Assembly: GCA_017477465.1 (NCBI GenBank)
Contig: JAFUVU010000046.1
Span: forward strand, 22,611-86,610
From: Bacteroidales bacterium
GTDB lineage: Bacteria > Bacteroidota > Bacteroidia > Bacteroidales > UBA932
Direction: 5' to 3'
DNA: 64,000 nucleotides
Shown: positions 1-64,000 of the stretch, piece after piece
How positions within the stretch are numbered: position 1 is the first letter of the stretch
Layout: each line of letters opens with the position of its first letter
Notes under the pieces: generated by a model
What the model was told of the DNA's origin: nothing
What the model saw: the letters and a program-made list of their open reading frames with translations, nothing else
Database searches by the model: none
Made by a program: the position numbers and the translations under genes

Positions 1-375
1 TTTGGCGTAGTATGCCTGGGCGATGGCGCTATTGAGTTTGTGGCTGCCTGCAGGGCTAACGCTTTCGTTTTTGAAATAGATGTGCGCGGGCGTGCCAAGG
101 GCTTCTTCAAGTTCATAAGCACGCACAAGCGGGGTGCAGCGATAGGCGGCATACTGCTCGCGTACAGGCTCAGGGATGGGAATCCACTCATCGGTCTGGT
201 TGAGTTCCTGGTCGGCGCAGGCTTTGCAGAAGATGGGATACAGGTCTTCAGGCTTGAGGGGCTGCTTTGTGGCGGGATTCAGGAACGGCAGCGGCTTGTT
301 GGGCATGATGGCCTGGATGTTGAAATAATGAGTGGGAATTTCGCTCTCCGGGAGCAAGTACTTTTTCTGTCTCAT
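1..375 (-). CDS. trpB: Tryptophan synthase beta chain, TrpB2 type (3' end outside window)
   Basis: Only the first 125 codons lie in the window; the gene continues beyond base 1. TrpB joins indole and L-serine to give L-tryptophan with pyridoxal phosphate. The visible part reads MRQKKYLLPESEIPTHYFN at the start, then a TPLVRAYELEEALGTPA stretch and KNESVSPAGSHKLNSA, where the Lys of the GSHKLN motif is the expected PLP-binding residue. The long N-terminal arm before the catalytic fold and the IYFKNE wording fit the TrpB2 branch (TrpB-like PLP enzymes) better than the usual TrpB1. ATG at 375 follows a leader with a trp attenuator, so expression should fall when charged tRNA-Trp is plentiful. 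Identity is confident; the TrpB2 assignment is from recognition of the N-terminus only. Confidence 0.9.
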   Translation of the reverse strand, partial: MRQKKYLLPESEIPTHYFNIQAIMPNKPLPFLNPATKQPLKPEDLYPIFCKACADQELNQTDEWIPIPEPVREQYAAYRCTPLVRAYELEEALGTPAHIYFKNESVSPAGSHKLNSAIAQAYYAK

Positions 376-415
376 GGTATCTATTCATTAAGGTTTATGT
401 TCTAACTCAAATAAA

Positions 416-476
416 CTGCTTCAACGCTCCTGTCGCTCCGCGACTCTATTCCGGGCAAATGTCGCTTATGAAGCAG
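416..476 (-). other. Structured 5' leader of trpB2 between attenuator and start codon
   Basis: Between the attenuator terminator and the trpB2 ATG the leader holds an outer inverted repeat (CTGCTTCA at 416-423 against TGAAGCAG at 469-476) enclosing a small hairpin (GTCGC/GCGAC at 432-444). It may shape the readthrough transcript or its stability. The function is inferred; only the complementarity is seen. Confidence 0.35.
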
Positions 477-488
477 CTTATTTTTCAT

Positions 489-518
489 AAAAAAAGGCCT
501 GCTGTAAGTCAGCAGGCC
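489..518 (-). terminator. Intrinsic terminator of the trp attenuator
   Basis: On the minus strand a perfect 9-bp GC-rich stem (GGCCTGCTG/CAGCAGGCC, arms 510-518 and 496-504, 5-nt loop) is followed by seven T residues (495-489). It lies 34 nt downstream of the leader-peptide stop and upstream of trpB2. Its 5' arm and loop contain the segment that can pair with the leader antiterminator, so it should form only when the ribosome clears the Trp codons. Confidence 0.9.
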
Positions 519-571
519 AGGTCTATGGATTAATAACTACGGCAAAGCGACTTACAGGATTGAGCTGTAAG
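502..571 (-). promoter_or_regulatory. trp attenuator: alternative hairpins 1:2 and 2:3
   Basis: Three segments on the minus strand can pair in exclusive ways. Segment 1 (CTTACAG, 565-571) lies inside the leader ORF just after the Trp codons. Segment 2 (CTGTAAGTC, 549-557) can pair with segment 1 over 7 bp, or over 9 perfect bp with segment 3 (GACTTACAG, 502-510), which is part of the terminator. Ribosome stalling at TGG-TGG would cover segment 1, free segment 2 to take segment 3, and prevent termination. This is the classical logic of amino-acid attenuators, and the complementarity here is exact. Confidence 0.88.
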
Positions 572-602
572 TGCGCCACCAGTTATTATTGTTCTTTCTC
601 AT
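552..602 (-). CDS. trpL: trp operon leader peptide (16 residues, tandem Trp)
   Basis: Minus-strand ATG at 602 opens a 16-codon frame, MRKNNNNWWRTYSSIL, ending in TAA at 552-554. The two adjacent TGG codons (576-581) act as the sensor: low charged tRNA-Trp stalls the ribosome there. Directly downstream are the overlapping antiterminator and terminator hairpins, then trpB2. It is too short for normal gene calling. It lies 54 nt after the sdhC stop; no separate promoter box was identified, so it may be read from its own weak promoter or through sdhC. Confidence 0.88.
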   Translation of the reverse strand: MRKNNNNWWRTYSSIL

Positions 603-656
603 TGCTTTTGCAAAGATGCGAAAGTGGAATGATAAATCCAAATCTTTTTAAAAAAT

Positions 657-1430
657 TTATTTCAGGGCTGCTATCTGGTCCAGCAGAGGGGCAGTCCACT
701 CGTGGGAGGCGGTAATGAAGTTGGCCTCTACGAAGGCGTTCACGGCGGTGCAGACAAACAGGAGGATAATGATGGTAGCCACCACGGTGCCAATCACTTT
801 GAGGCGGACCAGCCATTTTTTGTTATTCCAGCCGATGGTCTGGAACATGCTCCAGAAACCGTGGTTCAGGTGCAGCCAGATGGCCACGAACCAGACAATG
901 TACAGGGCCAGGACCCACCAGTGGCGGAAGGTGGCGATGAGCAGGTAGTAGGGGTTCTCGGCTTCTCCACCGATAAACTCCTGCAGCTGCATCTTGGCCC
1001 AGAAGTGGGTGAGGTGGAAGGCCAGGAAGCCCAGCACGATGATACCCAGGACGAACATATTCTTGGCGCTCCAGCTGTCGTTCTTGGCTTTGGAGGCTAC
1101 CTCGTAACGTTTGACGCCGCCTCTGCGCTGGAAATTCTGCACGCTGAGCCAGATGCCGTAAACGATGTGGATGAGGAAGCCGAGGGCCAGGATGGGCACC
1201 ATGATGTCAATCACCGGGGAGGACATGAAGTCGCAACCCAGCTGGAACCAGCCGTCACCGTGCGTGTAGGGCATGTTGTCTGCCGCCACTTTGCCGAAAT
1301 TGCCTTTCAGGGAGTCGATGACTGAGAAGAAGTTGATGGTGCCATGAAGTAGCAGGAAGATGATGAGGAAAGCGCCGGAAACGCTTTGGATGAACTTCTT
1401 GCCGATTGAAGAGGTCAGGAAATTAGCCAT
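657..1430 (-). CDS. sdhC: Succinate dehydrogenase/fumarate reductase cytochrome b subunit
   Basis: 257 residues with five hydrophobic helices (about residues 14-36, 72-95, 124-146, 166-188 and 210-235), the size of the di-haem b558-type subunit that anchors SdhAB/FrdAB and exchanges electrons with the quinone pool. Histidines in or near the helices (LLHGTINF, FLIHIVYG, AFHLTHFW, WLHLNHGF) are candidate haem ligands. In Bacteroides this gene normally precedes the flavoprotein and iron-sulfur genes; here it is followed only by the trp leader, so the partners must be elsewhere. ATG at 1430 sits about 30 nt after a TATATTTG box. Confidence 0.93.
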   Translation of the reverse strand: MANFLTSSIGKKFIQSVSGAFLIIFLLLHGTINFFSVIDSLKGNFGKVAADNMPYTHGDGWFQLGCDFMSSPVIDIMVPILALGFLIHIVYGIWLSVQNFQRRGGVKRYEVASKAKNDSWSAKNMFVLGIIVLGFLAFHLTHFWAKMQLQEFIGGEAENPYYLLIATFRHWWVLALYIVWFVAIWLHLNHGFWSMFQTIGWNNKKWLVRLKVIGTVVATIIILLFVCTAVNAFVEANFITASHEWTAPLLDQIAALK

Positions 1431-1459
1431 ATAGTCTTTTTACTTGTTGTTCAATTATG

Positions 1460-1467
1460 CAAATATA
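1460..1467 (-). promoter_or_regulatory. -7 box (TATATTTG) for sdhC
   Basis: Exact match to the Bacteroidota TAnnTTTG -7 element on the minus strand, 29 nt before the sdhC ATG, in the divergent sdhC/pyrH gap. Confidence 0.7.
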
Positions 1468-1500
1468 GGAATCTTTCTTGGATTTCTCCCACTATTTAGA

Positions 1501-1508
1501 TACTTTTG
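1501..1508 (+). promoter_or_regulatory. -7 box (TACTTTTG) for pyrH
   Basis: TAnnTTTG match ending 13 nt before the pyrH ATG, which implies a very short leader. No clear -33 TTTG at standard spacing. Confidence 0.65.
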
Positions 1509-1521
1509 TTTGTGAATTAAA

Positions 1522-2235
1522 ATGGAAACTATGTATAAACGTGTACTTTTGAAACTCTCCGGCGAAAGCCTGGGCGGCCCTGCAGGAAAGGGACTTGATA
1601 CTGAATGGCTTGAAAAATATGCAAAAGAGATTGCCGCGGCGGCCAAAGCCGGCCTGCAGATAGCCATAGTTAACGGCGGCGGCAACATCTTCCGCGGCCT
1701 GCAAGGCGCATCCAAGGGCTTCGACAGAGTGGACGGCGACAAGATGGGAATGCTGGCAACCGTCATCAATTCCCTGGCCCTGAGCATGTTCATAAAGGCC
1801 GAAGGCGTGGACGCAGTAGTGTTCACCTCAACCCCCATGGAACCACATGCCAAGTACTACATGAGAGACGATGCCGTAAAAGTCCTGGAAAAAGGCGGCG
1901 TAGCCCTCATCGCGGGCGGCACCGGCAACCCGTTCTTCACAACCGACAGCGGCGCAGCCCTAAGGGCTCTGGAAATAGGTGCCGACGCCCTTCTGAAAGG
2001 TACCAGGGTGGACGGCGTCTATACGGCCGATCCTGAAAAGGACCCCACCGCAACAAAATACGACTCGCTGAGCTTCGACGAAGCCATCTCCAAACATCTG
2101 AAAGTGATGGACCAGACAGCCTACGCCCTCTGCGCCGACGGCGGCATGCCCATCATAGTCTTCGACATGAACGCCACAGGCAACCTCACCCGCCTCCTCG
2201 CCGGCGAAAAGGTCGGCACTCTGGTACATCCTTAA
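1522..2235 (+). CDS. pyrH: UMP kinase
   Basis: 237 residues. It phosphorylates UMP to UDP with ATP in de novo pyrimidine synthesis, and the family acts as a cytosolic hexamer. The frame shows the amino-acid-kinase features in order: YKRVLLKLSGESL at the N-terminus, the glycine loop IVNGGGNIFRG near residue 50, the VFTSTPMEPHAKYY region, the IAGGTGNPFFTTDS loop, and the KGTRVDGVYTADPEKDP segment. ATG at 1522 is used; the ATG at 1531 (MYKRV) is an in-frame alternative. An esterase gene starts 10 nt downstream. Confidence 0.97.
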   Translation: METMYKRVLLKLSGESLGGPAGKGLDTEWLEKYAKEIAAAAKAGLQIAIVNGGGNIFRGLQGASKGFDRVDGDKMGMLATVINSLALSMFIKAEGVDAVVFTSTPMEPHAKYYMRDDAVKVLEKGGVALIAGGTGNPFFTTDSGAALRALEIGADALLKGTRVDGVYTADPEKDPTATKYDSLSFDEAISKHLKVMDQTAYALCADGGMPIIVFDMNATGNLTRLLAGEKVGTLVHP

Positions 2236-2245
2236 AATACCTCAC

Positions 2246-3100
2246 ATGAAAAGAATCGTCCTGGCGCTGGCACTGGCACTGGCCTGCACAGTGTCGTTTG
2301 CACAAAGCAAAATAATCACCGAAAGCATCCAAAGCAAGTATCTTGGCTGCGAGCAGAAGTACAACGTTTACCTTCCGGACGGCTACGACGCCTCCGTATC
2401 CTACCCTGTAGTGTATCTGCTTCACGGCCTGTGGGGCTGCTATAAGGACTGGGCCGGGACAGGACGCATGAAAGACGTAGTGGATCCGCTGATCGCCTCC
2501 GGCGAAATCGTCCCCATGGTCATAGTGATGCCAAATGCAGGCGACGCCGACGTACACAATTACCAGAACGGCTATTTCAACGTAAAAGACTGGCCCTACG
2601 AAGATTTCTTCTTCCAGGAATTCACGCATGAGGTGGAGACCCGCTTCCACTGCGGCGGCAGCAAGGGCAGGCGCGCCATCATGGGCCTTTCAATGGGCGG
2701 CGGCGGTTCGATAGTCTATGCCCAAAGACATCCCGAGATGTTCTCCAGCAGCTACGGCATGAGCGCCTGGCTGGACAACAAACACCGCGAAGTGCGCGGC
2801 GCAGAACTGGAAGGCAGCAAGCTAATCCTCACTGACCAGTCTGTCCGCGAGCACTCCGCCCCGGATTTCATAGAGAAGGCCGATGAAGCCACCATCGGCA
2901 AGCTGAAAAGCGTCAAATGGTTCCTTGACTGCGGCGATGACGACGGCCTGATGCCGCTCTCGGTGGACCTATACCTGAAAATGCGCAAGGCCGGCATCCC
3001 GGCACAGCTTCGCATAAGAGACGGAGGGCACACCTGGGAATACTGGCACACGGCACTTTACACCGCTCTCCCCTTTGCCAGCCGCAACTTCTCCCTTTAG
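2246..3100 (+). CDS. Secreted alpha/beta-hydrolase esterase (esterase D / feruloyl esterase-like)
   Basis: 284 residues with a clear signal peptide (residues 1-20, ending SFAQ). The body fits the PF00756 putative esterase family: YPVVYLLHGLWG oxyanion region, nucleophile Ser in GLSMGG (about residue 150), an Asp in LDCGDDDGLM (about residue 233) and His in DGGHTWEYW (about residue 259). Relatives hydrolyse acetyl or feruloyl esters on plant polysaccharides, or act as general carboxylesterases. The substrate cannot be told from this sequence. It follows pyrH by 10 nt and may be cotranscribed with it. Confidence 0.85.
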   Translation: MKRIVLALALALACTVSFAQSKIITESIQSKYLGCEQKYNVYLPDGYDASVSYPVVYLLHGLWGCYKDWAGTGRMKDVVDPLIASGEIVPMVIVMPNAGDADVHNYQNGYFNVKDWPYEDFFFQEFTHEVETRFHCGGSKGRRAIMGLSMGGGGSIVYAQRHPEMFSSSYGMSAWLDNKHREVRGAELEGSKLILTDQSVREHSAPDFIEKADEATIGKLKSVKWFLDCGDDDGLMPLSVDLYLKMRKAGIPAQLRIRDGGHTWEYWHTALYTALPFASRNFSL

Positions 3101-3258
3101 GCGCAAAGCCGGCCGTTTCTCCAGCTGGAGGAAGAAACTCCCTCTGCTCCTTTCTCCAGCTTTTCCGTCCCATTACACCTACGCCCCCACCCTTTCCTCC
3201 TCCACGCGATATTTCTTCGGCCGATAGCGTTTTCTTTATTTAGCTGAAAATCAACACA

Positions 3259-3334
3259 TTAACGAGTTTTCTCCCGGCGGTTTTGCCGGGAGAAAACTCG
3301 TTAAAATTCACAGTATGAGCCACTTACGAAAAAC
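3259..3334 (+). repeat. Long-hairpin repeat, copy 1 (REP-like, left of transposase gene)
   Basis: A perfect 20-bp inverted repeat (arms 3259-3278 and 3285-3304, 6-nt loop GGTTTT) is followed by a segment shared with copy 2. Bases 3271-3334 match 4431-4494 at 60 of 64 positions in the same orientation. The transposase frame opens inside this repeat at 3315. Such hairpins next to a Y1 transposase are the usual target of RAYT enzymes or the ends of IS200/IS605-type elements. Confidence 0.8.
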
Positions 3335-4355
3335 GGGAGAAAAAGGAATTGCCGGACAGCGGTTTTGTTTTCTCAAAAAAGCTTCCGATATTCGCAGAAG
3401 AGCTGTGATTCTGCAGTTCAATTACAAGCAGCACGTCATGCAGCGTCGTATTTTTTACAGGGACATCCTGAACCATTGTTACCAAAGAACCGCCGACGGC
3501 GGAGTTCTGTTTTATTCGTATAGTGACCATTTGGTCTACTTCACCAACTACTGCGTCCAAGCGCGGAAGCATAACATCCATGTCCTGGCTCTATGCCAGA
3601 TGCCAGATCATATCCATGATATCCTGTCGGCGCGGAAAGTCCAGGATATGGAAAACTTCAAACGGGACTTGCATTCTTCTTTTGCAAAAACCTATAATTC
3701 ATACTGGGGAATTCACGGCCCTGTGTTTGAGTACCCTTACGGCAATGCCCCCAAAAAAGGCGTGAAGAATGGCCGATCTGCCATCATTTACGTCGCGAAC
3801 AACCCAGTCGAAAGGCAATTGACCGACAGGGCAGAGAACTATCGCTGGGGTTACTGGGCGTACGCTTTTTCCGCCTGTCCTTTTTCCGACAAACTGGTCC
3901 TCCGCGACGCATCGGCCCCTATGGCCAAGGCTGTTAAAGAAGTCCGAGCGCAGTTTAACAGAGGTCTTCCCATGAACTACGCCATGCTCAAACGGATGTT
4001 TTCTGCATTGAATCCGGCAGAATGCCAACAACTTACAGACTTCATCATTTCCACATACAATGTAATTGACTTTGAATCGGCCAGCCGATATTTCGAAGAT
4101 GATATGCTGCATGCCATGCATGTAAATACCAGCAAAGAGCACGACTTGAATGAACTGTTTATAGGAAAGTCTGACAAGCCTTACCAGAAGATGATTCAAA
4201 TTGTTCTGGAGGAAGGCGGCATGCAAGACATTCACGACATGCTTTCCCTGGACAAGGCCGACAAACAAAAGTTGCTACAACTGCTTCGCAGAAGAACCGA
4301 TGTGATGACCGAACAGATTGGCAAGTTCCTTCACCTCCCCATAAAAAGAGCCTGA
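3315..4355 (+). CDS. HUH (Y1) transposase-like protein, REP-associated type
   Basis: 346 residues. The core (about residues 42-190) carries the HUH motif MPDHIHDIL, the candidate catalytic Tyr in SFAKTYNSYWG, then GPVFEYPYGNAPKKG and a YVANNPVERQL...YRWGYWAY block typical of the Bacteroidales RAYT-like family. A C-terminal extension of about 150 residues makes it longer than enterobacterial RAYTs. The first 41 codons derive partly from the flanking repeat; the true start may be the ATG at 3438 (MQRRIFYRD). It probably nicks and joins single-stranded hairpin DNA. No frameshift is seen. Confidence 0.8.
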   Translation: MSHLRKTGEKGIAGQRFCFLKKASDIRRRAVILQFNYKQHVMQRRIFYRDILNHCYQRTADGGVLFYSYSDHLVYFTNYCVQARKHNIHVLALCQMPDHIHDILSARKVQDMENFKRDLHSSFAKTYNSYWGIHGPVFEYPYGNAPKKGVKNGRSAIIYVANNPVERQLTDRAENYRWGYWAYAFSACPFSDKLVLRDASAPMAKAVKEVRAQFNRGLPMNYAMLKRMFSALNPAECQQLTDFIISTYNVIDFESASRYFEDDMLHAMHVNTSKEHDLNELFIGKSDKPYQKMIQIVLEEGGMQDIHDMLSLDKADKQKLLQLLRRRTDVMTEQIGKFLHLPIKRA

Positions 4356-4430
4356 ATCGGCCGGAACGGTGAACGTCACTCCTTGCCCGTTTTTCTTAAA
4401 ATAATGAATATCAGTTATTTAAGCGATTTC

Positions 4431-4494
4431 CTCCCGGCGGTTTTGCCGGGAGGGAACTCGTTAAAATTCACAGTATGAATCACTTACGAAAAAC
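4431..4494 (+). repeat. Long-hairpin repeat, copy 2 (right of transposase gene)
   Basis: Direct repeat of 3271-3334 with four mismatches. It keeps the CTCCCGGC/GCCGGGAG stem; the outer stem (to about 4411) is imperfect. It also repeats the transposase N-terminal codons (MNHLRKT), but the frame then runs into unrelated sequence. Confidence 0.75.
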
Positions 4495-4592
4495 AGAAAA
4501 TCCGGAGGTGCACGAAAAGGGTTCAGTTCGCGGAAGGCGGAGACTCCAAACGCCGGGTTGTCCTGGCCGCTACGGCCCGTGCCGCAGTCGGG

Positions 4593-6398
4593 CTACACCG
4601 GGAGGGTTTTGGTGCGGAGCCAGGCGGCGACTTCGGCGGGAAGGCGGGGGCTGAGGGTCACATAGACGCGCTCGTTGTAGTCGTTGAGCCAGCTGCGCTC
4701 GTCGGCCGTGAGAAGGTCCACTGATAGGCAGGAGGTATCGAAGTGGCATAGCGTAAGCGTCTCAAAACCAAGGAAAGAGCCGAATTCATTGTCGCCTACC
4801 TGGCGGCACAGCAGCAGATTTTCGTGACGGATGCCGTGCATGCCTTCCCGGTAGATGCCGGGCTCGTCGGAGCATATCATGCCCGGCAGAAGCGGCTGGG
4901 AATTAAAGTTTTGGCGAATATCCTGCGGGCCTTCGTGCACGCAAAGGTAAAAGCCTACGCCATGGCCGGTCCCGTGGCCGAAGTTGCGCTTTGCCCTCCA
5001 CAGAGGTTCCCTGGCAAGGGCGTCAATCTGGCAACCGGCCGTCCCGCGGGGAAATACGGCCATCGCAAGGCCGATGTGCCCCTTCAGCGCCAGAGTATAG
5101 TCTTCCCTTTCCAGAGCGGTGCACGGCCCAAGCGGGACAGTACGGGTAATATCGGTCGTACCAAAAAGATACTGGCCGCCGGAGTCGCAAAGATACAGGC
5201 CATGCGCTTCCAGCAGGGCCGAGCCTTCCTTAGGCGTAATATAATGCGGCAATGCGGCCGACGCTCCGTATGCCGATATAGTCTCGAAGCTGTCGCCCCT
5301 GTAGCCTGGCACGGCGGCACGCAGCCGTCCAAGCTCCTGCGCGGCTTCCCACTCGTTCACGCTGCCTGCATGACGGGAAATCCAGTATAGGAACTGTTCC
5401 ATTACGATGCCGTCTTCCAGGTGCGCTTCCCTCATCAGCTCAATCTCCACGCTGTTTTTAACGGCCTTCCGCAGCGGTACCGGCGAGGCGACTTCTATAA
5501 CCTCCGGCAGCTGTTCTCCGTCGTCTATGGCTTCCCGGAGCGAAACGTTAAGCACGGCAGGGTCTATACAAATGCGGTCCACCCCGTCCAGCTTAAGGGA
5601 TGCGAGTGCAAAACTTACATCTTCGTAATCACGTACCGTTATTCCGTCGGCGCTCAGCTCGTCGAAGCTGTCGGCGGTTTCCGAATCCGGATCGCTGTAG
5701 GCGTCCTTGCGCACGAACCAGAACGCATCATCCAGAGTCACAAGCAGATACGATATGGCAAGCGGGTTGTATTCTATATCCGAAGCCCGGACGTTGAGAA
5801 GCCAGGCGATATCGTCCAGGGTGCTTATCAGGATTGCATCGGCCCCTTTGACTACCAGCCATTTACGCAGGAAGCGGAGCTTGGATTCACGGCTTTCGCC
5901 GCTGAGGTCTTCCCCAAGGGTGATAATTGGCGAAACTGGCACGGCCGGGCGGTCCGTCCACAGGGCCGACAGCAAATCCGGCACTGCTGCGATATGGGCC
6001 GACGGAACGGCGTCCTGCAGCTCCCGCACGGCTTCCACGCTTTGGCAAAGCCCATCGACGGCGATTACAGGGGCGTCCATTTCAAGAGATGCCAGCCACT
6101 CTGGGATGGGGACCTGGTCCGGGACTCTCATTTTGTGAAGGACGATGCCGCTGCCTTCCAGCTGGCGTACAGCCTGGATGAAATAGCGGGTGTCCGTCCA
6201 CAGGCCTGCATGCTGCTGGGTTACAACTATGTCTCCGGCTTCTCCCGTGAAACCGGAAAGCCACTCGACCTGTTTCCACCTTGGGGCCGGATATTCGCTG
6301 GCGTGAGGGTCGCTTCCTGTGAGGATTACGGCGTCCCAGCCGTTTTCCCGCATCAGTGCGCGCAAAGATTCCACCCTGAAGTAAAAGACATTGTCCAT
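4593..6398 (-). CDS. pepP: Xaa-Pro aminopeptidase (M24B, aminopeptidase P)
   Basis: 601 residues; removes N-terminal residues that precede proline, normally with a two-metal centre in the cytosol. Two creatinase-like N-terminal domains lead to the pita-bread catalytic domain. Metal ligands are visible: Asp in CDSGGQY, Asp in TTDITRT, His in GTGHGVG, Glu in SDEPGIY and Glu in IRHENLLL. The length fits the long three-domain bacterial and eukaryotic APP type. The frame is open to 6416, but the ATG at 6398 (MDNVFYF) is preferred because the TATATTTG promoter box at 6414-6421 would lie inside the longer form. Confidence 0.94.
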   Translation of the reverse strand: MDNVFYFRVESLRALMRENGWDAVILTGSDPHASEYPAPRWKQVEWLSGFTGEAGDIVVTQQHAGLWTDTRYFIQAVRQLEGSGIVLHKMRVPDQVPIPEWLASLEMDAPVIAVDGLCQSVEAVRELQDAVPSAHIAAVPDLLSALWTDRPAVPVSPIITLGEDLSGESRESKLRFLRKWLVVKGADAILISTLDDIAWLLNVRASDIEYNPLAISYLLVTLDDAFWFVRKDAYSDPDSETADSFDELSADGITVRDYEDVSFALASLKLDGVDRICIDPAVLNVSLREAIDDGEQLPEVIEVASPVPLRKAVKNSVEIELMREAHLEDGIVMEQFLYWISRHAGSVNEWEAAQELGRLRAAVPGYRGDSFETISAYGASAALPHYITPKEGSALLEAHGLYLCDSGGQYLFGTTDITRTVPLGPCTALEREDYTLALKGHIGLAMAVFPRGTAGCQIDALAREPLWRAKRNFGHGTGHGVGFYLCVHEGPQDIRQNFNSQPLLPGMICSDEPGIYREGMHGIRHENLLLCRQVGDNEFGSFLGFETLTLCHFDTSCLSVDLLTADERSWLNDYNERVYVTLSPRLPAEVAAWLRTKTLPV

Positions 6399-6413
6399 AG
6401 TACGATATTTGCA

Positions 6414-6421
6414 CAAATATA
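6414..6421 (-). promoter_or_regulatory. -7 box (TATATTTG) for pepP
   Basis: TAnnTTTG match on the minus strand, 15 nt before the chosen pepP start; it decides the start codon. It almost touches the divergent box at 6424-6431, so the two promoters probably compete. Confidence 0.65.
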
Positions 6422-6423
6422 AC

Positions 6424-6431
6424 TATATTTG
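6424..6431 (+). promoter_or_regulatory. -7 box (TATATTTG) for the 6454 gene
   Basis: TAnnTTTG match 22 nt before the ATG at 6454. The upstream TTTG at 6408-6411 is too close for a standard -33 element. Confidence 0.65.
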
Positions 6432-6453
6432 CATGAATTAAAAACATCCAGCC

Positions 6454-7365
6454 ATGACAGAAGATCCCCTCGAAAGAATTGAGCGCGAGGAACGCGAAAG
6501 AAAAGAGAACAAAGGACCTCGCACAATGATGACCATCCTGGCCGCAGTAGCAGCCGTCCTAGCCCTCGTACTGGGCTATATGCTATATCAGCGCAACTCC
6601 CTGGTCAAAGACCTGGAAAGCGAAAAGGCCGACCTTGCCCAGCAGATGGTACAACTCCAGTCAGACTTCGCCAACCTGAATTCCGACTACGAAGCCATCA
6701 ACCATCAACTGGACACCTCGCGTGAACAGGTGGCAATGCTTATCGACAAGCTCAGCAAGACGGAAGCCACCAACCGCGCAAAAATCCGCCAGTATGAAAA
6801 AGAGCTCGGCACCCTTCGCACCATCATGAAGGGCTACATAGTCCAGATCGACTCGCTCAACACCCTGAACAAGAAACTTACGGCCGATGCAGCCGCCGCC
6901 CGCAGGGAAGCAGCCGAAAGCCGCAGAGTAAGCGAAGAGCTCACCCAGCAGGTAGAAAACCTGTCTTCCCAGGTGAACGCCGGCAAAGTGCTCAAGGGCC
7001 GCGCAATATCCCTCCACGGCCACTACAACAACGACAAAGTGGGCGACCGCCACAGCCGTGTGCGCTACATGACGGCCAATGTAACCCTTGTGGAAAATTC
7101 CCTGGCGGACCATGGCCCCGTACGCGTATATGTCCGCGTAAAAGACCCGGAAGGCACCCTTCTGCTGAACAACGAATCCGTAGATTTCAGCGTAAACGGC
7201 GTTTCCCTGCAGGCAACAGCCTCACGTGAAGTTGATTACGAAGGCAACGAAGTGGATCTCTCCATCTTCATCAACGACACGGGCGAATTCGTGAAAGGCG
7301 TTTACACCCTGGAAGTTTACACGGATAAGAGCCTGCTTGGCCGGGCCGAATGCATGCTCAGATAA
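6454..7365 (+). CDS. Membrane-anchored coiled-coil protein, unknown function
   Basis: 303 residues. A charged N-terminus (residues 1-24) precedes one transmembrane helix (about 25-46, MMTILAAVAAVLALVLGYML). A long heptad-rich coiled coil (about 47-175) follows, then a beta-rich C-terminal domain (about 180-303) with an RVYVRVKDPEG segment. The topology suggests an inner-membrane protein with a periplasmic coiled coil, perhaps a scaffold. This organisation is common in Bacteroidales hypotheticals, but I recognise no named family. Its stop is one base before the hemW start, so the two are probably translationally coupled. Confidence 0.75.
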   Translation: MTEDPLERIEREERERKENKGPRTMMTILAAVAAVLALVLGYMLYQRNSLVKDLESEKADLAQQMVQLQSDFANLNSDYEAINHQLDTSREQVAMLIDKLSKTEATNRAKIRQYEKELGTLRTIMKGYIVQIDSLNTLNKKLTADAAAARREAAESRRVSEELTQQVENLSSQVNAGKVLKGRAISLHGHYNNDKVGDRHSRVRYMTANVTLVENSLADHGPVRVYVRVKDPEGTLLLNNESVDFSVNGVSLQATASREVDYEGNEVDLSIFINDTGEFVKGVYTLEVYTDKSLLGRAECMLR

Positions 7366-7366
7366 T

Positions 7367-8443
7367 ATGATTTACGTCCACGTCCCTTTCTGCAAAAGTT
7401 TCTGCAATTACTGCGACTTCTACTCCGAAATAGCCCGGGAAGACAAGTTCGGCCGCTACACGGACCAGATATGCGAAGAAATACGCCGCAGAAAGGGAGA
7501 AATGGACAATTCACTCAGAACCCTCTACTTTGGCGGCGGTACCCCTTCGGTGCTGCCGCTCGGTGATTTGACCCGTATCCTGCTAACCCTGGAAGAATGC
7601 GGCCACGGCGGTCCTTACACGGAATTCACGATGGAAGTGAATCCGGAAGACATAGTGGAGCGCGGCCTCCCCTACGTTCAAAGCCTGAAGGCGCTGGGCG
7701 TAAACCGCATCAGCATGGGCGTACAGTCATTTGACGACGAACTTCTGCGCTGGATGAACCGCCGCCACAGTGCCGACGGTGCCAGAAAGGCCTTCCGCCT
7801 TGTACGGGAAGCCGGAATCGGCAATATAAGCCTGGACTTGATTTTCGGGCTCAGCAACCTCTCGGACGAGGTTTGGGAAGACACCATCCGCGAAGCTCTG
7901 GCCCTTGGTCCGGAGCATATTTCCTGCTACCAGCTCACGGTTGAAGGAGACAGCGTCCTTGCCCAAAGGCTGGAAAACGGAGAATACGAGGAGGCCGACG
8001 AAGAGCTCTGCCGACGTCAGTACGACAGGCTCTGCACCCTTCTGGGCGAGGCCGGCTATCGGCATTACGAGATATCCAACTTCGCAAAACCGGGATTTGA
8101 AGCAATTCACAATCAAGGATATTGGCAGAGAAAGCCATACGTTGGGCTCGGTCCTTCGGCACATTCTTTCAGCGGGCGCAACCGCTCCTGGAACGACGCT
8201 TCGCTTGACGATTACTCCCACACCGAAGAGTCCCTGAGCGTAGAGGACGAAAAAGTGGAAACCCTTATGCTCAGCCTAAGGACAGCTAAAGGCGCAGACG
8301 GTGAATTCCTTATGGCAAACTGCATTCCGGGCAGCATCGACCTCCTTCTCAAAGAGGGCGCTTTAGTTAAAATCGGCCGGCGTTACAGAATACCCGAAGA
8401 CCATTTCTTTGTTTCCGACGAAATTATCCGCACCCTGGTATGA
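7367..8443 (+). CDS. hemW: Radical SAM protein HemW (coproporphyrinogen oxidase-like, haem chaperone)
   Basis: 358 residues. The radical SAM cluster motif is CKSFCNYCDF (CX3CX2C) near residue 9, as in HemN/HemW, followed by YFGGGTPS, the MEVNPED strand, MGVQSFDD and DLIFGLSN. HemW lacks the N-terminal extension of true HemN; this protein starts directly at MIYVHVPFC, so the haem-trafficking HemW assignment is preferred over coproporphyrinogen dehydrogenase. ATG at 7367 is chosen because it abuts the upstream stop; an open frame reaches 7337 without homology. The stop overlaps the next gene (ATGA at 8440-8443). Confidence 0.93.
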   Translation: MIYVHVPFCKSFCNYCDFYSEIAREDKFGRYTDQICEEIRRRKGEMDNSLRTLYFGGGTPSVLPLGDLTRILLTLEECGHGGPYTEFTMEVNPEDIVERGLPYVQSLKALGVNRISMGVQSFDDELLRWMNRRHSADGARKAFRLVREAGIGNISLDLIFGLSNLSDEVWEDTIREALALGPEHISCYQLTVEGDSVLAQRLENGEYEEADEELCRRQYDRLCTLLGEAGYRHYEISNFAKPGFEAIHNQGYWQRKPYVGLGPSAHSFSGRNRSWNDASLDDYSHTEESLSVEDEKVETLMLSLRTAKGADGEFLMANCIPGSIDLLLKEGALVKIGRRYRIPEDHFFVSDEIIRTLV

Positions 8444-8907
8444 AACATATAAGAAGAGCAGTAAAATACTTTATCCAGATTCTCCTAATCTTCATCCTTA
8501 TCATAGGGGTGCTGATGCTTATCGGATACGTTCCCAAGGACGTGTCCCTGGCTTTTAAGGACGGATGGTCGTCCATAGCTTTTATCATCGGCATTTTCGC
8601 TGTCATGAGCGCAGTTTATCCCTTCTTCGGATACGGAAAACGCAATATCTTTGCAAAAGGAGACCCTGCCGACAGCTGGCCCTCAATCGACGATGCAATG
8701 CAGATGAGAGGCTATGCAAAGGCGGAAGAAAAGGAAGACGGCAGCCGTGTGTACGTGCTGAAATCGGCCCTTAACAGGGCTGCACGCCTGTGGGAAGACC
8801 AAATAACCATTACGCCGGTGCTGGGCGGTTTCCAGGCAGAGGGCCTGGTAAGGGACCTTGCCCGCTGCGTAATGGCAATAGAACATAAAATCAAAAGTTA
8901 TGAGTGA
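8440..8907 (+). CDS. Small membrane protein, unknown function
   Basis: 155 residues with two N-terminal hydrophobic helices (about 10-29 and 43-64) and a soluble C-terminal domain of about 85 residues that includes GYAKAEEKEDGSRVYVLKS. The Lys/Arg-rich start suggests that the soluble part is cytoplasmic. It overlaps hemW by four bases and the next gene by eight, so it is a tight operon member. I do not recognise a family; it looks like the small DUF proteins often beside DUF2007 genes in this phylum. Confidence 0.75.
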   Translation: MKHIRRAVKYFIQILLIFILIIGVLMLIGYVPKDVSLAFKDGWSSIAFIIGIFAVMSAVYPFFGYGKRNIFAKGDPADSWPSIDDAMQMRGYAKAEEKEDGSRVYVLKSALNRAARLWEDQITITPVLGGFQAEGLVRDLARCVMAIEHKIKSYE

Positions 8908-9124
8908 CACCCAGAAATTCAAAACCGTCGCCCAGTTCAGCGAAAAAGTCCAGGCCGACCTTTGCGTCGCCCTGCTGGGAGACAACGGCATCCCCGCCGG
9001 CGTGTTCGGCGCGGATTCTTCCTATCCTTCACTGGGTTTTGCAAGACCCATCGAAGTGAAAGTCAACGAGAATGACTACGAAGCGGCAATGAGCATCCTG
9101 GCCGCTTCCGACAAGGCGGAGTAA
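8900..9124 (+). CDS. DUF2007 family protein
   Basis: 74 residues. The pattern (TVAQFSEKVQADLCVALLGDNGIPAGVFGAD followed by IEVKVNENDYEAAMSIL, quoted in parts) fits DUF2007, small ferredoxin-fold-like proteins annotated as putative signal-transducing proteins with no proven role. The start overlaps the preceding gene by eight bases. Its 3' end overlaps the convergent DUF3109 gene by 49 bases. Confidence 0.8.
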   Translation: MSDTQKFKTVAQFSEKVQADLCVALLGDNGIPAGVFGADSSYPSLGFARPIEVKVNENDYEAAMSILAASDKAE

Positions 9125-9675
9125 AACTCCTGCCCGAAAGCTTCAGTAAGCGGGCCGCGGAGGAACTGGTACACCCTGGTTCCTTCGCGGCGCCCTTTTT
9201 CGAAGGCGTCGCGGCAGATATCCCAGCGGTGAAGATTCAGCCCTACTCTGCCGCCGCCAAGATCGACCACGCGGATCGGGTACAGGGAACAGGAAATGGG
9301 CTTTTTAAAGCGACAGAGGCCCTTGTCGAACTGACGCTCGATTGCGCAGTAGCAGCTGCCGTCGGCCCCGAAGTGGCAGAACGCACACTCTTCGCTGCCG
9401 GGGACAAGAGGGGTTACAAGGTCGCCGTCCCTGTCGACTTCGAAGAAGCCCTTGGCCGATACGGCAGCGCGGCCTTCCTCCCGCATCAAAGGCGCAAACA
9501 CCTCATAATCACGTTCCAACGGCTCCAGCTCTTCTTCTTTCAAAGGCGCACCGCTGTCGCCTATTATGCAGCATTTACCCTTGCAGACGGCATAATCGCA
9601 GGCAAAGTATTCCAGAATGACATCCTCGGACACAAGGACATCGCCTATTTCGATGATGGTTCCGAAATCTCTCAT
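9076..9675 (-). CDS. DUF3109 family cysteine-rich protein
   Basis: 199 residues. Cysteines cluster in the order ACDYAVCKGKCC (about residues 25-36), ECAFCHFG and SCYCAIE (about 97-110), then CRFKKPISCSLYPIR (about 120-134), resembling the YkgJ-type zinc or Fe-S cluster pattern. DUF3109 proteins are common in Bacteroidota and have no defined reaction. Its ATG overlaps the stop of the M16-like gene (ATGA), so the pair is translationally coupled. Confidence 0.85.
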   Translation of the reverse strand: MRDFGTIIEIGDVLVSEDVILEYFACDYAVCKGKCCIIGDSGAPLKEEELEPLERDYEVFAPLMREEGRAAVSAKGFFEVDRDGDLVTPLVPGSEECAFCHFGADGSCYCAIERQFDKGLCRFKKPISCSLYPIRVVDLGGGRVGLNLHRWDICRDAFEKGRREGTRVYQFLRGPLTEAFGQEFYSALSEAARMLIAAS

Positions 9676-12194
9676 GGTACCAGGTATTCAATCCGGCCGC
9701 CGGAAGCCAGTGCGCCAAGGAGGGCCTGCACTTTCTCGGATGTAATGCCGGCTATGGTTTCGCTGAAGCGGGACGTGAGGTCTTTGTTTTCGCCGTAACG
9801 GGCCTGCAGCGTGTTTGTGAAGCCGTCCGGAGTGGCCATGACGCTGCGCACATTGTTGTCAAGCATTCTTTTCCAGGCGCTAAGATCGGCCTGGGAGACA
9901 GGGTTCAGGGACGCTGCCCTGATGGCTGCACGTACCGCCGTGAGAGCCTGTTCGGCCGATGTTTCCGCCACATCGGCAGGAAGGCCGGAGGCTGCAATCG
10001 GGCGGCAGGTGATGAACATTCTGAAGCGCTCCTGAGGATGTGCAAGGTAATCTACCGACACCTCGGAGGAGTAGCCATAGCCCGCAAGGTGGGTGATGAG
10101 CGTCCTTTGCAGCGCATCAGCAGCAATGCTGGCGGTGTAGAAATGCTCCGCCGTGAGGGTGTAGCCTGCATCCAGCAGGACATGGATTCCGGGGGCCCCT
10201 GCAGCTGCCGTGTAGGTTGTTACGCCGCTTAGAGTCTGCATCTGGACCGGCTTTCTCGCCTGCACGCCGCGAAGAGTCTTGAACCCGCCGAGGTACTTCA
10301 GCAAAACCCTCTTGACGCCTTCTTCCGAAAGGTCGCCGCTTAGGATCAGCACTCCGTCGTTCATGCGGGAGAACCTGTCATCGTAGAACGAATCGGCCTT
10401 TTTGCGCGTTTCGTCCGTAAGGGCCTCCGCGCGGCGGACTCCGGTATAGACATAGCCGGGGGTCAGCATAGAGTACAATTTTTCCCGCTCACTCTCTCCG
10501 GCAAATCGCTGATTGGCGCAAAACGACTGATATTCAGATATATTCGTACTCCTGTCGTTTGCCATCGCCAGCAAGGACTTAAGAAGGAGGGTGAGCTTGC
10601 CCGATGGCGCGTCGCCGCTTATGGACATGCTGCCAAGGCCCACGTTTGTGCGCATGGCTATGCCGTTGCTCTCCAGAACATCCCTGAACGCAGGTGCAGG
10701 CAGGCCGCCGACATCGTATAGCGAGAGGATGTCGCCGATATATCCGCCTTCGCCTTCACTCAGATCCGGAATCCTGGCAAGCCCGCCGCCAAGCTGAAGG
10801 GCGTAGCTGAACATCCCCGTACCCTTTACCGGCTTGAAAATCACGCGCATGCCATTCGAAAAAGTATAGAGAGTTCCGCCTGTGACGGCCTCCCTTTTCT
10901 CGCTCTTTATGCGAAGCTTGGGGCACTTGACTTCAAGGCCGGCGGTGTCGGCCCTGTGCCAGCTGTAGTCCTTGCCGCTTTCGGAGAGGGAGCCGTACAG
11001 ATATGCCAGGTTGTAATAGAAGAGGGCGTCGTCCTTCTTTTCCCAAGAATCGGGCACGCCGGAGTATTCCAGAGTAAGGTTGGACAGCTGTTCCAACAAT
11101 GCCGACGTAAAGCTGTTGAAAAGACGGGTTTCGGTGCTGTCGGCCACGTTTTTGCGGGCAAAAAAGCGCAGCGTCTCACTGCCGGGGGCCAAAGACCCGC
11201 CATAGAGGAAATTGGCAATGCACTTCTGAGCATACTCCCCTGCCGACGGGGCCGATGCCGCCTCGCGGTAAATCCTTGGTGCAAGCACCTGCTTGGCATC
11301 GGCAAATTCTTGCGGTTTTACGCCGAAGGCATCAAGCTGGGCAATGGTGGAGGATATTACGCGCATGGCGTCGTCCAGCTGTTCGCGGCGCACTTTTACG
11401 CTTACGGTGTAGCGCTCATCGCCGCTATAATCGGCACTTGTAAGGGCCCTGAGGCCGATTTCCCCATGCGGGATGCCGGCGTCTTTAAGGTCTCTTTCCA
11501 GCCTGTGCCTCAGGAGTACGCCCAGCTCCCGGCCGAAGAGCTCCGACACTACCGACTGAGCCGTATTCATGTACGCAAACGGGATTCTGGAGCCGGAATA
11601 GGTTACCGAAACCTGTGCTTCCCCGTCGGGATGGAATATCACCGACGGCGCAGGAGAAGGCTCCCAGACATAGTCGGGCATGTGGTTTTCCTTGACCAGC
11701 ATCCTTGGAACGAGCATGGAGAAGATATCCATTTTCTTTTTGAGTTCCACCGCATCTATGTCTCCGCTCACTATAACCGCCTGTTCCGCTTTGGATTCGG
11801 CCACTCTGGCGAAGGTGTAAAGAAGGGTGGAATCCAGCACCTGAGGCTTGTAGAATGGCACATCCGTGAAGCGATAGACTGTGGAGCCGTCTTCGTCCGA
11901 AATATACCCCTTCGGACCGGGGCCGATGCCCATCCGGGCGAAGAAAGCGGAAGAAAGGCCGTCGCGTTTGCTTGCCGACAAGGGCTCGTTCCTTTGGACT
12001 ATGAGAACATCGGCATAGCCTTTTTTTTGCGGCGCCGTAACCATATAGTAGGTTACGCCGCAGCCAAGTGTTCCTTTGCTTATCTGCTTATCCTGTGCAA
12101 GAGACGGCAGACTGGGCTGGGCTGGCACAGTTATTGAAAAACAGAGGAGGGCCAAAACGGCCGCAACAATATATTGAAAACGGAGATTATTCAT
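9672..12194 (-). CDS. Secreted M16-like peptidase homologue lacking the zinc motif
   Basis: 840 residues with a signal peptide (residues 1-26, ending TVPAQ). Two halves each resemble an M16 (insulinase/MPP) module: residues about 45-390, and about 470-840 beginning at LYTFSNGMRVIFKP. The HXXEH zinc motif of active M16 enzymes is absent from both halves; the place where it belongs reads SKRDGLSSAFFARMG. It is therefore probably a non-catalytic partner or chaperone, perhaps of an active M16 subunit encoded elsewhere. ATG at 12194 is chosen for its signal peptide; the open frame extends upstream to 12287 across the divergent promoter. Confidence 0.8.
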   Translation of the reverse strand: MNNLRFQYIVAAVLALLCFSITVPAQPSLPSLAQDKQISKGTLGCGVTYYMVTAPQKKGYADVLIVQRNEPLSASKRDGLSSAFFARMGIGPGPKGYISDEDGSTVYRFTDVPFYKPQVLDSTLLYTFARVAESKAEQAVIVSGDIDAVELKKKMDIFSMLVPRMLVKENHMPDYVWEPSPAPSVIFHPDGEAQVSVTYSGSRIPFAYMNTAQSVVSELFGRELGVLLRHRLERDLKDAGIPHGEIGLRALTSADYSGDERYTVSVKVRREQLDDAMRVISSTIAQLDAFGVKPQEFADAKQVLAPRIYREAASAPSAGEYAQKCIANFLYGGSLAPGSETLRFFARKNVADSTETRLFNSFTSALLEQLSNLTLEYSGVPDSWEKKDDALFYYNLAYLYGSLSESGKDYSWHRADTAGLEVKCPKLRIKSEKREAVTGGTLYTFSNGMRVIFKPVKGTGMFSYALQLGGGLARIPDLSEGEGGYIGDILSLYDVGGLPAPAFRDVLESNGIAMRTNVGLGSMSISGDAPSGKLTLLLKSLLAMANDRSTNISEYQSFCANQRFAGESEREKLYSMLTPGYVYTGVRRAEALTDETRKKADSFYDDRFSRMNDGVLILSGDLSEEGVKRVLLKYLGGFKTLRGVQARKPVQMQTLSGVTTYTAAAGAPGIHVLLDAGYTLTAEHFYTASIAADALQRTLITHLAGYGYSSEVSVDYLAHPQERFRMFITCRPIAASGLPADVAETSAEQALTAVRAAIRAASLNPVSQADLSAWKRMLDNNVRSVMATPDGFTNTLQARYGENKDLTSRFSETIAGITSEKVQALLGALASGGRIEYLVP

Positions 12195-12212
12195 TTTAAC
12201 CCGAATTTCGTG

Positions 12213-12220
12213 CAAAAATA
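12213..12220 (-). promoter_or_regulatory. -7 box (TATTTTTG) for the M16-like gene
   Basis: TAnnTTTG match on the minus strand, 18 nt before the chosen ATG; this argues against the longer N-terminus. Confidence 0.6.
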
Positions 12221-12233
12221 CAACTAATTTTGC

Positions 12234-12241
12234 TATTTTTG
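12234..12241 (+). promoter_or_regulatory. -7 box (TATTTTTG) for the TPR gene
   Basis: TAnnTTTG match about 45 nt before the ATG at 12287, divergent to the box at 12213-12220. Confidence 0.6.
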
Positions 12242-12286
12242 CAATTCGTGTGCTAGCGAATGTATAACTTAACAATATTTGAGACA

Positions 12287-13213
12287 ATGAAAAGATTTTT
12301 TGTAGCTATCGCTGCCCTCGGCCTTGCAGCCGCTGTGGCATCCGCACAAGATTTCAACGCAGCGGTTGACGCATTCAACGCCGGAGCCCAGGCTCTGGAA
12401 ACCAACAAAGTGGAAGCCCTCACCCAGTTCCGCCAAGCCCTCACCCTGGCACAGGCCTGCGAAGACGCAGAAGCAGCAGAACTGATCGGCAAATGCAAGG
12501 AGATCATCCCCGGTACCATCCTCTCCATTGCCAAGGAACAAATCAATGAAGCAAATTACGATGCAGCCCTCGCCACTCTCGCAGAGGCAAAGGCAGTCGC
12601 AACAGAATACAGCGCACAAGAAGCTATCGACGAGGCAGCCACCCTGGTTCCCAACGTGCTCCTTCGCAAAGGCACAACCCTGCTGAAAGCCAAGGATTTC
12701 GCTTCCGCAGTAGCATCTTTCAAGGAAGTTGTCGCTCTTACCCCCGAAGACGGACAGGCATATCTCCTTCTGGGCCAGGCACAGCTCCAGAACGGCGCAA
12801 CGGATGACGCCATCGCAGCCCTCGGCAAAGCTTCCGAACTGGGCGAAGAGCAGGCCGGAAAGCTCCTCAGCACAACCTACCTCAAAAAAGGCATGGGTCT
12901 TCTGAAGGCCGGCAAGAATGCAGAAGCCATCGAAGCTCTGGAAACCTCCAACACCTACGCTGAAAGCGCCAACGCTTACAAGCTCATCGCCAGCGCCTAC
13001 ACCAAGAGCGGCAAGAGCGCAAAAGCCATCTCCGCTTATAAGAAGTATCTGGAAATCAGCCCTGACGCCAAAGACGCGGCCGACATCAACTTCACCATCG
13101 CCGCCACTGCACAGAAGTCCGGTGACAAGGCTACCGCAAAAGAGTATTACGCAAAACTCGCCGGCACCAAGTACGCAGCCCAGGCAGAGGCCCAGCTAAA
13201 AGCGCTGAAATAA
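12287..13213 (+). CDS. Secreted tetratricopeptide-repeat protein
   Basis: 308 residues. The signal peptide is MKRFFVAIAALGLAAAVASA, followed by repeated helical pairs of TPR type: ALTQFRQAL, AVASFKEVVALTPEDGQAYLLLGQAQLQ, AISAYKKYLEISPDAKDAADI (quoted in parts). It is probably a periplasmic scaffold or assembly factor; the partner is unknown. ATG at 12287 is preferred over 12260 because it begins the signal peptide. The stop TAA is followed immediately by the TTG start of the U32 gene. Confidence 0.85.
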   Translation: MKRFFVAIAALGLAAAVASAQDFNAAVDAFNAGAQALETNKVEALTQFRQALTLAQACEDAEAAELIGKCKEIIPGTILSIAKEQINEANYDAALATLAEAKAVATEYSAQEAIDEAATLVPNVLLRKGTTLLKAKDFASAVASFKEVVALTPEDGQAYLLLGQAQLQNGATDDAIAALGKASELGEEQAGKLLSTTYLKKGMGLLKAGKNAEAIEALETSNTYAESANAYKLIASAYTKSGKSAKAISAYKKYLEISPDAKDAADINFTIAATAQKSGDKATAKEYYAKLAGTKYAAQAEAQLKALK

Positions 13214-15055
13214 TTGAAGACTCTTGAACTACTGGCGACAGCCAGAACAGCGGATATCGGCATCGCAGCAATCGACTGCGGTGCCGATGCCGTCTATCTG
13301 GCGGGGCCTGCTTTCGGGGCGCGCCAGGCGGCCGGCAACTCTGTGGAAGACATTGCCAGGCTGTGCCGGTACGCCCATCGGTTCGGAGCCAAAGTATTTG
13401 TAACGGTAAACACCATAGTCTTTGACAATGAGATTGACTCCGTCAAAGAGCTAATTCCCCAACTGGAAAAAGCCGGCACGGATGCGCTCATAATCCAGGA
13501 TCCCGCCGTGCTTGAACTGGCGCGTTCATCGGCCATGGCCTTGCATGCTTCTACGCAATGCGCCGTTCTGACGCCTGAAAAGGCCCGTTTTCTGGAAAGT
13601 TTGGGCTACGGGAGAATAGTCCTGGAAAGGCAGCTGTCACTGTCTCAGATAGAAGCCATCTCCAAAGCCGTAAACAGCGAGATAGAATGCTTTGTGCACG
13701 GTGCGCTTTGCGTAAGCTACAGCGGTCAGTGCTATTTATCGGAATACCTCACCGGCAGAAGCGCCAACCGCGGAGCCTGCGCCCAGCCATGCCGCAATCT
13801 TTACGATCTGGAAGATGAGAAGGGGCGCACGCTGTCCAAAAACAAGGCTTTCCTCTCCCTCAAAGACCTCAATCTTTACAGCCACCTGAAGGAACTTGCC
13901 GATGCCGGAGCCATGTCCTTCAAAATTGAAGGCCGCCTCAAAAACATCTCCTATGTCAAGAACGTCGTAAAAGCCTATTCGGAGGCTCTGGACAAGCTTG
14001 TGGCCACCTATCCGGATCTTTACAAGCGCGCATCTTACGGCCATAGCACAGGCGGTTTCAAACCCGATTTGGACAAGACCTTCAACCGCGGTTATACATC
14101 GCTTTTCATAGACGGAAAACGCGGAAACTGGTCTTCATTGCTGACGCCAAAGTCGATGGGAGAGCTGATCGGCACTGTTAGGAAGGTCACTCCGGACGGC
14201 TTTATCCTTAAGCCGGCAAAAGCGGATATAACACTCTCCAACGGAGACGGTTTTGCCATCGTAACGCAAGACGGAAGCATTACAGGCTTCAGGGCCGATA
14301 TCTGCTCCGGCTACACCGTCCGCTGCAAAAAACCGGAGCAGCTGCGCGAAGGTATTCCCCTGTACCGCAATATCAACGCTTCTTTTGAAAAGGAGATACA
14401 GCGCCAGTCGCCGGAAAGAGTCATCGACGTGGATTTGACGGTTTCTTTTTCCGACGGCAGCATCTGCGCCAGCGCCAAAACCGAAGACGGAAGAACGGCA
14501 AGCGTGAGCTTATCGGCCCCACAGGACAAGGCCATGAACGAGGAGCGCATGTTACAGACCATCCGCACCCAATTCGCAAAAAAGAGCAGCATCTACGCTT
14601 TCCGCAATCCGGAGATCCGCTGTCAAGGGGAAGTCCCTTTTATGCCCGCCTCTTTCATAAACGCCATCCGCCGCGAACTGGCCGAAAAACTGGACTCGAT
14701 CCCCGTACAGCCAATACCCCTTAAGAGAGGACAGGAAGACCCTTCCGTCCAATGCAACGCAAGTCTTTCCTACAAATTCAATATCGCCAACGACACGGAC
14801 CGCTCAATCTACCTGCGCAGAGGAGCAAGTTCCATGGAACAGGCATACGAGCTAAGCCACCGCGAAGGAATAGAATTGATGCGCAGCAAGTACTGCGTAA
14901 GGCATGAGCTGGGCCTATGTCCAAAACAAGGCAAAGCATCAAAGGCCGAATCCCTCTACCTGCGAAACGGGAAAATGCGGCTCTGTCTTTCTTTCGATTG
15001 CGCCCGCTGCGAAATGACAGTAAGCGACAGCGCCCCCACAACTACAAAGAAATAA
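13214..15055 (+). CDS. Peptidase U32 family protein (RlhA/TrhP-like)
   Basis: 613 residues. Members of this family (E. coli RlhA, TrhP) hydroxylate cytidine or uridine in rRNA or tRNA with a prephenate-derived cofactor and an iron-sulfur cluster; the peptidase name is historical. Visible are the TIM-barrel start (ELLATARTADIGIAAIDCGADAVY), ALHASTQC, and the signature HGALCVSYSGQCYLSEYLTGRS...RGACAQPCR with its cysteines, then KIEGRLKN. A C-terminal domain with CVRHELGLCPKQ follows. Translation appears to start with TTG directly after the TPR stop codon, an unusual start with zero spacing. Which RNA it modifies is not clear. Confidence 0.88.
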   Translation: MKTLELLATARTADIGIAAIDCGADAVYLAGPAFGARQAAGNSVEDIARLCRYAHRFGAKVFVTVNTIVFDNEIDSVKELIPQLEKAGTDALIIQDPAVLELARSSAMALHASTQCAVLTPEKARFLESLGYGRIVLERQLSLSQIEAISKAVNSEIECFVHGALCVSYSGQCYLSEYLTGRSANRGACAQPCRNLYDLEDEKGRTLSKNKAFLSLKDLNLYSHLKELADAGAMSFKIEGRLKNISYVKNVVKAYSEALDKLVATYPDLYKRASYGHSTGGFKPDLDKTFNRGYTSLFIDGKRGNWSSLLTPKSMGELIGTVRKVTPDGFILKPAKADITLSNGDGFAIVTQDGSITGFRADICSGYTVRCKKPEQLREGIPLYRNINASFEKEIQRQSPERVIDVDLTVSFSDGSICASAKTEDGRTASVSLSAPQDKAMNEERMLQTIRTQFAKKSSIYAFRNPEIRCQGEVPFMPASFINAIRRELAEKLDSIPVQPIPLKRGQEDPSVQCNASLSYKFNIANDTDRSIYLRRGASSMEQAYELSHREGIELMRSKYCVRHELGLCPKQGKASKAESLYLRNGKMRLCLSFDCARCEMTVSDSAPTTTKK

Positions 15056-16217
15056 GTTCCAGGACTAGTTCGACATCACCGAAGCCTATTGCCCTGCCGC
15101 TGTATTTTTCTATGTAACTTCTTGTAAGTGAGCCGCGCCAGACAATATCGTCCCTTGTGTAGAGCGGGATTTCCAAATCAATGCCGTATGCCTTTGAATT
15201 ATACTTGACCGTAGCGCTGCATTTCCAGCTTGTCCTGGTGCCGCCGTCGTCTTCTATGAGCATAAAAGCGCACGAGCTGAGACCTGTTTTTTCCGATGTA
15301 TTCCATTCTGACACCAGCACTGCGTTAGGCTGCAGAACTTCCCCTACCTGCGAACGTCTTACTACAATCATAAAGTCGGTGATTGACGGTTCGTACAAAC
15401 GTAATTCCGCCTCCGTTGATGCCGTAAAGTCCTCAACAGCACCTACTTTGCAGAAAAACTCACTGCCCCCGGCCAGCCAGGAATCGAATTGACGCTTAGC
15501 TTTGAACGAGCGGAGGACAAGGGTGCGCAATTCGGGGGCATCGGCCTTTACAAGTATATCGCCGCCTCCGCTGCCCCAGGAGGGGTCTTCCCTTCGGCGC
15601 AGTTCCAAAGACTTATAGTCCGCATCCGAGTTGCGGTTCATCACCCATACGGGGCGTTCTGCGGCCATTTCTTCGCTCACCAGTATCTTCTCCACCGTTC
15701 CGTCGCTTTTGAGTGCGAAACCTTCGTTGCGGAGGGCGCCGTCACCCGTGTCGTAGGTTATTATGGGCAGCCCTTCGCCGTTCCAGGAATCCGAATATGG
15801 CCAGTAAATCTGCACATCCGACAGCGAGAGGGAATCCAGCCACGCCTCAGCGTCTCCCTCGCCTGCCTTTGTTGACAGGACCGCATCATGCAGCAGTTCC
15901 CTAAGCGGATGCGGGTATTTTGCCGATTTGGTTTCTCCATCATCGCCTACTCCGCTACCGGGGGCGCGGAATAGGTCCTGCATGCGGTATTCTTCGTCAT
16001 AACCGTTGCCTGCCGATGCGCTTGCCGCATCGTGCACTTCTTCAAGATGCTGGGCCTCCAGCGGCAAAGAAGCGAACAGGCGCGCAACCTCTTCAAGGGA
16101 AACAAACGGGGCAGGCTCTTGAGGGAGGGGCTCCTCAGTGTTGAATTTGTCACAGGCTGCCAGAATTGCAGTACCCAGGGCCAGCAGCACCCCTGCTTTT
16201 AAATAACAGTATTTCAT
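15042..16217 (-). CDS. Lipoprotein, unknown function
   Basis: 391 residues. A signal peptide ends in the lipobox LAAC (about residues 18-21), so the mature protein is probably lipid-anchored. The rest is acidic and low in recognised motifs; the stretch DSWNGEGLPIITYDTGDG precedes beta-rich sequence. Domain unknown. ATG at 16217 is chosen for the signal peptide; the open frame runs to 16307. Its 3' end overlaps the U32 gene by 14 bases. A perfect inverted repeat lies upstream at 16271-16300. Confidence 0.75.
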   Translation of the reverse strand: MKYCYLKAGVLLALGTAILAACDKFNTEEPLPQEPAPFVSLEEVARLFASLPLEAQHLEEVHDAASASAGNGYDEEYRMQDLFRAPGSGVGDDGETKSAKYPHPLRELLHDAVLSTKAGEGDAEAWLDSLSLSDVQIYWPYSDSWNGEGLPIITYDTGDGALRNEGFALKSDGTVEKILVSEEMAAERPVWVMNRNSDADYKSLELRRREDPSWGSGGGDILVKADAPELRTLVLRSFKAKRQFDSWLAGGSEFFCKVGAVEDFTASTEAELRLYEPSITDFMIVVRRSQVGEVLQPNAVLVSEWNTSEKTGLSSCAFMLIEDDGGTRTSWKCSATVKYNSKAYGIDLEIPLYTRDDIVWRGSLTRSYIEKYSGRAIGFGDVELVLELISL

Positions 16218-16270
16218 AGCTTTTTTGCGGCTTTTTACTTGCCGTTTCCTTGCTACAAAGTACCGGAAAC

Positions 16271-16300
16271 TTATCCGTTTTAAAAAATTAAAACGGATAA
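16271..16300. repeat. Perfect 13-bp inverted repeat, 4-nt spacer
   Basis: TTATCCGTTTTAA and its exact complement flank AAAA, about 55 nt upstream of the lipoprotein start. It could be an operator, or a hairpin in the transcript. Only the symmetry is directly seen. Confidence 0.6.
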
Positions 16301-16306
16301 ATAGCA

Positions 16307-16340
16307 AAATAGGCCTCCAGGTTAGCTGGAAGGCCTATTT
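16307..16340 (-). terminator. Hairpin at the 3' end of prmC
   Basis: AAATAGGCCTCCAG and CTGGAAGGCCTATTT can form a stem of about 14 bp with one bulged base. It overlaps the prmC stop codon. The arms are A/T rich at the base, so it may terminate the minus-strand PBP1a-ddl-prmC operon. No long T tract follows. Confidence 0.5.
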
Positions 16341-17237
16341 CATATAAAAAACAAAGCGGTTTTTGTCGTAAAAGTCCGTTACCAGGTTTACCTCCTGGAA
16401 GCCGGAGGAGCGGAAAAGATCGGCCGTTTCTTTGCCGAGGACTTCATTTATCTCCGTAAGCGCCTTCCCCTCAGGGGAGAGAAAACGCTCCGACCAGCGG
16501 GCTATGGCCCGATAGAAAAGAAGCGGATCGTCATCCGGGACGAACAGAGCCTCGGAAGGTTCATAACCAAGCACGTTGCGGCGCAACTGCGGTTTCTCCT
16601 TTTCCATTATGTACGGCGGATTGGAGAGTATAAGGTCGAAGCTGCCGTAGTTGAATTCCTGTTCCGTATCCAGGACATCGGCGGCTACGAAGGTGGGGGC
16701 AAGGGCGCCGGTGCTTTTCAGCTCGGCGGAGAAATTCTGGCTTCTGGCTACTTCCAGTGCCTTTTCCGACATATCCACGCCAACTACGCGGGAACCGGGT
16801 ACGCCAAGCGCCACAGACCATGCGATATTGCCGGAGCCGGTGCACAGGTCAAGTACGCGCACAGGTTCGGCCGATTTTCCATAAGGGATACGCATCCGTT
16901 TTATACGGCCGGCAATCTTGATTGCCTCGCGCACCAGAAGTTCAGTCTCCGGGCGCGGGATAAGGACGTCCTTTGTGACGCGGAAGCTGCGGCCGGCGAA
17001 TTCGGCCCTTCCTATTACATATTGGATAGGTTCCCCTGCCTGAAGACGGACAAGGGCCTCTGCAAGCGGCTGCTCCCCTTTTTTGTCTATCTGGTACTGC
17101 GGCTCCACTATATGCGTGTAGCTTTTGGTCCCTATCATCTCCTCACACAGCATCAGGATAATGTTTTTGGCTTCTGCCGTGGGATACAATGGTTCCAGGG
17201 CCGCTACACCTTTTTTCAGAAATTCAGTGAGCAGCAT
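16335..17237 (-). CDS. prmC: Peptide chain release factor N5-glutamine methyltransferase
   Basis: 300 residues. It methylates the Gln of the GGQ motif in release factors RF1/RF2 using S-adenosylmethionine. The N-terminal helical domain (1-90) has QYVIGRAEF and VLIPRPETE; the Rossmann domain shows VLDLCTGSGNIA (SAM site) and the catalytic NPPY motif in LILSNPPYI. It is the last gene of a minus-strand run with PBP1a and ddl, two bases after ddl. Confidence 0.95.
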   Translation of the reverse strand: MLLTEFLKKGVAALEPLYPTAEAKNIILMLCEEMIGTKSYTHIVEPQYQIDKKGEQPLAEALVRLQAGEPIQYVIGRAEFAGRSFRVTKDVLIPRPETELLVREAIKIAGRIKRMRIPYGKSAEPVRVLDLCTGSGNIAWSVALGVPGSRVVGVDMSEKALEVARSQNFSAELKSTGALAPTFVAADVLDTEQEFNYGSFDLILSNPPYIMEKEKPQLRRNVLGYEPSEALFVPDDDPLLFYRAIARWSERFLSPEGKALTEINEVLGKETADLFRSSGFQEVNLVTDFYDKNRFVFYMK

Positions 17238-17239
17238 TA

Positions 17240-18259
17240 TCAGGCGTTTTCTATTATGGTGGTCAGGAAGTCCGTAAAGTTTAGACCGGCTGCGCGCACC
17301 ATCTTGGGAACGAGCGAGGCATTGGTCATGCCGGGGATTATATTCACTTCCAGGAAATAGAGGCCGTCAGGGGTGGAAATATAGTCCATTCGGACAAGGC
17401 CCTTGCAACCCAGGAAGCTGTAAATGCGGCATGTGGTTTCCTGGACGGCGGCGGTGAGTTCATCGGAGATGGGGGCCGGGCAGATTTCCTGGCTGAGTCC
17501 GTTGTACTTGGCGTCATAGTCGAACCAGCCGCTCTGGGAGATAATCTCGATGACAGGCAGAGCCTTGACGGAAGTGCCGTCAAAATAAGCCGCGCAGGTG
17601 AGTTCGTGGTCTCCATAGATAGCGGCTTCCACTATTACTGTATTGCTCTCCTTGAAGGCGTAACGGATTGCTGCGGGAAGGTCGGCCGCTTTTTCCACTT
17701 TTGTGATGCCGAAGCTGGAGCCGCCGCTGGTGGGTTTTACAAAGAGCGGAAGCCCGAGCCGGGTAACTGTCTTGACGGAAAAGTCTTCGACATCTTCTCC
17801 TTCGCGGATGAAAGCGTCCTTGGCCATCTTGACAAAATCGGCATTGCGTAAGTAGCTCTTGCAAGCGTATTTATCGAATGCTATAGTGGTTACGAAAGCG
17901 CTGCAGGTGGAATGCGGGACACCGAGCATCTCCAAATAGCCCTGGAGGAGGCCGGTTTCTCCGGGCGCGCCATGCTGCATGATATAGGCAAAGTCGAATT
18001 TTATCTTTTCGCCGAGAACCATGACCGAGAAGTCGGACTTGTCAACTTCCGGCTGAGCGCCTTCCGGGAAAGCCTGGCGCATGGAGTTGGCCTTACGCAT
18101 TGCCACAAGTTTCCACTGGCCGAAGCGGGCGAAAATCTCGTAAACGTCCCATTTGAATTCGTCGATGCGGGATGCGGTGAATTCTCCGCTCCTGCATGAC
18201 ACCTCCCACTCGGAGGAATCGCTGCCATAGATTACAGCAATTGACTGATAATTAGCCAT
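17240..18259 (-). CDS. ddl: D-alanine--D-alanine ligase
   Basis: 339 residues, ATP-grasp fold. Makes D-Ala-D-Ala for peptidoglycan precursors. Visible are the N-terminal SIAVIYGSDSSE, MQHGAPGETGLLQGYLEMLGVP, the ATP-binding loop VKPTSGGSSFGITK and the metal-binding VRMDYISTPDG...FLEVNIIPGMT. Its ATG overlaps the PBP1a stop by one base. Co-transcription with PBP1a puts precursor synthesis and polymerisation together. Confidence 0.95.
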   Translation of the reverse strand: MANYQSIAVIYGSDSSEWEVSCRSGEFTASRIDEFKWDVYEIFARFGQWKLVAMRKANSMRQAFPEGAQPEVDKSDFSVMVLGEKIKFDFAYIMQHGAPGETGLLQGYLEMLGVPHSTCSAFVTTIAFDKYACKSYLRNADFVKMAKDAFIREGEDVEDFSVKTVTRLGLPLFVKPTSGGSSFGITKVEKAADLPAAIRYAFKESNTVIVEAAIYGDHELTCAAYFDGTSVKALPVIEIISQSGWFDYDAKYNGLSQEICPAPISDELTAAVQETTCRIYSFLGCKGLVRMDYISTPDGLYFLEVNIIPGMTNASLVPKMVRAAGLNFTDFLTTIIENA

Positions 18260-20577
18260 TATTCGAAGTAATATGTTTCAAGATCTGTTGTTTCGGAAGC
18301 GCCTTGCTCCGAGCCTGAGGAGCAGAACGACCCCTTGGTGAATTCGGGGAAGGTGTCACTCTCCGATATGCCAAGAGTCCCGTCCTTAAGGACTTTCTGC
18401 ATCCACAGGCCCCAGATAGGAAGGGCCATATTGGCACCCTGGCCGAGGCTTGTGCTTGCAAAATGCACATAGCGGTCTTCGGCACCCACCCATACGCCTG
18501 CGGTGATGGTGGGCGTGTAGCCGATGAACCAACCGTCGGAGTTGTCGTTGGTGGTGCCGGTCTTTCCTGCGATTTCACCTTTGAGCCCGTATCTGAAGCG
18601 CAGACGGCTGCCTGTACCGCCATCCACCACTCCGCGCATCATCTGCACCATTTCGCCGGTGGCCCTTTGCGAGAGGGCTTCGCGCTTGCGGTCGCTGAAC
18701 TGGCCGAGGATGTTGCCGTCGCTGTCTTCGATGCGCGTCACAAAGACCGGAGCGGTATAAGTGCCGCCCGAAGGGTATGTGTTATAAGCGGTAACCATGT
18801 CAAAGACAGAAAGATCCGCCGATCCTACGCAAAGCGACACCACAGGGTCGATAAAGCCGCCGATACCCATCTTTCGCATCATGGAAACCATCTGCGGCGC
18901 CCCGAGCTGCTTCATCAGATAGGCCGATACCGAGTTGGAACTCTGCGCCAGACCCCAGCGAAGGTCGACCATCGTGCCGTCGGCATGGGGATCCTGGGGG
19001 GACCAGGTCTGATCGTCGTTCACTACTATGACTACCGGCGAATTTAGTACGGGGTCGCAGGGCGTCATGCCCGATTCCATCGCCTGAGTATAGAGGAAAG
19101 GCTTGATTGTGGAACCCACCTGGCGCTTGCCCTGGCGGACGTTGTCGTATTTGAAATAGCGGTAATCAGGACCGCCTACGTATGCCCTTATATGTCCTGT
19201 GCCAGGCTCGATGGCCATGAAGGCGGCGCGGAAGAAGGACTTGTAATAGCGTATGGAATCGTTAGGAGTCAGCGTTGTATCGATGTAACCCGGTTTGTTC
19301 CAGGAGAATACACGCATTTTGACCGGCTTGTCGAAGGAGGCTTCTATCTCCGATTCCGAGTGGCCGGACGCCTTCATCATGCGGGTGCGGTCGCTCCAGC
19401 GGCGGGCCTGCTGCAGGGTTGTCTCGATGACTTTTTTGTCTGTATCGGAAGAGAACGGAGCGTTTTTGCGGTATTTGAGCTCGCGGAAGAAGGCTTTCTG
19501 GAGGTCTTTGCCCAGATGCTCGGCAATTGCTTCTTCCGCATAACGCTGCATCTTGTAATTGATGGTAGTGTAGATGCGCAGGCCGTCGCGGTCCAGATCG
19601 TAGGGGGTGCCGTCGCTCTTTGAATTCTTGTTGAGCCAGCCGTACACGGGATCTTCGGCCCAGAGGAGAGAATCCACCTTATAGTCTTCGTCCGTCTGGT
19701 AGGAGGAGCGTTTGGGCTTGGAGGCGCTCATAGTGCGGCGAAGCATATCGCGGAAATACGGGCCGACGCCGGTTGTACGGTCTCCGGTGCGGGTGTGAAG
19801 GACGATGGGAAGGGCCTGCAGCGAATCGCACTGCTGACGGCTGAGGTAGTTCATCTCCCTCATGCGCTCCAGTACCAGATTGCGGCGCTTGAGCGCGTGG
19901 TCGGGATTTATAGAAGGATTGTACCTTGTGGGTTTGTTGACCATTCCCACGAGCACGGCGCTTTCTTCCGTCAGCAGGTCGGCCGGTTTTTTGCCGAAAA
20001 ACTGATTTGCCGCCGATGAGATGCCGTAAGAATTGGAGCCGAAGAAGATGGCGTTGAGGTACATGTCCACAATCTCTTCCTTGGTGTAGTTCCTTTCCAG
20101 CTTTATGGCTGTTATCCATTCCTTCAGTTTGATCCACACCATTTTGACCTTGCCTACATGCTCGCCGCGGGGGTAGAGCGTCTTGGCAAGCTGCTGGGTG
20201 ATGGTGGAACCGCCGCCCTGGGATGAATCCCGGGAAAGGAGCGTTTTGAACAGAACGCGCGCAAGGGACGGCAGATCTACGCCTGAGTGCTTGTAGAAAC
20301 GCTTGTCTTCAGTGGCTACGGCTGCCTGGATAAGGGAGGGGGCCAGTTCGTCGTAAGAGACGAAGGTGCGGTTCTCTATATGATAGGTAGTAAGGATTTC
20401 GCCTTCTTCCGCTATTACCTGGGTGGCAAGTTTGGAATCCGGGTTTTCCAGTTCTTCTATAGAGGGTATGTCGGCAAAGGCCCAGACCAGGCAGAGCAGG
20501 ATAGCGAGGGCGGCGAAAGGGGTTACCAGCAGGAACCAGAACCACTTTGTTATCTTTTTACGGCTTTCTTCTGTCAT
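18259..20577 (-). CDS. mrcA: Bifunctional class A penicillin-binding protein (PBP1a)
   Basis: 772 residues. A short cytoplasmic tail and one transmembrane helix (about 13-33) anchor it in the inner membrane. The GT51 glycosyltransferase domain shows ATEDKRFYKHSGVD and GGGSTITQQLAKTL. The transpeptidase domain carries the nucleophile in VGSTIKPFLYTQ, the SSN motif in AQSSNSVSAYLM, and KTGTTNDNSDGWF. It polymerises and cross-links peptidoglycan. A 17-bp perfect palindrome lies in the likely 5' leader (20602-20618). Confidence 0.95.
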   Translation of the reverse strand: MTEESRKKITKWFWFLLVTPFAALAILLCLVWAFADIPSIEELENPDSKLATQVIAEEGEILTTYHIENRTFVSYDELAPSLIQAAVATEDKRFYKHSGVDLPSLARVLFKTLLSRDSSQGGGSTITQQLAKTLYPRGEHVGKVKMVWIKLKEWITAIKLERNYTKEEIVDMYLNAIFFGSNSYGISSAANQFFGKKPADLLTEESAVLVGMVNKPTRYNPSINPDHALKRRNLVLERMREMNYLSRQQCDSLQALPIVLHTRTGDRTTGVGPYFRDMLRRTMSASKPKRSSYQTDEDYKVDSLLWAEDPVYGWLNKNSKSDGTPYDLDRDGLRIYTTINYKMQRYAEEAIAEHLGKDLQKAFFRELKYRKNAPFSSDTDKKVIETTLQQARRWSDRTRMMKASGHSESEIEASFDKPVKMRVFSWNKPGYIDTTLTPNDSIRYYKSFFRAAFMAIEPGTGHIRAYVGGPDYRYFKYDNVRQGKRQVGSTIKPFLYTQAMESGMTPCDPVLNSPVVIVVNDDQTWSPQDPHADGTMVDLRWGLAQSSNSVSAYLMKQLGAPQMVSMMRKMGIGGFIDPVVSLCVGSADLSVFDMVTAYNTYPSGGTYTAPVFVTRIEDSDGNILGQFSDRKREALSQRATGEMVQMMRGVVDGGTGSRLRFRYGLKGEIAGKTGTTNDNSDGWFIGYTPTITAGVWVGAEDRYVHFASTSLGQGANMALPIWGLWMQKVLKDGTLGISESDTFPEFTKGSFCSSGSEQGASETTDLETYYFE

Positions 20578-20601
20578 TGTCTAAAAAAATTCGTCCGCGT
20601 A

Positions 20602-20618
20602 CAAGACCTAAGGTCTTG
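20602..20618. promoter_or_regulatory. Perfect 17-bp palindrome in the PBP1a leader
   Basis: CAAGACCT-A-AGGTCTTG lies between the PBP1a start and its predicted -7 box, about +10 to +30 of the transcript. The position suits a repressor operator; an RNA hairpin is the alternative. No regulator is identified. Confidence 0.5.
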
Positions 20619-20635
20619 GCAGAAATTCCAGTTTA

Positions 20636-20643
20636 CAAAATTA
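20636..20643 (-). promoter_or_regulatory. -7 box (TAATTTTG) for PBP1a
   Basis: TAnnTTTG match on the minus strand, 58 nt before the PBP1a ATG. Confidence 0.5.
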
Positions 20644-20652
20644 CACAGAAAA

Positions 20653-20685
20653 TTTGGAAAATTGCCCCGATTCTGCTTTACTTTG
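20653..20685 (+). promoter_or_regulatory. Candidate topA promoter (TTTG and TACTTTG)
   Basis: TTTG at 20653-20656 and TACTTTG at 20679-20685 are spaced about 22 nt, close to the Bacteroides -33/-7 layout although the -7 box lacks one of its n positions. The ATG follows at 20713. Confidence 0.5.
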
Positions 20686-20712
20686 CAGAATAAAACTGAA
20701 AAACTTGAGAAT

Positions 20713-23019
20713 ATGGAGGGCAAAAATTTAGTTATAGTAGAGTCTCCCGGCAAGGTGAAGACCATTCAGAAATACCTTGGAAGCGAATATTTGGTAAAAG
20801 CTTCCATCGGCCACATCCGCGACTTGGAAGAACATAAGCTCAGCGTAGATATCGAGCACGGCTTCCAACCGGAGTATGTGATTCCCTCCGACAAAAAGAA
20901 AGTAGTGGCGGAACTCCGCAAACTTTCAGAGCAGGCCTCGACCGTCTGGCTGGCCTCCGATGAGGACCGTGAAGGGGAAGCTATTTCCTGGCATCTCAGG
21001 GAAACTCTGGACCTTCCGCGCGAAAAGACCCGCCGCATCGTTTTCCACGAAATCACCAAGCCTGCTATCCTGGAGGCTATAGAACATCCCCGGGACATCG
21101 ACATGAATCTGGTGAACGCCCAGCAGGCCCGCCGCGTACTGGACCGCCTGGTAGGCTTTGAACTCTCCCCCATCCTTTGGAAGAAAATCCAGCCCAAGCT
21201 CAGCGCAGGCCGCGTGCAAAGCGTCGCCCTCCGCCTCATAGTGGACCGCGAAAGGGAGATCATGGACTTCAAGCCGGAACCTTTTTATCGGGTTGAAGCC
21301 ATCTTCCGCCCGGAAGGGGCCGACAGCAGCGTCAAGGCCACCCTCGACACTCATTTCTCCTCGGAGGACGAGGCCCGCAAGTTCCTGGAAGACAGCATCG
21401 GCGCAGTATATCAGATTGCGTCCGTAGATAAAAAGGAAGGCGTGAGAGTGCCGCCGGCTCCTTTCACCACCTCCACGCTTCAGCAGGAGGCAGCCCGCAG
21501 GTTGCGTTTCCCCGTATCCACAACCATGAGGGTGGCGCAGACCTTATATGAAAGAGGTCTGATCACCTATATGCGTACGGACTCGACAAACCTGTCCTCC
21601 CTTGCGCTGAACACCGCCAAGCAGTTCATCCTCAACAATTACGGCGAAGCCTATTCCCACCCCCGCCAGTACCGCACCAAGGTCAAAGGGGCCCAGGAAG
21701 CGCACGAGGCAATCCGTCCCACCTTCATCGGCGACACCGATATAGAAGGAACGCTGCAGGAAAAGAAGCTCTACAACCTGATTTGGAAGCGTACCGTAGC
21801 ATCGCAAATGGCTGAAAGCCGCATACTTAACACTTCCATCAAGATATCCCTCGACAAGCGCCCGGAGCAGTACGGCGCCCAGTCGGTGCAGATTCTTTTC
21901 GACGGCTACCTCAAAGTGTATATGGAAAGCCGCGAAGAGCAGGAAGGCCCCGCGGACGAAGAGGTCGTGCTCCCGGAGCTCTTCATCGGCACACCCATGC
22001 GCGAAGAAGGCGTACAGGCCCTTTGCAAATTCACCGCTCCCCCGCTCCGCTATTCGGAGGCAATGCTTGTCAAGAAGCTGGAAGAGCTAGAAATCGGCCG
22101 TCCGTCCACTTATCAGTCGATTATCGGCACCCTTACTACAGGACGCGGATATGTGGTCAAGGGCGACAAGGAGGGAACACCGTTCAAAGTGACCAACCTA
22201 AGCCTCAAGGGCGGCACCGTCAAGAGCTCGCAGAAGACGGAAGTGGTAGGCGCCGAAAAGAACAAGCTCCTCCCTCAGGAAATAGGCCTCATCGTGTCCG
22301 GATATCTGGTGGATCATTTCACCGACGTAATGGACTACGACTTCACCGCCAACGTTGAGGCCGATTTTGACCAGGTGGCCGAAGGAAAGCGCATCTGGAG
22401 CGACGCGATAAGCTCATTCTACGGCCCCTTCCACGCACACGTGGAGGCAGTGATGGCCGACCGCACCTACAGCAAGGTCTCCCGGGAAATCGGCATTGCT
22501 CCGGACGGGGATAAAGTGATTGCCGCATTCGGCAAATTCGGTCCTTATGTGCAAAAGGGCGAAGGTGAAAAGCGTCAGAGCGCATCCCTTGGAAAAGGCC
22601 AGCTCATCGAGACGCTTACCCTGGAGGAAGCCCTGAAGCTTCTGGAACTGCCCCGCACTGTGGGACAGATGGACGGTATCGACATAATTGCCACCCGCGG
22701 ACGCTTCGGCCCTTACCTGAAATACGGCGACAAGAACGTCACTCTGCCAAAAGGAATGGACCCGCTGACCGTAACGCTTGAGGAATGCATGCAGCTAATC
22801 AAGGAAGCTCAGGCGCCCAAGGCCGCCCCTGAATTTCTGGCTGAATTTGGGGACATCAAGGTTATAAACGGAAAGTACGGACCATATATCAAGCAAGGTA
22901 ATTCAAACTTCAAAATTCCTAAAGGCACCAAAGCAGAGACACTAACGGAGGCTGACTGTCAAGCGATTATAGCAGCATCCGAGCCCACAAAAAAATTCAC
23001 GACAAGGCGTAAAAAATAA
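20713..23019 (+). CDS. topA: DNA topoisomerase I
   Basis: 768 residues; relaxes negative supercoils through a 5'-phosphotyrosine. The Toprim domain starts at LVIVESPGKVKTIQKYLG, with ASDEDREGEAISWHL near residue 80 and the catalytic Tyr in GLITYMRTDS near residue 283. The C-terminus lacks Cys4 zinc fingers. It has several RFGPYLKYGDKN / KFGPYVQKGEG / KYGPYIKQGNSN repeats and a basic RRKK tail, as in other Bacteroidota TopA. The frame stays open to 20287, but that part runs over the PBP1a promoter and lacks homology; ATG 20713 is the start. Confidence 0.96.
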   Translation: MEGKNLVIVESPGKVKTIQKYLGSEYLVKASIGHIRDLEEHKLSVDIEHGFQPEYVIPSDKKKVVAELRKLSEQASTVWLASDEDREGEAISWHLRETLDLPREKTRRIVFHEITKPAILEAIEHPRDIDMNLVNAQQARRVLDRLVGFELSPILWKKIQPKLSAGRVQSVALRLIVDREREIMDFKPEPFYRVEAIFRPEGADSSVKATLDTHFSSEDEARKFLEDSIGAVYQIASVDKKEGVRVPPAPFTTSTLQQEAARRLRFPVSTTMRVAQTLYERGLITYMRTDSTNLSSLALNTAKQFILNNYGEAYSHPRQYRTKVKGAQEAHEAIRPTFIGDTDIEGTLQEKKLYNLIWKRTVASQMAESRILNTSIKISLDKRPEQYGAQSVQILFDGYLKVYMESREEQEGPADEEVVLPELFIGTPMREEGVQALCKFTAPPLRYSEAMLVKKLEELEIGRPSTYQSIIGTLTTGRGYVVKGDKEGTPFKVTNLSLKGGTVKSSQKTEVVGAEKNKLLPQEIGLIVSGYLVDHFTDVMDYDFTANVEADFDQVAEGKRIWSDAISSFYGPFHAHVEAVMADRTYSKVSREIGIAPDGDKVIAAFGKFGPYVQKGEGEKRQSASLGKGQLIETLTLEEALKLLELPRTVGQMDGIDIIATRGRFGPYLKYGDKNVTLPKGMDPLTVTLEECMQLIKEAQAPKAAPEFLAEFGDIKVINGKYGPYIKQGNSNFKIPKGTKAETLTEADCQAIIAASEPTKKFTTRRKK

Positions 23020-23029
23020 AAAGAATTTG

Positions 23030-23037
23030 TAAATTTG
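23030..23037 (+). promoter_or_regulatory. -7 box (TAAATTTG) for the Lrp-type gene
   Basis: TAnnTTTG match 27 nt before the ATG at 23065, directly after topA. Confidence 0.55.
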
Positions 23038-23064
23038 TGGCGGTTAGTTTAAAAATGTAAGTCC

Positions 23065-23559
23065 ATGTCAAGTTATCACATCGACCAGATAGACCAGAAA
23101 ATCCTTTCGTTTCTGGTGAAAAATGCACGAATGCCTTTTCTGGAAATAGCCCGTGAATGCGGTGTCTCAGGAGCCGCTATTCATCAGAGGTTCAAGAGGT
23201 TGGAAGCAAACGGAGTAATCACTGGCTCCAGGCTACAAGTCAAGCCCCAGGCTTTGGGCCTGAACGTCTGCGCATTCGTCAGCATTTCTCTGTCGGAATC
23301 CACAAAATATCCGGAAGTAATATCAAATCTGAAGAAGATTCCGGAAATTGTCGAATGTCATTTCGTTACCGGCAAATATGCTATTCTCGCTAAACTGTAC
23401 TGCCTGGACAACGACCACCTCATGGAAGTTCTTCTGAACACAATACAGAAAATACCCTATATCCAGTCAACAGATACAATGATTTCCCTGGACGAGCCTA
23501 TCGAGCGCCAGGTCTGGGTGAAAGAATTCAAATCGACTTCCTATACCGGCAGGGACTAG
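23065..23559 (+). CDS. Lrp/AsnC family transcriptional regulator
   Basis: 164 residues. An N-terminal winged HTH (IDQKILSFLVKNARMPFLEIARECGVSGAAIHQRFKRL, quoted in parts) and a C-terminal RAM/AsnC ligand domain (residues about 70-150, EIVECHFVTGKYAILAKLYC). Such proteins form octameric rings and respond to amino acids. The target is not evident; it has its own promoter box and ends four bases into the convergent ispD. Confidence 0.92.
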   Translation: MSSYHIDQIDQKILSFLVKNARMPFLEIARECGVSGAAIHQRFKRLEANGVITGSRLQVKPQALGLNVCAFVSISLSESTKYPEVISNLKKIPEIVECHFVTGKYAILAKLYCLDNDHLMEVLLNTIQKIPYIQSTDTMISLDEPIERQVWVKEFKSTSYTGRD

Positions 23560-24260
23560 TTTTCACTGTCGCCAAATGCCAGTATGGCTTTGGCCAGGGC
23601 CAGATCTTCCGGAACTGTGATTTTCAGATTATACCGCTCTCCTTCGGCGAAGGTGAGCGGTATTCCATATCGCTGAGCCACCGAAGCGTCGTCCGTGAAC
23701 AGGGTGTCATAGCCCAAGGTATAGGCCGCTTTCAGTTTTTCACTGTGGAAGATTTGAGGCGTCTGGGCCGCATAGAGACGGCTGCGGTCGGCCGTTTCCG
23801 GGCTGCTTACAAGAGTGCCGTCGCGCTTGTCCAGGACTTTAAGCGTGTCCGTTACGGGAAGCACCGGAACCAGGGCGGGAACGTTTTCCGCCAATGAGAA
23901 CAGTTCCCTGATTTTTTTCACCGATATAAGGGGCCGGACGCCGTCATGGATGGCCACAAGAGCCCCGTCCGGGACATAGGCCAAAGCGTTTTTGACTGAA
24001 TGGAAACGGGTGAATCCGCCTTTTACAAGACGTTGCGGGCAGGTGAAATTTTCCTTGAGACAGTACTGGCGCCAGGTGCTTATTCCTGCCTCCGGAAGCA
24101 CTGTAATCACATGAATATCCGGCAGTGCATCCAAGAATTTTTCCATGGTGAGCCTGAGTATGGGTTTGCCTTCCAACTCAAGAAACTGCTTGGGTATGAG
24201 CCCTCCCATCCTGCTTCCGCTACCGCCCGCAGTTATCACCACGTATTTATTTCTTTTCAT
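23556..24260 (-). CDS. ispD: 2-C-methyl-D-erythritol 4-phosphate cytidylyltransferase
   Basis: 234 residues. It transfers CMP from CTP to MEP in the non-mevalonate isoprenoid pathway. Visible are VVITAGGSGSRMGGLIPKQFLELEGKPIL (quoted in parts) with the conserved Arg and Lys, the mid-protein IHDGVRPL, and QTPQIFHSEKLKAAY. ATG at 24260 is used; the six-base longer form would need a TTG. Isoprenoid supply feeds undecaprenyl phosphate, which fits the neighbouring cell-wall genes, although it has its own promoter. Confidence 0.94.
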   Translation of the reverse strand: MKRNKYVVITAGGSGSRMGGLIPKQFLELEGKPILRLTMEKFLDALPDIHVITVLPEAGISTWRQYCLKENFTCPQRLVKGGFTRFHSVKNALAYVPDGALVAIHDGVRPLISVKKIRELFSLAENVPALVPVLPVTDTLKVLDKRDGTLVSSPETADRSRLYAAQTPQIFHSEKLKAAYTLGYDTLFTDDASVAQRYGIPLTFAEGERYNLKITVPEDLALAKAILAFGDSEN

Positions 24261-24277
24261 TATCAAAATACTTTACG

Positions 24278-24285
24278 CAAATGTA
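24278..24285 (-). promoter_or_regulatory. -7 box (TACATTTG) for ispD
   Basis: TAnnTTTG match on the minus strand, 17 nt before the ispD ATG; divergent to the mreB promoter. Confidence 0.6.
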
Positions 24286-24297
24286 AGAATTTTTTCG

Positions 24298-24305
24298 TAC
24301 TTTTG
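24298..24305 (+). promoter_or_regulatory. -7 box (TACTTTTG) for the mreB operon
   Basis: TAnnTTTG match 30 nt before the mreB ATG; it probably drives mreBCD-mrdA-rodA and the S41 gene. Confidence 0.65.
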
Positions 24306-24335
24306 AAGGTTAATAGACTATAGACACATAAAGAT

Positions 24336-25358
24336 ATGGCTTTTAGATTCCTGAACCAAGAACTGGCCATGGACTTGGGCACCGCCAACACCGTCATTTT
24401 CCAAAATGACCAGATAGCCCTTGACGAGCCCTCCATAGTAGCCATCGACAACCAGTCCGGCAAATGCATCGCCCTGGGCCAGAAGGCCAAGCTGATGCAC
24501 GAAAAGACCAATCCCGGCATCAAGACCGTCCGTCCCCTGAGAGACGGCGTAATCGCAGACTTCAATGCCGCAGAAATGATGATCCGCGGCTTCATCAAAC
24601 AGGTAAATTCCCGTCACCGCAGCCTCTTCGCCCCCAACCTCAAGCTGGTGGTCGGCATTCCTTCCGGCTCAACGGAAGTAGAAATCAGAGCCGTGCGCGA
24701 CTCTTCCGAACATGCCGGAGGCCGCGACGTATATCTGATCTTCGAGCCCATGGCCGCAGCCCTCGGTATCGGCCTTGACGTAGAAGCGCCAAAAGGCAAC
24801 ATGGTGGTCGATATCGGCGGCGGCACAACCGAAATTGCCGTCATCTCCCTCGGCGGCATTGTCCAGCAAGAATCAATCCGCGTAGCCGGCGACGTCTTCA
24901 CTGCCGATATCCAGAATTACCTGCGTCAGCAGCACGTCATCAAGGTTGGTGAAACCACGGCCGAAAAAATCAAGATCGCCGTCGGCGCCGTCATCCCCCA
25001 GCTGGACGTAGAACCGGAACCGTTCCTGGTACGCGGTCCCAACCTTATGACCGGCCACCCGGTAGAAGCTCTCATCCCCTATCAGGAAATTGCTCACTGC
25101 CTGGACAAGTCAATCTCCCGCCTGGAGGCCTCCATCCAGCAAGTACTGGAGCAAACCCCGCCGGAGCTGTACTCCGACATCGTGGAAAACGGTATCTTCC
25201 TCAGTGGCGGCGGCGCTCTGCTGCGCGGTCTCGACAAGCGTCTGTCCGAGAAAGTCAACATCCCCTTCCACGTAGCGGAAGATCCGCTGCGCGCAGTTGC
25301 CCGCGGCACCTGCATCGCCCTTAAGAACACGGACAACTACTCCTTCCTTATGCGCTAG
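24336..25358 (+). CDS. mreB: Rod-shape actin homologue MreB
   Basis: 340 residues. A bacterial actin that polymerises on the inner membrane and guides the elongasome. The nucleotide-binding signatures are LAMDLGTANTVIF (phosphate 1), MVVDIGGGTTEIAVISLGG (phosphate 2) and FLSGGGALLRGLD (adenosine). First gene of a run with mreC, mreD, mrdA and rodA, five bases before mreC. Confidence 0.97.
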   Translation: MAFRFLNQELAMDLGTANTVIFQNDQIALDEPSIVAIDNQSGKCIALGQKAKLMHEKTNPGIKTVRPLRDGVIADFNAAEMMIRGFIKQVNSRHRSLFAPNLKLVVGIPSGSTEVEIRAVRDSSEHAGGRDVYLIFEPMAAALGIGLDVEAPKGNMVVDIGGGTTEIAVISLGGIVQQESIRVAGDVFTADIQNYLRQQHVIKVGETTAEKIKIAVGAVIPQLDVEPEPFLVRGPNLMTGHPVEALIPYQEIAHCLDKSISRLEASIQQVLEQTPPELYSDIVENGIFLSGGGALLRGLDKRLSEKVNIPFHVAEDPLRAVARGTCIALKNTDNYSFLMR

Positions 25359-25362
25359 TCCT

Positions 25363-26172
25363 ATGCACGCACCGGCTTGGATAGCGAAAGTGGTGAACGC
25401 TGCGGTTTTCATTCTCCTGGAAATCGCAGCGCTCAGTATGGTGACGCGCAATTCCTCCCTGCAGCGTATATGGGTGGCAAGGGGAACGCATGCCGTAATG
25501 GGCACGGTCTGGGGAAGCACCCAGGCCATTCGCTCCTACTTCTCGCTCGGCGCCGCCAACAAAGAACTTGCGGCCGAAAATTTCGAGCTGAGGGAAGAAC
25601 TTCTCCGTGCCCGGGAGCAGCTGCGCAAAGTCAAAGTCGATTCGCTGGACAGCACTTATCGGCCCGGATTTTCTTTAATTCCCGCAGAGGTTGTGAAAAT
25701 CAGCAAGAATAAGCAGCACAACTACATAATCCTCAACAAAGGATACGAAGACGGAGTGCAGGAAAAGTCCGGAATCATCACCCGCAGCGGCGTGGTGGGC
25801 ATTATCGATGCCGTGAGCGCGCATCACTCCTTCGCCTTCTCTTTCCAGAACCACGACATCTCCATCAGCGCCCGCTTGGGTGAAGAAGGAGGCAGCGGCC
25901 TGCTGGTATGGGACGGCATATCTTCCAGCGGCGCCATCCTCAAGGAGATTCCGCTCATGTACAAATACGAGCAGGGAGACACCGTTTACACCAGCGGCCA
26001 TTCCCTGATGTTCCCGCCGGACATTCCCCTCGGCGTGGCCGGAAAATCCCGCATAGTGAACGGCGCCACCAACGAGATTGCAGTAACCCTGTTCCAGGAC
26101 TTCAGCGCCATCCGCTACGTAACAGTGGTTCATAACAACTCTTTTGACGAAATAGAACAGTTTACGCAATGA
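25363..26172 (+). CDS. mreC: Rod-shape-determining protein MreC
   Basis: 269 residues. A transmembrane helix (about 10-30), a coiled coil (about 60-100, LAAENFELREELLRAREQLRK in parts) and a beta-barrel periplasmic domain with INKGYEDGV-type sequence (ILNKGYEDGVQEKSGIITRSGVVG, in parts). Links MreB to PBP2 in the periplasm. ATG at 25363 follows the mreB stop closely; an open frame to 25297 overlaps mreB and is not used. Its stop overlaps the mreD start (ATGA). Confidence 0.92.
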   Translation: MHAPAWIAKVVNAAVFILLEIAALSMVTRNSSLQRIWVARGTHAVMGTVWGSTQAIRSYFSLGAANKELAAENFELREELLRAREQLRKVKVDSLDSTYRPGFSLIPAEVVKISKNKQHNYIILNKGYEDGVQEKSGIITRSGVVGIIDAVSAHHSFAFSFQNHDISISARLGEEGGSGLLVWDGISSSGAILKEIPLMYKYEQGDTVYTSGHSLMFPPDIPLGVAGKSRIVNGATNEIAVTLFQDFSAIRYVTVVHNNSFDEIEQFTQ

Positions 26173-26681
26173 GAAAGCCCAACTTCTGGATAGCCTACGT
26201 CCTGCTGCTCATTGCCCAGCTGCTTTTGAGCAACTACTTCCACGTAACGCCCTATATCATGCTCAGCATCCTTCCCGTGATGGTGCTGTGCATATCCATC
26301 CGTGTAGGCACCGTCGGCACAATGGCCATCGCCTTCGTCACCGGACTGGCGGTGGACTTTCTGTCCGAAGGGGTCATCGGCCTTAATGCCCTGGCGCTTA
26401 CGCCTGTTGCTTTCCTCCGCAATCCCATCATCCGCCTTGTGTTCGGCAACGAAGTATTCGCCAGAGGGGAAGACTTTTCTCTCCAGCGCAGCGGCTTCGG
26501 GAAACTGACGCTGGCCATCCTGCTTGCCCAGACGGTGTTCCTTGCAATCTATATCTGGGCCGACGGAGCCGGTCTCCGTCCCTTCTGGTTCAATGCAGCC
26601 CGCTTCGCTGCGTCCCTTGCCACAGGCCTTGCCCTGTCGATGTGCACCCTGCAAGTCCTGGCGCCCGACACCCGCAAGTAA
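26169..26681 (+). CDS. mreD: Rod-shape-determining protein MreD
   Basis: 170 residues, almost entirely hydrophobic, with five to six predicted helices. Assigned by topology, size and position between mreC and PBP2; MreD sequences are poorly conserved. The GTVGTMAIAFVTGLAVDF segment (in helix 3) is typical of the family. The stop TAA overlaps the next ATG by one base. Confidence 0.88.
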   Translation: MRKPNFWIAYVLLLIAQLLLSNYFHVTPYIMLSILPVMVLCISIRVGTVGTMAIAFVTGLAVDFLSEGVIGLNALALTPVAFLRNPIIRLVFGNEVFARGEDFSLQRSGFGKLTLAILLAQTVFLAIYIWADGAGLRPFWFNAARFAASLATGLALSMCTLQVLAPDTRK

Positions 26682-28522
26682 TGGACAGTGAAGGCCGTCA
26701 TATCCGTCTGCTAATCGGCCTGGGAGCAGCAGCGCTTCTGCTCCTGGGGAAGATTTTCTCGCTCCAGATAGTAAACAGCCGATACAAAGAAGACGCGGAC
26801 CGCAATTCCACTATCTACGAAACAATCTACCCTACAAGGGGAGTAATTTACGACCGCAACGGCGAAGTCCTGGTGGGCAACAAAGTGGCCTACGACATCC
26901 TTGTAAGTCCGCGTGAAGTGCAGGCCTTCGACACCGTGGCGCTGGCCACCGTACTTGGCGTAGAGCCCGATTTCATCCGCAGCAAGCTGGATGATTACCA
27001 TCGGCGGCGCTCTTCCATCGGCTTTCAGGCGGTGACCATGATGCGCATGGTTCCGTCCGAAGTGTACATGCGCTTCGACGAAGTGAAATACAAGTTCCCC
27101 GGCTTCCGCGGGCAGGTGCGCGGCATCAGGGATTATCCGGTGAATGCCGGAGGTAACCTGCTGGGCTATGTTTCAGAGGTAAACCAGGCCTACATAGACC
27201 GCCATCCGGGAGAATACCGCAGCGGCGACTACGCAGGCATGACCGGCATCGAAGCAGCCCGTGAGAAGGACCTTCGCGGCGAAAAGGGGTATCACATCTA
27301 CCTCCGCAACTCCCGCAACCAGATTGAGCAGTCCTACAAGGACGGGGCCGAAGACAAGGAAGCCATCCCCGGTCACGACATAGTAACCACAATTGACGCG
27401 CAGCTCCAGCAGTATGGGCAGGAACTGATGCAGAACAAGGTGGGCAGCATCGTAGCCATCGAGCCCTCCACAGGCGAAATCCTGGCCCTCGTTTCATCCC
27501 CCGGCGTAGATGTAAGCCAACTTGCCGATATCGGCAAATACTGGAACGAAATTGCCCAGAATCCGTACAAGCCCATGTACAACCGCGCGGTGCAGGCTTC
27601 TTACCCTCCGGGCTCGGTGTTCAAGTTGGTGAACGGGCTCATCGGCCTGCAGGAGGGCGTGCTAAGGCCGGAAATGATGTATCCCTGCAGCAAAGGTTAT
27701 CACTTCGGCGCAGGGCACAAGCTGGGCTGCCACGGACACAAGTCGCCCATCAATATGGAAGAATCCATCATGATGAGCTGCAACGCCTACTACTGCTACG
27801 TGCTCAAGAATATCCTCGACAACGACAAATACGCCAACGTGGCCGAAGGACTGGACGCATGGCACGAGTATGTTGAAAGCTTCGGTTTCGGCCGAAAGCT
27901 GGGCAGCGACTTCCCGGCCGAACTTGCCGGCAGCATCCCCACCTCAAAGACCTACAACCGGGTATATCGCCGGGGCGGATGGAACTCCACTACGGTGATT
28001 TCGCTCTCCATCGGCCAGGGAGAGATTCTGGCCACTCCCATGCACCTGGCGAACCTTTGCGCCACCATCGCCAACCGGGGTTACTATTATATTCCGCACA
28101 TCATCAAAGCGTCTGAAGGAGTGGAGATTGACTCCCGCTTCTATGAAAAGCAGTACACCAAGGTGGATACCGTTCATTTCCCGAAAGTGATACGCGGCAT
28201 GTGGCGTGCCGTCAACTCCGGCGCCGGCATGGGCGGCACTGCATGGATCGCACATATCGACTCGCTTGACGTATGCGGGAAAACCGGCACCGCACAGAAT
28301 CCCCGCGGAGCCGACAACTCAGTCTTCATCTGCTTTGCTCCCATGGACAATCCCAAGATTGCAATCGCCGCATACGTGGAGAACGGCGGCTTCGGTGCAA
28401 CCTATGCGGCTCCCATGGCATCGCTGATGGTAGAAAAATATTTGAAAGGAAGCGTCTCCCGCACCGCACTGGAGGAGCGCATGAAACAGGCCAACCTTAT
28501 GTCCCGCGTAAAACGTGATTGA
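26681..28522 (+). CDS. mrdA: Penicillin-binding protein 2 (elongation transpeptidase)
   Basis: 613 residues. A single transmembrane helix (about 8-28), the PBP dimerisation domain (about 45-210, starting YPTRGVIYDRNGEVL) and a transpeptidase domain with the nucleophile in YPPGSVFKLVN (SxxK), SCN in MMSCNAYYCY and KTG in CGKTGTAQNP. It cross-links peptidoglycan in the elongasome with RodA. ATG at 26681 is chosen by overlap with the mreD stop. Confidence 0.95.
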   Translation: MDSEGRHIRLLIGLGAAALLLLGKIFSLQIVNSRYKEDADRNSTIYETIYPTRGVIYDRNGEVLVGNKVAYDILVSPREVQAFDTVALATVLGVEPDFIRSKLDDYHRRRSSIGFQAVTMMRMVPSEVYMRFDEVKYKFPGFRGQVRGIRDYPVNAGGNLLGYVSEVNQAYIDRHPGEYRSGDYAGMTGIEAAREKDLRGEKGYHIYLRNSRNQIEQSYKDGAEDKEAIPGHDIVTTIDAQLQQYGQELMQNKVGSIVAIEPSTGEILALVSSPGVDVSQLADIGKYWNEIAQNPYKPMYNRAVQASYPPGSVFKLVNGLIGLQEGVLRPEMMYPCSKGYHFGAGHKLGCHGHKSPINMEESIMMSCNAYYCYVLKNILDNDKYANVAEGLDAWHEYVESFGFGRKLGSDFPAELAGSIPTSKTYNRVYRRGGWNSTTVISLSIGQGEILATPMHLANLCATIANRGYYYIPHIIKASEGVEIDSRFYEKQYTKVDTVHFPKVIRGMWRAVNSGAGMGGTAWIAHIDSLDVCGKTGTAQNPRGADNSVFICFAPMDNPKIAIAAYVENGGFGATYAAPMASLMVEKYLKGSVSRTALEERMKQANLMSRVKRD

Positions 28523-30035
28523 GAATTCCACCCATAAACGGCAGTCGGTGGATTGGGCACTGATTGGCGTATATCTCCTGCTGATCGTGATCGGCTGGCT
28601 AAACATCTTTGCCGCCACACACACCTCGGAGCCGGGGTCCCTGCTGGATTTCCACGGCAGGGCCGGCAAGCAGTTCGTATGGATACTCACGGCGCTGGGA
28701 CTGGCCGTACTCATTCTCTTTTTATTGCCGCCAAGGCTGTGGGAGGGGCTTTGTATCCCCTTCTATGTGTTCGTTCTGGGGCTGCTTGTGCTTGTGATTT
28801 TCGTGTCCAGCGACGTCAAAGGCTCGCACTCCTGGTTCGACCTTGGGCCGATACGCTTCCAACCGGCGGAGATTTCAAAGATATCGACCTCCCTTGTCCT
28901 GTCCTGGCTGGTCAGCCAGCAGAACTTCAAGATAACCAAACTCAAGGATTTCATTCTTGCCTGCCTGGTAATAGGCGTGCCGATGCTGGTAATAGTCGCC
29001 GAAAGCGAAACCGGCAGCGCCCTGGTGTATGCCGGCTTCATCTTCGTGTTGTACCGGGAGGGCTTGTCCGGTTGGTGGCTTGGGCTTATCGGCCTTGTAA
29101 TCGCGCTGTTTGTGGGCACGCTTACCATGGGGCCTTACTGGTCGATACTGCTTCTTGCGGCCGTACTGCTTGCCTGCAATGCATTTATGGGCAAAGGGCC
29201 GATGGAAAAGAAACTCCTCTGGAGCGGCATTTTCGTCCTGGTCATGGCACTGCTGCCTGCCCTGATGGACTGGCTGTGCTCTCTTGTCAACGCCCATATC
29301 GAATGGATGGCACAGCGTATATGGGTCCCGGAGGCGTCGGACAATGACCGATATTTCTGGAGTTTCCTTCTTAAGGTGAAGCCTATTTACATCTTGCTGG
29401 CGCTGGGATTTGCCTCCCTGCCCATACTTGGTTACAAAGCCTACCGCAAACGGGAGACCTTCCTTGGCATTTCCATTGCCGCCTTCGTGGTGGGCGTGCT
29501 GCTTGTTTTCTCCACCGATTACATTTTCCAAAACGTCCTGCAGGACCACCAGCGCAGCCGCATCGAGGTGCTTCTGGGCATGAAGGAGGACCTTGCGGGG
29601 GCCGGTTATAACGTCAACCAGTCCAAGATCGCCATCGGCTCAGGCGGACTGCTGGGCAAAGGCTTCCTGCAGGGCACGCAGACCACTTTCGGCTTTGTTC
29701 CGGAGCAGTCCACGGACTTTATCTTCTGCACGGTAGGCGAAGAATGGGGCTTTGTAGGATGCCTTGTCGTAATTGCCTTATACGTATTCCTGATAGCCCG
29801 GATAATCCTGGATGCAGAACGATGTCGCGGCCATTTCACTCGCACTTACGGCTACTGTGTCGCCTCCTGCATTTTCATGCACCTCTTTATCAATATCGGC
29901 ATGACCGTGGGACTTATGCCCGTGATTGGCATCCCCCTGCCGCTGCTGTCGTACGGAGGCTCTTCCCTTTGGGCTTTCACTATACTGATATTCATCTTTT
30001 TGGCATTATACCGTGACGAGAAAAAATATTTTTAG
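28515..30035 (+). CDS. rodA: Peptidoglycan glycosyltransferase RodA (SEDS)
   Basis: 506 residues with about 10-12 transmembrane helices. SEDS polymerase that extends glycan strands from lipid II with PBP2. Visible motifs: GSHSWFDLGPIRFQPAEISK (conserved region after helix 3) and GIPLPLLSYGGSSL near the C-terminus. It is longer than E. coli RodA (370) because of a central insertion of roughly 100 residues (about 220-330), as in other Bacteroidota. Translation starts at GTG 28515, overlapping the PBP2 stop by eight bases. Confidence 0.94.
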   Translation: MIENSTHKRQSVDWALIGVYLLLIVIGWLNIFAATHTSEPGSLLDFHGRAGKQFVWILTALGLAVLILFLLPPRLWEGLCIPFYVFVLGLLVLVIFVSSDVKGSHSWFDLGPIRFQPAEISKISTSLVLSWLVSQQNFKITKLKDFILACLVIGVPMLVIVAESETGSALVYAGFIFVLYREGLSGWWLGLIGLVIALFVGTLTMGPYWSILLLAAVLLACNAFMGKGPMEKKLLWSGIFVLVMALLPALMDWLCSLVNAHIEWMAQRIWVPEASDNDRYFWSFLLKVKPIYILLALGFASLPILGYKAYRKRETFLGISIAAFVVGVLLVFSTDYIFQNVLQDHQRSRIEVLLGMKEDLAGAGYNVNQSKIAIGSGGLLGKGFLQGTQTTFGFVPEQSTDFIFCTVGEEWGFVGCLVVIALYVFLIARIILDAERCRGHFTRTYGYCVASCIFMHLFINIGMTVGLMPVIGIPLPLLSYGGSSLWAFTILIFIFLALYRDEKKYF

Positions 30036-30039
30036 GACT

Positions 30040-31503
30040 ATGAAACGAATATACTTCTGGGCGGCGATCTGCCTGCTTTTGCTGTCGTCCTGCGGAAAGA
30101 GCGAGCGCCGAATCCGGGGCGAACGGCTCTACTATACCAACCTCTTCGCCAATCAGAATATGGCAACCTATTACTATTGGGTTGGGGATCCTACCGTGAG
30201 CGCCAATATAAGCAGATGGTATTTAGACATCCGCGACAACTACCTGGAGGACCCCGTCGGAATGGTTGAAAGCTGCCGTTACCAGGCCGACCAATGGACA
30301 GCCCTTTACGAAGACGCCGCCGCATTCGAAAGCTCGGTCACAGGCCAGGGACTGTCCTTCGGTTTCGAAGCCGGAATAAGCCAGAACCATGACAAACTGG
30401 TGATTCTATTTACCTATGAAGGCTCCCCTGCCGATAAAGCCGGCCTCAAGAGGGGCGATGTCTTCTCGACGGTAAACGGCACACAGCTTGCCGATGACAA
30501 CTACACCACAGTCATTGCCGAAGCCATGGGCGGAAGCACCATCGAACTTGGCCGGGAAGGCAAGTCCGTCACTTTGCAAAGCTCCGACAGATACGACAAT
30601 CCCATCGTGGTTTCCAAGGTTTTAGAAATCGGCGGAAAGAAAATCGGCTATCTGTTTTATACCAGCTTCACCCTTGTATCGGCCAGGGATCTGGTGGCCA
30701 CAGCGGCCGATTTCAAAAGCAAAGGCATTGACGATCTGGTACTTGACCTGAGGTATAACACCGGCGGGTACACCATCACGGCAAACGTGCTGGCTTCCCT
30801 TCTGGCTCCGGCATCGGCAGTGGAAAGCGGCGCAGTGTGGACAAAAGACACGTTCAATTCCAGGCTGATGGAAGCGCTCGATAAGGAAGTTGCTGAAGGA
30901 AGAAACGACCGGAGGCTCTTCTGCTTCGCGTCATCTTTCGAACTGCCGCAGGACGAAGGCACAATCATCTTAAGCGGCGCAAATCTTGATTTGAGCCGGC
31001 TCTGGATAATAACCTCCAAGAACACAGCATCGGCCTCAGAGGCACTTATCTGCGGTCTCAAGCCTTACATGAATGTGAAACTCGTGGGACAACAGACCTA
31101 CGGAAAATACTGCGGAGGCAGCCTGATAAAGGGCGAAGATTGGTACGATGCCATCGCAAAAGGTGAAAACAAGGCCCACATCAAGACCGATTTGGGAAAG
31201 AGCTACACCACCGGCTGGGGCATTTACGTCATCTCCACCAAATTCACCGACCGCGACGGCAACAATGCAGGAGAGCCTGACGGTTTCCCTGCCGATGTAA
31301 CCGCCACCGACAACCCCGCCGACGGCTTCCAGCTCGGAGACCCTCAGGAATCCATGCTCGCCACCGTCCTGTCCGATATGGGAGTTGCCTCAAAAGCCCC
31401 CACAAAAGCTGCAACCGAAGGATTCCCGGTAGAAATACCTAAAGTACTGCTCCCCGCAGACTTCGGAGTGTACATAACGGAGCCGCTGCCAATTGCCGAG
31501 TAG
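30040..31503 (+). CDS. S41 family C-terminal-processing protease lipoprotein
   Basis: 487 residues. Lipobox LLSSC near residue 17, then an N-terminal helical part, a PDZ-like domain (about 100-190, YEGSPADKAGLKRGDVFSTVNG) and an S41 protease domain. DDLVLDLRYNTGGYT and the catalytic-Ser region NTASASEALICGLKPY are visible. Starting four bases after rodA, it may trim envelope proteins linked to elongation. ATG 30040 is chosen because it begins the lipoprotein signal. Confidence 0.9.
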   Translation: MKRIYFWAAICLLLLSSCGKSERRIRGERLYYTNLFANQNMATYYYWVGDPTVSANISRWYLDIRDNYLEDPVGMVESCRYQADQWTALYEDAAAFESSVTGQGLSFGFEAGISQNHDKLVILFTYEGSPADKAGLKRGDVFSTVNGTQLADDNYTTVIAEAMGGSTIELGREGKSVTLQSSDRYDNPIVVSKVLEIGGKKIGYLFYTSFTLVSARDLVATAADFKSKGIDDLVLDLRYNTGGYTITANVLASLLAPASAVESGAVWTKDTFNSRLMEALDKEVAEGRNDRRLFCFASSFELPQDEGTIILSGANLDLSRLWIITSKNTASASEALICGLKPYMNVKLVGQQTYGKYCGGSLIKGEDWYDAIAKGENKAHIKTDLGKSYTTGWGIYVISTKFTDRDGNNAGEPDGFPADVTATDNPADGFQLGDPQESMLATVLSDMGVASKAPTKAATEGFPVEIPKVLLPADFGVYITEPLPIAE

Positions 31504-31523
31504 GCTATTCAAAATTTTTTATG

Positions 31524-31531
31524 TATCTTTG
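31524..31531 (+). promoter_or_regulatory. -7 box (TATCTTTG) for tRNA-Leu
   Basis: TAnnTTTG match 14 nt before the first tRNA base, so the tRNA has its own promoter after the S41 gene. Confidence 0.65.
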
Positions 31532-31545
31532 CAGTCCCACATTTT

Positions 31546-31845
31546 GCCTTGGTGGTGGAATGGTAGACACGAGGGACTTAGACACAATTGAGTGCACTCT
31601 CTGAAAAGAGAGATGTAGAATGCCGTAAATTCAAGGAAACCTTAACAGGTAACGCTGAAGGCAATCTTGAGCCAAGCCTTTGAGAAAAAGGAAGGTGCAG
31701 AGACTAGACACGGCACACCTAAAGAGCGATACTCCATGGTGAAGGAATAGTCCGGACCACAAACAGAGATGGTGGCGAAAGCCATAGTGGTAAGAAAATC
31801 CCTTGGCCCGAAACGGCCGTGCGGGTTCGATTCCCGCCCGAGGCA
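31546..31845 (+). tRNA. tRNA-Leu (anticodon UAA) interrupted by a group I intron
   Basis: The exons are 31546-31579 and 31795-31845. Joined, they give a class II leucine tRNA of 85 nt: acceptor GCCTTGG/CCGAGGC, anticodon stem AGGGA/TCCCT with loop CUUAAAA, a variable arm (TTGGCCCGAAACGGCCGT in outline) and the T arm GCGGGTTCGATTCCCGC. The discriminator is A and CCA is not encoded. The intron lies between U34 and A35, so splicing is needed for a functional anticodon. Confidence 0.93.
31580..31794 (+). ncRNA. Group I intron in tRNA-Leu(UAA), IC3-like
   Basis: 215 nt between U34 and A35, ending in G (31794). Core elements are visible: P/Q pairing P4 (TCAAG 31631-31635 with CTTGA 31666-31670), Q region AATCTTGAGCC (31663-31673), R region GGTGCAGAGACTAGACA (31694-31710) and S region AGGAATAGTCC, with P7 pairing GACTA (31702-31706) to TAGTC (31748-31752). 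The internal guide GAGT (31590-31593) can pair with the exon end ACUU, leaving a U.G at the splice site. It closely resembles the cyanobacterial/plastid tRNA-Leu intron. No endonuclease ORF fits inside. Confidence 0.92.
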
Positions 31846-31848
31846 CGG

Positions 31849-31887
31849 TTATCGCCCTTTCAGGTAGCTGGAAGGGCGATAATTTTT
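31849..31887 (+). terminator. Intrinsic terminator of tRNA-Leu
   Basis: TTATCGCCCTT and AAGGGCGATAA form an 11-bp stem with a loop containing a short CAG/CTG pair, followed by TTTTT. It begins three bases after the tRNA. Confidence 0.85.
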
Positions 31888-31954
31888 CGCTTGGACGACA
31901 TTTGGACAACAGCGGAACTGCTTGCCGATGGAGTTTCTCTATATCAAGCCGTCT

Positions 31955-33640
31955 CTATTGCTGCTGCTTGAGCCAGGCGGCGGGGGAGAGGCCGGTGAAA
32001 GCGGTGAAGTTGCGATAGAAGGTGGCGTTGCTGGAGAAGCCGGCGTCCTCGGCCAGGGCGGTGATCTTGGCGTTGGGATTTTCCTTCAGGATGCGCTGGA
32101 CGTAACGGATGCGGTATTCGTTCACAAAGCTCTTGAAGGAGCCGCCGTAAGTGCCGCTGATGCAGCCGCGGACATAGGCCACGTTGGTACCCAGTTCGGC
32201 CGCCAGGTCTTCCACCTTGAGGTCCGGACGCTTGAACAGCTCCTTCTCCTCCATGAGGGTTTGGATGCGCGTCATCATGTCCGTAAATACCGTCTCACGG
32301 GCCGATTCCGGCTCTTTGCGGGCCGATTTGTGGCTTAAGCGCAGGGCAATGAGCACAAGGGCGGAGGCGAACAGGATCCCGCACAACAGGCCAAGCAGCC
32401 AGGGCAGGCGGCTCTTTTCCGGCTGGGGCTCCGTGTGAAGGATAAAGGCCGATGCAATGGGATAGTACTCGTCCAGCCCCGGCCGGCCGCCCATAAAGGC
32501 TATACGGCCACCCGGAAGCAGCACCGGGTTCATGGCGTAGGGCCCCGGGAGGTCTTCCGGCAAATCGGCCCGGTACAGCGTAACGGGGGCTTTTCCGCCG
32601 CGGAGAGCCTTCCCGTATTCCACCTTGGTAACGTAGATCCGGTTCATCCCCAGGATGCTTTGGACTATCCAGGCGCAGGCGTTCTCCCTATCGGCCAGTA
32701 GGACGGGATGGCGGGTAAGCTCTTCTCCCTCAGGTCCTTCCAGCGAGAGGGGGCGTTCCGTTTCCAGCACGGAGAATTCCTTTCCAATCACCTTGATGAG
32801 CCCTGGCTGTCCATCGGCCTTGCGGATGGCGGGGAAGAGCCAGGCGTAGCCGCCCACGGCTTCGTCGCCGATGAAGAACTGGCTCATCTGTCCCCCGTCC
32901 AACGGAGTCCAGTCCTCCCATTCCTGCAGTAGCGGAACCTCAAAGGGTTCTCCCTGCAGGCGCTCTGCTATGGGTTCCAGCGGCTCGTCCTGCGTGCCGG
33001 CGCAGCTGAAGATAATGGCGTTATCCGGGGAAGTCTGGAAAATAAAGGGGGAAACCCGCTGCACGGCCGATTTCCGCACGGTGGCAGGGCCTTCCGTGAC
33101 GGAATAGGTGGAGGTATAGTCGGCCGCATACCAGTTGCCGCTGATGAGCACGGTTCCGTCGGTCAGGCGGGCTGCCGTGGGACGGGTACGCCGCTGATCC
33201 ATGATGGGATGCGGGGTAAAACTGTGGGTGAGGGCGCTATACAGTTCCACGCCCTGGGTCTGGCCTTCGCCGAAGGTCTCGGCGCAGCCGCCGCCCAACA
33301 GGATTTCGTCCGGCGAGAGCATCACGCCAAAGCCGTAGTCGTGCGGGAAGTAGCTGTCAATCAGGTGCCAAGTTCCATTGCTATAATACTCGGCCGTATT
33401 GGTGGGGATGAATCCGGTGGTGTGTCCGCCAATCACCGTGAGCTCCCCGTTCACAAACGCCGCAGTATGCGCATTCCGGGGAACATTCAGGTCCGGCAGC
33501 CGCTCCACGGTCATCGGGATGCACTTTCCCTCATTTCCGGCACCCCTTGCCTCATTCCCGGCTTGACCGGGAACCTCCCCGCCACCCTGGGCGCAGGCGG
33601 CGAAGAGAATGGCAAGGAATATGACCCAAAGGCGGTTCAT
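31955..33640 (-). CDS. Membrane-spanning AraC-type regulator with extracytoplasmic propeller-like domain
   Basis: 561 residues. The N-terminal signal ends in LFAAC, a lipobox-like site. Residues about 40-400 contain kelch/propeller-like repeats (NAHTAAFVNGELTVIGG, RPTAARLTDGTVLISG, MNPVLLPGGRIAFMGG). A transmembrane helix (about 412-433) leads to an AraC/HTH_18 domain (about 465-561) with the FSSNATFYRNFTAFTGLSPAAWLK signature. The layout recalls hybrid two-component or one-component sensors of Bacteroidota glycan loci, but there is no kinase. It starts 36 nt after the large lipoprotein gene and probably senses something tied to it. A short palindrome sits in frame near residues 23-37. Confidence 0.85.
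   Translation of the reverse strand: MNRLWVIFLAILFAACAQGGGEVPGQAGNEARGAGNEGKCIPMTVERLPDLNVPRNAHTAAFVNGELTVIGGHTTGFIPTNTAEYYSNGTWHLIDSYFPHDYGFGVMLSPDEILLGGGCAETFGEGQTQGVELYSALTHSFTPHPIMDQRRTRPTAARLTDGTVLISGNWYAADYTSTYSVTEGPATVRKSAVQRVSPFIFQTSPDNAIIFSCAGTQDEPLEPIAERLQGEPFEVPLLQEWEDWTPLDGGQMSQFFIGDEAVGGYAWLFPAIRKADGQPGLIKVIGKEFSVLETERPLSLEGPEGEELTRHPVLLADRENACAWIVQSILGMNRIYVTKVEYGKALRGGKAPVTLYRADLPEDLPGPYAMNPVLLPGGRIAFMGGRPGLDEYYPIASAFILHTEPQPEKSRLPWLLGLLCGILFASALVLIALRLSHKSARKEPESARETVFTDMMTRIQTLMEEKELFKRPDLKVEDLAAELGTNVAYVRGCISGTYGGSFKSFVNEYRIRYVQRILKENPNAKITALAEDAGFSSNATFYRNFTAFTGLSPAAWLKQQQ
33555..33573. repeat. Short palindrome inside the AraC-type gene
   Basis: TTCCCGG-CTTGA-CCGGGAA encodes part of the low-complexity linker VPGQAGNEARG just after the lipobox. 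It belongs to the same family as the palindromes in the dsbD gene (58849-58869 has the same CTTGA loop). Confidence 0.65.
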
Positions 33641-33676
33641 AACGCTAAAGATAATATTTTTTCAAACAATAACGTA

Positions 33677-36600
33677 TCACCGGTTGGGATAGTTTGAGTT
33701 CTCCTTTTCCCATGCGGGATTACAGTGGTAATGCCTTTCCGGCTCACCGCTATAATAATACCCGTGCTCCATAGTCTGAAGGTAGTAGAATTCGCGGCTT
33801 CTTTTTTCCGGGTCAGGATATTTGGGGTTATTCTGGGAGAAAGTTCCCTCACCCGCATATCTGAAGTGATAATAATACTTCCTCGGATAGTCCACTCTTG
33901 TTCCAGCCTTTGCAGCAAGGCTGCTGATGCAAGAGGGGACCAGGCCGTCAAGAGTACCTCCGACAGACAAGAATGTAAGCTCCGGGACTCCGGAGAAATC
34001 GATTGCATAATTACTTTTATAGCCAACTACACTAAGACTTTTCAGATTCGGACAAGAGTGAACGGCTACGCTGTTTACTGAACCTACGCTAATCGATATT
34101 TCCTTGGACGGGGCTCCTGTTACGACGATATTGTTTGCACTTAAGCTTACTCCTGAATCGTCCGCAATACGGAAAGTATCGGAATCCAGATTGGTGTTGT
34201 TTTCAAAAATCAGGTCCGTAAAGGAATTCTTTTCAAATTTGAAGGCCCTTGCGCAGTCTGCAACCTTGAGGACCCCTGAACAACCAGAGAAAGAAATCGT
34301 GGGGAATATAACTCTGGTGGCCTCTACGAAACTCATATCAAGGTCTTTACAATTACCAAAACGCACTTCAGAAGGATAGGACTCCAGCAAAGAAGTCTGG
34401 GGACAATACTGATGGCCGTCTCCTGAATATCCAAGATATTTCAAATTCGGGCAGTTGTTCAGGATCAATGCGTCCTTTACATCCCCCCAGTGATGGAATT
34501 GTTCTATCGAAGTTCCGCTCAGGTCCACATAATCAGGGGCGTCCGTACCATTATCATCGGTTGATAGCAGGACGCTGTGGACAAGCGGGCTGTGCAACAC
34601 CAGGCGCTTTGTTGCAATAGGATTCATTCCCGTATATTTGACATCTTCGATTTCAACGGTATTGAAGGTCCGGCGGTTGGTTTCGTAGAGATAAACAGTC
34701 AAATCCCACGTGAAAGAAGGATTGTGGTTTGAGACCATTATCTTGTTATTCAATTTCCACTCGTCAGGAATTAGAATCGAGACGTGCTCCTTGTTGCCGC
34801 TGACGTGAGCGAAACTCAATGCATCATTGTCCAGCCAGTTGCATCCTTCCCATTCGCCGTTGCGGCTGGCATACAGGTCCTTGAGTATAGCCCTTACTTC
34901 TTCAAGCGGGTACTCCGCAGCCGGATCCACATGTAACAAGCGGTCGAAGTTCTGATACGGGTACATTGCAATATCGGCTGAATAATCAAAGGCGTCCACC
35001 GTAATATACGGACCTTCGATTTCATAATAGGTATCCGGAGTAAGGTTGGTCACCTCGCCTTTCAGTTCGACGGAATCGCCTTCCTTCTTCGGCATATCGC
35101 CCTGTGGCACCAGATCTACATGCAGGTATTTGGTTTCCTTTACCTCTCCTGGCCGCTCTGGATCATACACTCTATATTTAAGTTTGATAAATACTTTCTT
35201 GTTATAGTACGCCTTGTTCTTCATGGAAGTGTTGAACGTGGCGTTGCGGCCGCGTACGGAATACTCGAATTTCTCGCCAAGCGCCGGTATTATGAATTTT
35301 TTGTCCAGTGAATATGAGAGGTTCCCGGGGAAGGTGAACGATTGGTCCCACTTGCCAAGCAATACCGCACTGCCGCCGAACTGGAGCGACAGGGACGGTT
35401 CGAAATAGGCCTGCGAGAATGCCATTCCCAGGCCGGTGCCTTCGTAAAGATTGGTGAGCGTCTTGGGGCTGAAAGGAACGGAACTCACGAAAGTGGCGTT
35501 GATGCGCGGTTTGAGGTTGGCAACAATCGTCAAGGCCTTATAATAGGCGCTGAGGCCCACACCAATGTCGGCGCCGACGGCAACACCGCCGCTGAGTGCT
35601 CCTTGGATATTCAGCAAATCCTGTGGTTCCGGTTCTTTAAGGTAGCCGAGTTCGGAATAGATACCGCCCACTTCAGTGTATTCAACCTGTGCATAAGAGC
35701 CAAAGTAAAAATGCAGATGAGTAGTTACCGCAACGGAGCCCGTGGCATCAGCAACCAGCCTCGCCGTGATGGTGGGAGAAATCACCAGGGGGCCGACAGG
35801 GATGGCGCCGAACGGGAATATGACCGTCTTGGATTTAAACAGGTTTTGCGTGCCTTCGCAGCTTCCGGCAAGATCCAGGTCCAGCGTTGAAGAATTCTCT
35901 ACCCTTGCATGGAAGCTCTTGAGTTTGAACCAGCTGATTTCGCAGTCTATGGACATTTTGAAAGAAACCGTGAAGTTGGGAGTGATGGTAAAGCCTTCCA
36001 CGGGACTGATGTTCGCTGAAATACCCATCATCGATGGCATACTAAGGGTAAAACCGGCGGCGCCTTTGGTCATCGGGATAACATTACCGTCTTCGTCGAT
36101 TACCTGCAGCAACTTGTCGTTGATGTCGATGTCAGTCATTGAAAGACTTAAATTCTCGAAAACATCGTCCAGGGCCGCGGGTGCCATTGTTACATGTAGT
36201 ATTCCGCCTTCTTCGTAAAAGTTCGTGACCTTTCCGGGATAACCGTCGGGGAAAGTCTCGGACGGAGGAAAAACAAAAACGTGGTGGGTAGTTATGGTGC
36301 TTTCTCCCAAGTTTGTAATGTCGATATCGAAACCTTCTTCGGTAAGGTTCTTCATCTTGGAAGCGATTTCGTCGTTTACTTGGACTGTATTGTCGCCGTA
36401 CGTGTACGTATAACCATTGCCTTCTCCGGACCCGCCGGTGTTCTCTTCTGTGATGAGGTCTTTGCCATACACAATTGCCAGGCAGTTTGCCGTGAAGCCG
36501 CCGTCGGTGGTCTTTACCGAAATGGTGGCATTACCTGGGGCTACGGCCGTTACGACTCCGTCACTCACGGTAGCTACCCCGGTATTGGAGCTGTTCCAGA

Positions 36601-36826
36601 TCAGCGACTTGTCGGAGGCCTCTTCCGGGAAAACAGTAGCAGTGAGTGTGCTACTTTCTCCAATACCGAGTTTGATTTCATCGGAACTGAGCGATACGGA
36701 AGCAACTTCAATCTTACTGGGATTGATTGGGGCGTCCGGCTCAAATGGATCATTTCCCGGACAGGCGCACAGCAGCACGGCCGCGACGGCTAACCCCAGG
36801 AATCTAAAGAATGATTTTGCGTTCAT
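33677..36826 (-). CDS. Large lipoprotein with Ig-like (Big_2) domain and LRR-like C-terminus
   Basis: 1049 residues. A signal peptide with an LCAC lipobox (Cys 22). Residues about 40-118 form a bacterial Ig-like Big_2 domain (SVSLSSDEIKLGIGESSTLTATVFP in parts, ...WNSSNTGVATVSDGVVTAVAPG). The long middle (about 130-560) is beta-rich with no recognised family. The C-terminus (about 780-980) has leucine-rich, BspA-like strand repeats (LILNNCPNLKYLGYSG, VHSCPNLKSLSVVGY). It is probably surface-exposed and adhesive or scaffold-like. The AraC-type regulator follows 36 nt downstream in the same direction. Confidence 0.8.
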   Translation of the reverse strand: MNAKSFFRFLGLAVAAVLLCACPGNDPFEPDAPINPSKIEVASVSLSSDEIKLGIGESSTLTATVFPEEASDKSLIWNSSNTGVATVSDGVVTAVAPGNATISVKTTDGGFTANCLAIVYGKDLITEENTGGSGEGNGYTYTYGDNTVQVNDEIASKMKNLTEEGFDIDITNLGESTITTHHVFVFPPSETFPDGYPGKVTNFYEEGGILHVTMAPAALDDVFENLSLSMTDIDINDKLLQVIDEDGNVIPMTKGAAGFTLSMPSMMGISANISPVEGFTITPNFTVSFKMSIDCEISWFKLKSFHARVENSSTLDLDLAGSCEGTQNLFKSKTVIFPFGAIPVGPLVISPTITARLVADATGSVAVTTHLHFYFGSYAQVEYTEVGGIYSELGYLKEPEPQDLLNIQGALSGGVAVGADIGVGLSAYYKALTIVANLKPRINATFVSSVPFSPKTLTNLYEGTGLGMAFSQAYFEPSLSLQFGGSAVLLGKWDQSFTFPGNLSYSLDKKFIIPALGEKFEYSVRGRNATFNTSMKNKAYYNKKVFIKLKYRVYDPERPGEVKETKYLHVDLVPQGDMPKKEGDSVELKGEVTNLTPDTYYEIEGPYITVDAFDYSADIAMYPYQNFDRLLHVDPAAEYPLEEVRAILKDLYASRNGEWEGCNWLDNDALSFAHVSGNKEHVSILIPDEWKLNNKIMVSNHNPSFTWDLTVYLYETNRRTFNTVEIEDVKYTGMNPIATKRLVLHSPLVHSVLLSTDDNGTDAPDYVDLSGTSIEQFHHWGDVKDALILNNCPNLKYLGYSGDGHQYCPQTSLLESYPSEVRFGNCKDLDMSFVEATRVIFPTISFSGCSGVLKVADCARAFKFEKNSFTDLIFENNTNLDSDTFRIADDSGVSLSANNIVVTGAPSKEISISVGSVNSVAVHSCPNLKSLSVVGYKSNYAIDFSGVPELTFLSVGGTLDGLVPSCISSLAAKAGTRVDYPRKYYYHFRYAGEGTFSQNNPKYPDPEKRSREFYYLQTMEHGYYYSGEPERHYHCNPAWEKENSNYPNR

Positions 36827-36854
36827 ATGTGGTTGTTTGAATTATATTTGAATC

Positions 36855-36862
36855 CAAAGATA
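36855..36862 (-). promoter_or_regulatory. -7 box (TATCTTTG) for the large lipoprotein
   Basis: TAnnTTTG match on the minus strand, 28 nt before the ATG at 36826; the 10-bp inverted repeat at 36902-36936 lies upstream. Confidence 0.6.
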
Positions 36863-37242
36863 TCCAAAACCCTCCGGACCATTTGTCTCATGAACCGGAA
36901 TCCTGTTCTCATTTTTGTAACTAATTTGAGAACAGGGCGTATGTCTGCCGAAGGCGCACGGGATGAGCCCGTCAGGGCGAGCGTTTCGTGTTACGAACGC
37001 CCATCTCGCAGTTTGAACTAACGGGCAATGATGCAGGAATGAATGCATATAGATTCATAAGTCTATACCGCGAATAGCTTCACGATGCGATAGATGGCGC
37101 TGAGCGTGAAATGATGAGGTTATGTAAAACTAATCGGCATGACTGCATGCATGAATAGAAATCCTTTGGTCCACATTGCAAGATGGGTGTTTGTAGCACA
37201 AACACCCAATCGACAGGGCCGATTCTACGCCAGCGGCGAACG

Positions 37243-37271
37243 AAAAAAGCAGGCTCCGAAGTCGCCTGCTT
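37243..37271 (-). terminator. Intrinsic terminator after the element-remnant genes
   Basis: Minus-strand stem AAGCAGGC/GCCTGCTT (arms 37264-37271 and 37247-37254) followed by TTTTTT. It lies 41 bases past the 37313 stop. Confidence 0.65.
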
Positions 37272-37312
37272 AAGATGAGCCTGACGGCTCTGAAGGAGAT
37301 GAAAAAGAAAAA

Positions 37313-37513
37313 TCAAAAAAGGTCGCCATGCTCACTAACAAAAGCCTTGGCATCCTTGTCCAGCGCCAGCACCTTGTCAAGCATGTTATCTATCAGGGCA
37401 CTGTAGGACGGATAATCCTTTCCGGCGTGGCGGCGGAGCCAAAACTTGTAACAGTCCAGGCGGGCAGACGTCTCCCTCGATAGGGAAAGGCTCGTGCGGT
37501 CCGGGCATTTCAT
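37313..37513 (-). CDS. Small protein of mobile-element type
   Basis: 66 residues, MKCPDRTSLSLSRETSARLD then a helical segment YKFWLRRHAGKDYPSYSALIDNML (in parts). The polar start with a predicted short strand followed by helices resembles ribbon-helix-helix or DUF3408-like proteins of Bacteroides conjugative elements, but I cannot assign a family. It starts two bases after the HTH gene, so the pair is a unit. ATG at 37513 is chosen; the longer open frame to 37675 overlaps the HTH gene. Confidence 0.55.
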   Translation of the reverse strand: MKCPDRTSLSLSRETSARLDCYKFWLRRHAGKDYPSYSALIDNMLDKVLALDKDAKAFVSEHGDLF

Positions 37514-37515
37514 AA

Positions 37516-37830
37516 CTACGCCCTCCCTGCATTGAGAATCCGCATCACATCGGCCTTGCGGTAGAGATGCTTGCCTCCTACCATTGATGGAACAAGGTAG
37601 CCCCTGCGGGACCACTTGGTCATGGTGGAGTCGCAACGTTTTAGGAGGGTCATGACCTCCTTTCGGGTCATCCACTCTTCCGGTGACGGTTCTGACGCCT
37701 TTCGGCGGGCAATGCTTTGTTGATACTTGGTGATGACAGCATCGGCGAACGCCTCCAACTGCTCATCGGTGATGATGGTAAGGACCATCTGGCTTGCCGG
37801 CACTTCCGGCACACAAATCAATCTCTTCAT
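37516..37830 (-). CDS. Helix-turn-helix protein (MerR/excisionase-like)
   Basis: 104 residues. The C-terminal half (about 53-100) has EEWMTRKEVMTLLKRCDSTM then RRGYLVPSMVGGKHLYRKADV: a winged HTH_17 pattern typical of excisionases and small regulators on Bacteroidota mobilisable elements. The N-terminal helix may dimerise. Together with the small protein, AlbA_2 gene and integrase fragment it marks an element remnant. Confidence 0.7.
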   Translation of the reverse strand: MKRLICVPEVPASQMVLTIITDEQLEAFADAVITKYQQSIARRKASEPSPEEWMTRKEVMTLLKRCDSTMTKWSRRGYLVPSMVGGKHLYRKADVMRILNAGRA

Positions 37831-37939
37831 ATCGAGCCAGAATTAAAGGTTTAAAAATATGTATCGCTGCATGGATTTATGCCGTGCAGCGATACAAAGT
37901 TCCGTAAAATAATTGAGTTGTGCAAGTTTTCGGAGTGGA

Positions 37940-39349
37940 CTATCGTTCAACAGGATAATACCCACCGGTTCTTTTTGATCCTTTATACTCAATTAATCCT
38001 TTTTCCCGAAGCAAAGAAGTATACCTTTCTAATGTTCTTTCTGGAATACCCGATGCTTTAGATAAGTATGGGACTCGATTACCGGGATAAGTTCTAACAA
38101 CATCCAGAGCCAATTTTTCACCCTCGGTTATTCCGCCATTTATTCCGCCATTTATTCCGCCAATAGGAAGAATCGTGGGCTTATATGGTATAGTAATACG
38201 AAAAACGTCATCTTCCTCAATTGCCACATCACGACCATCAAAATATGCGGGACCATATTTAAGCAGAGTCCTTCTACCCACACCCAGTTCCTCTACATAG
38301 CCCATGTTGGCGAAGAATCTGGCGATGGTCGGGTTCTTAGGGTGAGGAGTCAACTCGGTCAGGGAAACCGTTGCCTTATGATATGGAATATTCCAGTTCT
38401 CTGCAACCACTGTATCCTTGAAAATAGTGAATGAAGCGGGATAAGAATTGGAGACCTCCCTATGAATGAGTAAGTTAAGAAATATTTCCCTAAGGATGGT
38501 ATCGCGGAGGCTGATACGATGTCTCTCCTCAAGAAAAGGGACCTCCGGCAAATGCTTTTTGGCAAAAGTCATGAGCCTTTCCAACGAGCGAATCATATTG
38601 CAGCGGATAACGTCTCTGTCATCATAAAGAAAGGTATCGTTAATCCGACACAAAGCATCTGTCTTGAAATGAGGAAGAACGTTAGAAATTGTCCTTTCCG
38701 TCCCAAGCACCAAGACGGCAGCAAGTGTATAGCCCTCTTGCCCTGTCTGGGAATCCCGAAGACGCATACCCGAAGAAACCAGTATTTCTTCATCGCTCAT
38801 TGTAAGCCATGGATGATTGGGGTTGTCAATCTTTGCCTGACTACGGACGAAATCAAAAATACCGGGCTCGAAGTCTTCAATAGTAAGGAAAGGATATACC
38901 CTATTCTCTGTGTATCCGGCTTTCCCCTTCCTTACCAATAGGTTGAAAATCTGCTGAGTATTACGCAATTCGAAGTCTCCGTCCTGATTTCTGTCGTAGT
39001 AAACTCCTTTATAGGTATGCGCCTCTGAACTCTCGGGCACATATCCGTATATAACTTTCTTCCCGTCAATTACAAGAGGCTCGAACTCGATGTAACAGGT
39101 AGGATTAATTAGCTGCGGATTGTTAAGGTCCTTGGCAAGGGTGTCCAACTGCGTCTGCAGTGATTCTTCACTTACGCCTTCGATACTTCCGTCATTGTTG
39201 GCGCCAAGGACAATATGACCGCCACGCCTGTTCAAGAAGGCGCATATGCTCTCATAGACACTCCTTGCCAGAGAGTCCTTCGAACGCTTAAGCTCTATTT
39301 CCGTCCACTCGCGCCTGATCAGCAGTGGCCTTAGTTCCTTTTCTGTCAT
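37940..39349 (-). CDS. AlbA_2 / Schlafen-like ATP-binding regulator (COG2865 type)
   Basis: 469 residues. N-terminal AlbA_2 domain (about 10-130, WTEIELKRSKDSLARSVYES, ICAFLNRRGGHIVLGANNDG in parts) followed by a GHKL-like HATPase_c_4 segment (about 270-390, REIFLNLLIHREVSN, EELGVGRRTLLKYGP) and a C-terminal winged HTH (about 415-465). Between the last two lies the repeat GGINGGINGGI. Such proteins are often in mobile islands and are called transcriptional regulators or ATP-dependent helicase-like; the role is unproven. It probably belongs to the element remnant. Confidence 0.82.
   Translation of the reverse strand: MTEKELRPLLIRREWTEIELKRSKDSLARSVYESICAFLNRRGGHIVLGANNDGSIEGVSEESLQTQLDTLAKDLNNPQLINPTCYIEFEPLVIDGKKVIYGYVPESSEAHTYKGVYYDRNQDGDFELRNTQQIFNLLVRKGKAGYTENRVYPFLTIEDFEPGIFDFVRSQAKIDNPNHPWLTMSDEEILVSSGMRLRDSQTGQEGYTLAAVLVLGTERTISNVLPHFKTDALCRINDTFLYDDRDVIRCNMIRSLERLMTFAKKHLPEVPFLEERHRISLRDTILREIFLNLLIHREVSNSYPASFTIFKDTVVAENWNIPYHKATVSLTELTPHPKNPTIARFFANMGYVEELGVGRRTLLKYGPAYFDGRDVAIEEDDVFRITIPYKPTILPIGGINGGINGGITEGEKLALDVVRTYPGNRVPYLSKASGIPERTLERYTSLLREKGLIEYKGSKRTGGYYPVER
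38128..38163 (+). repeat. Three tandem 12-bp units in the AlbA_2 gene
   Basis: TTATTCCGCCAT is repeated three times (last base differs) and encodes INGG units in the linker before the winged HTH. The unit length keeps the frame, so slippage would change linker length only. Confidence 0.85.
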
Positions 39350-39376
39350 GTCGCAAATTTAATCATTTCTTTTCTT

Positions 39377-39724
39377 TCAAACCTTCTTATTCTCCAGAAT
39401 CTTCACAAGATCCTGTTTCATGCCGAGGTCGATTTCGCGGTAGCGGTTGAAGGCGCGGGAACCTTCGGCGTGGCCGGTGAGGGAGGCGACCAAGTTGGGG
39501 TCTTTGACCTGCCGATAGATGTTGCCGGCGAAGGTTCGGCGGGCAAGGTGGCTGCTGGCTATTTCGTTCAGCGGGTGCTTGACCTCCTTGCGTGTGACAG
39601 GGTCCAGTTCCGTTACCAGGCGGGTGATGCTGGCCACTTTGAAGGCGGCCTTGATGTTGTCATTGTAGTTCTGCTCGCTGATGAAGGGCAGCAGGCTGTG
39701 CCAATCCATCGGATGCGGCAACAA
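39377..39724 (-). pseudogene. Tyrosine recombinase (integrase), C-terminal fragment
   Basis: About 110 codons match the end of a Bacteroides-type tyrosine recombinase: FISEQNYNDNIKAAFK, then LNEIASSHLARRTFAGNIY (the HxxR box), LTGHAEGSRAFNRYREID with the box-III His and the nucleophile Tyr in NRY. The N-terminal arm-binding and core domains are missing. No start codon belongs to this frame; immediately upstream (about 39690-39705) it joins the start of an unrelated secretory gene. A broken relic, so the element is probably no longer mobile on its own. Confidence 0.8.
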
Positions 39725-39779
39725 GGGTGATGCACACGAATACCCTTGAGAGAATCCTCCAAAAAAATCCTTTATTCAT
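39660..39779 (-). pseudogene. 5' fragment of a secreted-protein gene, truncated by the integrase relic
   Basis: Minus-strand ATG at 39779, 11 bases after the GH5 stop, opens a frame beginning MNKGFFWRILSRVFVCITLV followed by AASDGLAQ, a convincing signal peptide. It then enters the integrase sequence in another frame and stops after 39 codons (TGA at 39660). The GH5 gene was therefore once followed by a second secretory gene that lost everything after its signal sequence. Confidence 0.65.
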
Positions 39780-39790
39780 GCTATATCATT

Positions 39791-41026
39791 TTATTCCTCC
39801 TTCAGTCTCATAGAACGGATGTAATCGGTTTGCGGCTTGCAGTTAGCATAGCGCACGTTCGCAAGAAACTGCCGCAGGATGCTGATGGCTTCTGCCTGTG
39901 AGAGATTCTGTCTGGCTTCGCGAATGGACTTGTAATTATCGCGATTGGCTTCAGCGAAATCGACGATACGCTGCCAGCCTTCAGGTCGTTGAACTCCCAT
40001 CATGCAACTGCCGTCCACCTTTTTGTAGGGCCAGTAGGTGTAGCCCATATTAAGTGATTCCATCGTCTCACTGAATCGTGTCTGCCACTCGATGGAGCCA
40101 TGTCCTATCTCGCCCATGAAAATGGGGCGGCCAGTACGTTCGCGCGTCTCCGTGAAATGACGTATAGCCTCAGCCGTCGGTTCGCCGCCATAGCGATGGC
40201 AGGTGAACATCAGGTTCGGATCATAATCCCACTCGGAGATGAATTCGAAGCGCGAGTTCCAGTTGCCTCCACCAATAAGGATGATGTGGTTGCGATCCAC
40301 GGCGCGTACGGCTTGCGCAGCTTTTTTATAGAGTGTGTCGAGCTGGTGCGAGAGCCGATTGTAGTCGTTGTTGAAATGCGTGGCCAGAGCCTCGTTCATC
40401 AGTTCGTAACCAAGGATAACAGGTTCGTTGCGGTAATGACGCGCAATCTTCTTCCATACAGCGATAAACTGTTCCTGCGGTGCACGTTCGATGATGAGCC
40501 ATGGGTATCCATAGCTGTCGTCGATGTTGTCGCCTGTCTGCCCGCCCGGGCAGTCATGCATATCCAAAATGAGATAGAGGCCCTCGGCACGACACCACTC
40601 CACTACCTTGTCCACCAGCCTGAAACCTTCGTTGCTGTTATCAGCGAGTCCCATGTAGTCCTCGTTGGTAAAAAGTTTGTAGTGGAAGGGGAGGCGCAAT
40701 GTATTGACGCCCTCCTTAGCCAAGAAACTTATATCCTCGCGCGTGATGTAGCTGTCCTTGAAATCGTGCCAGAATGCAGCAGCCTCGTCGGGACCGACAA
40801 GCTGGCACAGCATTTCATTGATGAAACGCGGCGAATTGACCTTCGAGAATCCGAACATGTAGCCTTCCGGGTTGAGCCAGTTGCCTAGGTTTGTTCCTTT
40901 GATAAGCAGTTTTGAACCATCAGGACAAATGATGTCCTGCCCCTCAACGCGAAGGAATTTGTTGGAACGGGCTGAGCCCATCAATGTAAAAAGACTCAAC
41001 AATAGCATAAGAAGATAACGTTTCAT
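39791..41026 (-). CDS. Secreted GH5 family glycoside hydrolase
   Basis: 411 residues with a signal peptide (1-19). TIM-barrel cellulase-type GH5: LIKGTNLGNWLNPEGYMFGF near the N-terminus, NTLRLPFHYKLF, LILDMHDCPGGQ, the acid/base Glu in GYELMNEALA (about residue 212) and the nucleophile Glu in IFMGEIGHGS (about residue 307). Substrates in the family include beta-glucans, mannans and xyloglucan; none can be picked here. A truncated secretory gene lies just downstream, so this may be the survivor of a larger polysaccharide operon. Confidence 0.9.
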   Translation of the reverse strand: MKRYLLMLLLSLFTLMGSARSNKFLRVEGQDIICPDGSKLLIKGTNLGNWLNPEGYMFGFSKVNSPRFINEMLCQLVGPDEAAAFWHDFKDSYITREDISFLAKEGVNTLRLPFHYKLFTNEDYMGLADNSNEGFRLVDKVVEWCRAEGLYLILDMHDCPGGQTGDNIDDSYGYPWLIIERAPQEQFIAVWKKIARHYRNEPVILGYELMNEALATHFNNDYNRLSHQLDTLYKKAAQAVRAVDRNHIILIGGGNWNSRFEFISEWDYDPNLMFTCHRYGGEPTAEAIRHFTETRERTGRPIFMGEIGHGSIEWQTRFSETMESLNMGYTYWPYKKVDGSCMMGVQRPEGWQRIVDFAEANRDNYKSIREARQNLSQAEAISILRQFLANVRYANCKPQTDYIRSMRLKEE

Positions 41027-41065
41027 AACATGATAATTGGAAGATTAATAGATGTAATTCTTCGG

Positions 41066-41073
41066 CAAAGGTA
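41066..41073 (-). promoter_or_regulatory. -7 box (TACCTTTG) for GH5
   Basis: TAnnTTTG match on the minus strand, 39 nt before the GH5 ATG. Confidence 0.6.
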
Positions 41074-41203
41074 CAACAAAATCTGTTTCAGCCCGAACTT
41101 AACAATTTTATCCCAATCCCGCTTTTTTGTGAGAAATCAAACCTTAGCGAGACAAATCCTTCGATAGCCACCAAGAATACACGATAGCCACCAGTTATTT
41201 AGC

Positions 41204-41218
41204 TCCCGCCCGGGGCAC
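41204..41218 (+). other. tRNA-Leu 3'-end-like sequence, candidate attachment site
   Basis: TCCCGCCCGGGGCAC matches 14 of 15 bases of the tRNA-Leu 3' end (31832-31846), which is a usual att core for tyrosine recombinases. Two 12-bp direct repeats lie just upstream and could be arm sites. The match is short and may be chance. Confidence 0.35.
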
Positions 41219-41222
41219 AAAT

Positions 41223-41272
41223 AGACTTTGCAAATGCTTAATAATCGGCAAATTGCAAAGTCTTTGTTTTTT
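41223..41272 (+). terminator. Terminator-like hairpin after the tRNA-end-like site
   Basis: AGACTTTGCAA and TTGCAAAGTCT (41223-41233/41253-41263) form a perfect 11-bp stem with a 19-nt loop, followed by a T-rich run. No plus-strand gene precedes it, which fits a displaced tRNA terminator; it could also stop iclR antisense transcription. Confidence 0.5.
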
Positions 41273-41331
41273 TGCGTTCCAAGCCAAGGAGGTGGGATCT
41301 GCTCCCATATCCTGATCTTCGGAACTTGCCA

Positions 41332-42084
41332 TCAGAGCTCGCTGAGAGTGAGTTTTTTGTTTATTTCGCCACTGTAATACAACAGCCTTTCCAGGATTTT
41401 TCCGCTGTCGGTCATCCTGGATACAGGAAGATAAGTTCCCAGGCTTCCCACGACATGTCCGTCCCGGAAAAGAGGTGCGGCAAAACCGATCAGTCCGTGC
41501 TGGTCATCCAGTATTTCATAACCGTCCTGCTTTATCTTTGCAAAAGCATTGGCAAGAGCCTGTCTGGGCTGGGCGGCATGGTATATTTCCGGCCATTCCT
41601 CCTCGGACGGCAAGCCGCAACGGATTATGAATTTTTCAAGATGGGACGGGGTATAATTCGCCACTATCACTCTTCCCGCACAGACAGAATAGATATTTCT
41701 TTCCCTTTGGGTCCGCACAATCAGATTCCGCTCCGGGACTGTACTGTAGAGGACTATACGCTTGTCGCTGTTTACCACGGCAAGCAGCGCAGTTTCATTC
41801 AGCTCCCTTCCCAGGGCTTCGACATCCTTCCTTGCAATCTTGGTCAGTTCTTCATTTTCGACAGGGTGTCCTGTAATATGGTAGAACTTGTAGCCTAGCT
41901 TGTAGCCGCTTCTGGGAGAATCCTGGCGGATGAAGCCGCCGGACGCAAGTGTTTTGAGAATATGGGAACAGGTCCCCTTGTCCAGCGATACCGCCGATGC
42001 AATTTCGGACAGGGAATATGCCTTTCCCGGATTCTCGCCAAGCGTTTCCACGATTTTCATCGCGCGTTCTAAAACCTGAATCAT
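41332..42084 (-). CDS. IclR family transcriptional regulator
   Basis: 250 residues. An N-terminal winged HTH (residues 1-65; SLSEIASAVSLDKGTCSHILKTL in parts, GFIRQDSPRSGYKLG) and a C-terminal IclR effector domain (about 75-245; LNETALLAVV, SVCAGRVIVANYTP, AAPLFRDGHVVGSLGTYLP). IclR proteins bind a palindrome and respond to a small sugar acid or aromatic. It is divergent from the GH89 operon, and a TTTCANAATATGAAA palindrome overlaps its own start codon, so it probably represses itself and the operon. Confidence 0.92.
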   Translation of the reverse strand: MIQVLERAMKIVETLGENPGKAYSLSEIASAVSLDKGTCSHILKTLASGGFIRQDSPRSGYKLGYKFYHITGHPVENEELTKIARKDVEALGRELNETALLAVVNSDKRIVLYSTVPERNLIVRTQRERNIYSVCAGRVIVANYTPSHLEKFIIRCGLPSEEEWPEIYHAAQPRQALANAFAKIKQDGYEILDDQHGLIGFAAPLFRDGHVVGSLGTYLPVSRMTDSGKILERLLYYSGEINKKLTLSEL

Positions 42085-42098
42085 TTCACAATATGAAA
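42084..42098. promoter_or_regulatory. IclR operator candidate 1
   Basis: TTTCACAATATGAAA, a 15-bp palindrome with one mismatch, overlaps the iclR start codon. It matches site 2 at 14 of 15 bases and lies exactly 100 bp from it. Confidence 0.65.
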
Positions 42099-42147
42099 TT
42101 TAATATGCAATTATAATATTATTTGCTAACAATACAAAACAAAAAAT

Positions 42148-42155
42148 TATATTTG
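42148..42155 (+). promoter_or_regulatory. -7 box (TATATTTG) for the GH89 operon
   Basis: TAnnTTTG match with a TTTG at 42122-42125 as a possible -33 element (22-nt spacing). Transcription would start near 42162, upstream of operator 2. Confidence 0.65.
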
Positions 42156-42183
42156 TTACAGCTGTAAAGAGCATAGCCACATT

Positions 42184-42198
42184 TTTCATAATATGAAA
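42184..42198. promoter_or_regulatory. IclR operator candidate 2
   Basis: TTTCATAATATGAAA is a perfect 15-bp palindrome centred on an A, in the operon leader between the promoter and the first ATG. Binding here would block elongation; paired with site 1 it could loop the DNA. Confidence 0.7.
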
Positions 42199-42225
42199 TT
42201 AATTTTATAATCTGATATCGTTTTT

Positions 42226-43272
42226 ATGGCAGTCAAGGAAACCGGCGTCAGCTACTATGGTCTAAGTTACCCGGAGCACGCAAAAAAAGATTTCGAGGAA
42301 ATGATCGCCCACAACTGCAATGCGGTCGTCCTCGCCCTCACTGAATTCGACATTGATTTCTGGTTCCCCAACATCATTGAAATCGCGAAAGTCGCAAAAG
42401 GGCTCGGAATGAAGGTGTATCTCGACACCTGGGGAATAGGAAAATGGTTCGGAGGAGAACCGACAAGTCTTTTTCTCACCAACAATCCGGGCAACCGCCA
42501 GGTGAGTGCCCTTACCGGAGAGCCCCTTGCCGCCGCATGCTTCAACACACCGGCCTTCCGCGATTATTTCTACCGTACAATCGAGAAACTCGCCGAATAT
42601 GTTCCCTGTGACGGCTTCTTCTACGACGAACCCCATTACCAGCTTCCCAAGGGCATTGCGTCCATCACCGGAGGCGTGGCGGACGACTGGTCGTGCCGAT
42701 GCCCTGTCTGCCAACGCAAATTCGAGGAGCAGTTTGGCTATCCCATGCCCAAGCTCCTCACCCCGGAAGTTGTCCAGTTCCGCGAAAACGAAGCCCTTGC
42801 GACAGTTCGTGAAAGCGCAGCGCGTTTCAAGGCCATCAGACCGGACGCAAAGATAATCTGCTGCGTACACGCTACCCAGAACACATATTACGTTACCGAG
42901 CGCCGGGGGTACGACAATTGGGACAAAGTCGCCAAGGCACCGGAAATAGACGTATTCTCAACGACCATCATAAACTACAGCCTGCCACAGAGCTTCTTCG
43001 AGAATATCACAAGGCGCACGGTAGATGTTGCAAAGAAATACGGCAAAGGAAACCAGCGCTGGCTCATGGGCTACTTCAGCGAACCGGAGAACCTCGACCG
43101 TATAAAAGAGATTGCCCGTCTGTACGAGGAAATGGGCGTGGAGAGCCTGTTCGCATGGACGTATCGCGGAGGCAGCGGAACGGTTCTCGCCGCACCCCAC
43201 GCCCTCCAACTGTGGGACAAACTCGGAGAAGCCTACGGTGAAGTACTGGATCCGACATTCAAAATCAAATAG
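42226..43272 (+). CDS. Glycoside-hydrolase-like barrel protein, unknown function
   Basis: 348 residues without a signal peptide, so cytoplasmic. The sequence alternates beta strands and helices like a TIM barrel: CNAVVLALTEFDIDFW, VAKGLGMKVYLDTWG, CDGFFYDEPHY, RWLMGYF and SLFAWTYRGG. Acidic residues in FYDEPHY and in the LTEFD strand are placed as barrel catalytic residues would be. A C-x-C-x2-C cluster (CRCPVCQ, about residue 165) may bind metal. I do not recognise a numbered GH family. First gene of the IclR-controlled operon, three bases before the SIS gene. Confidence 0.75.
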   Translation: MAVKETGVSYYGLSYPEHAKKDFEEMIAHNCNAVVLALTEFDIDFWFPNIIEIAKVAKGLGMKVYLDTWGIGKWFGGEPTSLFLTNNPGNRQVSALTGEPLAAACFNTPAFRDYFYRTIEKLAEYVPCDGFFYDEPHYQLPKGIASITGGVADDWSCRCPVCQRKFEEQFGYPMPKLLTPEVVQFRENEALATVRESAARFKAIRPDAKIICCVHATQNTYYVTERRGYDNWDKVAKAPEIDVFSTTIINYSLPQSFFENITRRTVDVAKKYGKGNQRWLMGYFSEPENLDRIKEIARLYEEMGVESLFAWTYRGGSGTVLAAPHALQLWDKLGEAYGEVLDPTFKIK

Positions 43273-43275
43273 TAT

Positions 43276-44031
43276 ATGGCACATTCAGATCTTGGATTCC
43301 TCGACAAGGCGGAAGCCTTGATGGAGAAGGTTCGCAACGAACAGGCGGACAACATTTCAAAGGCGACCGACCTCATGGTGGAAGCCATCCGCAAGGATGA
43401 ACTTATACACGTTTACGGCGGCGGCGGTCACACGACCCTCGTGATGGGAGAAATGTTCTTCCGCGCCGGAGGTCTCGCAAACATCAACCCCATTATGGAA
43501 ACCAGTCTTTCGGTTTTCAACCAGGCCCTCAAATACCTTGAACTTGAGCGCACTGAGAACTACGGTGCCAGCATCGTCAGGTATTACAAGGTACAGCCGG
43601 GAGAAGTATTCATCATTTTCCACAACATAGGCATCAATCCGGCAACCATCGATGCCGCAATGGAAGCGAAACGCTGCGGGGCCAAACTCATAGCGGTTAG
43701 TTCCTCCCACTGGCAGGAAGAGATGCCGCAGGACCATTTCATACGCCACTCCAGCAAGAAGAATCTCTTCGACCTTGCCGATGTGTGCATCGATGACTAC
43801 AACCCAGTTGGCGACGCCCTCATCCGCATCCCCGGCCTCAACCGCAGTTTCGGCCCTGTCAGCAACATAGTCGATTTCTACATTGCCCACTGGCTCGAAA
43901 TAGACACCATCAGCAAGTGTGTCGCAAAGGGAATCACTCCCCCGGTATGGTCCTCAGCCAACGAACCCGGAGGAGATGAAATAAACGCCGCCTACCTCAA
44001 AAAGTATTTCAACAGAGTCAAATGCCTGTAA
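43276..44031 (+). CDS. SIS-domain sugar isomerase-like protein
   Basis: 251 residues. The SIS fold is visible: HVYGGGGHTTLVMGEMFFRAGG (about 40-62, phosphosugar loop) and VFIIFHNIGINPATIDAAMEAK with AVSSSHWQ. It resembles the UPF0309 and sugar-isomerase-domain proteins that act on phosphosugars. In this operon it may handle GlcNAc-derived phosphosugar, but the substrate is inferred from neighbours only. The next ATG is two bases after its stop. Confidence 0.82.
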   Translation: MAHSDLGFLDKAEALMEKVRNEQADNISKATDLMVEAIRKDELIHVYGGGGHTTLVMGEMFFRAGGLANINPIMETSLSVFNQALKYLELERTENYGASIVRYYKVQPGEVFIIFHNIGINPATIDAAMEAKRCGAKLIAVSSSHWQEEMPQDHFIRHSSKKNLFDLADVCIDDYNPVGDALIRIPGLNRSFGPVSNIVDFYIAHWLEIDTISKCVAKGITPPVWSSANEPGGDEINAAYLKKYFNRVKCL

Positions 44032-44033
44032 CA

Positions 44034-44711
44034 ATGAAAACAGAGAAAGAAGGACTTGTATGGCTCCTGAACAAATATGATGTACCCTATACGGAGGAAG
44101 ACATCGACGCTCACGTTCCCCTCCAGCCCTGGCGCTGCACACGCAAATATGTGGAACTCCGGAACCTTGTGAAATCCGGTACGGTGGAGCATCCATGCCT
44201 GCTCCGTTTCTGTCATCTTACCGACAGCGGCACATCCCTCGAAGATCTCCTGTACCGGGAATTCGACCTTGCAGAATTCATAACCGGACAGAAAATAGCC
44301 GCCCTGCATGCTGCATTTACGGACGGCAGGAGCGGCAGCGTAATCATCCGGCTCGACAACGGCGTGGTAGGAAGCGTGGAAGTCGGGAATCAGATTCCCT
44401 GCGGCGAGCCCGAGGTCGATCGGCATGAAATCGTAGCCAGGAGGGGTGTTGCCAGCGACATAGCCGTTGACACCCAGATACCCCAGCAGTCGATTTATCT
44501 CTTCAAGACGGACGGAGACGAAGTATATAAAGATACCGACAGCGAACTCTTCGGCCTCAGCGACGTCCAAATCGAGAATGTCCGTGCGAAATTCGCCTTC
44601 CTGAAAGACCGCGCATCCAAAGATGCGCATCTGGCTCAGGATGCCTGGATCCGGAAAGTCGTCAAAGCGGCATTGGAATCAAATGAAACGAAGAAGAAGA
44701 TAACGCTATGA
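44034..44711 (+). CDS. Unknown protein resembling a Gfo/Idh/MocA C-terminal domain
   Basis: 225 residues. The central part (about 85-170), GSVIIRLDNGVVGSVEVGNQ and then EIVARRGVASDIAVDTQIPQQSIYLF, reads like the beta-sheet substrate domain of Gfo/Idh/MocA oxidoreductases. No N-terminal Rossmann nucleotide-binding motif is present, so it cannot be a complete enzyme of that type. It overlaps the next gene, a full Gfo/Idh/MocA enzyme, by four bases; the two could form a complex. ATG at 44034 is chosen; 44022 is an alternative that overlaps the SIS stop. Confidence 0.65.
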   Translation: MKTEKEGLVWLLNKYDVPYTEEDIDAHVPLQPWRCTRKYVELRNLVKSGTVEHPCLLRFCHLTDSGTSLEDLLYREFDLAEFITGQKIAALHAAFTDGRSGSVIIRLDNGVVGSVEVGNQIPCGEPEVDRHEIVARRGVASDIAVDTQIPQQSIYLFKTDGDEVYKDTDSELFGLSDVQIENVRAKFAFLKDRASKDAHLAQDAWIRKVVKAALESNETKKKITL

Positions 44712-45787
44712 AACCTGTCAAGATAGCCATTCTGTCCCTCACTCACGGACATACAAGAAAATACTTCCAGACACTTCACGACAATCCGTCCCTCGACTGG
44801 GTGGCGGTTTCGGCGGAAACGCCTGAAGTCAAAGACATATTCTATCATTACGGCTACAACGACATCCCCTGCTACATGAGCGACGACGAAATGTTCGACG
44901 CACATCCTGAAATCGAAGCCGTGGTGATTGCATCGGCAAACAGCCGCCACCTGGAGCAGGTACGCAACTGTGCCCGTCGCGGCATCCACATCCTTTCCAT
45001 GAAGATTCCGACCTTCGACCTCGCCGAGTATGACGAAATGATGAAGGTGGTCCGGGAAGCGGGCATCGTATGCCAGGTCGAACTTGAAATGCATTACAAC
45101 CCGGTCGTACACCGCATGAAGGACATTTTCGCAAAGGAAAGTCTCGGACGTCTCAGTGCATTCAACGCTACCAACATCACACTCTCCCCCGTATGGGCTT
45201 TCCCCTGGCAGGGTGTCCCCGAATTGAGCTGGGGAAGCCGCGTACCTCTCCGTGACGGGGATCCCCGTTTTCGCGGAGGAGCCCTGTGTGACCACCCGCA
45301 CATATTCGACATGATCCGCCACCTCACCGGAAGCGACTACGAGTACATTTATGCCGAAGTCGGCCCCAATATCCGTCCCGACCTGGAGGAAGAAGACATC
45401 ATCCTCGTGAACGGGAAAATGAAAAACGGCGTCAGTTTCCTGCTCGATCCGTCCTGGTCCCGTCTTGAAGAAAGGCTCAAAGTGCCCGGACCGGGCTGGG
45501 AGGTCTTCCCCAAACGCATGGAAGTCAACTTCAACATCAGCGGCGAAAAAGGCGTGATGCTGGTGGATTCCTTCGGGCCCAACGTATATCACAACGGGGC
45601 TCCCAACGACCGATATACCGTTCAGTACACTTACTTTGACGAGTGGATCGGGCTCATAGACGAGTTTGTGGACTGCATCCGCAACCATCACACTCCGCTG
45701 ATCAACCTCGCCTGGCACCGCCGCACCATCGAAGCCGTGAATGCCTGTTACGAAAGCGTACGTACCGGCCAGCCCGTTTATTTCTGA
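44708..45787 (+). CDS. Gfo/Idh/MocA family oxidoreductase
   Basis: 359 residues. NAD(P)-dependent sugar or polyol dehydrogenase. The Rossmann start is KIAILSLTHGHTRKYF, an atypical GxG loop. EAVVIASANSRHLEQV and the catalytic-Lys region MKIPTFDLAEYDEM (in place of the EKP motif) follow, then GGALCDHPHIFDMIRHLTG with its His pair. The weak glycine motif may mean altered cofactor use. In operons with GH89 or GH109-like enzymes, oxidoreductases of this fold create or reduce 3-keto sugars, a possible role here. Confidence 0.85.
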   Translation: MKPVKIAILSLTHGHTRKYFQTLHDNPSLDWVAVSAETPEVKDIFYHYGYNDIPCYMSDDEMFDAHPEIEAVVIASANSRHLEQVRNCARRGIHILSMKIPTFDLAEYDEMMKVVREAGIVCQVELEMHYNPVVHRMKDIFAKESLGRLSAFNATNITLSPVWAFPWQGVPELSWGSRVPLRDGDPRFRGGALCDHPHIFDMIRHLTGSDYEYIYAEVGPNIRPDLEEEDIILVNGKMKNGVSFLLDPSWSRLEERLKVPGPGWEVFPKRMEVNFNISGEKGVMLVDSFGPNVYHNGAPNDRYTVQYTYFDEWIGLIDEFVDCIRNHHTPLINLAWHRRTIEAVNACYESVRTGQPVYF

Positions 45788-47007
45788 TGAAAAAGGTCTT
45801 TCCATACAAATGGGAGCTGGTGTTCTGGCTCTTCATCGCCTTTTTCTTCAATCAGGCGGACCGGCAGATATTCAACGTGCTGCTCCCCGAGATCCAGGCG
45901 GACCTCGGTCTCACCGCTTCCCAGATGGGGCTGGTGGGCACGGCCCTGATACTGGTGAACGGTCTGCTGCTCCCCGTAGCCGGACTGCTCGGGGACAGGT
46001 TCAGCAAAAAATGGATCATAGTGGGAGCTCTCCTGCTCTGGAGCACCGCCACCACATTTACCGGTCTGAGCATGGGGCTTCCGGCCCTGATACTCCTAAG
46101 AAGCGTGGCCACCGGAGGAGGAGAAGCCTTCTACTCACCTTCCGCCAACAAGCTGATCAGCGAGAATCATCCCGAATCATCCAGGGCCACCGCCATCTCC
46201 ATTCATCAGGTGGCGCTGTACCTCGGTTTTATCCTCAGCGGCGTTCTTGCCACTATGATTGCCAAGTCGTTCGGATGGAGGCATGCCTTCTACATATTCG
46301 GGGGATCCGGAATTGTGCTTGCCGGCCTGATGGCGTGGAGAATAAGGCCGGACAGCATCACCTCCTCCGTGCCTGCCGGTCCGCTCATCAAAGGCGGCCT
46401 TAAAGCATTCTTCACGTCCCGCACCGCATGGCTTCTCGCACTTGCCTGCGCCGGATTTCAATTCTCCGGGCAGGCATTCCTGATGTGGATGCCGGCCTGT
46501 CTCAGGGACAGTTTCGGCCTTGATCCCACCGCTGCGGCATTCGACGCATCGTTCTACCCGCAGATGGCTTCCATCATAGGAGTGCTGGCGGGTGCCAGGC
46601 TGGCGGACCGCAGTATCGCACGGAATCCCAAATCAAGACTTCGCGTACAGACCATCGGCCTCCTCGCCGGGGCTCCCTTCCTCGTATTGGTCGGAGCAGG
46701 CAAGGCCCTTCCCCTGGTGTGTTTCGCCATGACCGGGTACGGCCTTTTCAAGGGAATGTACGATTCAAACCTTTTCGCATCCGTGTATGACGTGATAGCA
46801 CCGGAATTCCGTGCGATGGCGACCTCCTTCATGATGATGTTCTCATATCTGGTCGCGTGTATCTCCCCCTGGCTTCTCGGTGCGCTCAAACCGGCCATAG
46901 GCCTGTCCGGAGGCATGATACTGATGGGCCTGGTATGCGCGGTATCCGCGATTCCGCTAATCATGGCTCAACGATATACTTTCCACAAAGACCGTCTCCA
47001 GCAATAA
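45787..47007 (+). CDS. MFS transporter (ACS/hexuronate type)
   Basis: 406 residues and 12 predicted helices. Signature stretches include FFFNQADRQIFNVLLPEIQADLGL at helix 1-2 and GLLGDRFSKKWIIVGALLLW after helix 2, the MFS loop. LGGEAFYSPSANKLI-type sequence (ATGGGEAFYSPSANKL) in helix 4 resembles the anion:cation symporter group. It probably imports the sugar or sugar acid for the operon. ATG 45787 overlaps the oxidoreductase stop by one base; the open frame to 45643 runs back into that gene. Confidence 0.88.
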   Translation: MKKVFPYKWELVFWLFIAFFFNQADRQIFNVLLPEIQADLGLTASQMGLVGTALILVNGLLLPVAGLLGDRFSKKWIIVGALLLWSTATTFTGLSMGLPALILLRSVATGGGEAFYSPSANKLISENHPESSRATAISIHQVALYLGFILSGVLATMIAKSFGWRHAFYIFGGSGIVLAGLMAWRIRPDSITSSVPAGPLIKGGLKAFFTSRTAWLLALACAGFQFSGQAFLMWMPACLRDSFGLDPTAAAFDASFYPQMASIIGVLAGARLADRSIARNPKSRLRVQTIGLLAGAPFLVLVGAGKALPLVCFAMTGYGLFKGMYDSNLFASVYDVIAPEFRAMATSFMMMFSYLVACISPWLLGALKPAIGLSGGMILMGLVCAVSAIPLIMAQRYTFHKDRLQQ

Positions 47008-47016
47008 GCGACACAA

Positions 47017-49542
47017 ATGATATCCTCCAGATTGTTTTACGCATTCGCAACTCTGCTTGTTTTTACGGCATGCACTGCGACGCCCGATCTTTCCACCGAA
47101 GAAAAAGCATGCATCGGAGTAATCTCCCGAAGCTTGGGCAGACCCCAAAAAAACATTGATATTAAGATACTTCCAAAAGAAACCGACTATTATACCACGG
47201 AGGTTTCCCACGGGAGGCTGATAATTACCGCAGGCACCCCCACCGCAGCCTGCAGGGGCTTCTACGACTGGGCAGGAGAGCACCATCATGGTATCAGCAC
47301 CTGGAGCGTAAACAATCTCAGGATGCCACGCCGCCTCCGTGACGAACCCTCGAAAACCGTTCAGTGTTCCGTTCCCTTCAGATATTTCTACAACACTTGC
47401 ACCTTCGGATACACCACTCCGTACTGGAGCTGGGACGAGTGGGAAAAGGAGCTTGACAGGGTGGCGCTTCACGGCATCAACATGATAATGTTCCCGGTGG
47501 GCTTCGAGGCCATATTCGCGAGAGTCTGGCACAAACTCGGCCTCACGGACGAGGAGATTTCCGATTTCGAGACCGGCCCCGCATATCTTCCCTGGAACAA
47601 GATAGGCAATATGAGCAAGCTCGACGGCGGACTGGGCGACGACTATTACAGCCGGAGCATAGAACTCGCCCACAAGATGCTGGACAGGATGCAGGAACTT
47701 GGCATAACGCCCATATTCTATGCATTTTCCGGTTTTGTCCCGGACGGAATCAAGCGGCTCTACCCGGATGTCGAACTCATCGATTCGGGATGGCGCTACG
47801 GCCCGTACTTCGTATCCAACTTCCTGTCCCCCGAGACGGAACTCTTCCATAAAATCGCCAAATTGTATTATTGCGAGTGGGAAGCGGAATTCGGCAAGGG
47901 AAAGTATTTCATCGCAAACAGTTTCAGTGAGATGCAGGTTCCGTTCGCTCCACAGGGAACGGACCTTCGCTTCGAGCAGATAGCACGGTACGGACGCAAG
48001 ATCTACAACTCCATTCACGACAACAACCCGGAAGCCATCTGGGTGCTGGGAGGCTGGATGTTCGGCTACCAGCGTCATATCTGGGATCCTGAGAGCATCC
48101 GGGCCATGTTTTCAGACGTGCCGGACGACAAGATGATGCTCATCGACCTCGCTTCCGATTTCAACAACGACATCTGGGAAAGTTCTTTCATCTGGGACTA
48201 TACCTCCGGCATTTACAACAAACCCTGGATTTACAGCACGGTACCCAATTTCGGCGGACGGACGGTCCCTGTCGGCAATCTCGAATACTACCTGAACGGG
48301 CATCTGAACGCACTGAATTCGCCCAACAGGGGGAAACTCTCGGGCATCGGGAGCGCACCTGAAGGCGTGGAGAACAATGATGTTCTGTATGAACTGGCGT
48401 TCGACGCACCCTGGCATAGCGAGCACCGCGACATTCATGAACGGCTGCACGAGTATTCGCTGAACCGCTATGGAAAGTGCCCTCCGGAACTTGACGCTTT
48501 CTGGGACGGCATGCTTGCAAGCTCGTACGGATTCACCTCCAGCCAGGCCATTTACCGGCTGCAGCGGAGTCCCTATTTCCTCCGTGGAGGACGATACGAT
48601 ACGACTCCGGCGCACTTCTCAGCCATCGAGTCGTTCTTCGATGCAGGAAAGGAACTCGGGAAGAATCCGACGTATCGCGAGGATCTAGCCTTCTGGGCAG
48701 GCATTTATGCATTCGGCAAAGCAGATATACTTGCCGATGAGACGACCCGGGCCTACAGGCTCGGGGACCTAAGGATGGCAAGGGAACTCAGAGCCCGGTT
48801 CCGCGACGCAATGCTGCGTGCCGACCGCTTCCTTGAATCCAATCCCCTGACCCGGCTTGAAAGGTGGACAGAATTCGCAAGGGCCTTCGGAAACACGCCG
48901 GAGGAAAAAACCCGCTATGAAATGAATGCCCGCCGCATCATCACCACCTGGGGTGCAGGCAGGGGCGACAGAAGCCTTAACGACTACGCCTCCCGCATAT
49001 GGTCCGGATTAATCCGCGACTACTACCTGCCCCGATGGGAACATTGGTTCGATTCACTTGAAGAAGGTGTTCCCTTCGACTTCGACAATTGGGAGTACAG
49101 CTTTGCGGAAAACGGGCAGGAACTCTCGTCCGCGGAAACATACGGCAATCTACAGAAAGCAGCAGCCGATCTTGTGAGCGATTTCAAGGACATTTCCCTT
49201 CGCCCCCGGGAGCTGCCGGGCTGGACGCCGTATCACCTGAAGAAAGGCAGCCAGCGCTTTTCGTACATGCTCTACCCTGCCGATTTCAAGACACTCAAAG
49301 GACTCGGATTCAAGCATATCGGAGGAGACGGTTCCGTGCGCATAGATAAAATCCGCCTGCGGGGAGCCAAGCAACCCATCCTGGATGCCGAAGCCGGTTT
49401 CGAAATAGGAAAAGACAATCCGTATGCCGAAATCCGGCTCCAGCCCGACAAAAACGGTCCGGTGAAATACATTTACCTGGACGTTTTCGTAACCGCAGAC
49501 CGGGACGGTGAAGATTCCGACGTACTCATAGAGCTCAAATAG
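47017..49542 (+). CDS. GH89 alpha-N-acetylglucosaminidase (NAGLU-like)
   Basis: 841 residues. Lipobox LVFTAC (Cys near 19) suggests a lipid-anchored envelope enzyme. An N-terminal domain (about 30-120) leads to the NAGLU core: PFRYFYNTCTFGYTTPYWSW, ELDRVALHGINMIMFPVGFE, candidate Glu residues in NSFSEMQVP (about 310) and GSAPEGVENND (about 450), and YSTVPNFGGRT. A helical C-terminal domain follows, with an extra beta module after about 760. It releases GlcNAc from alpha-linked ends, as in some mucin glycans or heparan sulfate fragments. Last gene of the IclR operon, nine bases after the transporter. Confidence 0.92.
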   Translation: MISSRLFYAFATLLVFTACTATPDLSTEEKACIGVISRSLGRPQKNIDIKILPKETDYYTTEVSHGRLIITAGTPTAACRGFYDWAGEHHHGISTWSVNNLRMPRRLRDEPSKTVQCSVPFRYFYNTCTFGYTTPYWSWDEWEKELDRVALHGINMIMFPVGFEAIFARVWHKLGLTDEEISDFETGPAYLPWNKIGNMSKLDGGLGDDYYSRSIELAHKMLDRMQELGITPIFYAFSGFVPDGIKRLYPDVELIDSGWRYGPYFVSNFLSPETELFHKIAKLYYCEWEAEFGKGKYFIANSFSEMQVPFAPQGTDLRFEQIARYGRKIYNSIHDNNPEAIWVLGGWMFGYQRHIWDPESIRAMFSDVPDDKMMLIDLASDFNNDIWESSFIWDYTSGIYNKPWIYSTVPNFGGRTVPVGNLEYYLNGHLNALNSPNRGKLSGIGSAPEGVENNDVLYELAFDAPWHSEHRDIHERLHEYSLNRYGKCPPELDAFWDGMLASSYGFTSSQAIYRLQRSPYFLRGGRYDTTPAHFSAIESFFDAGKELGKNPTYREDLAFWAGIYAFGKADILADETTRAYRLGDLRMARELRARFRDAMLRADRFLESNPLTRLERWTEFARAFGNTPEEKTRYEMNARRIITTWGAGRGDRSLNDYASRIWSGLIRDYYLPRWEHWFDSLEEGVPFDFDNWEYSFAENGQELSSAETYGNLQKAAADLVSDFKDISLRPRELPGWTPYHLKKGSQRFSYMLYPADFKTLKGLGFKHIGGDGSVRIDKIRLRGAKQPILDAEAGFEIGKDNPYAEIRLQPDKNGPVKYIYLDVFVTADRDGEDSDVLIELK

Positions 49543-49606
49543 AAGCACTTACAACCCGGGCACAGAAACAGCCGACACTTTTTTTATTTATTTTATCAAG
49601 AAATTG

Positions 49607-49614
49607 TATCTTTG
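49607..49614 (+). promoter_or_regulatory. -7 box (TATCTTTG) for the acid phosphatase
   Basis: TAnnTTTG match in the 131-bp gap after the GH89 gene, 59 nt before the ATG. Confidence 0.65.
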
Positions 49615-49673
49615 CATACTTAAAATGCATTCCAAGCAATATAAGCACGAACAATACTAACACAACGGATTCA

Positions 49674-50975
49674 ATGTCTAAACAAAGATTTCTACTTTTA
49701 ATCTGCCTGGCGCTGATTGTCGCCGCCTGCCAGCCGGAAAATAATCCGGAGCCGAGTCCGGCATCCAACACCGAATGGATCACCCGTCCGGACGGCTTCC
49801 AACAGAACTACACTCTGGATCAGATGGTAATTCTGAGCCGACACAATATACGCTCCCCTCTCGTGAGCAAAAACTCTGTCTTGACACGCCTCACCAACAG
49901 CGAGTATCAGTGGTTCGCATGGGAAGGAACGCCCAGCACTCTCACGGCCAAAGGCACAAGGCTGGAAGCTAAAATGGGCTCCTTCTTCAATGAGTGGCTA
50001 AGCAAAAAGGACATCCTGTCCCAGTACCAGGCCGACAATTACTCCTTCCGTTTCTATGCCAACGCAAAGCAGCGCTGTCAGGTAACGGCCAGAACTTTTG
50101 CCGATGCCCTCCTCCCCGGCGTCAACCCCAGGGTCGAGATGAACGTCCAGTTCGACACGATGGACCCGGTATTCAATCCGCAGATAACCAAACTTACGGA
50201 CAGCTTTACCACCAAGGCCCAGAAAGAAATCAAGGACATATTCGGCAATCTTGACGAAGGAGTTGCCGATGCTTACCAAATGCTGCAGGATGTGATCGAC
50301 ATCACAAATGCGCCGTCATATCCCGACACTACATCCTTCAGCCAGTTCCCGTCGGCCGTAAACTTCAAGTTGAATGCAGAGCCGTCGATGAGCGGCGGTC
50401 TAAAAATGGCCTGCACGGTGTCTGACGCCCTGTCCCTGCAGTATTACGAAGAGCCCGACGAGCTGAAGGCGGCCTTCGGCCATGAACTGACTTTCGACGA
50501 CTGGGTCACCATAGCGTCGGTGAAAGAGTGGTACGGCGATGCACTCTTCACAGCGCCTTCCGTTGCTGTAAATGTCGCTCATCCCTTGCTCCAGGTCATC
50601 CTGGACGAGATTCAGAACGAGAAACGCACCTTCACCCTCCTCTGCGGCCACGATTCCAACATCGGCAGCGTACTTGCAGCCCTGGAAGCGGAACTTCCCG
50701 ACCTGCCCGGCTCAATCGAAAAACGCACCCCCATCGGCGGGAAACTGGTATTTGAATGCTTCAAAGGGGCCGACGGAGTATCCTACGCAGACCTGATACT
50801 TGTATATGCGACGGCGCAGCAGCTGAAAGACGAGAGCACCCTTTCCTTCAACAATCCCCCGGCAGGCGTCAAGATAACGCTGAAAGGCCTCCGGCAGAAT
50901 GCCGACGGTCTTTACAGCCTTGCCGATGTAGAACAGCGCCTGTCAAAAGCAATCGAAGCATACGATGCTCTATAG
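49674..50975 (+). CDS. Histidine acid phosphatase lipoprotein (phytase/glucose-1-phosphatase type)
   Basis: 433 residues. Lipobox VAAC (Cys 19). The catalytic motif is LSRHNIRSP (RHxxRxP type, about residue 56), and the proton-donor motif is GHDSNIGS (about residue 325), the HD pair of clade-2 histidine phosphatases. It hydrolyses phosphomonoesters in the envelope; phytate, glucose phosphate or other substrates are possible. A YiiX-like gene starts four bases after it. Confidence 0.9.
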   Translation: MSKQRFLLLICLALIVAACQPENNPEPSPASNTEWITRPDGFQQNYTLDQMVILSRHNIRSPLVSKNSVLTRLTNSEYQWFAWEGTPSTLTAKGTRLEAKMGSFFNEWLSKKDILSQYQADNYSFRFYANAKQRCQVTARTFADALLPGVNPRVEMNVQFDTMDPVFNPQITKLTDSFTTKAQKEIKDIFGNLDEGVADAYQMLQDVIDITNAPSYPDTTSFSQFPSAVNFKLNAEPSMSGGLKMACTVSDALSLQYYEEPDELKAAFGHELTFDDWVTIASVKEWYGDALFTAPSVAVNVAHPLLQVILDEIQNEKRTFTLLCGHDSNIGSVLAALEAELPDLPGSIEKRTPIGGKLVFECFKGADGVSYADLILVYATAQQLKDESTLSFNNPPAGVKITLKGLRQNADGLYSLADVEQRLSKAIEAYDAL

Positions 50976-50979
50976 TCCC

Positions 50980-51642
50980 ATGAAAAGAACACTTACATCA
51001 ATCCTGCTGCTCTCCCTTTGCTTTGCCTGCAGCCCGCGTCAGGAGCAGCTTCGCTCCGGCGACCTTGTCTTCGTAGGAATTCCGCTGGACTACAGCATCG
51101 ACGAAGACTCGATGAGCCAGGCCATATCGGAGAGCACCGGAAAAGGAGAACTGAACCTTATCCACGTAGCCATTGCCGATGTTGACAAAGACGGCACATA
51201 TATCATTGACGCCACCCTCAAGCGCGGAGTGGACAGGCATCCGCTGGACAGTTTTATCACCGACTTCACCCTTAAGGACGGCAGCCTGCCGGTCTTTGTT
51301 GTGAAACGGCTGAAAAAGGGCATCACTGCCCCCGAATGTATCAAAAATGCAATTTCGTTCTGCGGAGAACCCTACGACACCGTATTCCGCGAAGGGAACG
51401 GAGCCCATTACTGCTCCGAACTGGTACGTGACAGCTACCTGACGCCGGACGGGCAATACATCTTTGAGCAAACACCCATGAACTGGAAAGACTCAAACGG
51501 TGAAATTCCCGTTTACTGGACCCAGCTGTTCGGCATGATGGGGATGGAAGTACCTCAGGGTGAGCCTGGTACCAACCCTCAGGAAATGGCTATGAGCCCG
51601 GCCCTGGAAAGCGTAAATGTTACGCTGACTTCTTGTCGGTAA
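50980..51642 (+). CDS. YiiX/YebB-like permuted NlpC/P60 hydrolase lipoprotein
   Basis: 220 residues. Lipobox CFAC at the signal end. RSGDLVFVG, LIHVAIADVDKDG (His) and HYCSELVRDSY (Cys) give the permuted papain-like order of the DUF830/YiiX family, which acts on amide or thioester bonds in the envelope. ATG 50980 is chosen because it opens the signal peptide. It is linked to the phosphatase; its 3' end overlaps the convergent SDR gene by 23 bases. Confidence 0.85.
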   Translation: MKRTLTSILLLSLCFACSPRQEQLRSGDLVFVGIPLDYSIDEDSMSQAISESTGKGELNLIHVAIADVDKDGTYIIDATLKRGVDRHPLDSFITDFTLKDGSLPVFVVKRLKKGITAPECIKNAISFCGEPYDTVFREGNGAHYCSELVRDSYLTPDGQYIFEQTPMNWKDSNGEIPVYWTQLFGMMGMEVPQGEPGTNPQEMAMSPALESVNVTLTSCR

Positions 51643-52471
51643 CGCCTTTAATCTTTAGCTTTAGAAACATACTGTTCACCCAGTCCCACCAGCTTGTGGG
51701 CATGACAGCATGGGAAGTAACCATCAGATGCGCCCCGCGGCCGATCCTGTATCGAGCACGGGGATGCTTTTTGCGCACGGCCTTAAGGATGGCTTTTGTT
51801 ACCACGGAAGGCTTTGAGAGCCAAGGCTGGGAATAGGCAAAATGCATGAGAGCGGCCATATTGTCGGCGCCGGCCTCATAGACTGTGCCGCGGGAGGATT
51901 CGCTCAGATGATCGGCCGCAATGTCGCCCCATTCAGTGCCGATTGCACCGGGCTCGATAATAACCACGTCTATGCCGAAAGGCTTGAGCTCCATGCGCAG
52001 GGCGTCGCTTAGGGCTTCCACGGAGAATTTTGATACATTATACCAGCCGCCGTACTGGAGAACAGCCTTGCCGGCAACTGAAGCCACGTTGATAATCCGG
52101 CCGCTGTGCTGCGCCCTCATGATGGGCAGAACAAGCTGGCAAAGCCTGGCCAGTCCGAAAACGTTCACTTCCTGCTGGCGTCTCGCCTCGGCCATTGATA
52201 CGTTTTCTATAGCGCCGAAATAGCCGTACCCTGCGTTGTTGATGAGTACGTCGATGCGACCCTCGGCGTCATAGACCGCCGCTACGCCTGCCTGCATGGA
52301 GGCTTCGTCGGTTACATCCATTTTGATGGGGATGACTCCGAATGCCTTCAGCGGTTCCATTCTCTCGATACGCCTTGCGGCTGCATATACACGATGGCCT
52401 TCACGGGCGAGGGCCGCTGCTGCGTCGTAGCCGATTCCGCTACTGGCGCCGGTAATAAGTATAATCTTCAT
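51620..52471 (-). CDS. Short-chain dehydrogenase/reductase
   Basis: 283 residues. Classical SDR: TGASSGIG (NADP loop, about residues 7-14), LINNAGYGYFG, and the catalytic YNVSK with upstream Ser in VASVAG. The C-terminal region (SHAVMPTSWWDWVNSMF) could make a membrane-interacting helix. Substrate unknown. The start at 52471 is set by the Rossmann fold; the open frame continues to 52567 across the promoter. Confidence 0.9.
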   Translation of the reverse strand: MKIILITGASSGIGYDAAAALAREGHRVYAAARRIERMEPLKAFGVIPIKMDVTDEASMQAGVAAVYDAEGRIDVLINNAGYGYFGAIENVSMAEARRQQEVNVFGLARLCQLVLPIMRAQHSGRIINVASVAGKAVLQYGGWYNVSKFSVEALSDALRMELKPFGIDVVIIEPGAIGTEWGDIAADHLSESSRGTVYEAGADNMAALMHFAYSQPWLSKPSVVTKAILKAVRKKHPRARYRIGRGAHLMVTSHAVMPTSWWDWVNSMFLKLKIKGVTDKKSA

Positions 52472-52492
52472 TGGCTCAGGTTTTTCAAGGCG

Positions 52493-52500
52493 CAAATATA
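52493..52500 (-). promoter_or_regulatory. -7 box (TATATTTG) for the SDR gene
   Basis: TAnnTTTG match on the minus strand, 21 nt before the chosen ATG. Confidence 0.65.
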
Positions 52501-52573
52501 AAATATTGTCGCGAGACCAGCAAATACGCTGCCGATTATCTGAAAAATCGTAAGCCAATCGGCCCAAAATGAT

Positions 52574-52581
52574 TATATTTG
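52574..52581 (+). promoter_or_regulatory. -7 box (TATATTTG) immediately before the EamA gene
   Basis: The box ends four nt before the ATG at 52586, so transcription from it would give a leaderless or nearly leaderless mRNA. Confidence 0.6.
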
Positions 52582-52585
52582 CAAT

Positions 52586-53485
52586 ATGAAAAAGCTTTTT
52601 CCTGCATATTTGGCAGCCATGGGAACGGTTATCCTGTGGTCAATGTCCTACATCTGGGCCGACAGGCTGCTAGCCCTTCAGATACCCGTGGAATTCTTTG
52701 TCCCCGTGCGCATTCTCATGGCCGGCGGGCTGCTGTTTCTACTTAACCTCATCACCCGTCAGAAGATGCGCATCCACAGGCAGGACTGGTTCAAATTCAT
52801 CCTCCTGGCCGCCTGCATGCCCTTCATATACTTCGTAGCCGAAACCTACGGCCTCAAATTCACCGAATCCCCCACCATCACCTCTCTCATAATAGCAACC
52901 AATCCGCTGTTTGCAATGGCGGCCGGGATGCTCATTTTCAAGGAAAACTTCAGCAAAGTCAATATCCTGGGCGTTTTCATCACGCTCATCGGCCTTTGGC
53001 TGGTCACATACACCCGCACCCATACAGGCCCCATGTTCTGGCTGGGCATTGGCATACTTTTCATCGCCGTCATCTCGGAGGTAAGCCAGATTTCCTTCAC
53101 CAAGGACCTGTCGGCCAGATATGCGCCCTCGGTGATTGTGATGTACCAGTTCCTCTTCGGCGCAGTGCTGTTTTCGCCCCTTTTCTTCACTAAAGGCATT
53201 GCCAATTTTGACGCTTCGCTCTACCTCAGCTGGCCGGTGCTGTACCCCACCCTGGCACTTGCGCTGCTCTGCTCGGCCACGGCTTTCACCATCTGGGCCT
53301 TCGCCATCAAGAACCTGGGAGTGGCGCGCACCAGCGTTTTCCTTGCCGTCGTGCCGCTCATAACCGCCGTCCTGGCATGGGCGCTGGGCGAAGAAACCCT
53401 GGCCGCACTCCAGTGGGGCGGTCTTGCTATTGCCATGGTTGGGATTTTCCTTACTCAGTTGCAGCAGCAGGACGCACAATCTTAA
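52586..53485 (+). CDS. EamA/DMT family transporter
   Basis: 299 residues with ten predicted helices in two EamA repeats (about 5-140 and 150-290; GLKFTESPTITSLIIATNPLF in the first, GVARTSVFLAVVPLITAV in the second). Drug/metabolite exporter or amino-acid permease; substrate unknown. Its 3' end overlaps the convergent DUF4249 gene by 35 bases. A -7 box almost abuts the ATG. Confidence 0.9.
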   Translation: MKKLFPAYLAAMGTVILWSMSYIWADRLLALQIPVEFFVPVRILMAGGLLFLLNLITRQKMRIHRQDWFKFILLAACMPFIYFVAETYGLKFTESPTITSLIIATNPLFAMAAGMLIFKENFSKVNILGVFITLIGLWLVTYTRTHTGPMFWLGIGILFIAVISEVSQISFTKDLSARYAPSVIVMYQFLFGAVLFSPLFFTKGIANFDASLYLSWPVLYPTLALALLCSATAFTIWAFAIKNLGVARTSVFLAVVPLITAVLAWALGEETLAALQWGGLAIAMVGIFLTQLQQQDAQS

Positions 53486-54308
53486 CGCCCTTCTCTTTCT
53501 CCACGCCGTAACCGGCCCAATAGCCCAGCGCACCCGAAACGTTGGAATAAGAATCTGTGCCTGAGGGATTTTGGTTAAAGGCGCTGTAGGCGGTCTTGTA
53601 CTCAAAATCGTTCCAATAGCGGTAGATTTCCTCGGTCATCGTGCACAGCTTCACGGAAAGGGAGTCGCCTTCCATGATATTTGGCAGAATGGCGAAATCC
53701 ATCAGCCGCTGGGTACTGAAAAGGAACAGCTCCGTGTAGCCGTTCATCACGTCATCGGCCGCAAAGGCGAAGGTGGAGGGGTGATAATGGCTGTCCCGTC
53801 CTTCGGTGCGGGTGAAAACCTTGTAGTAATTGCCCCTTTCCTGCGGGTCCACGAAGCCGCACATGACGGTGGCGGTGCTGTCGGCCCCTACGTCTTTGAC
53901 GTAGACCGTATCCAGAGGAACAGGGACCGGGATTACCGTAGTGGCGGTGGCTACGTAGTCCTTATATTCAACTGTAAGGCTGTATCGCTTGCCCACTTCG
54001 CCCACTATGCGGTCCGTCGTGAAGATATATGGCGGGAAATACTCCGGATCCGGAACGCCGGTAAGGACGACGCTCTTTTCCCCGTCGCTTACGGTAACTT
54101 TAGCCCAGCGGGCCATGTGGTCCATGAAATCCCGCACGCTAATCTGCTGCCCGGTAGTTATGCCGATAGATTCCGACAGCATCACCACGGGATGACCGCC
54201 GTTTTCTATCCAGCCTTCCACCACCAGGCGGGATTCGCCGGGGGTTTCGGCCTTGCGGCAGGAGGCCAGGGCAAGGAGGGCAAGCAATATGACAGGGAGT
54301 TTTTTCAT
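53451..54308 (-). CDS. DUF4249 family lipoprotein
   Basis: 285 residues. Lipobox LASC (Cys 17). The opening RLVVEGWIENGGHPVVMLSES (in parts) and the mid YSLTVEYKDYVATATTVIPVPVPLD pattern fit DUF4249, outer-membrane lipoproteins that pair with TonB receptors in the way SusD pairs with SusC. It follows the receptor gene by three bases. The ligand is unknown. Confidence 0.88.
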   Translation of the reverse strand: MKKLPVILLALLALASCRKAETPGESRLVVEGWIENGGHPVVMLSESIGITTGQQISVRDFMDHMARWAKVTVSDGEKSVVLTGVPDPEYFPPYIFTTDRIVGEVGKRYSLTVEYKDYVATATTVIPVPVPLDTVYVKDVGADSTATVMCGFVDPQERGNYYKVFTRTEGRDSHYHPSTFAFAADDVMNGYTELFLFSTQRLMDFAILPNIMEGDSLSVKLCTMTEEIYRYWNDFEYKTAYSAFNQNPSGTDSYSNVSGALGYWAGYGVEKEKGVKIVRPAAATE

Positions 54309-54311
54309 CGC

Positions 54312-56333
54312 TTAGAAGGTGCAGAAGAAGGCTATAGAGGGCAGGAACTTGGCGTATATGGCCATGGGACGGAACTCGTAGGCCGTGAGGTCCTGGTTGA
54401 TATGGACGCCATAGGCCACGGCATTCTCTCTGCCCAGCACATTGTACATGGAGAAATTAAGGCCGCACTTGCCTTTAGGGCCCTTTTTGATATACCAGTT
54501 TGCCGATACGTCCAGCTTCACATAAGCGGGCAGGCGCTCCGCATTGTAAGGACCGTATTCGCACACCAGGCGGCTTCCGCTCACGTAAAAGGACTTTGGA
54601 CGGGTGTACGGAGCACCGGAGGCGGCTACGAAGGTGGCGCCTACATCCCATCGGCCAAAGTCGTAGGTTGCTACGATGTCCAACTCATGGAGACGTTCGT
54701 GGTTTGAGGAGTATTCGATGCCGTCGTGGAAGTCGTCGAAGGTGCGGAGACTGCGGGAGAAAGCATAGCTCACCCAGCCTGTGAGGGGGCCTTTCTGCCG
54801 CTGGAGCATAAGGTTGATTCCGTATGCACGCCCATGCCCTTTGAGCACGCTGCGCGAAAGGTTATAATGCCCTGTGATAATGTCCAGGGCCGATCCCACA
54901 TACTCCAACTGATTATACAGCATTTTATAATAGAGTTCGGCCGATACTGACCACGCTCCCTGGAAAGGCTGCACGTTGTAGGCTAGGGAGAAGCAATGGG
55001 CCCACTGGGGATCCTGCAGGGAGCCTGCCGCCATCCAGAATTCGGCCGGAAGACCGGTGTTGGTGATTCCGCCCTGGAAGAGGTTCTGCCTGCGAAGGCC
55101 GTAGCGAAGGTCCAGTTTGCCGGCGTCCATCATGTTGGCCACAAGGTCCACTTCCGGGGTGAGGCCCAAGTAGCTCTTCTTCTCCGGGCTAAGGTACCAG
55201 TTAAGGCCAAGGCCGGCTTTCAGCTCCAACCAGTAGCCTATAATGCGGCTGTACTGTGCCGTGGCCGATGCCTCCATGGCGTGCTGCTCAGGCACCTGCC
55301 CATTGTTGCCGTAGTCGCTGACGTGGCCTTCGCTCTTGGGATTTTGCGGCTGGATGTGATAATAGCTGTATCGGGCGCCGAACTCCCAGTCCCGCCATTT
55401 GAGCGTGTTGCGATAGCCATAATCGCGGATGTAGGACTCCATCCGGCCTGAAATCTTGAAAGCCTCCATCGTAGGATCCAGGCCGAAGGTGGTGGCATAA
55501 GCCGTCTGCTTGAGGGTAGCCTCCGGGAAATAGTGATTCCAATGTACCGCACCCAGTGCGTTGTACCAGTCCCCCTCCATTTTTTCCACCGAGCCGCCGC
55601 GTACTGTGCCTTTGTCCAGACTGCCGAAGACATCCACCCACACGCGGTCACGTGCACCGGGTTTCCAGGTCCAGGTGAGGTTGGCGTCGGTGAAGCCGTA
55701 GCGGATGGGATAGCCCGCAAACTGGAGGATATTCCCGTAAACAAGATTAATGAACGTACGCCGTGCACTGATCTTCAGGGACGATTTTCCCATAGGTATA
55801 TCGAAAGTCCCCTGGGCCGACAGGAGGCCGACGGAAAAGTCCCCGCTCCAGCGGCGTGCCACCGTGTCCGGAAGCTGCATGTCTATCACTCCCCCTATGC
55901 GGGATTCCAGCCCTGCCGATGTGGCATAACGCATCCCTTTGAAATGCGGGGTGTTGAATACGGAGAAAAAGCCAAGAAGGTGGGAGGCGCCGTAAATGGG
56001 GACACCGGACTGGGAGATGAGGGTGTGCGAATGGTCGCTCCCTTGCATGTACAGGCCGCCTTCCACCTCCGTGTTCACCTGCACGCTGGGGAGCAGGCGC
56101 ACGAAGCGGATGGGGTCTGCATTTCCCAGAAAGGAGGGGATGGCGGCTATCTTGTCGGCATTTACTGTGCCGCTGATGCCCTTTTGGTTCAGGATCATTG
56201 GCGGGACTGCCCGCTCGGTTATGACGGAACGGTCCAGGGACAGATGGGCGACGGTGTCCGGCTCCTGGGCTTTCAGGCCCAGGCAGAAAAGCAGCGATAT
56301 GGCTGCTATGACACTATTCCGTAGGAAGCCCAT
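54312..56333 (-). CDS. TonB-dependent outer-membrane receptor
   Basis: 673 residues with a signal peptide (1-22, ending LKAQ). Plug domain about 35-160 (NADPIRFVRLLPSVQV, GGLYMQGSDHSHTLISQSGVPIYGASHLLG in parts), then a 22-strand-type barrel. The N-terminal carboxypeptidase-like domain common in SusC-type receptors is absent. The C-terminal strand ends in a Phe-rich FFCTF. It imports a ligand with the DUF4249 partner. ATG 56333 is chosen for the signal; it overlaps the upstream lipoprotein gene by 20 bases. Confidence 0.9.
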   Translation of the reverse strand: MGFLRNSVIAAISLLFCLGLKAQEPDTVAHLSLDRSVITERAVPPMILNQKGISGTVNADKIAAIPSFLGNADPIRFVRLLPSVQVNTEVEGGLYMQGSDHSHTLISQSGVPIYGASHLLGFFSVFNTPHFKGMRYATSAGLESRIGGVIDMQLPDTVARRWSGDFSVGLLSAQGTFDIPMGKSSLKISARRTFINLVYGNILQFAGYPIRYGFTDANLTWTWKPGARDRVWVDVFGSLDKGTVRGGSVEKMEGDWYNALGAVHWNHYFPEATLKQTAYATTFGLDPTMEAFKISGRMESYIRDYGYRNTLKWRDWEFGARYSYYHIQPQNPKSEGHVSDYGNNGQVPEQHAMEASATAQYSRIIGYWLELKAGLGLNWYLSPEKKSYLGLTPEVDLVANMMDAGKLDLRYGLRRQNLFQGGITNTGLPAEFWMAAGSLQDPQWAHCFSLAYNVQPFQGAWSVSAELYYKMLYNQLEYVGSALDIITGHYNLSRSVLKGHGRAYGINLMLQRQKGPLTGWVSYAFSRSLRTFDDFHDGIEYSSNHERLHELDIVATYDFGRWDVGATFVAASGAPYTRPKSFYVSGSRLVCEYGPYNAERLPAYVKLDVSANWYIKKGPKGKCGLNFSMYNVLGRENAVAYGVHINQDLTAYEFRPMAIYAKFLPSIAFFCTF

Positions 56334-56886
56334 TTTCAATGAGATAATCGATAAGAGATTCTGTGAACACCACGCCGGTGACTGCGTATGACGTGCCGTC
56401 GGGGAAGCGGAAGACAGGCTCGGGATTGTCACCCAGCAGCTCCACGCCCAGTTTGGCTACTGCCTCTTTGCCGTCATAAACATCTATGTCCCAGTTGTTT
56501 TCCCAGTCTTCCCATTCTGTGGACAGGGTGGGTTTTACAACGCCGGACATGAATGGGCCGCCGTAAAAATAAGCGTCAAAGGCAACGCCTCCTTCCTTAA
56601 TGCTGAAAATCATTTTAAGGAGGATGAGCATGTCTTTTTCCAGCCTGTAAACGGGTTTTCCGTCTAGGCCCAGTTCCAAGGTGCTATGCTTCAGGATAAA
56701 GTCCTTGGGGTCTTCCAGGTTGGGAACGTCAAGGGCTTGGATGAATGGGGCGTAGGAATCGGCCAGATGCTGTTTCTGCTGCTCTATGGGACTAAGTTCA
56801 TGCTGCGGGACTTCCTGCGTGGAAGCCTTGTTGCACGCCACGGCCGCCAGAGCCGCAAGCAGACAGATATGGAGTATCTTTTTCAC
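56314..56886 (-). CDS. Lipoprotein upstream of a TonB receptor, unknown function
   Basis: 190 residues. Lipobox AVAC (Cys 18). The mature part includes a helical segment (ELSPIEQQKQHLADSY) then a beta-rich stretch (STEWEDWENNWDIDVYDG). The pattern resembles DUF4840-like Bacteroidales proteins, but I am not sure. First gene of a three-gene operon with the receptor and DUF4249 protein. Confidence 0.75.
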   Translation of the reverse strand: MKKILHICLLAALAAVACNKASTQEVPQHELSPIEQQKQHLADSYAPFIQALDVPNLEDPKDFILKHSTLELGLDGKPVYRLEKDMLILLKMIFSIKEGGVAFDAYFYGGPFMSGVVKPTLSTEWEDWENNWDIDVYDGKEAVAKLGVELLGDNPEPVFRFPDGTSYAVTGVVFTESLIDYLIENGLPTE

Positions 56887-56909
56887 TAGTTTAGCCGAAG
56901 TTTAGCGTG

Positions 56910-56917
56910 CAAAGATA
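56910..56917 (-). promoter_or_regulatory. -7 box (TATCTTTG) for the TonB-receptor operon
   Basis: TAnnTTTG match on the minus strand, 23 nt before the lipoprotein ATG. Confidence 0.65.
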
Positions 56918-57010
56918 CGCAAAACTCCGGCCAAACTGTTATTCAAAAGGAACTAATTTATATCCTATAAGCCAAATACGCCGCGGAAACTATGGGGTAC
57001 CTCTCGGCAG

Positions 57011-58339
57011 TTACTTGCAGAGCATGATGTCCAGGATCATGCTGTCGGTGGTTTTCATGCCGGCGGAGCCGATGGCACCTACGTTCCGGATGGTCTTTTC
57101 GACATCGTCTTCCACTATGCCGTCGGTGGAGGGGATGCAGGTGCCGCGTAGGGCCAGAACGGCCGATTGCACAGCGCAGGACACACCGGAAGCCACTTTC
57201 ATGGCGCAGCCTACCTTGGCGCCGTCGCAGACCATGCCGGTGATGTTGCCGGCCATGTTCTTGATGGCGTAGCACACCTCGTCATACCCGCCGCCCTGCA
57301 GATACACGATGCCGCAGGCGCTGCCGGTAGAAGCCACCACGCAGCCGCAGAGGGCGCTGAGCTTTCCAAGGTAGTGCTTGATGTGGATTGCCACAAGATT
57401 GCTGAGAATGAGCGCACGGGCGAGGGGCTCATCGGAAACGTCATACTTTAGTGCGTATGCGATTACGGGCATGCTGACGGTGATGCCCTGGTTGCCGCTG
57501 CCGCTGTTACTCATGGCGGGAAGCGTGCTGCCGGCCATGCGCGCGTCGGAGGCTGCGGCGGTCATACCCATCGCGTAGCTCATGAAATCGTCGCCGAAAA
57601 CCTCCTTCTGGTTCTCCCTGATGGCCTTGCCAACCTTGAGACCGTAGTCTCCGCGGAGGCCTTCCTCGGCCAGGGCAAGATTGAGTTCGCGGTCTCCGAG
57701 AATGAAAGAAATGCTTTCATAGGGGGCCGACAGCGCAAAATCCCAGATATCCTTCACCGTAAGGTCATAGGCTTCCGGCCGATATTCCTTGGCAGCCGCT
57801 GCCGATTCGGAACTCATGAGGATCTTGTCGGCAAAGGAGGTTTCGACTATGCGGTCGTGGTCGTCTTCTATGACGGCGTAGGCATGAGGGTCAACCTCTG
57901 CGCTGGCCTGCAGGCCGCCTTCCACGGAGACGGTTGCCTTCACGTAGAGGAGATGCTCCGTATCGGCCACTGAGATGTGTACGCAGCCATTTGAAACAAG
58001 TTCCTTGGCCCTTTCCACGGCCTCCGGAGTGAGTCCTTTAAGCACTTCGAGGCCTTTTGAAGAATCCCCGCAAACTGCGCCCAGGGCAGCGGCAACGGGA
58101 AGGCCGACCATGCCGGTGCCGGGAATGCCAACTCCCATGCCGTTTTTGAGGATGTTGCCGCTTACCGCGATGTCCAGCCTGAAATCGGCCTGCATGCGCC
58201 AGCAGTCGCAGCATGAGCAGTTGTCATTAATAATTTCCGCAGCCTTGGCAACGGCCAGGGCTACGGCAATTGGTTCTGTACAGCCTAATGCGGGCTTTAC
58301 TTCGCGCTTTATAAGAGCAATTATTTCTTCACCTGTCAT
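57011..58339 (-). CDS. L-cysteine desulfidase-like protein (UPF0597, CyuA/YhaM)
   Basis: 442 residues. UPF0597 proteins resemble L-serine dehydratase alpha subunits and, in E. coli CyuA and archaeal CdsB, degrade L-cysteine to pyruvate, ammonia and sulfide with an Fe-S cluster. Visible: KPALGCTEPIAVALAVAKAAE at the N-terminus, SGNILKNGMGVGIPGTGMVGLP (in parts), SNSGSGNQGITVSMPV and AGSACGIVYL-type sequence near residue 340 (STGSACGIVYLQGGGY). An unusual CSCCDCW cluster lies near residue 42. Its ATG overlaps the dsbD stop by four bases. Confidence 0.9.
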   Translation of the reverse strand: MTGEEIIALIKREVKPALGCTEPIAVALAVAKAAEIINDNCSCCDCWRMQADFRLDIAVSGNILKNGMGVGIPGTGMVGLPVAAALGAVCGDSSKGLEVLKGLTPEAVERAKELVSNGCVHISVADTEHLLYVKATVSVEGGLQASAEVDPHAYAVIEDDHDRIVETSFADKILMSSESAAAAKEYRPEAYDLTVKDIWDFALSAPYESISFILGDRELNLALAEEGLRGDYGLKVGKAIRENQKEVFGDDFMSYAMGMTAAASDARMAGSTLPAMSNSGSGNQGITVSMPVIAYALKYDVSDEPLARALILSNLVAIHIKHYLGKLSALCGCVVASTGSACGIVYLQGGGYDEVCYAIKNMAGNITGMVCDGAKVGCAMKVASGVSCAVQSAVLALRGTCIPSTDGIVEDDVEKTIRNVGAIGSAGMKTTDSMILDIMLCK

Positions 58340-60282
58340 AGAGTCAGGAAATTAACAAATTCCTCAATATCAAGATTATAGCCTCTTGGACCGCGGAGGA
58401 TTTCGCCTTCGGAGTCCAGAATGAAGTAATTAGGCTGGGAGTTTACCCCGAAGCGCTTGAGCACCATGTTGGAATTAACACGGCCGACATCCTTGAGAAC
58501 TTTTCCGGAATCGGTTGTAACCCACTTGTCTTCAGGGAGTTTAGTCTTGTCATCCACGTACAGGGACACTATCACAAAGTCATTTGCAAGAAGGTCAAGG
58601 ACCTTAGGGTCGCTCCATACGCGGGACTCCATCTCGCGGCAGTTTACACAGCCGTGGCCGGTGATGTCCACGAAGACTTTCTTGCCGTAAGCCTTGGCGG
58701 CGGCGATGCCGTCTTCAAGGTCTGAGTAGCCGATGAGGCCGTGAGGGAGGGATACCTGGGAATCGGTGAAAGATTGCCGGTCAGCGCCGGCAATGACGCC
58801 GTTGGGGCCGACGATGCCGTTGGAACCGGCGATGACGTACGTGCCGTCATGCCCGGCTTGACCGGGCATCTTTGCGCCCAGCACAAAGTCCTGCGTCTCA
58901 AGGGGCGGAAGGTAGCCGCTGAGGGCCTTGAGAGGGGCGCCCCACATGCCGGGAAGCATGTACACTACAAAGGCGAAGTCGATGATTATCAGCACCAATC
59001 GGCCTACACCTATGTACTCCAGCGGGCTGTCGTGCTTGAAGCGGATCTTACCCATCAGGTACAGACCCAGAAGAGTGAAGCAGACAATCCAGATGGCAAG
59101 GTAAACCTCCCTGTCCAGAAGATGCCAGTGGTAAGTCTGGTCCGCCACTGAGAGGAATTTAAGGCCGAGGGCAACTTCAATGAAGCCAAGCACTACCTTC
59201 ACGCTGTTGAGCCAGCCGCCGCTCTTGGGGAGTTTCTTAAGGACGGAGGGGAAGAAGGCCAGAAGTGCGAACGGCAGGGCGAAGGCGATGCTGAAGGCCA
59301 GCATGGTCACCATCGGGGTCCAGAACTCGCCCTGAGTGCTCTTAATAAGCACTGTGCCGACGATGGGCCCGGTGCAGCTGAAGCTTACCAGCACAAGAGT
59401 CAGCGCCAGGAAAAACACGCCCAGAAGGCCGCCTTTGCCGCTGTTGGAATCGGTCTTAGTGGTCCATTTTGAGGGCAGCGTAATCTCAAATGCGCCGAAG
59501 AAAGAGGCAGCGAAGACCATGAAAATCACGAAGAAGATGATATTCGGCAGCCAGTGCGTGCTGAGCCAGTTGAATATATCGGCCGTAACTGTTTCGCCTC
59601 CCAGCATCCATGTAAGGCCGATGATGACGGAAATGGGCACCGTATAAAGCAGCACGATGAAAATGCCGTACATGAGCGCCTTGAAGCGTCCGCCCTTTTC
59701 CTGTTTCACGAAGAAGGACACCGTCATGGGCACCATCGGGAACACGCAAGGGGTAAGCAGCATAGCAAAGCCCCAGAGGATGGCCTCCAGGATCAAACTC
59801 CAAAGAGATGACCGGTCGTTGCCGGTCATGACGCCACCAGCATTCCCTACTCCCACGTCATTGCCGGACCCACCGGCAATCTCCACCGAGAACTCATAGT
59901 CCTCCGGCATGCCGCAGAAATCCCCTTTGCAGGCGCTCCAGCCTACTGTTCCTTCCACCGTAAGCTTCTCGGAACCATTAATTTGCAAATCCTGACGCAG
60001 CACATACTTGCCAGTTGCAACCTTAACGCCTTTGTAGTCCGAAGGCGTGTATTCTTCTGTCGGCTGACCTGCCAGAAAAACCCTGTCCGTGGTATTCACT
60101 TCCAGAGAAACACCCACGGCCTTGTCCTCCATTGGGTGGATATAGTAGTCCTTGGCTATTTCTCCTGTTATTTCCAGCTGATATCTATCCCCTTCAGAGT
60201 GATTGACTACAGCCTTCCAGACCACGCTAGGACTTATCTGCAGCGCCAGGGCAAGCAGCGCCGCAAGGATTGTTTTCATCAT
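58336..60282 (-). CDS. dsbD: DsbD-family thiol:disulfide interchange protein
   Basis: 648 residues. A signal peptide, an N-terminal periplasmic domain with a Cys pair in CKGDFC (about residue 110), eight hydrophobic helices (about 160-455) with LTPCVFPMVPM and SFSCTGPIVG carrying the membrane Cys pair, and a C-terminal thioredoxin domain with GCVNC (about 545). It passes electrons from cytosolic thioredoxin to periplasmic thiols. Two linkers (about residues 134-158 and 468-510) are low-complexity and coincide with short palindromes; related proteins lack the second insert. It overlaps the desulfidase gene (ATGA). Confidence 0.92.
   Translation of the reverse strand: MMKTILAALLALALQISPSVVWKAVVNHSEGDRYQLEITGEIAKDYYIHPMEDKAVGVSLEVNTTDRVFLAGQPTEEYTPSDYKGVKVATGKYVLRQDLQINGSEKLTVEGTVGWSACKGDFCGMPEDYEFSVEIAGGSGNDVGVGNAGGVMTGNDRSSLWSLILEAILWGFAMLLTPCVFPMVPMTVSFFVKQEKGGRFKALMYGIFIVLLYTVPISVIIGLTWMLGGETVTADIFNWLSTHWLPNIIFFVIFMVFAASFFGAFEITLPSKWTTKTDSNSGKGGLLGVFFLALTLVLVSFSCTGPIVGTVLIKSTQGEFWTPMVTMLAFSIAFALPFALLAFFPSVLKKLPKSGGWLNSVKVVLGFIEVALGLKFLSVADQTYHWHLLDREVYLAIWIVCFTLLGLYLMGKIRFKHDSPLEYIGVGRLVLIIIDFAFVVYMLPGMWGAPLKALSGYLPPLETQDFVLGAKMPGQAGHDGTYVIAGSNGIVGPNGVIAGADRQSFTDSQVSLPHGLIGYSDLEDGIAAAKAYGKKVFVDITGHGCVNCREMESRVWSDPKVLDLLANDFVIVSLYVDDKTKLPEDKWVTTDSGKVLKDVGRVNSNMVLKRFGVNSQPNYFILDSEGEILRGPRGYNLDIEEFVNFLTL
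58773..58794. repeat. Palindrome 1 in dsbD
   Basis: ATTGCCGG-TCAGCG-CCGGCAAT, in frame in the linker before the thioredoxin domain. Confidence 0.7.
58849..58869. repeat. Palindrome 2 in dsbD
   Basis: ATGCCCGG-CTTGA-CCGGGCAT, in frame; encodes KMPGQAG. Same loop as the palindrome in the AraC-type gene (33555-33573). Confidence 0.7.
59808..59829. repeat. Palindrome 3 in dsbD
   Basis: ATGACCGG-TCGTTG-CCGGTCAT, in frame; encodes VMTGNDRSS just before the first helix of the membrane domain. Confidence 0.7.
59860..59880. repeat. Palindrome 4 in dsbD
   Basis: ATTGCCGG-ACCCA-CCGGCAAT, in frame; encodes part of AGGSGNDV after the N-terminal domain. Confidence 0.7.
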
Positions 60283-60304
60283 AGAGTCAATTATTTACGT
60301 CGCT

Positions 60305-60904
60305 TTACAGCTCCGACGAGAATTCTTCCTTGCTTTGACGCTTGGCATGATTGGGACCGGCCTCGGTGGCGGGAACGCCCACCGGGAAAAGGCAGACGGG
60401 CTCGTAGCCTTCCATTTCGGGGAAATCGGCCTTTATCTTGGCGGGGTCGAATGAGCCTACCCACACATTGCCAAGCCCAAGGGCCGATGCCTCCAGCATG
60501 ATGTGCGTGCCGACGATGGCGGCGTCTATCTCCGCGCCGTTTTTGCCGTCGTATTTGCGCACCCAGGCTTTGTCGGCCTTACAGCCAACCACAAACACCG
60601 CGGGGGCTCCGTAGGTATAATCAGTTGCGCCTTTGAGCTTTTCCAGCGCCTCCGGGCTCTTTACCACCCAAACATGCACAGGCTGGAAGTTACATGCCGA
60701 CGGTGCTATTCTGGCAGCCTCGAGGATATGGTTGATTTGCGCCTCGGTAAGTGGTGTATCCTTAAACTTTCGGCAAGAATAACGCTCTTTGGCGATAGTC
60801 ATGAAGGTGGATTCCTTAACGGGAAGCCTGTCCGGAAGATCGGAGAAATTGGCCCTTTTGTGAAGATGCGTAATGTCGCTGATTTTGTCCCAGAATTTGC
60901 TCAT
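60305..60904 (-). CDS. Nitroreductase family protein
   Basis: 199 residues. FMN-dependent oxidoreductase fold: RYSCRKFKDTPLTEAQINHILEAARIAPSACNFQPVHVWVV (in parts) with the FMN-binding RxSxR start, AAIVGTHIMLEASALGLGNVWVGSF and FPVGVPATE. Substrates may be quinones, nitro compounds or flavins. It begins 22 bases before dsbD but probably has its own transcript. Confidence 0.9.
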   Translation of the reverse strand: MSKFWDKISDITHLHKRANFSDLPDRLPVKESTFMTIAKERYSCRKFKDTPLTEAQINHILEAARIAPSACNFQPVHVWVVKSPEALEKLKGATDYTYGAPAVFVVGCKADKAWVRKYDGKNGAEIDAAIVGTHIMLEASALGLGNVWVGSFDPAKIKADFPEMEGYEPVCLFPVGVPATEAGPNHAKRQSKEEFSSEL

Positions 60905-60963
60905 ATCTTATCTCTTTTTACGTTTCCAAGTCTGCCAATATACAAAAAAACACTCAAATACGC

Positions 60964-60992
60964 AAAATGCCGGCGATGATCGCCGGCATTTT
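60964..60992 (-). terminator. Terminator of the rpsG-fusA-rpsJ-tRNA transcript
   Basis: A perfect 14-bp inverted repeat (AAAATGCCGGCGAT and its complement around one base) lies directly after the tRNA. The A/T ends give a short U tract in both directions, so it may act on either strand. Confidence 0.8.
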
Positions 60993-60993
60993 G

Positions 60994-61066
60994 TGGCCCC
61001 TGGGGGATTTGAACCCTCGACCCACGGATTATGAGTCCGCTGCTCTAACCGCTGAGCTAAGGGGCC
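60994..61066 (-). tRNA. tRNA with anticodon CAT (Met, possibly Ile2)
   Basis: 73 nt on the minus strand: acceptor GGCCCCT/AGGGGCC, D arm with AGCGGTTA, anticodon loop CTCATAA on stem GCGGA/TCCGT, T arm GAGGGTTCAAATCCCCC in outline, discriminator A, no encoded CCA. Anticodon CAT means elongator Met or, if lysidine-modified, Ile. It follows rpsJ by 19 bases. Confidence 0.9.
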
Positions 61067-61085
61067 TTAAAGCTGAGGACTAACC

Positions 61086-61391
61086 TCAGACTTTGATTTC
61101 TACCTCGACGCCCGAGGGAAGCTCAAGCTTCATGAGGGCATCAACGGTTTTCGCGTTGGACTCGTCGATGTCGATCAGACGTACGTAGGAGTCCAGTTCG
61201 AACTGCTCGCGGCTCTTCTTGTTGACGAAGGTGGAGCGGTTCACAGTGAAGATCTTCTTGTTGGTAGGAAGCGGAATGGGACCAACTACCTTTGCACCCG
61301 TTGCCTTCACTGTATCGACGATCTTGGCGGAGGACTTGTCCACCAGCATGTGATCGTAAGATTTCAGCTTGATTCTGATTTTCTGGCTCAT
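61086..61391 (-). CDS. rpsJ: 30S ribosomal protein S10
   Basis: 101 residues, [20 protein letters not shown] start, [29 protein letters not shown] (in parts) in the middle and [11 protein letters not shown] at the end. Binds 16S rRNA and takes part in NusB-S10 antitermination. It follows fusA by 28 bases and is followed by a tRNA, not by rplC. Confidence 0.97.
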
Positions 61392-61419
61392 ATTGTTTAC
61401 TTTTTAACTTTGCTAAATT

Positions 61420-63537
61420 TTACTCGTCGTCAGTTACTCTGTAGCCGCTCTTTTCGATGATGTCCTTGGCCAGGTTGGCGGGGACTTCGGCATAGTGGTC
61501 AAAAGTCATTGTGCTGGTTGCGCGTCCTGAAGACAGGGTACGCAGCACTGTGACATAACCGAACTGCTCGGATAGAGGGACAAATGCTTTGACGATGCGT
61601 GCTCCGTTGGCGGTTGAGTCCATAGCCATAATCTGACCGCGGCGGCGGTTGAGGTCGCCTACTATGTCGCCCATGTAGTCTTCGGGGGTTACTACCTCCA
61701 GGCTCATGATAGGTTCAAGGAGAACCGGGTGACATTTAGGGCAGGCGTGACGGAAAGCCATTCTGGCTGCCAGCTCGAAGGAGAGCTGGTCGGAATCTAC
61801 CGGGTGGTAGCTGCCGTCGATGACTTCCACCTTGAGGGAAGGCACCTCGTAACCTGCGAGAACGCCGTTGAGCATTGCGCTCTGGAAACCTTTCTCGATA
61901 GACGGGATGAATTCCTTGGGGATATTGCCGCCTTTGACGGAATTGATGAACTGAAGACCCTGTACGCCTTCATCGGCAGGAGAGATATTGACGATGATGT
62001 CTGCGAATTTGCCGCGGCCGCCCGTTTGCTTCTTGAAGACTTCGCGGAGCTGGTAGCTGGAGGTGATGGACTCCTTGTAATTCACCTGAGGGGCACCCTG
62101 GTTGATGTCCACGCCGAATTCGCGGCGGAGACGGTCCACGATGATGTCCAGATGAAGCTCGCCCATGCCGCTGATGACGGTCTGGCCGGTTTCATGGTCG
62201 CTCTTTACGGTGAAGGTGGGGTCTTCCTCGGCCAGTTTGGCGAGGGCTATTCCAAGCTTGTCAAGGTCTTTCTGGGTCTTAGGCTCAACGGCAATGCCGA
62301 TCACGGGATCCGGGAATTCCATGGATTCCAGGGTGATGGGCTTTTCCTCGAGGCAGACGGTGTCGCCTGTTCTGAGGTCCTTGAAACCTACGGCTGCGCA
62401 GATGTCTCCGGCTTCCACGAACTCGATGGGGTTCTGGTGGTTGGAGTGCATCTGGTAAAGACGGGCTACGCGCTCTTTCTTTCCGGTGCGGGTATTGTAC
62501 ACGTATGAACCGGCATCCAGACGGCCGCTGTAGGCGCGCAGGAAGGCAAGACGGCCCACGAAAGGATCCGTGGCAATCTTGAAGACCAGGGCGCAGAAGG
62601 GCTCGTCGGCACTGGGTTTACGGGTGATTTCGTCACCGGTACGGGGGTTGGTTCCTTTGACTGCTCCCTTGTCCAGAGGAGAAGGCAGATACCGCATAAC
62701 GGCATCCAGGAGGAACTGCACGCCCTTGTTCTTGAAGGAAGAGCCGCAGCAGGCGGGAACAATCTGCATTGAAATTGTGCCCTTGCGGATAGCGGCTATG
62801 ATTTCTTCGCGAGTGAGGGAGTCGGGATCCTCGAAATACTTCTCCATCAGGGTCTCATCGCACTCTGCTGCCGCTTCGAGGAGAATGTCACGCCAGCGGG
62901 CGGCTTCGCCTTTCAGATCGGCCGGGATTTCGCCTTCTTTGTAGTTGACGAGGTCCTCGGAGTTGCCATCGTAGTAGATGGCTTTCATGTCGATAAGATC
63001 TACGATGCCTTCGAACTTGTCTTCGGCACCAATCGGGAGACAGATGGGAACGGCAGTGGCACCGAGTTTGGTTTTGATTTCCTCGACACAGGCGAGGAAG
63101 TCAGCACCTACGCGGTCCATTTTGTTCACATACGCGATCTTAGGCACGCCGTACTTGTCTGCCTGACGCCAGACAGTCTCGCTCTGAGGCTGTACACGGC
63201 CGACAGCGCAGAAAGTGGCCACCGTACCGTCAAGTACGCGCAGGGAACGTTCCACCTCAACGGTGAAATCCACGTGGCCGGGAGTGTCGATAAGGTTAAT
63301 CTGGTAGGTTTCGCCATTGTAGTGCCAGAAGGCTGTGGTGGCAGCAGAAGTGATGGTGATACCGCGCTCCTGCTCTTGTACCATCCAGTCCATGGTGGCA
63401 GCACCTTCGTGAACCTCACCGATCTTATGTGTTTTCCCGGTGTAGTACAGAATGCGCTCAGACGTGGTGGTCTTGCCGGCATCGATGTGGGCCATGATGC
63501 CGATGTTGCGTGTGAATTTAAGATCTCTCTTTGCCAT
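61420..63537 (-). CDS. fusA: Elongation factor G
   Basis: 705 residues. GTPase that drives ribosome translocation. G motifs in order: [10 protein letters not shown] (P-loop), [17 protein letters not shown]. Domains II to V follow; the domain IV loop is near residue 510 ([13 protein letters not shown]). The rpsG stop lies 15 bases upstream. Confidence 0.98.
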
Positions 63538-63552
63538 TTAGCATGCAGTAGA

Positions 63553-64000
63553 TTAGAAACGGAAGTGTGCAAAGGCTTTGTTAGCCTCGGCCATTCTGTG
63601 CATATCCTCTTTACGCTTGAAGGCGCCGCCTTCACTGTTGTATGCAGCAACAATTTCTGCGCAAAGTTTTTCTGCCATCGAGTGACCGGAACGCTTGCGG
63701 GCGAACTGAATAAGGTTCTTCATAGCCACGGAAACTTTACGTTCCGGACGCAACTCGGTCGGCACTTGGAAGTTTGCACCACCGATACGACGGGACTTAA
63801 CCTCGATCTGAGGGGTCACGTTCTCAAGGGCTTTCTTCCAAATATCGAGAGGAGCCTGGTCAGAATCTTTCATCTTCTCGCCTACCATGTCAATGGCATC
63901 ATAAAAGATAGAATACGCGATACTCTTCTTTCCCTGCAGCATAAGATTGTTCACGAAACGGGTAACTTCCACATCGTGAAACTTAGGATCAGGAAGTAGA
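63553..64000 (-). CDS. rpsG: 30S ribosomal protein S7 (5' end outside window)
   Basis: 149 codons are visible; the start lies beyond base 64000. The frame reads [20 protein letters not shown] in the first 20 residues, the usual S7 start region after the short basic N-terminus, then [16 protein letters not shown] and a C-terminal [13 protein letters not shown]. The frame continues past the V at 63972, so no internal start is needed. It assembles the 16S rRNA 3' domain. Confidence 0.97.

Follow-up and report, generated by a model that had tools for sequence, protein, structure and literature searches.

A tRNA-Leu(UAA) group I intron of Candidatus Cryptobacteroides as a probable endonuclease-less stage of a mobile intron with phage kin

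A 215-nt insertion splits a tRNA-Leu(UAA) gene between U34 and A35

We analyzed a stretch of 64,000 nt (hereafter the window) that covers positions 22,611 to 86,610 of the forward strand of contig JAFUVU010000046.1; all positions below are counted within it. The host belongs to the genus Candidatus Cryptobacteroides, which bears out the Bacteroidales origin given in a preliminary description of this DNA. With introns allowed, ARAGORN calls a tRNA-Leu(UAA) gene on the plus strand at 31546-31845 that is split by an intron of 215 nt (31580-31794) between U34 and A35; without the intron option, the program misses this gene. The 5′ exon (31546-31579, ending in U34) and the 3′ exon (31795-31845, running from A35 through the discriminator base), placed by ARAGORN and by reading of the sequence, join into a standard tRNA-Leu(UAA). 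On the same strand, upstream of the gene, lies TATCTTTG (31524-31531), a match to the pattern TAnnTTTG that we take to be a -7 promoter element of the Bacteroidota type. Downstream, an inverted repeat (31849-31859/31872-31882) and a T run form a likely terminator (31849-31887), read from the sequence and unscored. Because a -7 box precedes the split gene and the inverted repeat with its T run follows it, the gene is probably transcribed on its own as a single-gene unit. The contig is 86.6 kb long and also carries the mre operon.

The insertion has the core and splice sites of a group I intron

The Rfam model RF00028 matches positions 31570-31775 with 53.9 bits against a gathering score of 50 (E = 6.8e-11 for the window), and nothing else in the assembly of 2.42 Mb matches this model at E ≤ 0.1. 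Model R1, of which the window intron is a member by construction, scores the intron at 219.7 bits. The sequence can be folded into P1 (CUU/GAG plus an A-U pair), the helices P2 to P9 and the pseudoknot of P7. The P1 loop is 10 nt long (31580-31589) and, by comparison, occupies the position at which relatives carry an HNH endonuclease gene of about 520 nt. It is followed by the internal guide GAG(U) at 31590-31593, which, as read from the sequence, pairs with (A)CUU of the exon and leaves a U-G wobble at the splice site. The P2 hairpin (31593-31617), the P9 hairpin (31772-31785) and the parts between them were placed by alignment pairing and sequence, these parts being a domain at 31621-31715, in which P3 (31621-31626/31710-31715) encloses P4 (31631-31636/31665-31670), P5 and P6 (31671-31698), and the P8 hairpin (31716-31741), whose loop carries the second part of the HNH reading frame in some viral relatives. 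The 5′ strand of P7, GACUA (R element, 31702-31706), pairs with UAGUC (S element, 31748-31752). The 3′ end reads ...GGTAAG|AAAA, so that the intron ends in a G (omega-G), and this terminal G and the G-C pair of P7 are both present.

Covariation was scored on alignment A1, which holds 24 introns: 10 from the genus, 6 viral, and 8 from cyanobacteria, proteobacteria and an acidobacterium. Over 48 pairs including P7, 98.2% of cells are paired and 34 pairs change on both sides, values to be read with the bias that this alignment also served to predict every pair except those of P7. Shuffling gave means of 76.2% paired cells and 23.4 pairs changed on both sides, and none of 500 shuffles reached either observed value; with partners slid by 1-3 columns, only 34-43% of cells were paired. 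In P3, all 6 pairs show changes on both sides. The P3-P8 core, with its P, Q, R and S elements and P7, is a group I intron core. The intron aligns over its full length with tRNA introns from several phyla, and it may be IC3-like (subgroup IC3, small tRNA-type core). Judged by these sequence features, it would be catalytically complete and is predicted to self-splice.

These results uphold most of what the preliminary description had said of this locus, namely that a group I intron with exact exons splits the anticodon of tRNA-Leu(UAA) and that it has a P/Q/R/S core with consistent P4 and P7 pairings. The comparison with the Rfam group I model that it had proposed as a check gave a score above the gathering threshold. 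Its statement that no endonuclease is encoded holds for the window copy, which has no open reading frame in its short P1 loop; relatives do encode an endonuclease.

The split gene is the only source of the UAA anticodon found in the assembly

RF00005 finds 45 tRNA matches in the assembly, which is 82.5% complete in 73 contigs. We inspected all 45 places, in 30 loci and 14 additional stretches. ARAGORN names every one except '???(tgca)', which at 75 nt is too short for a leucine tRNA (L526), and the leucine tRNAs besides the split gene have the anticodons CAA, CAG, GAG and UAG. A second, intact tRNA-Leu(UAA), which would have spoken against the first description of the locus, was thus not found, and the split gene is the only UAA-anticodon source seen in this 82.5%-complete assembly, in which other named tRNAs are also absent (no Phe, no Ile). 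In ten window genes, UUA accounts for 18 of 474 leucine codons.

The intron turns over rapidly within the genus

RF00028 matches occur in 50 of 151 genomes of the genus, 47 of them with the match in tRNA-Leu(UAA); a few of the 47 genes are named otherwise by ARAGORN, with an identical exon junction (CTT|AAAATC), and one (L015) is cut by a contig end. Partial introns lie at contig ends in three further genomes (L016, L017 and L028). A query with the spliced exons finds a match in at least 128 of the 151 genomes, and many of the genes among the matches listed are uninterrupted. Nine tRNA-Leu(UAA) loci that have the intron and four that lack it are no more than about 1 kb behind rodA, and their shared position means that the two kinds of locus there are the same gene. 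In G021 (L022), the same tRNA-Leu(UAA) site holds a second, divergent group I intron, with 263 nt between the exons and an R1 score of 89.8 bits.

Two matches, L075 and L076 (RF00028 24.0 and 20.4 bits), were set aside as probable chance, since no tRNA is called around them and R1 does not match them at E ≤ 1. L074 (G112:C14:20086-20366), at a locus other than tRNA-Leu, scores 38.1 bits with RF00028 and weakly with R1 (16.2 bits); it lies beside an HNH-like frame, and the neighboring sequence resembles, by eye, a gene for an SPFH/prohibitin-type protein. Separately, among the matches listed, G071 and G106 each have an intron-bearing and an uninterrupted tRNA-Leu(UAA)-like gene on separate contigs, through duplication or a mixed bin.

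We compared the presence of the intron with a host tree built from MreB, PBP2 and RodA of 80 chosen rather than randomly drawn genomes (47 with the intron, 32 without it and one with a different intron; three rows are poorly filled). Among the 79 scored genomes, presence changes at least 22 times, gains and losses being inseparable by parsimony, and 17 of these changes are forced by well-supported branches. Shuffled labels gave a mean of 25.9 changes, and 40 of 500 shuffles were as low as 22. In the subset of 47 genomes with mreB and the tRNA gene on one contig, there are 12 changes, 11 of them forced, and 164 of 500 shuffles were as low. Distances between intron cores correlate weakly with distances between hosts (r = 0.138; 52 of 2000 permutations as high), and the second-closest pair of cores, from G098 and G005, differs by 0.025 at a host distance of 1.31. 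Within the genus, the pattern is that of an intron in rapid turnover and not of an old inheritance. The near-identical cores in distant hosts, together with the low core-host correlation, also support the view that horizontal movement is involved, one of two origins that had been suggested for the intron. The other, a wider old distribution, stands for the intron type as a whole but does not fit the pattern within the genus.

Outside the genus, R1 was run with stricter filters. It is positive in 2 of 294 other genomes sampled from the order (one of the 294, of the same genus, is negative), with one match in a Leu(taa) gene and one in a gene that ARAGORN calls Ile(tat). In the phylum sample, 31 of 394 other genomes are positive, in several tRNAs; among them is G622 (L325), whose tRNA-Leu intron carries an HNH gene that belongs to the family described below. 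We do not count L144, from Porphyromonadaceae bacterium UBA4262 (G835), as a recent transfer. Its 217 nt are identical to window exon and intron, the acceptor stem differs, the flanks are dissimilar, and MreB of this genome is 64% identical to that of the window. It would be the strongest case for such an event, but the match (L144/L561) runs to the contig end and the exon stretch recurs in a separate, uninterrupted tRNA-Leu(UAA) of this genome, so a chimeric contig end is as likely as a transfer.

The tRNA-Leu(UAA) intron is the textbook example of an ancient, vertically kept intron, and vertical descent since an early ancestor of bacteria, the history proposed for cyanobacteria and plastids, would account for an insertion site and core type like those of the cyanobacterial tRNA-Leu introns and for the wide spread of the intron type among bacteria. 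Against such descent stand the number of presence changes in a single genus, which is close to the shuffled mean, the low core-host correlation, and the two positives in the order sample, and we consider it very unlikely. A stable, domesticated intron whose splicing sets the level of tRNA-Leu(UAA), so that mobility no longer matters in this species, is likewise highly improbable: a regulated tRNA would suit the rare UUA codon and the sole UAA-anticodon tRNA found, but the intron is absent from near relatives on the host tree, which makes a conserved regulatory role unlikely.

Relatives carry an HNH endonuclease gene in the P1 loop

Among the complete introns of the genus, 14 of 46 are longer than 700 nt. 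In relatives with the gene, the P1 loop measures 519-531 nt, as against 8-21 nt in the others, and encodes an HNH protein that matches Pfam HNH families PF01844/PF13392 and PHROG 10822 (1.5e-41); a PDB search with this protein gave no match at E ≤ 0.1. Two of the long introns have damaged genes, with a frameshift in L013 and a broken start in L070. Shortened copies retain pieces of the HNH gene in L009, L012, L014 and the contig-end L017, and others are bare like the window copy, in which we recognized no remnant of the gene. A "remnant" class of eight rows was defined by length alone, and it includes L049, whose P1 loop is normal, as well as L005 and L068, which have long loops in which no HNH was seen.

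For 14 long reading frames (including L070 and the contig-end L016), dS could be computed for 11 of 91 pairs, and dN/dS among these did not exceed 0.14; the other 80 pairs are saturated in dS, and the 11 usable values are near saturation too (median 2.4). On the core tree, a weak one in which 9 of 43 inner branches are starred, and with L070 counted as full despite its broken N-terminal frame, the state of the endonuclease gene changes at least 12 times (6 forced), no fewer than with shuffled labels (mean 11.5). The window core falls in a starred clade of 10 rows, made up of five long and five bare copies. Since the window core thus sits among kin that bear the gene, the endonuclease gene was probably lost in the line of the window intron.

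Coding constraint on the core itself was considered for Cryptobacteroides and rejected. All 14 long introns keep the frame from P3 to R, but so do 22 of 25 bare and 6 of 8 intermediate ones, and P6 contains a stop in 5 of the 14 long introns; translation of the core is therefore unsupported in the genus. Elsewhere, among the matches listed, 32 of 111 genome introns keep the same frame, as do 62 of 101 viral introns.

The nearest sampled cores outside Bacteroidota are viral

The generic core pattern is found at 120 or more loci each in genomes and in viral sequences. Among the matches listed, tRNA introns of many bacteria share this core wording with those of viral contigs, and ARAGORN calls tRNA-Leu(taa) at 49 of the 121 places in genomes and 55 of the 120 in viral sequences; tRNA-Leu(UAA) introns occur in Alphaproteobacteria, Betaproteobacteria and Acidobacteria, and Arg(CCU) introns in proteobacteria. 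Core identity to the window is 82-92% for nine introns of the genus and 67-76% for six viral introns. The alphaproteobacterial and acidobacterial tRNA introns (five, 64-73%) and a betaproteobacterial one (56%) share the core type with the window, as does the tRNA-Ile intron of Azoarcus, a bacterial tRNA group I intron of the same type. Two cyanobacterial introns reach 54-58%. The last P7 pair is C-G in the two cyanobacterial rows and A-U in the window and the other 21 rows. In a blastn search with the window core, the best loci listed after the Bacteroidota rows are viral (L316, L314 and L237), then archaeal (L079), then viral again (L301). The nearest viral cores in tRNA-Leu(UAA) genes, L314 and L301, are 73-76% identical to that of the window, and among the viral sequences compared we found none with an intron identical to that of the window. 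Deep branches are weak in a tree of 181 rows. In a tree of 137 rows, from which long-branched rows were dropped and in which the genus was thinned to 14, the genus and viral L314 lie on one side of a branch with a support of 99.7. The nearest sampled kin outside Bacteroidota are thus viral, alongside an AU test that does not reject a clade of Cryptobacteroides and cyanobacteria (p = 0.319). A cyanobacterial intron as nearest kin was looked for and not found.

The preliminary description had matched this intron to that of cyanobacterial and plastid tRNA-Leu, and the match is right for the insertion site (U34/A35) and for the type of the small core, probably IC3-like; at 54-58% core identity, it does not extend to a special link. 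Like its cyanobacterial counterparts, the window copy has no reading frame, and we know of no endonuclease gene in the cyanobacterial tRNA-Leu intron. Unlike them, the Cryptobacteroides intron turns over within a genus and has relatives with an HNH gene in P1. Another parallel is the cyanobacterial tRNA-fMet intron, a group I intron at the anticodon region of a different tRNA that bears the gene of a homing endonuclease, I-SspI. The transfer of a cyanobacterial or plastid intron into a gut bacterium would explain the identical site, and the joint clade was not rejected; with a core closer to viral, alphaproteobacterial and acidobacterial introns than to cyanobacterial ones, a different last P7 pair, and the branch that groups the genus with viral L314, we regard this transfer as barely credible.

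Viral relatives include an HNH reading frame that runs through the ribozyme core

A profile built from the HNH proteins of the genus, which also covers a tail encoded by the core, finds relatives inside viral tRNA introns (L219, L224, L225, L230, L237 and L244) and adjoining others; the phage status of the viral contigs rests on their source collections. Among deposited phages, a 735-kb phage has two records with matches that span 95% of the window tRNA plus intron. In one of them (LR756501, L491), tRNA-Leu(UAA) has an intron of 205 nt that scores 194.6 bits with R1; in LR756511, the intron is 700 nt long and has an HNH gene inside. An intronless tRNA-Leu(UAA) with the 32-nt site of the window occurs in 17 viral contigs, and in two of these, perhaps from the same phage, an HNH gene of the same family lies about 25 nt upstream.

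In viral L318-L321, L433 and L437, the HNH reading frame runs in frame from the P1 loop through the core into an insert in the P8 loop. These represent three distinct viral sequence groups, L318-L321 being one element in related contigs; the sequence of L321 is incomplete, and no tRNA-Leu is called around the reading frame of L321 or L437. The P8-loop insert encodes a CxxC/CS..C zinc knuckle and a helix-turn-helix of the VSDNA(V/I)RKWC type, and where the whole intron was read (L318 and L320), the frame ends at a TAG/UAG in the S element. R1 matches the two core halves separately in these introns. The core frame is kept in the through-core introns L433, L434, L436 and L437 and in 0 of 6 viral introns with the endonuclease gene inside. 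L442, a homologue that lacks an intron core and lies next to an intronless tRNA-Leu, joins the same domains by an unrelated linker. Endonuclease reading frames that overlap intron core sequence are known, according to PMC3984707; in literature searches on neighboring topics, we met no description of a reading frame with domains on both sides of the core.

Several other viral loci deserve mention in their own right. In Prevotella phage Lak-B1 (L493, MK250020.1 289979-293038), tRNA-Leu(UAA) apparently holds a pair of group I introns with R1 scores of 35.3 and 22.1 bits; one interrupts the D arm at GGTA^GACAC, the other the anticodon. PMC8346664 states that tRNAs of Lak phages contain introns. 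L237 (1826-2667) has an intron-bearing tRNA that reads as tRNA-Leu(UAA) and is called 'Stop(tta)' by ARAGORN, and miscalls of this kind might lie behind some of the reported phage UAA-suppressor tRNAs. L316 has two strong R1 matches, one of 171.9 bits where an intron interrupts a tRNA that is named Ala(tgc), the other of 133.6 bits at 888-1096, which would make two group I introns in one stretch of contig.

Discussion

We conclude, with a probability of roughly 0.85, that the window intron is the endonuclease-less stage of a mobile intron that circulates in Cryptobacteroides and has kin in phages. The least credible explanation is that the locus is an artefact or a dead gene, be it misassembled, wrongly binned or interrupted by an intron that does not splice. 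The assembly is indeed a draft, but the locus is internal to its contig, which also holds the mre operon; the same kind of intron sits in the same gene in 46 other genomes of the genus (one cut by a contig end), the window copy has intact core elements, and we found no tRNA that could substitute for this one.

For a mobile intron of this kind, events can be proposed as follows. The transcript would fold and CUU of the 5′ exon would dock on the GAG guide; GTP at P7 would make the first cut, U34 would be joined to A35, and the intron would be released with the UAA anticodon restored. In the full form, the HNH protein of the P1 loop probably cuts intronless tRNA-Leu(UAA), at a site presumed to be AGACACGAGGGACTTAAAATCCCTTGG, and repair would copy the intron in (homing). 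Copies would lose the endonuclease gene and later the intron, and empty sites would be reinvaded. Phages with an intron-bearing tRNA-Leu(UAA), or with the bare target beside an HNH gene of the same family, could ferry the intron between hosts, and we judge the case for phages as the likeliest carriers to be about evenly balanced. A broader proposal, which we hold tentatively and as somewhat short of an even chance, is that tRNA-Leu(UAA) is a shared homing site at which an intron/HNH system is exchanged between phages and gut Bacteroidales, that the viral ribozyme core doubles as code for an inter-domain linker, and that the Cryptobacteroides introns, that of the window among them, arose from such viral elements as first the C-terminal half and later the whole gene was lost.

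Phage group I introns in protein-coding genes have cores with short matches to the window, and some lie near HNH genes (annotation of KX889068); they differ in that the host gene here is tRNA-Leu(UAA) and the endonuclease gene of relatives sits in the P1 loop. The phage introns observed up to 2014 were all in protein-coding genes, according to the 2014 review PMC3984707, and PMC13096335 has a phage endonuclease as its subject. In literature drawn largely from outside subscription journals, we found no account of group I introns in tRNA or tRNA-Leu genes of Bacteroidota or in Cryptobacteroides.

A single gut genus thus displays the stages of a mobile element, from introns with an endonuclease gene through broken genes and bare introns to empty sites, across dozens of genomes, one per species. 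The gain, decay and loss of an intron in an essential tRNA become directly testable in this genus, and phage tRNA genes emerge as a possible route of transfer.
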